From the NCBI GenBank assembly GCA_902783485.1, contig CACZRG010000011.1, positions 1 to 36,573 on the forward strand: a DNA stretch of 36,573 nt, in the 5' to 3' direction. Positions 1 to 36,573 of the stretch are shown here, piece by piece. The notes beneath the pieces are model-generated. The model was not told the DNA's origin. It made no database searches and saw only the letters and a program-made list of their open reading frames with translations. The first letter of the stretch is position 1. The number at the start of each line of letters is the position of its first letter. The position numbers were made by a program, and so were the translations under genes. Source of the DNA: an uncultured Elusimicrobium sp. Lineage in GTDB: Bacteria > Elusimicrobiota > Elusimicrobia > Elusimicrobiales > UBA9959.

Positions 1-4
1 ACAT
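1..4 (-). CDS. Possible start of the gene downstream of the McrB-like gene (cut by window edge)
   Basis: On the minus strand an ATG lies at positions 4-2. It is preceded six bases upstream by a G-rich Shine-Dalgarno-like run (AGGGGGG), 30 bases after the stop codon of the McrB-like gene. Only one codon is inside the window, so the product cannot be read. McrB genes are usually followed by mcrC, which makes a McrC-type nuclease the natural guess, but this is inference from family context. Confidence 0.3.
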
Positions 5-33
5 TTATTTCCCCCCTGCCACCGCAGCGTTTT

Positions 34-2358
34 TTATTTTACGCCTCTTGTTCCTTTTTTAAGGTTCTCAAGGGCGGCTTTGAAATCACATTCGTCCTGC
101 TCGGCAAAACCATAGCAGAAGCCGCCTTCGCCCTGAAGGCTTAATTCCTCTGTTGTATACTCTTTTATGAACGCGGAGTATTTTCCGGCGGCCCTGGCGG
201 AACTTTCGCTCTGGGCCGGGCCGAGAATTTCCTGCAGCAGATTCCAGCGGCCACGGCAGTATTCGCCTATGAGCGGCACTACGGAAGTGAACCACACATC
301 TTCAACAGAGCGGCTGCGGTTCATGAAATAGCCGTGGCCTATAAGATAATCGCCGCCCAGAAGCGCATTTATTCTCTTGTTCACAAGCACATATATATCG
401 CGTATTTCTTCCGGCACAAGGTCTTCGCGCGGGGGCAGGTTTATAAAGCTGAAGCGGCGGCGCAGCGTAAAATCCACAGGGTGGGTCTGCCTGTCCGCCA
501 CGCTCATGGTTCCTATTATGTAAAGGTTCTTCGGAATGCCGAAAAGTTCCTTTGTGTACGGCAGTTTTACCGTAAGCTCATTATCCGCGCCAAGGCGTTT
601 GTCGTCATCTATGAGCGTTGTAAGCTCACCGAAAATCTTCGCTATGTCCCCGCGGTTTATCTCATCTATTATAAGCACATAGTTTTTTACGCGGGCGGCG
701 GGCAGGCCGCCAAGCAGCTGGCCCAGATACTGCGTGTTTATGTTCTCATTGTAATCGGCAAAACCCTCTTTGCGCAGATTGCAGAAGGAATAAATTGGCT
801 GGCGTGGCAGCTTGTTTGTTATGAGCAGCTTTTCAACGGGAATGTTCCCGCCGCGGTACAGCCAGCGCACGGGGCGGAAATGGCAGTAATTAAGCACGGT
901 GCCGTCATTGAATTCATAATCGCCGGTTATCTGGGCTATGGCGCGCACATTCTCATTGCCGTTGGAAATAAGCACTATGTCGCCTTCACGCATGAGCAGC
1001 TTGAAAATCTCTATGGCCTTGCCGGTGAAGCGTTTTTCCTTGAATACGGATCCGTTTTCTATTATTTTCTGTATGTCGCCGTGGCTTACCACGCAGGCAA
1101 GGTCCACGGTCTCGCCATAACCCATGGCTATAACATCGTTCTGAATGCAGTATTCGTAAATATCGCCGTCTTCCGGGTTATTTGTATTGCGCAGAGACAG
1201 CTTGAACACCCTTGTTGTGGAAAAATCTATTTTGCCGCCGCCGGAGGTTTTGAGCTGCTCCGCCTTTGCAACATTCACCAGCATTTTGAATATGCCGTTC
1301 TCTTTGGTATATGTGAGCATATCCCGGTTTTCCGTATTGGGCTTTATTCCTTCAACAAATTCCTCGTAGGAATAATTGCTGTGGAATGTAACCATTTCAA
1401 TGCGGCCTGCGCGGCGCAGCTGGTCAAAGCGTTTTTTGAGCAGGCGGTACCGTTCCGGGGTGAGATTGCCGTATGAGCGGTCGTCAACTATTTCCATTGC
1501 GCGGATTATTGCCGAATATGTTTTGCCGGTTCCTGCGGGGCCGTAAAGTATCTGGTTCAGAGGGAAGCGCGGCCCGGCTTCCTCCATGGCCTGCAGGGCA
1601 GCCCTGGCGGCGGATTCATGACCGGCTGCCGCACTGGCAGCGGAATCACTACCGGAACCTTCCGCAGAAGCACTGCCCGGGCCGGTTATTTTGGCCATGG
1701 TTCCTTCGTTAACACCCTGCAGAAATTCCTCTGGGGTTACGCCGGGGCAGTATTCCCTGACTGCGGCCTGGAACTTAAGGAAATTTGCATAATTATCCTC
1801 GCGCTCAAAGCCTATGAAACGGCAGGTTTTCCTGTCCATGAGGAAATATTTTTCCGGAAAACATACATAAAGTATCTGGCTTGTCTTTATAACGCCGGCA
1901 TAAGTAAGCGAACATACAGCGTCAAATGATTCAGGCACTATTTCGCCACCAGAGGAAAGCTCCTTTGCGAATTTCCATATTTTCTCTATGGCTTCCGGTG
2001 CACCGTTATATGAATACGGTATGAAACGGCTTTTAAACGGGTTAAAAAACGGCAGAAGATCGAAGCGGCGCGGCACTTCGGCGTTTAATTCAAAGCGGCG
2101 GCGCACTGTTTCACAGGCATGACGGCGGTCCTCGTCACTTCCGGCATTCAGACAGGCTATGAAAGTGAAAGGGTCAACAGCGGTGAAAGGAATATCTGAA
2201 CCGGTGGCGTCCTTATCCTTCACTTCATGAAACAGCGCATTGAACAGCACGGCAAGATCAGTGGGAGTCATTTTTCCGCATATATATCTGAGTGCTTCCG
2301 CAAAAAAGGAAACCGGCGCCGTTACTTTACTGTTACAGCTGTTTTCTGTGTCTGCCAT
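34..2358 (-). CDS. McrB-like AAA+ ATPase/GTPase with an EVE-like domain inserted in the motor (type IV restriction or related defence)
   Basis: This is a 774-residue NTPase of the McrB family, motor subunits of modification-dependent restriction systems. Residues 1-220 form an N-terminal domain I do not recognise. Residues 225-255 are a Gly/Ser/Ala-rich linker. The motor starts with Walker A GPAGTGKT (273-280) and the McrB-type segment HSNYSYEEFVEGIKP (326-340). It resumes with Walker B and the hallmark LIIDEINRGDIAKIFGEL (562-579), sensor GTMSVADRQ (616-624) and LRRRF arginine finger (632-636). Between these halves, residues about 375-545 form an extra domain resembling EVE/YTH-like modules that bind modified bases, with GYGETVDL and GDIVLISNGNENVRAIAQITG. 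A GGGAGAA ribosome site precedes the ATG. The family assignment is firm; the inserted-domain identity is likely; the target is unknown. A nuclease partner is expected just outside the window. Confidence 0.85.
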   Translation of the reverse strand: MADTENSCNSKVTAPVSFFAEALRYICGKMTPTDLAVLFNALFHEVKDKDATGSDIPFTAVDPFTFIACLNAGSDEDRRHACETVRRRFELNAEVPRRFDLLPFFNPFKSRFIPYSYNGAPEAIEKIWKFAKELSSGGEIVPESFDAVCSLTYAGVIKTSQILYVCFPEKYFLMDRKTCRFIGFEREDNYANFLKFQAAVREYCPGVTPEEFLQGVNEGTMAKITGPGSASAEGSGSDSAASAAAGHESAARAALQAMEEAGPRFPLNQILYGPAGTGKTYSAIIRAMEIVDDRSYGNLTPERYRLLKKRFDQLRRAGRIEMVTFHSNYSYEEFVEGIKPNTENRDMLTYTKENGIFKMLVNVAKAEQLKTSGGGKIDFSTTRVFKLSLRNTNNPEDGDIYEYCIQNDVIAMGYGETVDLACVVSHGDIQKIIENGSVFKEKRFTGKAIEIFKLLMREGDIVLISNGNENVRAIAQITGDYEFNDGTVLNYCHFRPVRWLYRGGNIPVEKLLITNKLPRQPIYSFCNLRKEGFADYNENINTQYLGQLLGGLPAARVKNYVLIIDEINRGDIAKIFGELTTLIDDDKRLGADNELTVKLPYTKELFGIPKNLYIIGTMSVADRQTHPVDFTLRRRFSFINLPPREDLVPEEIRDIYVLVNKRINALLGGDYLIGHGYFMNRSRSVEDVWFTSVVPLIGEYCRGRWNLLQEILGPAQSESSARAAGKYSAFIKEYTTEELSLQGEGGFCYGFAEQDECDFKAALENLKKGTRGVK

Positions 2359-2463
2359 AATATTCTCCCGGCAGCGGACATTAATAAAAATTCACCACAA
2401 AAGGGCAAAAGCGAAAACCCGCCGCCATATATTCAATTTTAGCACTTTACGGTGGTAAAATAA

Positions 2464-2469
2464 TATAAT
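2464..2469 (+). promoter_or_regulatory. Possible -10 element of the MscS-type gene
   Basis: A perfect TATAAT lies only 11 bases before the ATG at 2481. No good -35 box is placed correctly and no Shine-Dalgarno sequence precedes the ATG. If used, transcription would start within a few bases of the start codon, giving a very short leader. Confidence 0.35.
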
Positions 2470-2480
2470 TTATTTAAATT

Positions 2481-3659
2481 ATGTTTGATTTTTTTCTTTC
2501 ATTTCATGTGTGGCTTCAGTATACCCTTGTGATTCTGTTTTTCATATCGGTAATTTTTCTTTGCCGTTATCTTTCAAAGAAACTGCACGAGCTTACCGTG
2601 AAACTTGAAAGATTTGTAACAAGCCCATGGGTAGGGCTGCTGGAAAAATTTCATTTCTTCCGTTCTTTTTATTTCACGCTGATGTGTATGTTCATAGCTG
2701 CCTCCGCACCTGTAATACTGCAGGGGCTTAGGCTTATACATCCGCTGTTGAATTCCCTTATATCAAGAATTCTGTGGGCCTTCGCACTGATAACGCTGTG
2801 CATAACACTTTCAAGCACTGTAAGTGTTATTTCCGCAAGATTCGAAAGAAATATTCATCTGCCGGTAAAGGGGCTTTCACAGGCGCTGAAGATAATTATC
2901 TGGATAATAACTGGCATACTTGCGCTTTCGGCCATTCTGAACAAGGATCCGGCTTATCTCATCGGCGGTCTTACCGCCCTTTCCGCGGTAATTCTGCTTA
3001 TTTTCCAGAGTTCAATTCTTGGTCTTGTTTCGGGCTTTCAGCTTGTTTTAAATGATCTGGTACGTGTAGGCGACTGGATTGTTATGCCGGGGCAGAATGC
3101 TGACGGCGAAATAACGGACATTCTCCTTACCACCGTGCGGGTACGCAACTGGGACAATACCGTAGTGAATATTCCTGCCAACACTTTCATATCCAATTCC
3201 TTCGCGAACTGGCGGGAAATGTCGGAATCAGGCGGCAGAAGGATAAAGCGCGCCCTGAACATAGACATGAAAACAATACGTTTTCTCAATAATGAAGACA
3301 TTGAGAAAATGAAAAAAATACATCTGCTTACGGATTATCTTGACATCAAGCAGCGCGAGCTTGAAGAGGCAAACAGGAACGCTGACGAGTTCAACATAAC
3401 AAGAATAACAAACATAGGGACTTTCCGCCGTTATATTCTGGAATATCTGCGGGCAAACCCAAAGATTTCAAACAGGTTCACCTGCATGGTACGCCAGCTG
3501 GCCCCAACACCAGAAGGACTGCCGCTTGAAATATACTGTTTCTGCTCGGACACGCGCTGGGTTTACTATGAAGAGGTTCAGTCCGATATTTTTGACCATG
3601 TGCTCTCCATTATTTCGGAATTTGACCTGAAGGTTTTCCAGAGGGCAGGAAACGACTGA
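2481..3659 (+). CDS. MscS-family mechanosensitive channel, YbdG/MscM-like
   Basis: This 392-residue inner-membrane channel protein probably releases solutes on hypo-osmotic shock. The N-terminal half holds about five hydrophobic segments (roughly residues 12-30, 62-82, 92-112, 132-152 and 160-185). They are followed by the MscS pore-lining and beta-domain signature (SSILGLVSGFQLVLNDLVRVGDWI, about 176-199; VRNWDNTVVNIPANTFISN, about 219-237). The C-terminal part has the block NRFTCMVRQLAPTPEGLPLEIY with a following SDIFDHVLSIISEF, which is typical of the E. coli YbdG branch (about 415 residues). It is not typical of small MscS. It stands alone between the divergent McrB-like gene and the ychF gene, with a terminator after it. 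No clear ribosome site precedes the ATG. Ion selectivity and gating cannot be judged from sequence. Confidence 0.9.
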   Translation: MFDFFLSFHVWLQYTLVILFFISVIFLCRYLSKKLHELTVKLERFVTSPWVGLLEKFHFFRSFYFTLMCMFIAASAPVILQGLRLIHPLLNSLISRILWAFALITLCITLSSTVSVISARFERNIHLPVKGLSQALKIIIWIITGILALSAILNKDPAYLIGGLTALSAVILLIFQSSILGLVSGFQLVLNDLVRVGDWIVMPGQNADGEITDILLTTVRVRNWDNTVVNIPANTFISNSFANWREMSESGGRRIKRALNIDMKTIRFLNNEDIEKMKKIHLLTDYLDIKQRELEEANRNADEFNITRITNIGTFRRYILEYLRANPKISNRFTCMVRQLAPTPEGLPLEIYCFCSDTRWVYYEEVQSDIFDHVLSIISEFDLKVFQRAGND

Positions 3660-3702
3660 AACAATTATAGAACAGATTTCACAATTGATATAATTTAATA
3701 AA

Positions 3703-3726
3703 GGCCCTTCGGGGCCGTATTTTTCA
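3703..3726 (+). terminator. Rho-independent terminator after the MscS gene
   Basis: The sequence GGCCC-TTCG-GGGCC forms a five-pair GC stem closed by a C(UUCG)G tetraloop and is followed by GTATTTTT. It lies 44 bases after the MscS stop codon and just upstream of the ychF ribosome site. Confidence 0.75.
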
Positions 3727-3740
3727 AGAAGGTTCAAGCA

Positions 3741-4814
3741 ATGGAAATAGGAATAGTAGGCCTCCCCAATGTGGGAAAATCAACTTTGTTCAATGCCCTC
3801 ACAAAAGCCGGTGCGGCATCTTCGAATTATCCTTTCACAACAATAGACCCCAATGTGGGTGTAGTGCCGATACCGGACAAAAGGCTCGACGGACTTTTTG
3901 ACCTGTTCAAGCCACCGAAGAAAGTTCCGTCATATATCAAGTTCGTGGATATAGCGGGGCTTGTAAAAGGGGCAAGCAGGGGCGAAGGTCTGGGCAATAA
4001 ATTCCTCGCCAACATACGCGAAGTTGACGCCATTGTACAGGTTGTGCGTGTTTTCGATGACCCGGATGTTGTTCATGTGCTTGGAGAGATAGATCCGGTA
4101 CGGGACATTGAGGTAATTGAAACAGAACTAATACTTGCGGACCTTGAGTCTGTGGATAAAATGCTGGAAAGAAATTCCGGTGCAGCACGCACAGGAAACA
4201 AGGACGCCAGGGAAAAGCAGGAAAAACTGGAAGCGATAAAGAAAATACTTGATGAAGGACGTCCGGCGAGGGATGCCGGATTCACGGAAGAGGAAACACA
4301 CGATTTCAATCTGCTTACCACAAAACCGGTCTTTTACGTGGCAAACACCAATGAGCAGCCCGACATGGAAAAACTGCAGAAAATGCGCGACTTCGCAAAA
4401 AAACGGGATGCCATACTGGTTGAGATTTCCGCTAAAATAGAATCAGAAATTGCCGAACTGCCAGAAGATGAGAAAGCGATGTTCCTGAAAGATCTGGGTG
4501 AGGAATATTCCGGCCTTGACAAAATGGTTCTTGCCGGAAAAAAACTTCTGAACCTCATATCCTTCTTCACCGCAGGTTCTGAAGATGAAGTACGTTCCTG
4601 GAATCTGCAGAAAGGACTTAAAGCCCCGCAGGCGGCAGGCAAAATACACAGTGACTTTGAGCGCGGTTTCATACGTGCTGATGTGTACTCTTACGAAGAT
4701 ATAATGAAGTACAAGGACGAAAAAACACTGCGTGAGAAAGGACTCATACGCTCTGAAGGCAAAGACTATATAGTAAAAGACGGAGACATCTGCTTTTTCA
4801 AATTCAATGTGTAA
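3741..4814 (+). CDS. ychF: Redox/translation-associated ATPase YchF (OLA1 family)
   Basis: This 357-residue P-loop NTPase of the Obg/YchF family binds ribosomes and, unusually for this fold, prefers ATP. Visible motifs are the G1 loop GLPNVGKS (7-14), the switch segment [12 protein letters not shown], and G3 [20 protein letters not shown], the YchF signature. The usual GTP-specifying NKxD is replaced by a NTNEQPD-type segment (FYVANTNEQ). The C-terminal TGS-like domain ends with [18 protein letters not shown] and [24 protein letters not shown], a typical YchF tail. Length equals the usual 360 or so. A GAAGG ribosome site is spaced correctly before the ATG. It appears to be monocistronic, flanked by terminators on both sides. 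Confidence 0.97.
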
Positions 4815-4820
4815 AATACA

Positions 4821-4900
4821 GGAAACACTTTTTTCAGTGTTTCCCTGTCCTGAATATGGCAGAATGGGGAAAGCCCGGCAAGACTGGGCTTTTTCTTTTT
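4821..4900 (+). terminator. Double hairpin terminator after ychF
   Basis: A nine-pair hairpin at 4821-4844 (GGAAACACT / AGTGTTTCC) lacks a T tract. A second hairpin at 4870-4892 (AAAGCCC / GGGCTTT, nine-base loop) runs into TTCTTTTT at 4893-4900. The second looks like the true intrinsic terminator. Confidence 0.75.
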
Positions 4901-4919
4901 AAAAAACGGCAGGAAAATT

Positions 4920-7295
4920 ATGATTTACGAAGGTTTTACGGAAAACACGGCTATTTTAGGCAGCTTTAACCTAAACCCCAGGCAGATGGAAGCGGTGCGG
5001 TATTTCGGCGGACCGCTACTGATTCTCGCAGGGGCAGGAACAGGAAAAACAAAAACCCTCACATCAAAAATTGCCCTGCTTATAGCAAGCGGCCTGCCGG
5101 CATCAAATATTCTGGCCATTACATTTACAAACAAGGCCGCACAGGAAATGCAGAACCGCGTGGCCAATCTTGTACCTTATGACGGCAGAATGTGGATACA
5201 TACTTTCCATGCCCTCGGGGCAAGACTGCTGCGGCAGTTCGGCCATCATATCGGCATTTCAAAGGATTTCGTAATCTACGACGATGATGACCAGAAAAAA
5301 CTTCTGCAGATCTGTCTTCAGGAATTAGGCCTTGAAAGCGAAAAAAACAAGATAAATCTTTTCCTGAACATAATTTCCCGTGCGAAAGATGATCTGCTTG
5401 ATGCTGAAAGCTACGCAATACACGCTGCAGCCAAAGAAGAGGGAATGCAGAACCGCGTTGCTGAAATTTACCTTAAATACCAGCAGAAACTTAAAGAGGC
5501 CGGGGCACTGGATTTCGGCGATCTCATAGTACGCACTGCGGAGCTTATAAAAAACTGCCCCGAAGTGCGGCAGATGCTGCAGAACAAATTCAAATACATT
5601 CTTGTCGATGAATACCAGGACACAAACCATGCCCAGTATGTGCTTGTAAAAATGCTCTGTGAGAAGCACCGCAATTTATGCGTTGTCGGCGACCCGGACC
5701 AGAGCGTATACGGCTGGCGCGGAGCCGACATACGCAACATAATGGAATTCGAGAAGGATTTTAAGGACGCGAAAACCGTAATACTGGAACAGAATTACCG
5801 TTCCACCTCGCTGATTCTTAAAGCGGCAAATGCGGTAATAAAGCACAACAAAAACCGCAAGCCAAAGGATTTATGGACCAGTGCAGAGGATGGTGCGCCA
5901 CCAAAAGCCCTGGAATATCCGGATGAAAAGGAAGAGGCAAGAGGCGTTGCCGGCCTGATAAAACGATATACCGGCGGACTTGGCTTCAGCTACAATGACA
6001 TTGCAGTATTCTACCGTACCAACGCACAGAGCCGTAATTTTGAAGAAGCCTTCCGGAACGCACGCATACCGTATAAAATAATCGGCTCCGTCCGGTTCTA
6101 CGACCGGAAAGAGGTAAAGGATGCCCTCGCTTACCTTAAACTTATGGTAATGCCTTCCGACACTGTAAGCCTTTTGAGGGTGATGAACCTGCCGCCACGG
6201 GGCATAGGCAAGACTGCAGTGGAAAAACTACAGGAATACGCGAAATCAGAAGGACTTGGCCTTTATGACGCTTTGCTGCAGGCAGACAAAATAACCGGCC
6301 TGACCCCCAGTGCCAAAAGAGGCATGACGGTATTTACCTCCATTTTTGAAGAAATAAAAACAGATCTTTTTGTATCCTCACCGTCTGATATGTTTGAGCA
6401 GATTATGATGAAAAGCGGATACTGGAAAATGACAGAGGATCTGGCAGAAAAGGACCCTGCGGAGGCACAGAACCGGCTTGGCAACCTGCAGGAACTTGTT
6501 AATGCAATCAAGGATTTCGAGGAAAACTGCCGTCAGAAAGGCGAACAGCCGACACTGCCAAAATATCTGGAAGAGGTTATGCTTGCCAGCAGCATAGACC
6601 AGCTTGATCCGGATGCGGAAGCGGCTACGCTTATGACAGTACATCTGGCGAAAGGACTGGAATTTCCTATTGTCTTTCTGACGGGAATGGAGGAAAACCT
6701 TTTCCCGATAAATTCGCAGAATTCCAGTGACGCAGACATGGAAGAGGAACGCCGCCTTGCCTATGTGGGCATGACGCGGGCACGCAGAATGCTTTACCTT
6801 ACATGGGCAGACGAAAGAATGGTTTTCGGGCAGACTTACAGCAATTTTGAGTCCCGCTTTCTCGGTGAAAGCGGGATTGAATCCGTGCCACAGGGGCACG
6901 GATACGGCGGCGGTTATGCGGCGGGCGGCCACGAAGGCCGCGGTTACGCCGGAGGCAGTTACGGATACAGGGGCGGCAGCCATGGGTACGGAAGCCGTAC
7001 AGGCAGTTCCGCCGCCGGGCGCGCTTACGGGAGCGCGCCATCCGCCGGACGGTCCGGCGGTTTTAACGGCGCAGCCAGTGGCGGAACACGGCCCGCCCCG
7101 CTGCACAATGCAGCGAAGCCGCAGGCAGGCAGCCGCGCCAAGGGGCGCCGGGTCAATCACCCGGCACTGGGCACCGGTACAGTGGTTTCAACGCTGGGCA
7201 GCGGTGAATTTGCCAAGATAACAATAAAATTCGACAGCGGTGTTCAGCAGACATTCATGCTTAAATATGCGCCACTGAAAATGATAGAGGAATGA
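4920..7295 (+). CDS. pcrA: ATP-dependent 3'-5' DNA helicase PcrA/UvrD
   Basis: This 791-residue superfamily 1A helicase acts in nucleotide excision repair and in clearing proteins from DNA. The motifs run in order: Q-motif LNPRQMEAV (18-26), Walker A AGAGTGKT (37-44), motif Ia FTNKAAQEM (69-77), motif II LVDEYQDT (228-235), motif III VVGDPDQSVYGWRGAD (255-270), motif IV EQNYRST (290-296), motif V TLMTVHLAKGLEF and motif VI EERRLAYVGMTRAR. After the 2B/2A core comes a Gly/Ser/Tyr-rich linker at about 660-738. The end is a compact basic, Tudor-like domain from KGRRVNHPALGTGTVV (about 740) to the C-terminus, which in PcrA contacts RNA polymerase. The linker is longer and more glycine-rich than usual. 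The gene is monocistronic, with a strong terminator just after the stop. PcrA and UvrD cannot be separated here. Confidence 0.96.
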   Translation: MIYEGFTENTAILGSFNLNPRQMEAVRYFGGPLLILAGAGTGKTKTLTSKIALLIASGLPASNILAITFTNKAAQEMQNRVANLVPYDGRMWIHTFHALGARLLRQFGHHIGISKDFVIYDDDDQKKLLQICLQELGLESEKNKINLFLNIISRAKDDLLDAESYAIHAAAKEEGMQNRVAEIYLKYQQKLKEAGALDFGDLIVRTAELIKNCPEVRQMLQNKFKYILVDEYQDTNHAQYVLVKMLCEKHRNLCVVGDPDQSVYGWRGADIRNIMEFEKDFKDAKTVILEQNYRSTSLILKAANAVIKHNKNRKPKDLWTSAEDGAPPKALEYPDEKEEARGVAGLIKRYTGGLGFSYNDIAVFYRTNAQSRNFEEAFRNARIPYKIIGSVRFYDRKEVKDALAYLKLMVMPSDTVSLLRVMNLPPRGIGKTAVEKLQEYAKSEGLGLYDALLQADKITGLTPSAKRGMTVFTSIFEEIKTDLFVSSPSDMFEQIMMKSGYWKMTEDLAEKDPAEAQNRLGNLQELVNAIKDFEENCRQKGEQPTLPKYLEEVMLASSIDQLDPDAEAATLMTVHLAKGLEFPIVFLTGMEENLFPINSQNSSDADMEEERRLAYVGMTRARRMLYLTWADERMVFGQTYSNFESRFLGESGIESVPQGHGYGGGYAAGGHEGRGYAGGSYGYRGGSHGYGSRTGSSAAGRAYGSAPSAGRSGGFNGAASGGTRPAPLHNAAKPQAGSRAKGRRVNHPALGTGTVVSTLGSGEFAKITIKFDSGVQQTFMLKYAPLKMIEE

Positions 7296-7299
7296 AAAT

Positions 7300-7331
7300 A
7301 AAAAATCCCGTTCTGATACGGGATTTTTTTA
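7300..7331. terminator. Bidirectional terminator between pcrA and the convergent pilus operon
   Basis: The hairpin AAAAAATCCCG - TTCTGATA - CGGGATTTTTTT is symmetrical. Its T tract serves pcrA on + and the matching A tract serves the operon ending at 7333 on the minus strand. Confidence 0.85.
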
Positions 7332-7332
7332 T

Positions 7333-9015
7333 TCAGGGGACCTGCTCTCCGGTTATATTATTATCCACGGAAGAAGCTGGGGCAATCCTGAACATTTTTT
7401 CCGCATGATAATTCATCCAGGGAAATAACGGCCTGAAAAAGGCATGTCCTTTGTTATTTATTTTCCTTACGGATATTTCCACCTCAAAAGGACGGAACAG
7501 CATTCCCCACATATAATACTGCGCTTTCCGGTTGTACATGGAGTAACCCTCCGCCTCGTACAAAAGTGCGCGCAGATTGTCAACGCGGCCTTTCTCAAGA
7601 GCCTCCATAATATCGCCGGAGGCGGCTTTTTTCAGCACGGCTGAAAGCCGGGACACGGCACCTTTGGCCTCATTCCTTACACGGATATATGGGCTTTCAG
7701 GAGCCATTATGCTTAAAAGACTGAAAATCATTTTGTCATACAGACAGGAAAAACCGAGACCGGACGCCTGTTTTCCAAGCTCAAAAACAGTATTATATAC
7801 GGAATATGCCATATAAAGCGCGGAGAAGGCAGCCTGGGCCTCCGAAAGGATACGTGTTATCTCCACTGAATCGTTCAATCCTCCGGCCTCAGCCAGTTTT
7901 TCATCTATTTCCTCAATCAGCTTTCTCATGGCACGGCGGAGCTCGTCATATCCTGCTGCAGTATCATCAAGAGAGCGGGACAGCTCTTCCGTATAAAGAC
8001 TCATAAGTTTTAGCGAAAGCCCTGCAAGAGCCTTGCGCAGATCAGTGCGCAGCTGTTCAAGGTTATCTGCCTCTTTACCGGTTATTACCTTGCGGCTTTT
8101 CAGGGGAGAGGAATAACCCGCGAAATTACCGTATGCCTTCCAGGCATAAGCATAATACTGTTCAGCGCCTTCAGGTCCCTTTCCATTCCCGCGCATGGCG
8201 GAAAGAAGCTGCTCCGCACGGCTGGTCTCATTATCAAGTGCAGCACGGTTTATTTTTATATTGTCATACTGTCCCGAATATTCAGCAGGCCTATAACTGC
8301 CGGAAAGGCCCCGTTTCCGCCTCTTTCCTCCGGCTGAGGCCTCAATGCCCGCGACAGCATCAAAATCCGTTTTAAGCGCACCCTGATAGGGAGAAGTTCC
8401 TTCAAACAGCCTGCGGCTGGCATCGGCAAGATTTTCCGCTGAAAGAGACCTGTCGGACGCGGCAGCTGTAAGAGCCTTTATTCTTTTGAGGAAAGTATCT
8501 GAAAGGGAATATTTATAAACAGTCCTTATTATGCTGCCGTCCCCGTTTACTACATAATCCTTTCCCCAGTAACCTTCACCAAATCCGGGACCCTGTACGC
8601 CCTGTACCGGAGAAGAACCGGATTCCCCGGATCTGCCGGAAAGCATAATGGCGTATGTGGCCGCTTTTTCCGGGTTTCCTGTTATCCAGCGTATGACAAC
8701 CTCGCGCGCTTCGGAATATGTAGGCGCGCCCGAAAGGTTAACCACGGTGCCGGCAACGCCGCTTTCAAGCATTTTATCCGCAATTTTTCCGCGGTATGAA
8801 AGGTCCGTGCGTATTTTACTGATTATTTTGTCTTTTTCCCCGGCATCAATGCCCGTTTCCTTTATTTCCGAAACAGGCACACCGTAAGCCGGCTTTCCCA
8901 CGAATGGTTCTTCCATAGGCTGGGCATAAGCGGAAAATGCACAGCATAAGGAAAAAACCGCCTGCAGCAATACCAGAGACAGGGCAGCAAGCGGTTTTCC
9001 ACAGGGTTTTTTCAT
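7333..9015 (-). CDS. Large secreted protein of unknown function in the pilus operon
   Basis: I do not recognise this 560-residue protein. It starts with a clear signal peptide (MKKP, a hydrophobic core to about residue 28, then AYA-QP as a signal peptidase I site near residue 31), so it should be exported to the periplasm or beyond. No further membrane helix is obvious. The middle is helix-rich and charged (EQLRTDLRKALAGLSLKLMSLY, DELRRAMRKLIEEIDEKLAEAGG), suggesting coiled-coil stretches. It lies six bases after the pilO stop and on the same strand, so it is probably co-transcribed with pilMN and pilO. It does not resemble the secretin PilQ or the lipoprotein PilP that usually complete this operon. 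A pilus-assembly role is inference from position only. Confidence 0.75.
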   Translation of the reverse strand: MKKPCGKPLAALSLVLLQAVFSLCCAFSAYAQPMEEPFVGKPAYGVPVSEIKETGIDAGEKDKIISKIRTDLSYRGKIADKMLESGVAGTVVNLSGAPTYSEAREVVIRWITGNPEKAATYAIMLSGRSGESGSSPVQGVQGPGFGEGYWGKDYVVNGDGSIIRTVYKYSLSDTFLKRIKALTAAASDRSLSAENLADASRRLFEGTSPYQGALKTDFDAVAGIEASAGGKRRKRGLSGSYRPAEYSGQYDNIKINRAALDNETSRAEQLLSAMRGNGKGPEGAEQYYAYAWKAYGNFAGYSSPLKSRKVITGKEADNLEQLRTDLRKALAGLSLKLMSLYTEELSRSLDDTAAGYDELRRAMRKLIEEIDEKLAEAGGLNDSVEITRILSEAQAAFSALYMAYSVYNTVFELGKQASGLGFSCLYDKMIFSLLSIMAPESPYIRVRNEAKGAVSRLSAVLKKAASGDIMEALEKGRVDNLRALLYEAEGYSMYNRKAQYYMWGMLFRPFEVEISVRKINNKGHAFFRPLFPWMNYHAEKMFRIAPASSVDNNITGEQVP

Positions 9016-9021
9016 ATTACA

Positions 9022-9576
9022 TTATTTATTATAACGGTAGTATATGAAAGAAACAGAAAGCTTCATAACCGTGCCTTCCTTCTTTTCCCCGGTCACAGCC
9101 ATATCTGCACTTTTAATAAGACAGCCTTCTTCGGCAAGTGCATTAAGGAACTGTCTTATATCTTCCACTTTTCCCACAGCTGTAAGCGTACACCCGGCTT
9201 TTACAAAATGTCCCTGTTGTTCCGAACCGGAAACCTTCACAGAATCACGCAGGTTTACATTGTACTTCTGTGCGAGATTTCTCAGTGTCCTGGTAAGCGG
9301 AGGAATATTTTTCTCGCGGATAAAATAACTGTCCAGGCTCTTCTTCTGTTTTTTCAGAAGGCTGACTTTTTCTTTCAGTTCTGCGTAAACATTATCTTCC
9401 GAATCCGCCGCCTCTGAAGAAGCGGATGTTTCCACTACGGTTATATCCGGATTCGTGGCACTTTCCAGCGCTGGTCTGAAAAGATAAATATAATAAAGCG
9501 AAAATAACGATACCAGGCCAGCCAGGCTCAGGCAGAATCTTATTTTCTGTCCTTTTGAAAGCAGTGGTCTTATCAT
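9022..9576 (-). CDS. pilO: PilO-like type IV pilus inner-membrane alignment protein
   Basis: This 184-residue bitopic protein has the PilO layout. It has a short cytoplasmic start, one membrane helix (about residues 14-32, FCLSLAGLVSLFSLYYIYLF), a coiled-coil stretch (KEKVSLLKKQKKSLDSYF) and a small ferredoxin-like periplasmic domain (about 85-184, with LTAVGKVEDIRQFLNALAEEG). PilO pairs with PilN and links the cytoplasmic PilM ring to the outer-membrane secretin. Its start overlaps the stop of the upstream pilMN gene by four bases (ATGA), a sign of translational coupling. Sequence conservation is weak, as is normal for PilO, so the call leans on architecture and neighbours. It could also be a GspM-like analogue. 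Confidence 0.75.
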   Translation of the reverse strand: MIRPLLSKGQKIRFCLSLAGLVSLFSLYYIYLFRPALESATNPDITVVETSASSEAADSEDNVYAELKEKVSLLKKQKKSLDSYFIREKNIPPLTRTLRNLAQKYNVNLRDSVKVSGSEQQGHFVKAGCTLTAVGKVEDIRQFLNALAEEGCLIKSADMAVTGEKKEGTVMKLSVSFIYYRYNK

Positions 9577-11210
9577 TTCGCACCGCCTTTATACAGGAAT
9601 TTCACCGGCAGTATATAATCATTGTCCGAGTCCCCGGCTTTTGCTGCGGTTCCGGCAGAAACCTTCTCAAAACCTTCGGCCCTGACAAGAGCATCAGTCC
9701 ATTTCAAAACAATAGCTGGTGTATTGGAGGAAAGCCTGAGTTCCGCGGCAAGTCCTTCATCTTCCGGAGTGACAACAAGCGATGAAACAATAACTCCCGG
9801 AGGAAGCGAGGAAACAAGGAATTTTGTAAGTCCGGAGTAAAGCGCGCGGTTCCTCTTTATCCCCTCCGCCTGCTCCACATAGACAGAAACAGTATCAGCT
9901 TCCTTCTGCAGCATTGCATTCTGCGCCAGATTATCAGCGGTTTCCGCGGCAACAGCTGTCTCCTGCTTTTCCATGGCTTCACTTCTTGCAGCAGCTCCTT
10001 TAATATGCAGAAACAGCACAGCAAGTGCCATCACGGCAAGACATGAATAAAAAAATGTTCTGAAAATAAATCTTATCCGGCGTGCACTGCTGCCATAACC
10101 TGCCGGAAGCATATCAATTCTTGTAAGGTCGGGAAATATGGTAGAGGACAGGGATGCGGCCGAAGCCGGCATAAGAGAATAAAGACCGTCTCCAAAAATC
10201 CTGCTGCTTTTGCCTGACAGATTTTCCGGCGCAGGGAACAGATACACAGGCATTTTAAGTCTCTTCTCAAGGAAGGCTGCCGCGCCTTTATCAGCCGCCG
10301 GACCGCCGGTAAGAAATACAGAGGAAACCTTGACATCGGAAAGATAAACAAATGGGTCTATTTCCTGCAGCAGGGCCTCCATATATTCTTTCTTCGCAGA
10401 AACAGCCGCAGCTTCCTCCCTGCTGAAACGGTTAATCACGGCAAGTTTTTCCTCCTCGGAGACAGGAAGCGGATACCTTTTCTTTATCTCACCGGCTACT
10501 TCCGGCTTTACCCTGAGCAGAGCCCTTATACGTTCATCAGCTGTATCTGATCCGACAGAGACATTCCGGACTGACTCTGCACGTCCAGCCCCGAAAAGGT
10601 ACATGGACGTCTGCTTTCTTCCCATTGTAACGAGAAGATGGTTGTCCTCTATTCTGCCTTTCAGGATACGGCACATTCTCTCAAATGCGAAAACCGCAGG
10701 AATGATCATCACCGGCGCGAGACCGGCCTGCTCCGCAATATTTATTTTCTCCTGAACGGTTTCTTTCTTTGCAGCAGCAAAGACAACACGTGTTCTGGGT
10801 ACTCCGTCATCAGAGATTTCCCCAAGCACATCATAATCTATATACAGATCATCCGTGTTAAAGAACAGCCGGCCGGCCTCTTTTCTGCAGGCAGCCTCAA
10901 AATTCTCTGCCGGCATTCTGTCAATCAGGGAATATGATATTCTTATATCGGTGCCGGACAACAGTATTACAGCATTGCGGCAGCCTATGCCGGATTCCTC
11001 AATATATTCCCGCAGTCTGCCGGAAATTTTTTCAGTTCTCTCATCCTGCGGTTCGCTGCCGGACAGATTAAGCGGAAACGAGCCGCATTCTACAGCTTTT
11101 ATTCTGCCTTTGGATGGTTTTACTCTCGACAGTTTTACGGAATATGCGCCTATATCGACGCCAATTACGCCTCTGGTTTTAAAAATCGCTGATATAATCT
11201 CTGAAATCAT
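9573..11210 (-). CDS. pilM: PilM-PilN fusion protein of the type IV pilus
   Basis: This 545-residue protein joins two normally separate pilus proteins. Residues 1-350 are a PilM-type actin-like ATPase of the FtsA fold, with phosphate loop GVDIGAYSVKL (17-27), a middle DYDVLGE / RTRVVFAAAKKE region and the TGGPAADKG adenosine loop (301-309). Residues about 360-545 follow the PilN plan: the short DLTRIDMLPAGY segment (361-372), which matches the N-terminal INLLP motif with which PilN docks into PilM; a membrane helix (381-403); a coiled coil; and a small periplasmic domain. In other bacteria PilM and PilN are adjacent genes whose products bind each other, so this fusion fits known biology. There is no stop or frameshift at the junction. 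It is translationally coupled to pilO. The ribosome site is weak. Confidence 0.85.
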   Translation of the reverse strand: MISEIISAIFKTRGVIGVDIGAYSVKLSRVKPSKGRIKAVECGSFPLNLSGSEPQDERTEKISGRLREYIEESGIGCRNAVILLSGTDIRISYSLIDRMPAENFEAACRKEAGRLFFNTDDLYIDYDVLGEISDDGVPRTRVVFAAAKKETVQEKINIAEQAGLAPVMIIPAVFAFERMCRILKGRIEDNHLLVTMGRKQTSMYLFGAGRAESVRNVSVGSDTADERIRALLRVKPEVAGEIKKRYPLPVSEEEKLAVINRFSREEAAAVSAKKEYMEALLQEIDPFVYLSDVKVSSVFLTGGPAADKGAAAFLEKRLKMPVYLFPAPENLSGKSSRIFGDGLYSLMPASAASLSSTIFPDLTRIDMLPAGYGSSARRIRFIFRTFFYSCLAVMALAVLFLHIKGAAARSEAMEKQETAVAAETADNLAQNAMLQKEADTVSVYVEQAEGIKRNRALYSGLTKFLVSSLPPGVIVSSLVVTPEDEGLAAELRLSSNTPAIVLKWTDALVRAEGFEKVSAGTAAKAGDSDNDYILPVKFLYKGGAK

Positions 11211-11390
11211 CGCAAATCCGCTGAACTGAAAATCTTCTTAATTATTATAACATATATTTTTTCCTTTAAGGGCCGTACAATATATTGTATTTTTTATTTA
11301 TATAAATATTTGATTATTTCATTAATATTATGATAATATATTTCTACAAGCCCGGAAGCCTCGCGGCAGACGGCATATATGGAGGAAGTC

Positions 11391-11561
11391 ATGATTATTG
11401 AAAAAACCGAATACAAAGGCCAGCCAGTTCTTATTCTCAAAAGAAACGAGAATGACAAGTATCAGTTTGCCTTCGGTCTCTCCAAAGCGCGCCTCATAAT
11501 TGAGGGCTTTGAGGAAATCAAGAAATTCGTAGAAGAACACGACAAAGAAGAAAAGAAATAA
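11391..11561 (+). CDS. Small 56-residue protein of unknown function
   Basis: I chose the ATG at 11391 because it is preceded by a strong GGAGGAAG ribosome site at 11382-11389. The in-frame ATG at 11379 lies upstream of that site. The product begins MIIEKTEYKGQPVLILKRNE, then has a short FAFGLSKARLIIEG block, and ends in a charged helix with lysines. It has no signal peptide or membrane helix. The amphipathic pattern (two strands, then a helix) suggests a folded domain rather than chance coding. A strong terminator follows at 11635. Its neighbours on both sides run the other way, so it is an independent transcript. Function unknown. Confidence 0.7.
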   Translation: MIIEKTEYKGQPVLILKRNENDKYQFAFGLSKARLIIEGFEEIKKFVEEHDKEEKK

Positions 11562-11593
11562 AACTGATTTTTCCGACCTCTTCCAGATACTGC

Positions 11594-11620
11594 CATGACA
11601 GGCCACGGTGCTCTGTCATG
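11594..11620 (+). other. Hairpin downstream of the small gene
   Basis: CATGACAG pairs with CTGTCATG across an 11-base loop. It has no T tract and lies between the small gene's stop codon and its terminator, so it may protect the 3' end of the message or be incidental. Confidence 0.4.
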
Positions 11621-11634
11621 TTATAATTAACCAG

Positions 11635-11660
11635 ACCCGGTTTTGAAAACCGGGTTTTTT
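11635..11660 (+). terminator. Rho-independent terminator after the small gene
   Basis: ACCCGGTTTT-G-AAAACCGGGT forms a near-perfect hairpin directly followed by TTTTT. It ends transcription from the + strand. Confidence 0.85.
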
Positions 11661-11698
11661 ATGTAATGGCAAAAAGAAGAAAACAGTTGTTTATATAA

Positions 11699-11729
11699 AG
11701 ACCGCCCGGCAGGCCATGCCGGGCGGTCT
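11699..11729 (-). terminator. Terminator hairpin at the end of the par-asd operon
   Basis: A 13-pair GC-rich stem (AGACCGCCCGGCA / TGCCGGGCGGTCT) with a five-base loop lies 21 bases beyond the stop of the gene ending at 11751. On the minus strand it is followed by TTATATAA, a modest U tract. The stem is strong enough to act as the operon end. Confidence 0.7.
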
Positions 11730-11750
11730 GATTTAACAAAGCCGGATTTT

Positions 11751-12665
11751 TTATTTTCCGGAAAAACGATATATGGTAAACGCTATATCCCTGACAGCAT
11801 AGAAGAAATCATTTACCTGCTCCGGAGTTTCAGCATTTTTTTCATTAAACACATAAAGCCTGTTCCCGTCGCTTTCAACAGTAAGCCCGGTATGTTTCTC
11901 AAAACAGGCCAGCACCTGCGGAGTAAACACTTTATGAACCTTTACATCAGTAGATGTAAGCCGGTACTGCTCTGAAAAGAAGGGAGCCTCTTCAAAATCA
12001 ATATCGGCACCTGTCATCCTGTCAGCTATTCTTGTGGCGAGTGTTTCAGGGCAGAGCCAGAATTCCGGCATAACCAGGTTTCCGAACTTTATAATGGCCG
12101 CGGAAACACCTTTTAATATTTTCCGTCTGAACCCTTTTTCAAGGTATGTGCCGATAACAATAGTGCGGTCAAAAACCCGGAAACTTATATTTTCAGAATC
12201 AAAACCAACCACATTGGAAATGTATGCCTCCGTATTCTTCATGCTGTACTTAACAGCGAGACCGTTTACCCTGTCCATTATCTCCGTTGTATCAATATTG
12301 GATGCTACCGCACTAAGATACGAGGTCGGCATTGTCAGGCTTTCCAGTAATCCGTTATGACGGTCAGGCCAATGTTCATTTTCAGACCAGAATGGGTCAT
12401 TCTCATCAAAAATCTCAGAATAAGAAAGTCCCTCCTTCTCAGCTATTTCCTTAATGGCAGCAATACGTTTTCTGTCTGCGGATTTAATCTTCACCAGATT
12501 ACATATAACCATTGTCAGTATGGTAATCACCAGACCCGCCACCATTACCGGTCCGGGAGTGCTGGTAATTTTATGTTTGAAGCATATACCGTCCAGAACG
12601 AAGAAAAAAGCCAGGCTGGCAAAACCGGCAACTGACCATATTATCATTTTTATAATTCTTCCCAT
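11751..12665 (-). CDS. Membrane-anchored protein of unknown function
   Basis: This 304-residue protein begins with two membrane helices (about residues 7-27 and 37-57, in a short hairpin), followed by a cytoplasmic domain of about 240 residues. That domain has the layout of DUF3137-like proteins: a mid segment ISFRVFDRTIVIGTYLEKGFRRKILKG, a VMPEFWLCPE block and a final SEQYRLTSTDVKVHKVFTPQVLACFEKHTGLTVESDGNRLYVF block. The family suggestion is a resemblance only. It is the last gene of the run parA-parB-secreted protein-asd, 31 bases after asd, and is followed by a terminator. Nothing in it points to catalysis. Confidence 0.65.
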   Translation of the reverse strand: MGRIIKMIIWSVAGFASLAFFFVLDGICFKHKITSTPGPVMVAGLVITILTMVICNLVKIKSADRKRIAAIKEIAEKEGLSYSEIFDENDPFWSENEHWPDRHNGLLESLTMPTSYLSAVASNIDTTEIMDRVNGLAVKYSMKNTEAYISNVVGFDSENISFRVFDRTIVIGTYLEKGFRRKILKGVSAAIIKFGNLVMPEFWLCPETLATRIADRMTGADIDFEEAPFFSEQYRLTSTDVKVHKVFTPQVLACFEKHTGLTVESDGNRLYVFNEKNAETPEQVNDFFYAVRDIAFTIYRFSGK

Positions 12666-12696
12666 GTACTCAAACCAGTCCTATTCAGTCTTTTTC

Positions 12697-13710
12697 TCAA
12701 AGCATATTGTGTTCAAGCAGATATTCGGCTATCTGCACAGAATTGAGAGCGGCTCCCTTATAAAGATTGTCAGAAACAGTCCACAGCTGAAATTCGTTTT
12801 CTGCTGTTTCCGCAGCACGCAGTCTGCCGGCATATACAATGTCCGTTCTGGTACCATATTTAAGCGGTGTGGGATAATCTTCCGGTTTCGGAAAGAACTT
12901 AAGCCCGGGAGTAGCAAGCAGAGCCTGTTTCAGTTCCTGGATTTTCCATGGTTTTTCTGTCACAGCCCATATGCCAAGTGAATGACCGCGCATTACCGGC
13001 ACGCGCACGGTAACGGAACTGACCTTCATATCAGGAGCATTCAGTATTTTTTTCAGTTCCGCTGCAACTTTTCTTTCCTCCGAGCAGAATCCTTCCTCAT
13101 CAAAACCGCCTACCTGCGGAAAAAGATTGAACAGCATTGGATGCGGGAAAACACCTTTTTCCTTAGGCATTTTCTGCGTTTTTACATATTCCTGTGTTTC
13201 ATTCTCAAGCTGCCTGAGAGCCTCGCGGCCTGCGCCGCATACTGCCTGGTATGAGGCAATCCTTATCTGCTTTATATTGAAACGCCGGTGTATTTCAGCA
13301 AGTGATACGGCCGCGCCGGTTATGGTACAGTTAGGCCCGGCTACAAGCCTGCTTTCAGCGGAAAGAACATCTCCATTAACTTCCGGAATACACAGAGGGA
13401 CATCTTCCGCAAGACGGTAATAAGAGGAATCGTCTATACAGCGCACCCCGGCTTCTGCGAGAGTTCTGGCGAACTTCGCGGAAACTTCGTCCATGGACAC
13501 AAAAAAAACCAGTCCTGCCTTTTTAAGCGCCTCAAGAGATGGCGCCTCACATTTATATATCCGGCCTCTGAAAACGGCCTGTGCCGGCTTTCTGCCGGAA
13601 CTGAAAGGGTAAAATTCACCGGCAGGGAACTTTCTTTCCTCAAGCAGGCCGAGAAGTTCCCTTCCAACCATTCCGGAGGCGCCCACAACCGCTATATCAA
13701 TTTTTTTCAT
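12697..13710 (-). CDS. asd: Aspartate-semialdehyde dehydrogenase
   Basis: This 337-residue cytoplasmic enzyme reduces aspartyl phosphate to aspartate semialdehyde, the branch point to lysine/diaminopimelate, threonine and methionine. The Rossmann NADP loop VVGASGMVG (8-16) and the SSGRK segment (37-41) are present. The catalytic cysteine is in AGPNCTI (Cys128). The other active-site residues are kept: Gln in YQAVCGAG (about 155), Arg in VRVPV and His in RGHS. The usual YQAVSGAG is YQAVCGAG here and CSTIQ is CTITG, so this is a divergent member. There is no lysine riboswitch-like leader. It sits 22 bases after the preceding secreted-protein gene, in the parAB operon, which is an unusual place for asd. 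Confidence 0.93.
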   Translation of the reverse strand: MKKIDIAVVGASGMVGRELLGLLEERKFPAGEFYPFSSGRKPAQAVFRGRIYKCEAPSLEALKKAGLVFFVSMDEVSAKFARTLAEAGVRCIDDSSYYRLAEDVPLCIPEVNGDVLSAESRLVAGPNCTITGAAVSLAEIHRRFNIKQIRIASYQAVCGAGREALRQLENETQEYVKTQKMPKEKGVFPHPMLFNLFPQVGGFDEEGFCSEERKVAAELKKILNAPDMKVSSVTVRVPVMRGHSLGIWAVTEKPWKIQELKQALLATPGLKFFPKPEDYPTPLKYGTRTDIVYAGRLRAAETAENEFQLWTVSDNLYKGAALNSVQIAEYLLEHNML

Positions 13711-13732
13711 TGTATTTTTTCCCCGTAAGGCT

Positions 13733-14725
13733 TTATTCGCCTTTCTTCATGGCAGGAATCTTTATGGCATTGGAATAGCCTATATTTTCCAGTGAGTCAA
13801 CAGCAGCGGCACGTATATAATACATACTCGTTGACAGTTCACCTCTGCTGAAGGAACGGAAATATGGCGCACGGAAGAAATAACGTCCCACGCGCTGCCA
13901 GTCAAATTTATCGTATGATATTTCCAGCCACGCTGCGCGCACATCCTCACCTACAGCCGTAAAAAATGTATCTATCTGTTCATCGCTTACCTGGGCGTAA
14001 AAGCCCTTTATGACCACTTTAAAGTCATTCTGCGGTACAAGTTTTATGGCTATGGCGGGTTTTAATCCGGAAACAGGAGTTTCCAGCGCTGTTTCACCTG
14101 ACGGTGGCGCACCCTTTATTGAGCGGGTAAGCCACACATTTTCCATACCGTCATCACTCATTGCAGCTGCCACTATGGGCGCGGAGGACGATGTAACAAA
14201 ATCCTTGCCGGAAGACCATAAGGCTATGTAATTGTTATCGGTTTTTGAAACCTTGGATATAGGCACAGGTGTCCAGAACCACTGCGCGGAATCAACACCT
14301 TCAAGATAATCTCCGGGAAGCGGCTCAAGAGGCAGATCCTTCGCATCGGCAAGCACATACGAGTGCTCGGAGTTGAAGGAATATGTATTGTTTATGGCCA
14401 TATGTATTTTGCCCGGTATAGGAGTGCTGTCCCAGGAATTAGGCCATGATTTTATCTTTGCCCGGCCCAGCTTGGCCCCAAGATAGGCTTTTTTATATCC
14501 GGATGTATTTATGGGAGGAAGCTGTATTGTCCAGCAGTTATTGTATCCCACATACCAGTCCGCGTGAAATCCTCCGTCAGCATACAGAAAAAATTTTGAA
14601 AGATTGTTCTCGGCGGCTACATAAGCCGGTGTGGGAGAAGCGGCAAAAACTCCCTTCCCCTCCTGGGCAGAAGCTACTGAATGAAAAACAAGACCTGTCA
14701 GAAACGCCAGAATAATTTTTTTCAT
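13733..14725 (-). CDS. Secreted protein of unknown function between parB and asd
   Basis: I chose the ATG at 14725, which has an AGGAG ribosome site seven bases upstream. A longer frame begins at 14776 but would overlap parB. The 330-residue product has a classical signal peptide (MKKIILAFLTGLVFHSVASA-QE). The mature part is rich in aromatic and beta-type segments (WTIQLPPINTSGYKKAYLGAKLGRAK, WFWTPVPISKVSK, NYIALWSSGKDF) and ends in a region resembling a fibronectin-III-type sandwich (AWLEISYDKFDWQRVGRYFF, SMYYIRAAAVDSLENIGYSNAIKI). It looks like a periplasmic or cell-surface beta protein. I cannot name the family. It lies 13 bases after the parB stop, in the same operon. Confidence 0.75.
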   Translation of the reverse strand: MKKIILAFLTGLVFHSVASAQEGKGVFAASPTPAYVAAENNLSKFFLYADGGFHADWYVGYNNCWTIQLPPINTSGYKKAYLGAKLGRAKIKSWPNSWDSTPIPGKIHMAINNTYSFNSEHSYVLADAKDLPLEPLPGDYLEGVDSAQWFWTPVPISKVSKTDNNYIALWSSGKDFVTSSSAPIVAAAMSDDGMENVWLTRSIKGAPPSGETALETPVSGLKPAIAIKLVPQNDFKVVIKGFYAQVSDEQIDTFFTAVGEDVRAAWLEISYDKFDWQRVGRYFFRAPYFRSFSRGELSTSMYYIRAAAVDSLENIGYSNAIKIPAMKKGE

Positions 14726-14738
14726 TTTAATTCTCCTT

Positions 14739-16031
14739 TTATTTCTGCACAATGGAAGTAATACGCTCAAAATCATCGAGCGAGTAATAACTGATGACTA
14801 TTTTCCCTTTCTTGCCGTTTGAGCCGGGACGTATCTCAACCTTCGACCCGAAATGCTGCGAAAGAACAGTCTGCATATTAATTATTTCCGGAGCCTTTCC
14901 CCGGTGCGGATTGTCCTGAACCTGCGCATTCTGCGGAAGTTCATAATGATAATTCTGTGCTATGGCCTCAACTTCGCGCACGGAAAGATTTTCTGCGACT
15001 ATGCGCTGAAAAACCTCCTGACGTCTGGCTTTGTCAGGTATGGAAAGCAGTGCCCTGGCATGACCCTCACTTATAAGTCCGGACCGCACTGCGTTTCTTA
15101 TATTTTCATCAAGTTCCATCAGCCGTAGTGTATTTGAAACAGCAGCACGCGATTTTCCAACAGTTCTTGAAATTTCCGCCTGACTTATGCCGAAATGATT
15201 TATAAGCTGCTGATATGCCATCGCGGTGTCTATGGCATTGAGATCCTCACGCTGAATATTCTCTATAAGAGCGAATTCAAGTTTTTTCTCGTCTGAAAGA
15301 TTCTCGCGGACTATGGCATCTATTTCCTTAAGCCCGGCAAGTTTTGCCGCACGTGTACGGCGTTCGCCGGCTATTATCTCGTAATAATCCCGGTCGGAAT
15401 CCTTCCATACGGTTATAGGCTGCAGCAGGCCACTTGTTTTTATGGACTCGGCCAGTTCCTGAAGTGCAGTCTCGTCAAATTTACGACGTGGCTGATACAT
15501 GTTCGGACGGATTCTGTCAAGAGGAATTTTTATAACGTTCTCCCCGTCCGCAGTCACTTTGGATTCCACAGATTCCGTATTGACATTTGCCGTAATTACA
15601 CCCACTGATTCCACGGCAGCAGACAACGGCTGCATTTTTTCTGACACATCTTTTCCTGTTTGTTTTCCCACTACAGATTTTTCTTCGGGGACAATTGTTT
15701 GGTTTTCATACTGTGTCTCCGGTTTGTTTTCATATGCAGGAATATCTGTTTCTGCCGGATAAACAACTGTTACACCTTCATTATCTTTTTTAGCTGAAAC
15801 AGGATTTTTTTCCGCCTTGTATGAAAGATCTGGAACTGTTTTTTCTGCCTTAACAGTCTGCTCTTCCGTATCAATTACAGGTTCTCTTACTGTTTCAGCA
15901 GATTTAATGCTTTTTTCTGCAGGATTCTTTTTATTATCAGCATTGTCCTTTTTTTCCGGCTGTTCTTTTACTTTCAGCTTCAAAGGAATGTAAAACGCAT
16001 CCATGCCTCGTCCTAAAACTTTTTTTGCCAT
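14739..16031 (-). CDS. parB: Chromosome-partition protein ParB (CTPase clamp) with a long N-terminal linker
   Basis: This 430-residue ParB (usual length about 290) loads at parS and slides as a CTP-dependent clamp. The first 16 residues keep the LGRGMDAF peptide that stimulates ParA ATPase. Residues 17-163 are a Lys/Glu/Val-rich, low-complexity and probably disordered stretch. The ParB N domain starts at about 165 (IKIPLDRIRPNMYQPRRKF) with the CTP motif GERRTRAA (222-229) and ENIQREDLNAID (257-268). The helix-turn-helix that reads parS is at about 282-304 (ISQAEISRTVGKSRAAVSNTLRL). The C-terminal dimer domain ends at 430. It follows parA after nine bases. Its likely targets are the five palindromes at 17550-18940. 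Confidence 0.97.
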   Translation of the reverse strand: MAKKVLGRGMDAFYIPLKLKVKEQPEKKDNADNKKNPAEKSIKSAETVREPVIDTEEQTVKAEKTVPDLSYKAEKNPVSAKKDNEGVTVVYPAETDIPAYENKPETQYENQTIVPEEKSVVGKQTGKDVSEKMQPLSAAVESVGVITANVNTESVESKVTADGENVIKIPLDRIRPNMYQPRRKFDETALQELAESIKTSGLLQPITVWKDSDRDYYEIIAGERRTRAAKLAGLKEIDAIVRENLSDEKKLEFALIENIQREDLNAIDTAMAYQQLINHFGISQAEISRTVGKSRAAVSNTLRLMELDENIRNAVRSGLISEGHARALLSIPDKARRQEVFQRIVAENLSVREVEAIAQNYHYELPQNAQVQDNPHRGKAPEIINMQTVLSQHFGSKVEIRPGSNGKKGKIVISYYSLDDFERITSIVQK

Positions 16032-16040
16032 GATATATCC

Positions 16041-16931
16041 TTATTTTTTCCTGTTTTTGAAAATTTTATGGATTTTAACAAAGAACTCTTTACCCCAGCT
16101 GTCTTCGCCTTTATATCCGCTGCCTGAACCAAGATTAATTACGGCCTTTTTATACGGCTTTATATCAAGTCCACGACGGGAAAGAAATTCAAGCGCAAAA
16201 TCCTTGTACGCCTTTGCGCCACGCGATGCATGGTCATACATAAAAATTGACTGTCCGAAACTTGGGGCTTCCGCAAGACTCACATTTCTTGGTATAACAG
16301 TTTTATACATTTTATCGCCGTAAAATCTGCTTATTTCCTCACGGACCTGATTTGCCAGATTTATGCGGGAATCAAACATCGTTATAAGTCCGCCGTCAAC
16401 CTTCAGATCAGGATTCATATACTCATTTATCTTCGAGACAGTATTGATAAAATAGGCCAGACCTTCCATTGAATAATACTCACACTGCACTGGTGTTATT
16501 ACAGAATCTGAAGCGTTCAGGGCATTAAGACTAAGCAGCCCCAATGACGGGGGACAGTCTATAATGATGAACCTGTACATATCTTTTATTTCTTCAATAG
16601 CCTTCTTGAGAAAGAACTCGCGTTCGTCCTGGTCCACAAGCTCTATTTCGGCCCCGGCAAGATTACGGCTCGTAGGCATTACATCAAGCCATTCAACGGA
16701 AGATCTGTAAATTGCCTCTGACGCCTTACAGTTTCCACAGAGGACATCGTAAACATTATTGCCATTCCCAGCGGTCTCAACACCGAGACCGGAAGTGGTG
16801 TTGCTCTGAGGGTCAAAATCTATAAGAAGCGTCTCAAAATTCAGCACCGCCAGTGCCACAGCAAGATTCATAGAGGTAGTGGTTTTACCCACACCGCCTT
16901 TCTGATTGGCTATTGAGATTATTTCAGCCAT
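16041..16931 (-). CDS. parA: Chromosome-partition ATPase ParA (Soj family)
   Basis: This 296-residue ParA/MinD-type ATPase binds DNA non-specifically as an ATP dimer and drives origin segregation with ParB. The deviant Walker A KGGVGKTT (11-18) carries the signature lysine at 11. Walker B is FIIIDCPPSLG, and the ParA block PVQCEYYSMEGLAYFINTV is present. The C-terminal 35 residues (PYKKAVINLGSGSGYKGED to the end) extend beyond the roughly 253-residue Soj core. The ATG has a GGAG ribosome site. A near-consensus promoter lies just upstream (16982-17011), so parA should lead the operon parA-parB-secreted protein-asd-membrane protein. Confidence 0.97.
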   Translation of the reverse strand: MAEIISIANQKGGVGKTTTSMNLAVALAVLNFETLLIDFDPQSNTTSGLGVETAGNGNNVYDVLCGNCKASEAIYRSSVEWLDVMPTSRNLAGAEIELVDQDEREFFLKKAIEEIKDMYRFIIIDCPPSLGLLSLNALNASDSVITPVQCEYYSMEGLAYFINTVSKINEYMNPDLKVDGGLITMFDSRINLANQVREEISRFYGDKMYKTVIPRNVSLAEAPSFGQSIFMYDHASRGAKAYKDFALEFLSRRGLDIKPYKKAVINLGSGSGYKGEDSWGKEFFVKIHKIFKNRKK

Positions 16932-16981
16932 TTAAATTCTCCGAATACTGCAAAAAATTTCAGGAAAGCCCTGACTTATTA

Positions 16982-17011
16982 ATTATATAGATATTTTAAA
17001 TATAGTGTCAA
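16982..17011 (-). promoter_or_regulatory. Sigma-70-type promoter of the parAB operon
   Basis: On the minus strand TTGACA (17011-17006) is separated by 18 bases from TATAAT (16987-16982). The start of transcription would be near 16975, about 44 bases before the parA ATG. Confidence 0.8.
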
Positions 17012-17549
17012 CGAAGGCAGGACCTGAATACACGGGACATTTCGGTATTTCTGTGTCCGTACCCGAAATTATGAACAAAAATGCCATTTAGGGCAAATAA
17101 AAAAACAGCAGGCAGGATTTCGCTGCATTTACTTTCTTGTAAACATTGTTGACATAAAGTAATGTAAAAAGTCAATAACTTTGCTCTGTTTAAACATTTC
17201 CATGCAAAAAATAATGATTGTTATTTCATTTGGTTAACATAAGTTTTATATAAATTATTTAATAATCTGTCTATGTGTAAAGGTGAAACTGAACAATATA
17301 TAAGAATTTTTGAAAAGATTATTTTTTCATAACAAAAATCTTCAAAATCAGATTTATAATTTTTTAATCTTTTACTGCATATATAGAGATTTTTTTCAAT
17401 ATTTTTTAGAAACACACTTATCTTTGCATAACATTAGCTCTTTAAGAAATATTGCTTCTTAGCAGATAATTTTACCTTAATAATTTTAACAAAATGTTTT
17501 AAATAGTTAAAAATAACACAAGGGAGACATGTTGCTTTTTTCAAATTAT

Positions 17550-17567
17550 TGTTTTCACGTGAAAACA
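17550..17567. other. parS: parS-like site 1
   Basis: A perfect 18-bp palindrome TGTTTTCACGTGAAAACA. It shares the central TTTCACGTGAAA with the widely conserved parS consensus TGTTTCACGTGAAACA, but each arm is one A/T pair longer before the TG/CA ends. Confidence 0.9.
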
Positions 17568-17893
17568 TATACATATTTAAAAACAAGATAACCAACATTT
17601 GTTATGTAAAAAACATTGAATCCAGATTATTGTATCATACTGAAATTAATTCTCTTATCTTTATGTTTTAATTATTTTCTGAAATTATTTCAGGATGGCA
17701 AAACAAATATTGTTACCATTTATAAATATACAGTACCGATATTATATAGACAGTTTAAATTAATATTTTACTCATTTCAAACAAATTTAACAATAAGCAA
17801 AAAAAACAAATCAACCATAAATCTTTTAAATAAAACACAATCATTATTAAAGTTGATAAAATATTTTATTATAATACACTTAAACATTTTAAA

Positions 17894-17911
17894 TGTTTTC
17901 ACGTGAAAATA
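17894..17911. other. parS: parS-like site 2 (one mismatch)
   Basis: TGTTTTCACGTGAAAATA differs from the perfect palindrome by one base (C to T) in the right arm. It is 344 bp from site 1. Confidence 0.85.
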
Positions 17912-18295
17912 TAATTATTTAACAGTTCTGTCAAAGAGAAGTATTGACACAAATAAACAAAACCCACAGGTATTAAATAATCGTACTAATCATATTTCTG
18001 GATTTCATTAAGTCGTAGAGATAATGAAATAAATTCAGCATGATAAATAACATTATTTTTAATTTTTTCATAAAGAAATGTTTAATATTATAATAATTAC
18101 TTATTAATAGGATTGATACTGTATTATTTACAAAAAAACAAACACATTTGTTCTTAGAAATTAGTTCCCGGATATTATTACACATACAGATATTATAATC
18201 AATTTATGACATTACTATATCATTAAAATAATCCTTATTGTATACGTAAATTGTAAAAATATTAACAAATCACAGATACATTTTTCATTTAATAC

Positions 18296-18313
18296 TGTTT
18301 TCACGTGAAAACA
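18296..18313. other. parS: parS-like site 3
   Basis: A perfect copy of TGTTTTCACGTGAAAACA, 402 bp from site 2. Confidence 0.9.
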
Positions 18314-18653
18314 TTTCATTTTCTATATTACATTTTATATATGATACACCCGTTACAAATAAAAAACAATCCCTAATATTAATTTTATATATTTGACATG
18401 CTCTTTTAGAAATATCTATACTACATATTACATAAATGCAACAGTGTCATAACAAATTTATCTCAGAATTTCATTATGCATAGGAATGATGAAACAAACA
18501 GGGATAACGGGTGAATTCTAAAATTAACACCATTCTTTTATAGTATTAATTCGTACTCTATAAATACTTATATATGACCAAATCAAATTAATTTAATTTA
18601 TTTACAAACATTTTTTATCCTTAATTTATCTTTATAAAACAATATTTACACAA

Positions 18654-18671
18654 TGTTTTCACGTGAAAACA
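18654..18671. other. parS: parS-like site 4
   Basis: A perfect copy of TGTTTTCACGTGAAAACA, 358 bp from site 3. Confidence 0.9.
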
Positions 18672-18922
18672 TTTAGCAACATACATAATTCATATTATAA
18701 TTAAACACTATCATAATTCTCACTTAATTAAATTTATATTCTAAAATTATTCCTATTTTGTTTCATTATTTTAAACATATTATTTTACTTAATTATTTAA
18801 CATTTCCTTCAAATAGCTGTTTATAAAATTACAATAATACAAGTTATTATTCCTTTGTCTATAGTTTGATAAAGAAATTTTGCATTAAACAATGCATTTT
18901 CTGACAATATTTAATAATTTAT

Positions 18923-18940
18923 TGTTTTCACGTGAAAACG
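18923..18940. other. parS: parS-like site 5 (one mismatch)
   Basis: TGTTTTCACGTGAAAACG differs from the palindrome only in its last base. It is 269 bp from site 4. Confidence 0.87.
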
Positions 18941-19087
18941 TTTATATAACTTATCAAACCATTTATTGACAAATTATAAACAAAATGTTAATAATCTGCA
19001 CAACGTTAATTAATTAACGATGATAAAAAAACACAGACTTACTTATATTTACCTTATATAAATAGTGAATCTATATAATATAAATAG

Positions 19088-19117
19088 AAAAGGCCGGATA
19101 TTAATCCGGCCTTTTCT
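19088..19117. terminator. Terminator at the edge of the AT-rich island
   Basis: AAAAGGCCGGAT - ATTA - ATCCGGCCTTTT is a 12-pair symmetrical hairpin. It lies 24 bases beyond the stop of the SPFH gene (minus strand) and would also stop transcription coming from the island on +. Confidence 0.85.
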
Positions 19118-19140
19118 TTATCAGAATAACAATTGTATTG

Positions 19141-19965
19141 TTATTTCTTTTCAAGCTGGATAAAAGGAACTGCACCACCATTATAGTAAGGCAGCTGTCC
19201 ATTCCATTTTTCAATGGCCTTTATCTGTGCTTCAACTTTACGCAGCTCAATAAGGCTTGGAGTTACAGCTTCACGCTGCATTCTCAAAGATTCAGCTTCA
19301 GCCCTAGCCTTAGCAATCTGCTGTTCGGCATCCTTCTTTGCTTTTTCAACCAGCTTTTCAGCCATCTTTGCCTGCTGTTCGGCAACCTGCTTGTCCTCAA
19401 CTGCCTTAAGGAACTGCGCTGAAAAATCAAGATCAACTATTGAAATATCAGTAACTATAATCTGTTTTTCATAAAGAACTTCTTTTACGATTTTATTAAG
19501 TTCCTCTACCAGCATTGAACGGTTCGTTATGATAGCATCCGCAGAGTATTTTGCAACTATGGATTTAAAACGCTCCTGAACCATGGGATCGACAATGCTT
19601 TTTACATAACCCTTGCCAAGATTCCTGTAAACAGATTCTACAGTATCCTGCTGTATGCGGTGATTCACTACAAGATAGGAATTAACTGTCTGAAGGTCTT
19701 TTGAGAAAGCCTGTGTTCTTATATCCGCTCTCTGTATCTGTATTGAGAACCTTACAATGTCCTCAAGCAGAGGAATTTTGAAATGTATTCCCTCACTGTA
19801 GGAACCAACTACGGCACCGAGGCGGGTTTTTACGGCCACCTCACCGGGAACAACAATAAAATAGGAAGACAGAAAGAGAAACAGAGCCGCTACGGCCAGT
19901 ACCATCCACGCCGTAACTTTCGAGGTAAAATTCCTCAGTTCTGCAAGATTATTCATATTTGACAT
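19141..19965 (-). CDS. SPFH/prohibitin-family membrane protein (HflC/HflK-like)
   Basis: This 274-residue protein has one N-terminal membrane helix (about 18-38, AWMVLAVAALFLFLSSYFIVV). A typical SPFH/band-7 domain follows (about 40-205; VVPGEVAVKTRLGAVVGSYSEGIHFKIPLLEDIVRFSIQIQ, DFSAQFLKAVEDKQVAEQQ). Then comes a long Ala/Glu/Lys-rich coiled coil (KMAEKLVEKAKKDAEQQIAKARAEAESL) and a short tail. Such proteins form large membrane rings that scaffold proteases or lipid domains. It is closer to prohibitins than to HflC, since no HflK partner is adjacent. A GGAGGAAAT ribosome site supports the start. It stands alone between the parS island and the divergent kdsC gene. Confidence 0.88.
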   Translation of the reverse strand: MSNMNNLAELRNFTSKVTAWMVLAVAALFLFLSSYFIVVPGEVAVKTRLGAVVGSYSEGIHFKIPLLEDIVRFSIQIQRADIRTQAFSKDLQTVNSYLVVNHRIQQDTVESVYRNLGKGYVKSIVDPMVQERFKSIVAKYSADAIITNRSMLVEELNKIVKEVLYEKQIIVTDISIVDLDFSAQFLKAVEDKQVAEQQAKMAEKLVEKAKKDAEQQIAKARAEAESLRMQREAVTPSLIELRKVEAQIKAIEKWNGQLPYYNGGAVPFIQLEKK

Positions 19966-20060
19966 ATTTCCTCCGGAAAGAGCTTATGCTCTTTTTTAAA
20001 ATTATACTTAAATAATGATGGTATGATAAATAAAGTAAAATTATAAATTATGGAGATTTT

Positions 20061-20657
20061 ATGACAGACGAACACCTTAGAACAAAAGCATCCAAAATCA
20101 AAATGCTGCTTATGGACGTTGACGGAGTGCTTACCGACGGAAAAATGTACTTCATTCCCGGACCTGACGGTAAAATGGTGGAATTCAAAGGATTTAATTC
20201 GCTCGACGGCATAGGTTTACGGCTGCTGAATCAGTACGGGATAAAAACCGGGATAATAACAGGACGTATTTCACCAGCAACACTGCAGCGTGCCAAAGGA
20301 CTTGGAATGACACATCTTTATCAGGGTTTTGTTTCAAAACTCAGGCCATTTCAGATAATAGCCGACGAAGAAGGAATAAAAGCAGATGAGATAGCATATA
20401 TTGGTGATGACTGGACAGATATTCCGGCATTGAATGCGGCTGGACTCTCATGCGCTCCTGCTAACGCCCGCACCGAGGTAAAAAACAGCGCTGATTTCAT
20501 AACACCCGACAAGGGGGGGGAGGGAGCAGTCCGCGATGTATGCGAACTGATACTTTACAGCAAGGGATATAAAGAAGAGATAATGAAACAGGTTCAGGAA
20601 GCACGCTGGCCCGCCATAAACAGGAAAGAAATAAAAGTTGTTACGGGAGAAGACTGA
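20061..20657 (+). CDS. kdsC: 3-deoxy-D-manno-octulosonate 8-phosphate phosphatase KdsC
   Basis: This 198-residue HAD-superfamily phosphatase releases Kdo from Kdo-8-phosphate for lipopolysaccharide inner core synthesis. Motif I is LLMDVDGVLTDG (about 16-27), followed by the KdsC-specific FNSLDGIGLRLL. Motif II is GIITGRISP. The conserved KLRPFQII lysine region and motif III GDDWTDIPAL are present, and the end has DKGGEGAVRDVCE. Size and lack of a cap domain match the tetrameric KdsC type. Its presence implies an outer membrane with Kdo. It overlaps ccdA by one base (TGATG). A run of eight G residues (20513-20520) lies inside the DKGGEG codons. Confidence 0.94.
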   Translation: MTDEHLRTKASKIKMLLMDVDGVLTDGKMYFIPGPDGKMVEFKGFNSLDGIGLRLLNQYGIKTGIITGRISPATLQRAKGLGMTHLYQGFVSKLRPFQIIADEEGIKADEIAYIGDDWTDIPALNAAGLSCAPANARTEVKNSADFITPDKGGEGAVRDVCELILYSKGYKEEIMKQVQEARWPAINRKEIKVVTGED

Positions 20658-21340
20658 TGGGAGAATTATTCACATCTTTCGGCGCAGGCGTTCTTTCATT
20701 TTTCTCACCCTGCATTCTTCCCCTGCTTCCGGCCTATCTTTCAATGCTTTCCGGTTTTTCAGCCGCGGAACTCAGGGAAGGGAAGGACACTGTTCCAACG
20801 GCAAAAATATTAATAAGGGCTGCCCTGTTCTGTCTTGGATTCAGCATTATTTTCATAACACTTGGAGCAGCTGCCGCTTCCATAGGCGGAATACTTTCAG
20901 CACATAAGGAAATACTTCTTAAGTTCTTCGGAATTATTACTGTTATTTTCGGTCTGCATGTAAGCGGTATACTCAGACTGAATTTCCTGAACTATGAAAA
21001 AAGAATGAGTATAAGGAATGACAGAAGAGACTCGGCAGGTGCTTTTTTTATGGGCGTTGCTTTCGCACTTGGCTGGTCTCCCTGTATAGGCCCGGTTCTG
21101 GGGGGGATTCTTTCCATAGCACTGGTAAAAGGAACAACATTAAGCGGGGTTCTCATGCTTACATTTTATTCAGCGGGAATAGCTCTTCCCCTTATGATAA
21201 CCGCCCTGTTTACCGCAAATATTTTTTCCATGCTGAAAAAATTCAGAAAACACATGAAATATGTGGAAATGACTGCAGGAATCATTCTTGTAATACTGGG
21301 ATTCCTTCTTTTCTTTGACAGACTGATGTTCATAGACTGA
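20657..21340 (+). CDS. ccdA: CcdA/DsbD-type transmembrane thiol-disulfide carrier
   Basis: This 227-residue protein has six predicted membrane helices and moves electrons from cytoplasmic thioredoxin across the inner membrane. The two redox cysteines are in the family motifs FFSPCILPLLPAYL (Cys19, helix 1) and GWSPCIGPVLGGIL (Cys143, helix 4). It lacks the periplasmic domains of full DsbD, so it belongs to the short CcdA class that serves cytochrome c maturation or periplasmic reductases. It is translationally coupled to kdsC by a one-base overlap. No cytochrome or thioredoxin gene is nearby, so its client is unknown. Confidence 0.93.
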   Translation: MGELFTSFGAGVLSFFSPCILPLLPAYLSMLSGFSAAELREGKDTVPTAKILIRAALFCLGFSIIFITLGAAAASIGGILSAHKEILLKFFGIITVIFGLHVSGILRLNFLNYEKRMSIRNDRRDSAGAFFMGVAFALGWSPCIGPVLGGILSIALVKGTTLSGVLMLTFYSAGIALPLMITALFTANIFSMLKKFRKHMKYVEMTAGIILVILGFLLFFDRLMFID

Positions 21341-21360
21341 AAACTGTTGTGCATACAAAT

Positions 21361-21394
21361 AAAAAGGCCGCGCATTGAAACGCGGCCTTTTTTT
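21361..21394. terminator. Bidirectional terminator between ccdA and gyrA
   Basis: AAAAAGGCCGCG - CATTGAAA - CGCGGCCTTTTTTT serves the kdsC-ccdA unit on + and, through the A tract, the convergent gyrA on the minus strand. Confidence 0.88.
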
Positions 21395-21408
21395 ACTTAC
21401 AGCTGGTT

Positions 21409-23997
21409 TTATTCAGGCTGATTTCCGCCTTCCGCGGTACCTTCCGCGGGATTTTGCGGTTTCTGTGGAACCGTACCGCCCTGATTATCCGTTCCGGGCA
21501 GCAGACTGTCTTCCTGTTCGTTTTCACTGCTTTCCTCTTCAGGAACAACAGGAACAACAGACGCAACCTTATCACCCTCATCAAGGCGCAGCAGCCGCAC
21601 ACCCTGTGTATTGCGGCTTATGGTTCTCATATCATTGGTATCCATGCGGATTATCTTGCCTTTTTCGGTCATAACCATGAGTTCATCACCCTTTTCAACA
21701 AGATAAATTCCAACAACCGTTCCGTTTCTCTTGTTGGTCTTAATGGTTATAACACCCATTCCGGCACGCTTCTGCAGACGGTACTCATCAAGGCTTGTAC
21801 ACTTTCCATAACCCTCGCGGCATACAGTAAGCAGTCTCTTCTGTGTATCCGGCTGTATTATCTCCATTCCTGCGACAGTATCCCCGTCACGAAGATCAAC
21901 AGCTTTTACACCCTGTGCATCGCGGCCTACGGCGCGCACCTGGTCCTCACGGAAACGTATGGACATTCCATGTTTCGTACCTATCATGATATCATCATTG
22001 CCATCGGTGCGGGCTACTCCGGCAAGAATATCACCATCCTCAAGAGATATGGCTATTATTCCGCTCCGGCGTATATTGGCGAACCTGGAAATAAGGGTTC
22101 TCTTTATTATTCCGCCACGTGTACACATAACGATATAGGAATTACTTGTCTTTGCCTCCTCAAAGGATTCAATGCTCAGTACAGATGTAATCTTCTCGTC
22201 TTTTATCTGCAGCAGATTCACTATGGCTTTTCCACGTGATGTGCGGGCAGCTTCAGGAATTTCATATCCTTTCAGGGCATAAACCCTTCCACGGCTTGTG
22301 AACATAAGCAGCGTTGAATGTGTTGTTGTAACAAACAGCTTCTCAATGAAATCCTCTTCCTTGAGATCCGAGCCTTTTATTCCTTTTCCGCCACGGCCCT
22401 GCACGCGGTATGTCTCCGAGGGAATACGTTTCACATATCCGCTATGGGACATTGTTATAACAACCTGCTCCTCCGCAATAAGATCCTCAATATTTATATC
22501 ATTGAGATCATCTTCAATGTCGGTGCGGCGCTTGTCTCCATATTTCTGCTTCATTTCGGCAAGTTCATTCTCTATAATCTGAAGAACTTTTGCCGGATTA
22601 TCAAGTATGGAACGAAGCTCTTCAATTAGCTTCATAAGCTCGTCACGCTCTTTTCTTATGTCTCCTGCCTCAAGCTGCGTAAGCTGGTGAAGCCTCATAT
22701 CAAGAATAGCCTTGGCCTGAATCTCGGTGAGAGCGAAGCTGGACATAAGTTTTGTTCTGGCCTCGTTCACATCCTGTGATTTCTTTATAATTTCCACGAC
22801 CGCATCAATATTCTGCAGAGCTATGAGATATCCCTCAAGGATATGGGCCCTGGCAAGAGCCTTACGCAGATCGAATCTGGTACGGTTTATTACTATTTCA
22901 CGACGGTGGCGTATATACTGCTGAAGAACTTCCTTTACGCTTAACACACGCGGACGGCCATCTACAATGGCAAGCATTATCACGCCGAAAGAAACTGACA
23001 TCTGCGTATGTTTGAAAAGCTGGTTGAGTACAACCTGCCCGTTTCCATCGCGCTTTATTTCTATTACAATACGCATACCGTGACGGTCACTTTCATCACG
23101 GAGATCCGAAATATCTGTTATTTTCTTTTCCTTTACCAGATGGGCAATACTCTCTATGAGCAGTGCCTTGTTCACCTGATAGGGTATTTCATGCACAACT
23201 ATTATTTCACGGCCATTTTTAAGTTCCTGAACCTCTGCGCGGGCCTGGATTCTTATTGAACCACGGCCTGTCTCGAAATAATCCCTTATTCCCTGGCGGC
23301 CACGTATTATTCCGCCGGTAGGAAAATCCGGACCTTTCATGTACTGCATAAGTTCCATGGACGAAATATCCGGATTATGCATTACTGCTATTGTGGCATC
23401 ACATACTTCTGCAAGATTGTGTGTGGGAATATTCGTAGCCATTCCAACGGCAATACCTGAGGATCCGTTTACCAGAAGATTGGGCAGTTTGGCAGGAAGT
23501 ACCGAAGGCTCTTCAAGTGTTCCGTCATAGTTGGGTACCATCTTGACTGTTTCTTTTTCAAGATCGTCAAGCATTTCATTGGATATTGTTTCCAGCCGGG
23601 CCTCTGTATAACGCATTGCTGCTGCCGGATCACCGTCCACGGAACCGAAATTTCCCTGTCCCTCCACAAGTGTGTAACGCAGATTGAAAGGCTGGGCAAG
23701 ACGCACAAGAGTGTCATAAATGGAAGCATCCCCATGCGGGTGATATTTACCCATTACATCACCAACAATACGTGCTGATTTCTTTGTGGGCTTGTTATGC
23801 CTTATGCCCATCTCGTTCATGGTGTACAGCACACGGCGGTGTACCGGTTTCAGACCGTCGCGCACATCAGGAAGTGCGCGGCCCACGATAACACTCATCG
23901 AGTAGTCTATATACGAGGATTTCATTTCCTCGTTAATATCACGGTCTATAATATTCGCAAAAAGATCTGCCTGTGGCAGTTTTTCCCTGTTTTCCAT
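21409..23997 (-). CDS. gyrA: DNA gyrase subunit A
   Basis: This 862-residue subunit breaks and rejoins DNA in the gyrase heterotetramer. The breakage domain includes [25 protein letters not shown] (31-55) and the catalytic tyrosine in AAAMRYTE (Tyr130). The quinolone-determining loop reads [12 protein letters not shown], so the E. coli Ser83 position is Ala91 while the Asp87 position is Asp95. The C-terminal pinwheel has the GyrA box as QGRGGKG (about residues 535-541), which marks a gyrase rather than topoisomerase IV. The protein ends in a 50-residue acidic and Pro/Gln-rich tail. It lies 21 bases after gyrB and has a terminator after its stop. Confidence 0.98.
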
Positions 23998-24018
23998 CTG
24001 ATTCTATGCTCCTCAGCC

Positions 24019-26487
<2,469 letters not shown>

Positions 26488-26499
26488 TTACAGCTCCTG

Positions 26500-26907
26500 T
26501 TAAAGTCCTGATTCAAGCTTTATCGCTTTTATCCAGGGTTCACTAAAATTTTTATTAAGATTACGCAGTATTTCAGCGGAACGAAGACTCAGTTCGCTTG
26601 CCGCTACCGAAGACAGAGGTTTTACTATCAGACATGGGCCTTTTTTCATGGAACGTATTCCTATCAGCCTGCAGAACCGGCCAAGGAAACCTATTTCCCG
26701 GTCCCATATCTGATCGAGCAGCATAAGATTATCAATAGGAATGCCACCCATGAAAGAACATATATCATCTGGAGCAGATTCGGAATTATCCCTGTAAAAA
26801 CCTGTTTTTCCGGTGTTGTCTATTTTTTTAACCCGGATCATTCTTTTATAAAGATGCCGGTCCTCCAGAAAATTACAGGTTCCTACAGTCTCTTTCCTAA
26901 AAGCCAT
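26500..26907 (-). CDS. dciA: DUF721/DciA-like protein, probable replicative helicase loader
   Basis: This 135-residue protein has an N-terminal 55 residues of basic character and then a DUF721-type domain (about 58-135). The domain runs LLDQIWDREIGFLGRFCRLIGIR, a turn KKGPCLIVKPLSS, then VAASELSLRSAEILRNLNKNF and WIKAIKLES. This follows the family pattern of a helix with a tryptophan, a strand at L.V.. and a helix ending in ..L.... LN. DciA is the ancestral loader of the DnaB helicase, and its gene often lies between dnaN/recF and gyrB, as here. Conservation is weak and no database comparison was possible. It is 13 bases after dnaN. recF, usually in this slot, is absent. Confidence 0.7.
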   Translation of the reverse strand: MAFRKETVGTCNFLEDRHLYKRMIRVKKIDNTGKTGFYRDNSESAPDDICSFMGGIPIDNLMLLDQIWDREIGFLGRFCRLIGIRSMKKGPCLIVKPLSSVAASELSLRSAEILRNLNKNFSEPWIKAIKLESGL

Positions 26908-26920
26908 AATCAGAACGCAG

Positions 26921-27970
26921 TCAGCGCAGAGGCATTACTATATAAAGCGGTGTTTCGTCAGCCTGTGTTTTGAACAGGGCAGGTGTTGTTGCTGTCTTGA
27001 ACTGGCATACAACCTGTCCCGCAGGAATATTCCTGAGAATATCCATTATGAATGCAGGATTGAAACTTACCTGAAAATCCTCTCCCTCATAGGTAACCGG
27101 AATTTCATCTTCAAAATCCATATTCTGGGATGATGAATTAACAACTGCCACACCTTTGCGGAAAGTATACTGCACCTTGCCCCTGTCACTGGTACAGACC
27201 GAAGCGCTTTTTGTAACGGAAAGAAGTGCACCGGAATCAACCAGTACCTCAACCTCATGAGACTGCGGTATTATCTGTTCATAAGCCGGGTAGGAACCTT
27301 CAGTAAGTCTTGAGAGGAAAGATGTTCTTCCCAGAACGAAACCTATCTGATTGCTGGAAATACTCACCTGCATTACAGCATCTTCCTTAATTTCGGCGCT
27401 CTTTATATATTTGTTTATTTCATTAAGAATTTTTGGAGGAACAATAACGCTGAATTCCTGCCCGCTTTTCACTGATGCTGTTGATTTGACCGCAAGTCTG
27501 CGGCCATCAGTGGCAACCATTGAAAAAATGCCTTCCTTGTATTTCCAGAGCAGGCCGTTAAGGAATTGTCTGCTGTCCTCTGATTCAGTGGATGCTGAAA
27601 AAAGAGTGGCATTAATCATTTCGGAAACCTTCAATGCCGGAACAGGGAAAGAATGTGCCGAATCAATTTCGGGAATGGCCGGATATTCATCTTTTCCTGT
27701 TCCACCTATCTTGACACGTGATTTTCCACTCTGTATGGTTACACGGAAAGCCTCATCTGATGATATTGTAACTTCATCAGACCTGAGATTTGTCATTATC
27801 TCCATGAATTTCTTTATTGGTACTGTAACGCTTCCTGGTTCCACAACTGTCAGAGGTATAAAATGTCTTACAGCCATCTCAAGATCCGTAAAAACTATTC
27901 TTACTCCGTCACTTTCTGTTTCAATCAGAAGATTCTGCAGTATCGGAAGAGTTCCGTTCTTTACATTCAT
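26921..27970 (-). CDS. dnaN: DNA polymerase III sliding clamp (beta), frame-shifted at its 5' end
   Basis: This beta clamp ring subunit tethers polymerase III to DNA. The open frame from an ATG at 27970 encodes 349 residues and contains the family blocks TLPILQNLL, FTDLEMAVRHFIP, VKIGGTGKDEYPAIPE, FSASTESEDSRQFLNGLLW, MVATDGRRLAVKS, RTSFLSRLTEGSYPAYEQIIP, and the C-terminal PLYIVMPLR. The first 20 residues of domain I are missing from this frame. They are found immediately upstream in another frame, starting at an ATG at 28029 with a GAGGAAG ribosome site (see next entry). One missing base near 27994-27997 would restore a normal clamp of about 370 residues. The ATG at 27970 has no good ribosome site. 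Either the assembly lost one A, or the clamp is expressed abnormally. Confidence 0.93.
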   Translation of the reverse strand: MNVKNGTLPILQNLLIETESDGVRIVFTDLEMAVRHFIPLTVVEPGSVTVPIKKFMEIMTNLRSDEVTISSDEAFRVTIQSGKSRVKIGGTGKDEYPAIPEIDSAHSFPVPALKVSEMINATLFSASTESEDSRQFLNGLLWKYKEGIFSMVATDGRRLAVKSTASVKSGQEFSVIVPPKILNEINKYIKSAEIKEDAVMQVSISSNQIGFVLGRTSFLSRLTEGSYPAYEQIIPQSHEVEVLVDSGALLSVTKSASVCTSDRGKVQYTFRKGVAVVNSSSQNMDFEDEIPVTYEGEDFQVSFNPAFIMDILRNIPAGQVVCQFKTATTPALFKTQADETPLYIVMPLR

Positions 27971-28029
27971 GCCTGACTGAATGGTCTGAATCTCTTTGAC
28001 AAACTTTCCTTAGAAGTAGTAATTTTCAT
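27971..28029 (-). other. dnaN: Displaced 5' end of dnaN (frame differs by one base)
   Basis: From the ATG at 28029 the minus strand reads MKITTSKESLSK, after which the frame breaks and ends at a TGA overlapping the ATG at 27970. Reading the frame of the main gene from the break gives EIQTIQSG-MNVKNGTLPIL. The joined peptide matches the normal start of DnaN (a first strand, first helix, then TLPIL). The break is in TCAAAGAG (28000-27991 region): TCA AAA GAG would be in frame, so one A appears to be missing. A promoter and ribosome site lie correctly upstream of 28029. Confidence 0.85.
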
Positions 28030-28092
28030 ATTCATCTTCCTCATTTAATGCATTGTTAAAAACGTTCATATTGTCAATGCAAGAGTAGTAAA

Positions 28093-28121
28093 ATTTTAGA
28101 CAGGTTATTGAATATTGTCAA
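28093..28121 (-). promoter_or_regulatory. Promoter of dnaN
   Basis: On the minus strand TTGACA (28121-28116), a 17-base spacer and TAAAAT (28098-28093). Transcription would start near 28086, 57 bases before the ATG at 28029. dnaN can thus be expressed apart from dnaA, whose stop is at 28145. Confidence 0.8.
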
Positions 28122-28144
28122 CAAAAATGACAAATTCATGTTTT

Positions 28145-29734
28145 TCAGTTCAGATCCTCCGGGTTATTGACATCTTTTATCTTCTGGATAATCTTGTTCA
28201 GATAGTCCCTGACATAGATGTTTTTTTCCTCATTTTCCATTTTTTCCTTGGCGTGAAGTACAGTAGCATGTGACTTTCTGCCGAAAGCCTCGGATATTTT
28301 CTCAAGAGTCATATTGGTAAGCTTTATCGAAAGATACATTGCAACATGCCGCGGGAGTACAAGAGTATTATCCCTTCTTGAACTTAAAATATCCTTTTCA
28401 TCAACCTTATAATAGTCCGAAACAACCTTTATGATTGTTTTTATGCTTATTGGCTGATCACTTGCCGGAGAGCTGAAGAAAGGCCTCAGAAGTTCCTGTA
28501 CACTGTCTATGGTAGCCCTTGCCCCGGTCTGCATACAGAAATTGTGCACTGTACGTATACATCCTTCAAGTTCACGGCCACCCTTATGAACCTTCTCCGC
28601 TATAAAATTCACAATATCTATTGGAATATCAAATTTTCCCTGCTCAATTTTCTGGTTTAATATTGCTACTCTTGTTTCATAATCTGGCAGTCTTATATCT
28701 GCGACAATACCGGACATAAAGCGTGATGTGAGCCTGTCCCATAGATTAAGTTCCTGTGGGTGCCGGTCTGAAGTTATGACAATTCTTTTTTTTGAATTAA
28801 AGAGGGAATTGAATGTGTAGAAGAATTCCTCTACGCTTTTTTCTTTTGCCAAAAGGAACTGAACATCATCAAGCAGAAGACAGTCAAGCATTCTGTATTT
28901 TTCACGGAAAGCCTCTGCCTTTCTGTTTCCAACATCCCTGATGTATTCATTTACAAAAGTTTCAGCAGAGGAAAGAAGAACTTTTACTTTCGGATTTAAA
29001 CGGTAAAGCCCATGAGCTATGGCATTAAGCAGATGGGTTTTTCCCAGACCTGGCGCGCTGTATATGAAAAGAGGAGACTGATTGTTCGTAACAAGCGCCT
29101 GTGCCGCAGAATAGGCAAATCTGTTAGATGTTCCTGTTATGAAGTTCTCAAATGTATAAGCGGGATCGAACATTGGGTGGAACAGATTTGTGTCAGGAAC
29201 AGCCGGGGCTGCTTTTGCAGCTGCTGATTCCTCAGCCCTTAATCTGTCGATAGAGGGCTGCCATGATGCCGTAAGAATATTTTCCTGCCGGTTTGTCTGC
29301 TGCTGTAAATGCTGTGCCGCCTGCGGCTGCTGTATATTATTGTTATCTGTTCCGGAAAATGTGGCTGAAGACCTGTCTGATATGTTTGCCGGGTCTGCAG
29401 GTATTGATTGTTTTACAGGCTGAACATCATTTGATGAGGTAACTGTGTTTTCCGCTCCGTTTTCATCTTCCGCAATTATGTAAACAGCCGAAATTTCCTC
29501 TTTAATACAGAGTATGTTTTTTAGGAAATCTATGATTTTCCTTTCAAACTTTGTCTGAATTGTATGTCTTATCATGCTGTTTGGAATCCTGAGCGTGAAG
29601 ACATTGTTTTCAAATGAGACAGGTACTACCTGCCTGAGCCAGAGGTTCACTTTTACAGCGCCTACTTCCGGATCCTGCTGCAGAAATTCCAGCATTTCCT
29701 GCCATATATCTTTGAAATCTAAAGAGTTTTCCAC
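28145..29734 (-). CDS. dnaA: Chromosomal replication initiator DnaA
   Basis: This 529-residue AAA+ initiator is longer than the usual 450. Domain I is at about 1-90. A Gln/Asn/Ala-rich linker (domain II) spans about 91-185 and accounts for the extra length. Domain III starts at FENFITGTSNRFAYSAAQ, with Walker A SAPGLGKT (226-233; first residue Ser instead of the common Gly) and Walker B LLLDDVQFL. Domain IV keeps the arginine of LPRHVAMYL but has FGRKSHATVLHA where most DnaA proteins read FGGRDHTTVLHA, so the positions of E. coli Asp433 and Thr435 are Ser and Ala. The start is a GTG at 29734 without a Shine-Dalgarno sequence, which matches the normal N-terminus (ENSLDFKDIWQEML). The gene precedes dnaN. 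Confidence 0.97.
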   Translation of the reverse strand: MENSLDFKDIWQEMLEFLQQDPEVGAVKVNLWLRQVVPVSFENNVFTLRIPNSMIRHTIQTKFERKIIDFLKNILCIKEEISAVYIIAEDENGAENTVTSSNDVQPVKQSIPADPANISDRSSATFSGTDNNNIQQPQAAQHLQQQTNRQENILTASWQPSIDRLRAEESAAAKAAPAVPDTNLFHPMFDPAYTFENFITGTSNRFAYSAAQALVTNNQSPLFIYSAPGLGKTHLLNAIAHGLYRLNPKVKVLLSSAETFVNEYIRDVGNRKAEAFREKYRMLDCLLLDDVQFLLAKEKSVEEFFYTFNSLFNSKKRIVITSDRHPQELNLWDRLTSRFMSGIVADIRLPDYETRVAILNQKIEQGKFDIPIDIVNFIAEKVHKGGRELEGCIRTVHNFCMQTGARATIDSVQELLRPFFSSPASDQPISIKTIIKVVSDYYKVDEKDILSSRRDNTLVLPRHVAMYLSIKLTNMTLEKISEAFGRKSHATVLHAKEKMENEEKNIYVRDYLNKIIQKIKDVNNPEDLN

Positions 29735-29942
29735 AATGTGTTAATAAAATGTTGATAAAAAAATCTGAAAAAACCAATATTTTTTTATCTGTACCAAAAA
29801 ATCAGTTTCTTTTTGCCGTCTGTTATGAAAATTATTAACTGAATGTTTATAAATTGTCAATAACTTTCTTCGTAAATCAGTAAACATATTACACAGTCAG
29901 CCTTTATATGAATAATATAAATTATAACCTTAATTAGTCAAT
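29735..29942 (-). promoter_or_regulatory. dnaA upstream region: promoters and candidate origin sequence
   Basis: This AT-rich stretch has a good promoter on the minus strand, TTGACA (29860-29855) with 18 bases to AATAAT (29836-29831). A weaker one farther up is TTGACT (29941-29936) with 16 bases to TATATT. Several TTATNNACA-like words occur, for example at 29844-29852. No perfect TTATCCACA was seen. Because gene direction switches on either side, this is a reasonable place for the replication origin, but that is inference. Confidence 0.55.
29739..29758 (-). promoter_or_regulatory. Two tandem DnaA-box-like 9-mers next to the dnaA start codon
   Basis: On the minus strand TTATCAACA (29758-29750) and TTATTAACA (29747-29739) lie eleven bases apart, ending five bases before the GTG start. 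Each differs by one or two bases from TTATCCACA. They occupy the place where a ribosome site would be expected, which suggests autoregulation. Confidence 0.45.
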
Positions 29943-29973
29943 AAAAAAGACACCTCAACAGTGTCTTTTTTAT
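29943..29973. terminator. Terminator between the DUF2064-like gene and the dnaA promoter
   Basis: AAAAAAGACAC - CTCAACA - GTGTCTTTTTT is an 11-pair symmetrical hairpin 38 bases beyond the stop of the gene at 30011. It insulates the dnaA region. Confidence 0.85.
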
Positions 29974-30010
29974 GGCTTTAAACGGCCGTAATAATACCAA
30001 TAAGGGCTGT

Positions 30011-30703
30011 TTACTGCTTTTTTTGAGTATTTTCATTACCGGGGTCAGCAGAGGCCTTTATTTCCGTATTCTTTTTTGAAACAGGTATTTTTTTCCCGGA
30101 GTTCCATTTTTTCAGTGATTCATTATCTTTTACCTGGAAACAGGTTCCTGTTTCAAAAACTGCAAGTTTGGCTTTTTTTAATCTGTCCCGCAGTATTTCA
30201 CCGCTTTTTGAAAAAGTGAAGCCTGGAGCATCAAGAACCTTCAGGTTTGACTGTGTCAGGCCTAAAAGATAAAATGAACCGTCATCATTGAGTCCCAGTG
30301 CGGCTGTTCTGTCGTTAATGGCACTGAAGGCTTCGTCAAAGAAAGAAGTCTTTACATCAGGTGTCATTGGATCTATAAGAATGGCTTTTTTTGCGCCTGT
30401 GAAGAAAGCAAGGCGGAAAGTGTTGCGTATGCGATCCTCAAGACTTTTTCCTGTGTATTCCACAAAACCAGGATCATCGGCGTCCAGCCAGGTAAGGTCT
30501 GGTTTTTTTGATGTTTTGTCGTATGATATTATGGGTATGGCGTTGAAATAATGCTTTACCTTTCTGTATGCAAGGGAAATAAGGTCCCTGTAAAGGTTTT
30601 TGGCTTCCTCAAGTCCGAAATTTTCTTTAAGATCCTTTCTTATTTTTGAGTCTTCAACAGGTTCAATAAAAAGGAGAATGCAGTTATCTCTGTTTTTTTC
30701 CAT
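30011..30703 (-). CDS. Divergent DUF2064/CofC-like nucleotidyl-glycosyltransferase-fold protein
   Basis: This 230-residue protein has an apparent Rossmann-like DUF2064 (TIGR04282-type) plan. It shows LLFIEPVEDSKIRKDL (first strand and loop), GLEEAKNLYRDLISLAYRKVKHY, then GKSLEDRIRNTFRLAFFTGAKKAILI and the closing ALGLNDDGSFYLLGL, which matches the usual DGGYYLIGL. The conserved GSDCP acid motif is DPMTPD here, so metal or nucleotide binding may be changed. The tail from about 190 is Lys/Ser-rich and probably flexible. No partner gene is adjacent; it is divergent from nadD. The substrate is unknown and the family call is moderate. Confidence 0.65.
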   Translation of the reverse strand: MEKNRDNCILLFIEPVEDSKIRKDLKENFGLEEAKNLYRDLISLAYRKVKHYFNAIPIISYDKTSKKPDLTWLDADDPGFVEYTGKSLEDRIRNTFRLAFFTGAKKAILIDPMTPDVKTSFFDEAFSAINDRTAALGLNDDGSFYLLGLTQSNLKVLDAPGFTFSKSGEILRDRLKKAKLAVFETGTCFQVKDNESLKKWNSGKKIPVSKKNTEIKASADPGNENTQKKQ

Positions 30704-30763
30704 ACATTAAAATTATATCATTTAAGTTAGAAGCGTTTTTATATTCTGGAACACGGTGAAAAA

Positions 30764-31918
30764 ATGTCTAATGAAAAAGAACCGGTTATAATTTACGGAG
30801 GAAGTTTCAACCCTCCCCATTCAGGCCATATATCGCTTGCGAAGGCTGCCTACAGGCAGATAAAGCCAAAAGCCTTCTATTTTGTCCCAAATTTTCATTC
30901 ACCTTTCAAGGAGATGCAGCCTGCCTCTTTCAATGACAGACGGAATATGCTGCAGATAGCAGCCGGTGAGAACTTTATGAATCTGCCCGGCGTTCAGATA
31001 AGTTCGTGGGAGGAGGATCAGAAGAAGATAGTATATACCTGGAAGACCATAGCCCATTTCAGAAGGATTCATCCGAATGCAAAAATATATTTTCTTATGG
31101 GTTCGGACTGCCTGAAATCATTCAATGACTGGCAGCGCAGCAGGAGCATACTAAGAAATGCCTCTCTTCTTGTAGGAATAAGACCAGGTTTCAATATAGT
31201 TGGCGGGGAGGCTCCTTTTGTTCCTCTGAAGGGACTTTTTCCTGCCGCGGCATCATCAGGCATAAGAATAAACATAATTCTTAAACATAAGACACCGGGA
31301 ATAAGCCAGGCTGTAATGGATTACATAAAAAACCGTGGACTGTATTTTTCACAGGAAGTAAATATGCTGCGGAAGGAATTAAGTGCCAGGCGTTACAGGC
31401 ACTGTGTGAATGTTGCCCGCTGTGCCGTGGAACTTGCTCATATATGTGCCGTGCCGGAATACAAGGCTGCAATAGCCGGGCTTCTCCATGACTGCGCAAG
31501 GGAACTTGATGTAGAGGTTCTTAAGGCAATGAGAATACAGGGACCGGTTCTGGGCAGATACAGAAGAGATACCGTAAGGTTTGCCCCCAAACTGCTGCAC
31601 GCTCCGGCCGGAGCAATGATAGCCAGGGAGAGGTATGGTGTAAAGGATAAGGATATTCTTCAGGCAATACAGCTTCATGCAACCGGTATGCCTGATATGC
31701 CACTGCTTTGCAAAATAATCTATATGAGCGATTATCTTTCGGAGGAGAGAAAATTCGCAGGTCTTGACGGTCTGAGGAAACTTGCCGTAACGGATTTTGA
31801 CGCGGCTTTCGCTGCTGTGGCAGCCGCCAAGGCCAGATACCGCGAGGAAAAAAAGTGCTGGGCACATCCCCTGAGTATTCAGTTATGGAAACAGATAAAA
31901 GAAGCAGCGGAAAAATAA
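30764..31918 (+). CDS. nadD: NadD-YqeK fusion: nicotinate-nucleotide adenylyltransferase plus HD-domain hydrolase
   Basis: This 384-residue protein has two enzyme domains. Residues 1-195 are NadD, which adenylylates nicotinate mononucleotide in NAD synthesis: GGSFNPPHSGH (12-22), LMGSDCLKSFNDW (111-123) and SSGIR (164-168). Residues about 205-384 are a YqeK-type HD phosphohydrolase, which in characterised bacteria cleaves diadenosine tetraphosphate. Its metal site is RYRHCVNVA (His213), LLHDCARE (His242, Asp243), and the later LHAPAGA and YMSDYLS segments. In many bacteria nadD and yqeK are adjacent genes; here there is no stop between them. The next gene (a LytR_C-like protein) overlaps it by 64 bases. 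Confidence 0.92.
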   Translation: MSNEKEPVIIYGGSFNPPHSGHISLAKAAYRQIKPKAFYFVPNFHSPFKEMQPASFNDRRNMLQIAAGENFMNLPGVQISSWEEDQKKIVYTWKTIAHFRRIHPNAKIYFLMGSDCLKSFNDWQRSRSILRNASLLVGIRPGFNIVGGEAPFVPLKGLFPAAASSGIRINIILKHKTPGISQAVMDYIKNRGLYFSQEVNMLRKELSARRYRHCVNVARCAVELAHICAVPEYKAAIAGLLHDCARELDVEVLKAMRIQGPVLGRYRRDTVRFAPKLLHAPAGAMIARERYGVKDKDILQAIQLHATGMPDMPLLCKIIYMSDYLSEERKFAGLDGLRKLAVTDFDAAFAAVAAAKARYREEKKCWAHPLSIQLWKQIKEAAEK

Positions 31919-32799
31919 AAAAAACAATCCTGCTTGTTTCAGCCGCAGCATTGCTGCTGTGGATTTCATATATTCAGCAGAAATCTCCGCTTTGCCGCGT
32001 TCTGGCGGGACAGCCGGTTATCAATGGTGAGAATCCGGTTGTGGCTGTTGATGATAATTACATTCTGAAAATAGTTTCCGGCGGTATTGAACTTGAAGTT
32101 ATCAGTAAAAAAAGAAATTGTGTAAATTGTGCGCCGGCAAAAAATGAAGAAATAAAATTTATAAAAACAGGCGCAGTAACAGCAGACCCGGAGAAGGCTG
32201 CTGCTGAATTCCTGTCTTTTTCGGAAAAATGGAGATGTCACCCTGTTTTTTTTGTCTCCGCAATAAAAAAAACATTTGGTACTGAATCACATGCCGGTAC
32301 AAATCTTTCCTTCATTGAAAAATTATCACTGCTGCATATCATGCTTAATCAGAAAAAAGAGGATTTCACTCCCGGAACACACAAACTTCTTAATGAAAAC
32401 TGCGGAATAGAGATAATAAACGCCTGTGGAAAAAAGGAAATGACTGCAATAGCATCCGAATGGCTGAAATCACACGGTTTTACACCTTTTGCTGTTTCAG
32501 GAATGATGGCGGTGCAGAAAAAAACAGAAATAATTTCCTACGGCGGGAAAACCGCTGCCGGACTAAGAAAATTTATGTGTTCTGAATCCGGAAAAGAAGA
32601 ATGCTGCCTGCTGAAGAATATGCCTGGCGGATCAGGTTCATATGCTGAAAAGATTTATGTTACCCTTGTTCTGGGTGAAGATGCTGAAAAATTTTTTAAA
32701 TCAGGTAATGTGAAAACAGTAAGGAAAGAAGGAAATAAAACTGTAAAAAAGGCAGCGGTAAAAAAACAGGCTGCGCGAAAATCCACCAGGAAGAGATAA
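31855..32799 (+). CDS. Membrane-anchored protein with a LytR_C-like C-terminal domain
   Basis: This is a 314-residue frame if the GTG at 31855 is used. That start has GAGGA six bases upstream but overlaps nadD-yqeK by 64 bases; the ATG at 31885 has a weaker site. One membrane helix follows (about residues 23-40, TILLVSAAALLLWISYI). The region at about 170-290 (CGIEIINACGKKEMTAIASEWLKSHGFTPF, TEIISYGGKTAAGLRKF, YVTLVLGEDA) has the layout of LytR_C domains found at the ends of LytR-CpsA-Psr proteins and as separate genes after nadD/yqeK. The tail is Lys/Arg-rich. The catalytic LytR domain is absent. Function unknown; envelope-related by position. Confidence 0.65.
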   Translation: MLGTSPEYSVMETDKRSSGKIKKTILLVSAAALLLWISYIQQKSPLCRVLAGQPVINGENPVVAVDDNYILKIVSGGIELEVISKKRNCVNCAPAKNEEIKFIKTGAVTADPEKAAAEFLSFSEKWRCHPVFFVSAIKKTFGTESHAGTNLSFIEKLSLLHIMLNQKKEDFTPGTHKLLNENCGIEIINACGKKEMTAIASEWLKSHGFTPFAVSGMMAVQKKTEIISYGGKTAAGLRKFMCSESGKEECCLLKNMPGGSGSYAEKIYVTLVLGEDAEKFFKSGNVKTVRKEGNKTVKKAAVKKQAARKSTRKR

Positions 32800-32894
32800 C
32801 CCCGTATAACCGCTGCCCGGGAAAAATGTACGGTGGTATGGAAATAAAGCAGAAAAAACATATAGAATAAATATACTAAGGAGAATATAAAATT

Positions 32895-33962
32895 ATGGAC
32901 ATGGTAACCATTCTTAAAACCGCTGTTCAGCTTGGGTCCAGCGATATTCATATATGTGTCAACAAGCCGCCAATGATGAGACTTAACGGCGACATGGTTC
33001 CTATTATGGCCAACCTTCCGCCCCTTAAGGCGGAGCAGACCAAGGCGCTTATTTATTCAACACTTAATTCGGAACAGCGTCAGAAATTCGAGCAGACATG
33101 GGAACTGGACTCTTCTTTTTCGCTTAACGGCGTATCCAGGTTCCGTCTGAATGTTCTTACCACACGTTATGGCGTGGAGGCTGTAATGAGGGTTATTCCT
33201 TCAGTAATACCTTCACCGGAACAGCTTGAGCTTTCACCAAGTATCGTGAATTTTTCCAGACTTCCCAAAGGTCTTGTTCTTGTCACTGGTCCAACAGGTT
33301 CAGGAAAATCAACTACTCTTGCATCTCTTATAAATCAGATAAACGCCAATATGCGCAAGCATATACTTACCATAGAGGACCCCATAGAATTTACATACGA
33401 GCCCAAGTCAAGTATCATAAGGCAGCGCGAGGTGGGCCAGCACACAAAGAGTTTTTCTGCGGCACTGCGCTCTGCGCTGCGAGAAGACCCAAATGTGATA
33501 CTTGTGGGCGAAATGCGCGATCTTGAGACCATTCAGCTTACCATAACTGCTGCGGAAACCGGACATCTTACATTCGCCACGCTGCATACGCAGGATGCTC
33601 CCTCAACAATAGACCGCATTGTTGACGTTTTCCCTACACATCAGCAGGAGCAGATAAGGGTTCAGCTGGCATCATGTCTGCAGGGTGTTGTTTCCCAGAT
33701 TCTGCTGCCCCGCGCGGACGGCAGAGGCCGCATAGCTGCACGCGAGATAATGATAATGACCCCGGCCATAGCCAATCTTGTGCGCGAGGGAAAGACCCAC
33801 ATGATATACAGTGCTGTTGAAACCGGCGCCAAATTCGGCATGATTCCAATGGACAGGGCTTTGGCCAACCTGGTAATACAGAACAAAATAACCTATGAGA
33901 CAGCTCTCTCAAAAGCGCATGACAAGGAAGTCATCATGAAACTTTGCGGAAAAGCTATGTAA
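32895..33962 (+). CDS. pilT: Type IV pilus retraction ATPase PilT
   Basis: This 355-residue hexameric secretion ATPase depolymerises pili for twitching motility. It has the PAS-like N-terminal domain (SSDIHICVNKPPMMRLNGDM, 15-34), Walker A GPTGSGKST (132-140), an Asp box region LTIEDPIEFTY (158-168), Walker B VILVGEMRDLET (201-212) and the His box AAETGHLTFATLHT (219-232). The C-terminal AIANLVREGKTHMI corresponds to the AIRNLIRE motif required for retraction. A good AAGGAG ribosome site precedes the ATG. It is nine bases upstream of a cyclic-nucleotide-binding-like gene, so they are probably one operon. The pilMN-pilO operon lies at the other side of the window. Confidence 0.96.
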   Translation: MDMVTILKTAVQLGSSDIHICVNKPPMMRLNGDMVPIMANLPPLKAEQTKALIYSTLNSEQRQKFEQTWELDSSFSLNGVSRFRLNVLTTRYGVEAVMRVIPSVIPSPEQLELSPSIVNFSRLPKGLVLVTGPTGSGKSTTLASLINQINANMRKHILTIEDPIEFTYEPKSSIIRQREVGQHTKSFSAALRSALREDPNVILVGEMRDLETIQLTITAAETGHLTFATLHTQDAPSTIDRIVDVFPTHQQEQIRVQLASCLQGVVSQILLPRADGRGRIAAREIMIMTPAIANLVREGKTHMIYSAVETGAKFGMIPMDRALANLVIQNKITYETALSKAHDKEVIMKLCGKAM

Positions 33963-33971
33963 GGAGGCAAA

Positions 33972-34856
33972 ATGGCGGATCTGGAAAAATTAAAAAAAGT
34001 ATCACTGTTTTACGGTCTTTCCGATCAGACACTGACGGATTTCAAGGATCATTTCAAACTGCTTGATTTTGATTCAGACCATATAATATTCAAGGAAGAC
34101 TCCGAAGGCGACACAATGTACATAATTGTGGACGGCGAGGTTTTCATAGAAAAAAGGCTTGATGCTGAAGAAGTTGAGCATAAGGTTCTGGCAGTTCTTA
34201 CTGACGGCGAATTCTTCGGTGAGATGGCAGTTCTTGAAAATCAGAAGCGTTTTGCCCGCGCCAGGGTAGGGCGGCCGTCTACCATATACGAGATACGCCG
34301 CAGTGATCTTTACGAATTCATAAAAAAATACCCGGAAAGCGGCATTCATTTTTATAACGGCATTATGAGAACACTGCTTAAACGCCTGCGCCATACTTCA
34401 AATGAGCTTACCATGCTCTTTGACCTGTGCCGCCAGCTTATGGTGCAGCATAAAACACCGGCGGACTTTCTTGCCATATCCATTGACGAGATAAGGCCGT
34501 ATCTTGCCGGAAAATGGAATTTCAATGCGTTCATATACAATATGTTCAACGAGGAATATGATCAGTGTTATGAGTTCACCACTTATGATCAGCCTGCGGA
34601 GGAACGCGTTATTCCCGCCAGGCCGGTAAACGGCTGGGCGGATAACCGCACATATTTCATGGTTCTGGAAAGGGACGGCAGAAAACTTGGCTGCGTGCGT
34701 TTCTGCAAGGAAGTTCCTGTGGACAAGGCGGAAAAGAACAATCTGGAAACCATACTCAACACCATTTCGTATATAATCAATGCGAATATTGTTGACGTGG
34801 AGCACCAGGCAGAGCTTGCCCTGCTGGCAAAACTTAAAAAGGCGAAATCGTACTAA
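33972..34856 (+). CDS. Cyclic-nucleotide-binding-like protein coupled to pilT
   Basis: This 294-residue cytoplasmic protein has an N-terminal CRP-type nucleotide-binding fold (about 10-125; DHIIFKEDSEGDTMYIIVDGEVFIEKR, then the cassette DGEFFGEMAVLENQKRFARARV). The phosphate-binding cassette has FARAR in place of the usual RSAT, so ligand binding may be changed or lost. The second half (about 140-290) looks like a GAF-type module (LDLCRQLMVQ with FMVLERDGRKLGCVRFCKEV) and there is no helix-turn-helix, so it is not a transcription factor. A perfect GGAGG ribosome site begins within the pilT stop region and the gap is nine bases. A role as a regulator of pilus retraction is inference from position. 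Confidence 0.75.
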   Translation: MADLEKLKKVSLFYGLSDQTLTDFKDHFKLLDFDSDHIIFKEDSEGDTMYIIVDGEVFIEKRLDAEEVEHKVLAVLTDGEFFGEMAVLENQKRFARARVGRPSTIYEIRRSDLYEFIKKYPESGIHFYNGIMRTLLKRLRHTSNELTMLFDLCRQLMVQHKTPADFLAISIDEIRPYLAGKWNFNAFIYNMFNEEYDQCYEFTTYDQPAEERVIPARPVNGWADNRTYFMVLERDGRKLGCVRFCKEVPVDKAEKNNLETILNTISYIINANIVDVEHQAELALLAKLKKAKSY

Positions 34857-34885
34857 TCAGCCCTGGTAAACAGAAAAACGGAAAG

Positions 34886-34916
34886 CGCCGGGAAAACATT
34901 ATTTCCCGGCGTTTTT
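34886..34916 (+). terminator. Terminator of the pilT operon
   Basis: CGCCGGGAAA - ACATTA - TTTCCCGGCG forms a ten-pair hairpin followed by TTTTT, 29 bases after the stop codon. Confidence 0.88.
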
Positions 34917-35032
34917 ATATTGTCCGGAAACACACGGCCAGGCCGGCGGATATTTATTTACCGTCCTTCCCTGTATTATATGAAGAATGTTTTTTCGTTA
35001 ACCTGCGTGTTTCATGTTTTGATGAAGCATTG

Positions 35033-35060
35033 TTGTATCTTTTTTCCTATTATGTATAAT
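35033..35060 (+). promoter_or_regulatory. Promoter of the outer-membrane protein gene
   Basis: TATAAT at 35055-35060 is preceded by TTGTAT at 35033-35038 with a 16-base spacer. The predicted start is about 55 bases before the ATG at 35120. Confidence 0.6.
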
Positions 35061-35119
35061 AAGTGAAAAGACCAGGGCAGCTGGTGTTCCTGAATGTAAA
35101 AACAAAAAGGAGAAATGTC

Positions 35120-35719
35120 ATGAAAAAAATATTAGCCATAGCCGCAATAGCTTTAATGATTCCTGCCGCAGCATATTCTCAGCAGTATTCTGAACTGGAC
35201 ATAGGTGTGGGTTTGGCCATACCGGTAAATGATACAGGCCTTCAGGGTCTGACAAATGACAATGTTTCATGGGGTAATGCCGGTTTTGGCCTAAACGCGG
35301 AACTGCTTACGCAGATTAATGATAATCTGTCCCTGGGGCTTGGTCTTGATTACACTTTCTACGGCGGCGAGGAAGAAAACCTGTTTACAGCCATGGGAGC
35401 GCAGAAACTTGAGGTAAGCCCGGAAAGCTATGGCATAACAGCTGCGGCAAGAATAAAACCTGGCGACAGCAGATTCTATTTTCCTGTAGGCATCGGATAT
35501 TCAGTCGTGAAAGCAAATGTGAAATCCAGCGGGCTTACTAATGGTGACAAGGATTATTCCGACGGCGGTATTTCCTATTATGCCGGCCTGGGTTATTCTG
35601 TGACTTCATGGAATTTTGAAGTAAGATATTCTTCACTGCCAAAGGTTAAGGTGGAAAATAACAAAAGCAATAATCTGAATGCCGTGAATATTCTTGTAAA
35701 ATACAGGTTTGCGCTGTAA
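35120..35719 (+). CDS. Outer-membrane beta-barrel protein (OmpA/OmpX-type fold)
   Basis: I chose the ATG at 35120, which has AAGGAG seven bases upstream and opens with a signal peptide (MKKILAIAAIALMIPAAAYS-QQ). A longer frame starting at 35063 would hide that signal. The mature 180 residues alternate hydrophobic and polar positions in about eight strands (YSELDIGVGLAIPV, NAGFGLNAELLTQI, NLSLGLGLDYTFYGG, YGITAAARIKPG, FYFPVGIGYSVVKANV, ISYYAGLGYSVTSWNFEVRYSSLP) and end with VNILVKYRFAL, with a terminal aromatic/hydrophobic pattern expected for barrel insertion. The ligand or function is unknown. It has its own promoter and terminator. Confidence 0.8.
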   Translation: MKKILAIAAIALMIPAAAYSQQYSELDIGVGLAIPVNDTGLQGLTNDNVSWGNAGFGLNAELLTQINDNLSLGLGLDYTFYGGEEENLFTAMGAQKLEVSPESYGITAAARIKPGDSRFYFPVGIGYSVVKANVKSSGLTNGDKDYSDGGISYYAGLGYSVTSWNFEVRYSSLPKVKVENNKSNNLNAVNILVKYRFAL

Positions 35720-35734
35720 TAATATTATGCCGGT

Positions 35735-35764
35735 AAAAAAAGCGGGAATTTTCCCGCTTTTTTT
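35735..35764 (+). terminator. Terminator after the outer-membrane protein gene
   Basis: AAAAAAAGCGGGAA - TT - TTCCCGCTTTTTTT is a symmetrical hairpin with a T tract, 16 bases after the stop codon. Confidence 0.88.
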
Positions 35765-35888
35765 ATGCCCTGATTATGTTTTGCCTGTTAAGACTATATT
35801 TTATTCTCATAAGTTTATACCCCTATAGATATTATATCAGAAAACATTGCCTGGCAATGAGCGCAGAAATTGTGTTATAAAAACTCAG

Positions 35889-35941
35889 TACTACTGCGAA
35901 TTTTGACATGTTTTGTAAAAATTCGCAGTAGTATTGCGAAT
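35889..35941. repeat. Operator-like inverted and direct repeats upstream of the AAA ATPase gene
   Basis: TACTACTGCGAATTTT (35889-35904) and its exact inverse complement AAAATTCGCAGTAGTA (35918-35933) are separated by 13 bases. A third half-site TGCGAAT (35935-35941) forms a second palindrome with the middle copy (ATTCGCA - GTAGTAT - TGCGAAT, 35921-35941). The last half-site overlaps the -35 region of the following gene, so it looks like a repressor binding site. The words are not known to me. Confidence 0.7.
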
Positions 35942-35962
35942 TTATGCAGATATTGTTATAAT
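35934..35962 (+). promoter_or_regulatory. Promoter of the AAA ATPase gene, possibly leaderless
   Basis: TTGCGA (35934-35939), a 17-base spacer and TATAAT (35957-35962). The predicted start of transcription is at 35969-35970, which is the A of the ATG itself, and no Shine-Dalgarno sequence exists. Confidence 0.65.
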
Positions 35963-35969
35963 TCTCAAT

Positions 35970-36573
35970 ATGATAAAGCGTGAAAAATACATCAGGGAAA
36001 TACGCGGCTTTTATGACAGCGACCTTATAAAGATAATAACAGGCGTAAGGCGTTGCGGGAAATCCGTCATTCTGGAACAGATTCATAATGAGATAAAAAA
36101 GAAAACTGACAATATTGTAAGCCTGGATTTTGACGACAGGGCCGTCACAGACATTATAACCACCTGGAAAGACATCTGCACTTATGTTTCAAAACATAAA
36201 AAAAAGGGGCTTTGCTATGTTTTTCTTGACGAGGTACAGGAAATAGAAGGCTGGGAAACCGCCTGTCGTTCACTGCGTAGGGAAAATTGCTCTGTTTTCA
36301 TAAGCGGCTCAAATTCAAAACTGCTTTCGCGTGAATTTACAAAGGAACTTTCCGGAAGATACGTGGCTTTCAGAATACGCCCTTTTGTGTACAGGGAATT
36401 ACAGGAATATGCCACACAGTTAGGCAAAAACATAAGCATATCCGACTATCTTGTATGGGGAGGCTTCCCTAAACGCATTGAATTTAATTCGGAGGCAGAG
36501 CAGAGAAGATACCTTAATGACCTTGACGACACAATAGTTGCCAATGACGTGATAAACAGGTATAAGATAAGAA
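35970..36573 (+). CDS. AAA_14/DUF4143-type ATPase, truncated by the window end
   Basis: The frame from the ATG at 35970 stays open to the last base, giving 201 residues. It begins MIKREKYIREIRGFYDSDLI, followed by Walker A TGVRRCGKS (24-32), Walker B VFLDEVQEIEGWE (84-96) and the sensor segment ISGSNSKLLSREF (111-123). It continues through LSGRYVAFRIRPFVYREL and LVWGGFPKRI, all typical of the ATPase part of the AAA_14/DUF4143 family, which is common in anaerobes and archaea and often present in many copies. The C-terminal DUF4143 part (nuclease-like in some views) is outside the window. The biological role of the family is poorly known. The gene starts next to an operator-like repeat. Confidence 0.85.
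   Translation, partial: MIKREKYIREIRGFYDSDLIKIITGVRRCGKSVILEQIHNEIKKKTDNIVSLDFDDRAVTDIITTWKDICTYVSKHKKKGLCYVFLDEVQEIEGWETACRSLRRENCSVFISGSNSKLLSREFTKELSGRYVAFRIRPFVYRELQEYATQLGKNISISDYLVWGGFPKRIEFNSEAEQRRYLNDLDDTIVANDVINRYKIR

Follow-up and report, generated by a model that had tools for sequence, protein, structure and literature searches.

GspL of the type II secretion system is thought to correspond to PilM plus PilN of the type IVa pilus (T4aP), and this relationship is very old. PMC3815138 describes GspL as a natural PilM+PilN fusion. PilM clamps tightly onto PilN according to PMC5285504, and it is presented as a socket for the ATPase in PMC11656802.

The window is the whole stretch of DNA analysed here, 36,573 nucleotides from a genome of the phylum Elusimicrobiota (G000; 1.95 Mb, 256 contigs, 86% complete). 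In its genus, a single one of the Elusimicrobiales, the pilM and pilN genes of T4aP are shown to have merged into one frame at the ancestral locus. The fused layout is of a kind already known from GspL; the initial annotation reported the fusion and omitted GspL, its known natural equivalent, and the window's genome itself carries a separate GspL-like fused gene. No description of a T4aP PilM-PilN fusion was found in the literature searched, which left most subscription journals outside its coverage. The sole congener genome (G001, 89% complete) is a metagenome assembly (Elusimicrobiales bacterium isolate RUI522) and has its fusion locus, L068, on JAILAB010000014.1.

The fused gene and its domains

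The locus comprises the following elements, with coordinates in the window:

9573-11210, minus strand: pilM-pilN fusion gene, 545 aa, a single uninterrupted reading frame (PilM_2 match, PilN profile-profile match, congener orthologue at 54%)
10239-11162, minus strand: PilM (FtsA/actin-like) domain, residues 17-324 (PF11104, E 3.3e-22; 5eou_B, Z 33.4)
10095-10127, minus strand: in-chain docking motif LTRIDMLPAGY, residues 362-372, the former PilN N-terminus (alignment, column counts, pLDDT)
10005-10088, minus strand: hydrophobic stretch, probably a single transmembrane segment, residues ~375-402 (by-eye reading, model helix)
9576-10004, minus strand: PilN-like periplasmic part, residues 403-545 (hhalign)
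9022-9576, minus strand: pilO-like gene, 184 aa, with a 4-base overlap with the fusion gene (PF04350, E 0.004, below the cut-off)
7333-9015, minus strand: gene Y, 560 aa, with an N-terminal signal-like stretch and no Pfam or NCBIfam match
4920-7295, plus strand: uvrD/pcrA-type helicase gene (Pfam), convergent; it serves as a synteny anchor and also stands at the end of the pil locus in relative G022

PF11104 (PilM_2) matches residues 17-324 of the fusion protein and scores 79.3 bits where 27 is the cut-off, TIGR01175 gives 89.1 bits, under its cut-off of 133, and the nearest solved chains by sequence are 3jc8 PilM, 2ych and 5eou. The remainder was compared as a two-sequence profile (residues 360-545 of the window and congener proteins) against one built from 18 separate PilN proteins, giving an hhalign probability of 98.9 (E 1.6e-17) and a full-length alignment, columns 3-182 on 3-183. 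Homology to T4aP PilN runs over the whole length and includes the counterpart of the N-terminal I-N-L-x-P. The Pfam model of PilN (PF05137) found no match in the window protein and 19.6-21.5 bits in the congener, under the cut-off of 22.8; this is weak evidence against PilN, because the model is insensitive in Elusimicrobiota (3 of 6 genomes matched, none over the cut-off) and the separate PilN of relatives likewise fall short.

At the junction, the PilN initiator Met is changed to Leu (CTT) in both fused genes, whereas 30 of the 32 rows in the alignment have Met there, and inspection of the junction DNA found no substitute start codon just 5' of the motif in either gene. The core pentapeptide is IDMLP in the window, with Asn changed to Asp (Asn in 30 of 32 aligned rows), and INLLP in the congener, where the whole motif reads LTRINLLPSGY. 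A chance origin of the motif was ruled out, as the entire PilN continues in register behind it. The fusion protein is PilM joined to full-length PilN without its start codon, and PilM is here no separate cytoplasmic protein, its frame being continuous with PilN. The claim that the window encodes a natural PilM-PilN fusion in one chain, with the PilN docking peptide retained, is borne out by the reading frame, PilM_2, hhalign and the congener.

Distribution of the fusion

The congener fusion is intact, with 546 aa and 54% amino-acid identity to the window protein. The survey was confined to Elusimicrobiota. When the fused protein was searched against 61 genomes, 35 matched, and the uninterrupted 1-545 frame was present only in the window's genome and the congener. 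In one further genome (G014) the match spans residues 3-523 but crosses a TAA and represents two genes, the pilM stop being followed directly by the pilN ATG. In the neighbouring family the fused protein matched none of 24 genomes.

Among the named loci, which are the best 80 of 163 relatives, one is fused, and it is the same congener locus. In the other 79 the PilM-bearing frame ends as PilM; a PilN-like ORF lies directly behind it in 71 (by-eye count) and no such ORF is called there in the remaining 8. The pattern of a PilN start was identified in 78 of the 80 loci, the exceptions being L068 and L143, whose PilN starts with Val.

PilM_2 matches were obtained in 267 of the 340 genomes of the phylum, part of which were inspected singly. 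Among the matches listed in this search there was no further strong PilM_2 match in a frame longer than 453 aa, and 21 genomes that were re-examined, chiefly ones whose best score was low or unclear, contained no strong-PilM fusion besides the congener. Other members of the phylum do have frames of ~475-700 aa with weak PilM_2 matches.

As far as seen, the fusion is confined to one genus. It is also long-lasting, enough for 54% identity and saturated synonymous sites between the copies. The initial annotation had proposed a survey of relatives and held that a sequencing error, or separate genes in all close relatives, would speak against the fusion; neither was encountered, since the congener is fused, and the rest of the phylum has pilM and pilN as separate genes as far as seen.

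Origin and gene order

In relatives pilM and pilN abut or overlap by a few bases, and in at least 12 loci they share one frame, with no more than a few bases and one or two stops separating them. The fusion could be made by one indel or one altered stop, provided that the start of pilN was lost as well. A maximum-likelihood tree was computed from 44 PilM parts, namely both fusions, 40 separate PilM and two GspL-like rows; in it the fusions grouped together (100/100) among T4aP PilM and far from the GspL-like rows, on a long branch whose exact place is unsure.

The gene order in relatives G022 and G003 is pilM-pilN-pilO-pilP-pilQ, two large membrane proteins, a 384-389-aa protein, Y and a NUDIX-like gene, followed in G022 by the UvrD-like helicase on the opposite strand; in the window and the congener it is pilMN-pilO-Y, with the convergent UvrD behind. 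Names of genes other than pil were assigned by eye in this comparison, and at some relatives' loci pilN, pilP and pilQ were masked by longer antisense ORFs in one listing and seen in other searches. This synteny settles the descent from T4aP pilM and pilN. Family models, synteny and the tree all speak against descent from GspL, which was rejected.

The pilO-like gene gave phmmer matches to the PilO ORFs found in the same place in relatives, and it is 56% identical to that of the congener. Y was found in 54 of the 340 genomes of the phylum, 52 of these in the same family; in the relatives examined it lies further downstream, past pilPQ, and at L181 a UvrD-like ORF (named by eye) comes after it. 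Upstream of the fusion, at 11751-12665 (minus strand), is a fast-evolving 304-aa gene without a Pfam match, ~34% identical to the congener, where two tandem relatives of it are present (L068, 4568-5524 and 3709-4449).

Predicted structure and docking

Two AlphaFold2 models, one per fused protein, were built from the same 50 sequences and had mean pLDDT of 91.7 (window) and 91.3 (congener). In the window model the last PilM helix comprises residues 347-356, the motif follows ~5 residues later and a long helix extends over 372-468. Residues 361-370 have a block-mean pLDDT of 94 in the window and 93 in the congener, without helix or strand. The best chain in VIA-align 2 was 5eou_B for both models (Z 33.4 and 32.2, rmsd 2.8 and 2.9, 335 aligned); this alignment runs to model residue 370/371, chain residue 366, and those with PilM-only chains of P. 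aeruginosa end at 357-359.

The motif is predicted to dock in cis in the PilM groove, like the PilN peptide on PilM. The prediction is read from pLDDT and aligned range ends, which are silent on whether the peptide in 5eou chain B is in cis or in trans, and 2ych and 5eou predate AlphaFold training and were possibly seen in it. Prediction of the full chain, proposed beforehand as a check, gave a motif segment ordered much like the 5eou_B PilN peptide; the range ends are weak evidence of docking, because several MreB and DnaK chains without such a peptide also end at model residues 364-375.

The initial annotation had further argued that docking is fixed at 1:1 and that release of PilM from PilN, said to be a proposed regulatory step elsewhere, is impossible here. 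The covalent tether does hold PilM at the membrane, but it does not stop the peptide from leaving the groove. As to release, no clear statement of such a step was found in the literature searched, and PMC5285504 describes tight clamping.

Losses in the surrounding pilus machine

Secretins were present in 37 of 37 genomes searched. In this search the pilQ-type secretin, which stands beside pilMNOP in relatives, was not found in the window's genome or the congener; their secretins are one beside the GspL-like gene and a short one on a contig of Tad-like genes. The GspL-like fusions (516-520 aa; L168:838-2388 on G000:C38 and L169:8890-10452 on G001:C55) head a T2SS-like cluster that is complete in the congener (GspL-like, GspM-like, GspC/B-like, secretin, GspE, GspF and pilins) and partly seen in the window's genome. 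At the pilM locus, pilP and pilQ are absent from their conserved place in both genomes; the absence of pilP rests on gene order, as PF04351 is insensitive in the phylum (1 of 7 genomes matched, none over the cut-off).

A T2SSE/T2SSF search of 9 genomes identified PilB-type (~590-615 aa) and PilC-type (~400-412 aa) frames in all five other members of the family, and found none in the window's genome, the congener or the two neighbouring-family genomes included. The order in relatives G003 and G012 is gltX-GYF-like-pilB-pilT-pilC, followed in G012 by an ogt-like gene; G012 pilB and pilT were masked by antisense ORFs in the gene-order list and seen in other searches, and names were given by eye. 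The window's genome (L203, contig C2) and the congener (L204, contig C46), compared with L205 and L206, have gltX-GYF-like-pilT-radC-like-ogt-like. This order around pilT shows that the absence of pilB and pilC is not an assembly gap. The PilT of this locus is the orthologue of the cluster PilT, with 81-84% identity to relatives and 97% between the two genomes.

It is shown that the pilM locus lacks pilP and pilQ and that the pilT locus lacks pilB and pilC, whereas pilT, the fusion and pilO are intact. PilB, PilC, PilP and PilQ, the set taken as the mark of a working T4aP, are missing in both genomes (86% and 89% complete), and the fusion is not part of a working type IVa pilus. The earlier reasoning from such a pilus does not carry over directly to these genomes, and its argument on pilus regulation has little footing. 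The losses suggest an order of dismantling of the T4aP machine in which motor, platform and outer parts go first and PilT with the PilMNO platform last.

The cluster-type pilT is also present in the neighbouring family, which lacks pilMN, whole in G037 and split in G045. PilT presence alone therefore gives PilMN no job, and since pilT survives there without pilMN, its retention need not depend on PilMN. In G045, a single-contig genome, the gene (L208:712-1781, contig C1) forms two ORFs of 151 and 178 aa and is perhaps a pseudogene. A reverse pattern was seen in G002 (same family, 81% complete), with PilB, PilT and PilC types on contig C150 and no strong PilM match. The window also contains, at 32895-33962 (plus strand), a 355-aa PilT-like ATPase that is 92% identical in the congener and differs in subfamily from the PilT of the pilBTC locus; it comes after LytR_C-like and cytidylyltransferase-like/HD genes and before a cNMP-binding protein gene. 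A further PilT paralogue of the window's genome lies on contig C29.

Selection and the ATP site

Between window and congener the fusion has no stops, a dN of 0.41 and a dS near 2.9, which is saturated. The dN of pilO is 0.38 and that of Y 0.40, with dS of ~2-3 or undefined by saturation, which hampered the YN00 dS of most genes. Elsewhere dN was 0.17 for UvrD, 0.08 for ParA, 0.03 for YchF, 0.27 for ParB, 0.20 for the GspL-like gene and 0.35 for the GspC-like gene. The pilMN-pilO-Y genes are under purifying selection, weaker than that on UvrD, ParA, YchF, ParB and GspL-like and similar to that on GspC-like. Identity between the two genomes is 54-57% in the operon, 71% in the GspL-like gene of the other system, and among neighbours 96% in YchF, 89% in ParA, 76% in UvrD, 73% in Asd, 59% in ParB and 34% in the upstream gene. 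Within the fusion it is 61% in the PilM part, 66% in the linker and motif, 36% in the membrane stretch and 38% in the periplasmic part.

In the ATP site, the phosphate-1 and adenosine motifs are mostly kept in the fusions, with a Gly-to-Ser change in the congener phosphate-1. The phosphate-2 position is Asn or Asp in 28 of 32 rows and His in two more; the window protein has Thr there and that of the congener Ser. This change in the loop suggests that nucleotide use by the fusion protein may be altered. Loss of nucleotide use would parallel GspL.

Possible roles of the fusion

The reading held probable here is that the GspL layout re-evolved independently within a dismantled T4aP machine and is maintained by purifying selection as an inner-membrane anchor. 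In this course of events pilM and pilN merged in frame, giving an actin-like domain, a linker with the motif, one membrane segment and a PilN-like domain, with a PilO/GspM-like partner next. PilMN-PilO would then persist after loss of the pilus as an inner-membrane stator or anchor. Its partner would most likely be either an ATPase of the PilT family or the T2SS-like system of the same genome, since PilM and GspL are sockets of PilB/PilT/GspE-type ATPases and PilB is gone. Fixing PilM to PilN would in that state cost nothing and would guarantee 1:1 assembly.

That an assembly or sequencing artefact removed the stop between two normal genes is vanishingly improbable: the congener is a metagenome assembly and the window's genome, in 256 contigs, is probably one too, but the fusion is intact in an independent assembly at 54% identity and the pilN start codon is gone in both, which rules out an error that deleted a stop. 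It is rather unlikely that the genes are a vestige of a T4aP being lost, with pilMN-pilO the last to go and the fusion a tolerated accident without function; in this reading the lineage is possibly host-associated, the congener's isolate name RUI522 hinting at the rumen. The loss of pilB, pilC, pilP and pilQ, the phosphate-2 change, and the neighbouring family without PilMN and with a split pilT in one genome all agree with such a decay, which would also fit genes evolving faster than most neighbours. Three consecutive genes are, however, intact in two genomes with saturated synonymous sites and dN well below dS, and the docking-motif stretch is better conserved than the remaining part of PilN.

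Two other arrangements concern the partner. A stripped retraction-side device, composed of PilT, PilMN and PilO without extension motor, platform or secretin, in which PilMN is the dedicated membrane socket of the PilT ATPase, is considered unlikely; if it is true, PilMN might not build a pilus of its own but, for example, retract the filament that belongs to the T2SS-like system, or control it. An accessory platform of that T2SS-like system, with PilMN-PilO beside or instead of its GspL-like and GspM-like pair and the same secretin, motor and pilins, is very unlikely: the system is complete in the congener and partly seen in the window's genome, but it has its own GspL-like fusion, conserved at 71%, the pil and gsp loci are unlinked, and relatives that possess a full T4aP machine, separate from it, have such a system as well.

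The re-evolved GspL layout, if this is what the fusion represents, would mean that a GspL-type protein evolved independently a second time and was caught early. Within this one genus the step has been retraced: relatives preserve the separate-gene state, the docking peptide can still be recognised, and in some relatives pilM and pilN are in frame, one or two stops apart.

Comparison with known systems

T4aP PilM and PilN (T. thermophilus 2ych, P. aeruginosa 5eox) share with the window the same domains, the M-N-O order and the PilM fold (Z 27-31). They are separate proteins there, whereas the window has one chain and its genome lacks PilB, PilC, PilP and PilQ. The engineered P. aeruginosa PilM:PilN(1-12) of 5EOU joins the peptide at nearly the same place, with a sequence match through the motif in both fusions; it is a laboratory construct with 12 PilN residues, whereas the natural gene carries the whole PilN. 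The Amuc_1101 family (NF045709, PilM-like pilus complex protein, 608 positions) is a weak match (E 2.4e-4, score 20 against a cut-off of 650).

The 516-aa GspL-like protein of the window's own genome (G000:C38) also has PilM-like, membrane and periplasmic parts in one chain, with KLRMDIS at the junction. It differs from the fusion in belonging to another system (secretin, GspE), in its distant place in the PilM tree and in having no INLLP-type motif.

GspL of E. coli K-12 (b3333) is a single chain with T2SSL at 6-233 and GspL_C at 240-384 and is followed by the gene of its partner GspM, as the window's fusion is by the pilO-like gene. It contains RYDMLHG (residues 222-228) at the domain junction, like RIDMLP in the window, a likeness seen by eye in one sequence. 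Like GspL, the window protein has an actin-like cytoplasmic domain joined to a membrane and a periplasmic domain within a single chain, and it is encoded at a pilMN-pilO-Y locus instead of with gsp genes. In the Pfam search neither T2SSL nor GspL_C matches it at E <= 0.1, and E. coli GspL matches both. The window protein is further unlike GspL in its PilM_2 match, its T4aP locus and a motif that is a nearly unchanged PilN N-terminus. By family models, locus and tree the fusion is T4aP PilM+PilN and arose separately from GspL, whose layout it shares.

Follow-up and report, generated by a model that had tools for sequence, protein, structure and literature searches.

A one-base frame break at the conserved start of dnaN in a draft Elusimicrobia metagenome bin most likely does not reflect the biology of the species

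The dnaN locus of the window, by which we mean the whole 36,573-nucleotide stretch analysed (contig C11 of its bin), raises the question of whether this organism makes its sliding clamp in an unusual way or whether the gene was deposited one base short. Three minus-strand genes lie here in the order dnaA (29734-28145), dnaN and gyrB, and the body frame of dnaN (26921-27970, minus strand) is intact and encodes 349 amino acids from an ATG at 27970-27968, with no ATG, GTG or TTG further upstream before a stop is reached. The conserved start of the gene, an ATG at 28029, is offset from this frame by one base, as the initial annotation had described, and opens a short frame (27967-28029, minus strand) of just 20 codons (MKITTSKESLSKRFRPFSQA) that closes at a TGA at 27969-27967, overlapping the internal ATG as ATGA. 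Between the two lie ten codons of the body frame, VKEIQTIQSG (27971-28000, minus strand), which are conserved in relatives and stand here without an in-frame start codon. GAGGAAG, reported earlier as a ribosome site, is present at 28042-28036 on the minus strand, 6 nt before ATG 28029, and is likely a Shine-Dalgarno sequence, with a comparable AGAGGA-type site in the corresponding position in most relatives. What had been called a perfectly placed promoter is found as TTGACA-17-TAAAAT at 28121-28093 (minus strand), which we retain as promoter-like on its consensus match, 11 of 12 positions.

The identity of the gene is that of DnaN, the DNA polymerase III beta sliding clamp (TIGR00663, PF00712). 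The 349-residue frame scores 252 bits against a TIGR00663 cut-off of 137.65 and matches profile positions 23-366 of 367, so that the body, from residue 21 through to the C-terminal MPLR, reads as a complete clamp. Its setting is also that of a known dnaN, as it adjoins dnaA (28145-29734) and lies upstream of gyrB (24019-26478), both on the dnaN strand, and of gyrA. Unlike known DnaN, its first 20 codons are one base out of frame, and profile positions 1-22 are absent from the 349-residue frame, residues 1-20 not being in one frame with the body.

Comparison with relatives places the break in this record and in no other that we inspected. The same-genus comparison rests on one genome, the metagenome-assembled genome RUI522 (JAILAB010000045.1, Elusimicrobiales; hereafter the sister), which is the only genome of the genus found besides the window's own. 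The window contig matches it over 19.0-35.8 kb, where gene order is the same, and across a large part of the first 17 kb. The sister clamp is 75% identical to that of the window but differs in having its N-terminal frame intact, MKITTSKENFVKEIQTIQSG. In the sister and in 40 of 40 other related Elusimicrobia records the 20 N-terminal codons are in frame, with the start at -20, and solved clamps, E. coli 1mmi among them (query 1-369 to chain 1-365), align with the sister protein from residue 1. Among 16 aligned clamps M1, I3, K12, Q15, I17, Q18 and G20 are nearly invariant, and the window row has no residues at 1-20, owing to the frame break.

The same alignments indicate where the base is missing. 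The sister reads ATGAAAATAACTACTTCTAAGGAAAATTTTGTCAAAGAAATC... where the window reads ATGAAAATTACTACTTCTAAGGAAAGTTTGTCAAAGAGATT..., and the difference in length falls in a T run (AAA on the plus strand) at 28001-28003, which is TTT in the window and TTTT in the sister. The initial annotation had placed the loss elsewhere, proposing one added A in TCAAAGAG near 27994-27997, a position that the alignment does not support; the sister has the same three A's there as the window, those of GTCAAAGA, and encodes ..ENFVKEIQTIQSG. The residues LSK of that annotation are already out of frame. At the junction most relatives have (L)(I/L)KG(I/L/M)Q and the sister has FVKEIQ, so the window junction is best taken as FVKEIQ and not LSKEIQ, giving SFVKEIQTIQSG as the expected residues. 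On this alignment the base is most likely missing from the T run at 28001-28003, in codons 9-10.

The pattern of substitution bears on how long the frame has been broken. Between the gap and the internal ATG the window differs from the sister at four sites within ten codons. All four are third-position changes that are silent, an outcome with P = 0.0014 for four random substitutions in that stretch. The stretch was therefore still being translated in the body frame until recently, as it had been for most of the period since the two species diverged, which argues against long-standing use of the internal start. In the body of the gene 122 of 210 codons that differ from the sister are silent and the conserved clamp residues are retained in the alignment, indicating that the gene is not decaying. 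Judged from the sequence, the silent-only divergence fits an assembly error and a very recent mutation alike and does not separate them.

If the mutation is a genuine and very recent one-base deletion, the clamp could be made as the 349-residue product from ATG 27970, aided by termination-reinitiation at the ATGA, a reading that we regard as unlikely. An ATGA stop-start overlap permits termination-reinitiation in known cases, and here the TGA of the short frame overlaps ATG 27970 in just this way; the shortened product also scores above the TIGR00663 cut-off, as given above, and in an AlphaFold model it keeps most of its remaining elements at a mean pLDDT of 82.5. The first ten residues of that model, however, average only 32, and the AlphaFold model of the sister clamp (mean pLDDT 84.4) has a strand at residues 2-6 and a helix at 7-18, which bears out the earlier statement that the 20 residues form the first strand and helix of domain I. 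A start at 27970 would remove both, and every relative checked keeps the residues that would be lost. Such models are no test of clamp stability or ring assembly. An essential single-copy clamp that lacks strand 1 and helix 1 of domain I seems unlikely as a working form. The internal ATG itself is common to the window and the sister only, and in the sister it is an ordinary in-frame methionine; other relatives have mostly valine there, with a few leucines or threonines. Together with the conservation of the 20 upstream codons this makes the internal ATG unlikely as a settled native start. The initial annotation was right to set it beside an assembly error and a rescued mutation as the options to be weighed. 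Since the sister carries the same ATGA letters without a break, the overlap is a by-product of the deletion, arising by chance, and rescue by termination-reinitiation is possible but unsupported. That the species as a whole really uses a 349-residue clamp, made by this route, strikes us as very improbable. A real, fixed deletion would mean that an essential ring protein does its work lacking an element which every relative examined has kept.

The deletion might otherwise be a genuine recent strain allele. It would then either inactivate the gene and be held at low frequency, or be rescued by slippage, at a low level, of the ribosome or the polymerase. The silent-only divergence accommodates a young real mutation of this kind, the frame having been intact until recently, but by inspection the junction, where the zero frame reads TTG TCA AAG AGA, shows no X XXY YYZ slippery heptamer, and a run of three T's is short for polymerase slippage; we consider this explanation rather improbable, slightly more so than the recent deletion with a shortened clamp. 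Conserved programmed frameshifting in the dnaN of this lineage has the frame break itself in its favour and nothing else. A programmed -1 frameshift would be expected to show a conserved break with a slippery heptamer, whereas the same-genus genome and all other relatives are in frame and inspection found no such motif, and we give this reading almost no weight.

We consider an ordinary full-length clamp, about 369 residues long, to be what the living population probably encodes; the missing base would be an error in the consensus of the metagenome bin or come from a minor strain variant caught in the assembly. The dnaN gene here is thus an ordinary beta sliding clamp gene, deposited one base short. 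The break and where it falls are shown directly; that an error rather than a real allele underlies the shortfall is what we infer from the comparisons. In favour of this, the sister and 40 other records are in frame, the divergence just before the internal ATG is silent, the body is not decaying, and the bin is fragmentary (256 contigs, 1.95 Mb, 86% complete) with one dnaN locus, a search across it finding neither a second dnaN copy nor an overlapping contig. Several observations count against an error. When about 200 kb of the bin was compared with about 620 kb of the sister, of which about 41 kb aligned as orthologous coding sequence, no further frameshift was found in this bin within those 41 kb; the bin is therefore not generally indel-rich, which favours a genuine deletion with a 349-residue clamp. 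The 3-versus-4 T run is no long homopolymer. Over an equal amount of sequence one candidate frameshift turns up in the sister too (L136, 18802-19265, against an intact 154-amino-acid frame in this bin at L091, 1784-2248), so either genome may contain real breaks of this kind. The rate estimated in this way does not decide between error and mutation; a lone break such as this would fit any of three origins, an isolated consensus error, a strain variant or a young mutation. Searching IMG/VR with the junction in either run length gave no match, and literature searches, judged on titles and abstracts, brought up nothing that settles the matter. The deposited sequence does contain the frame break, which is ordinary in kind and most likely no biological feature of the species. 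The more probable lesson is that drawing biology from a draft metagenome bin calls first for a comparison of its reading frames with those of relatives, essential genes included.

Two further observations concern other parts of the window. The stretch 32878-35812 has about 94% DNA identity to the sister, against about 74% in the neighbouring dnaA-dnaN region, which may reflect unusually high conservation or recent exchange. At 17911-18091 the window carries one copy of a dispersed intergenic repeat that contains palindromes such as CTGAAATAAATTCAGCATGAC; the copy sits in a non-coding stretch of 20-24% GC (about 17000-19100) between parA and an hflC-like gene. The repeat has no Rfam match, and about 35 matches to it are spread over many contigs of the same-genus genome, with one more in the sampled part of the bin.
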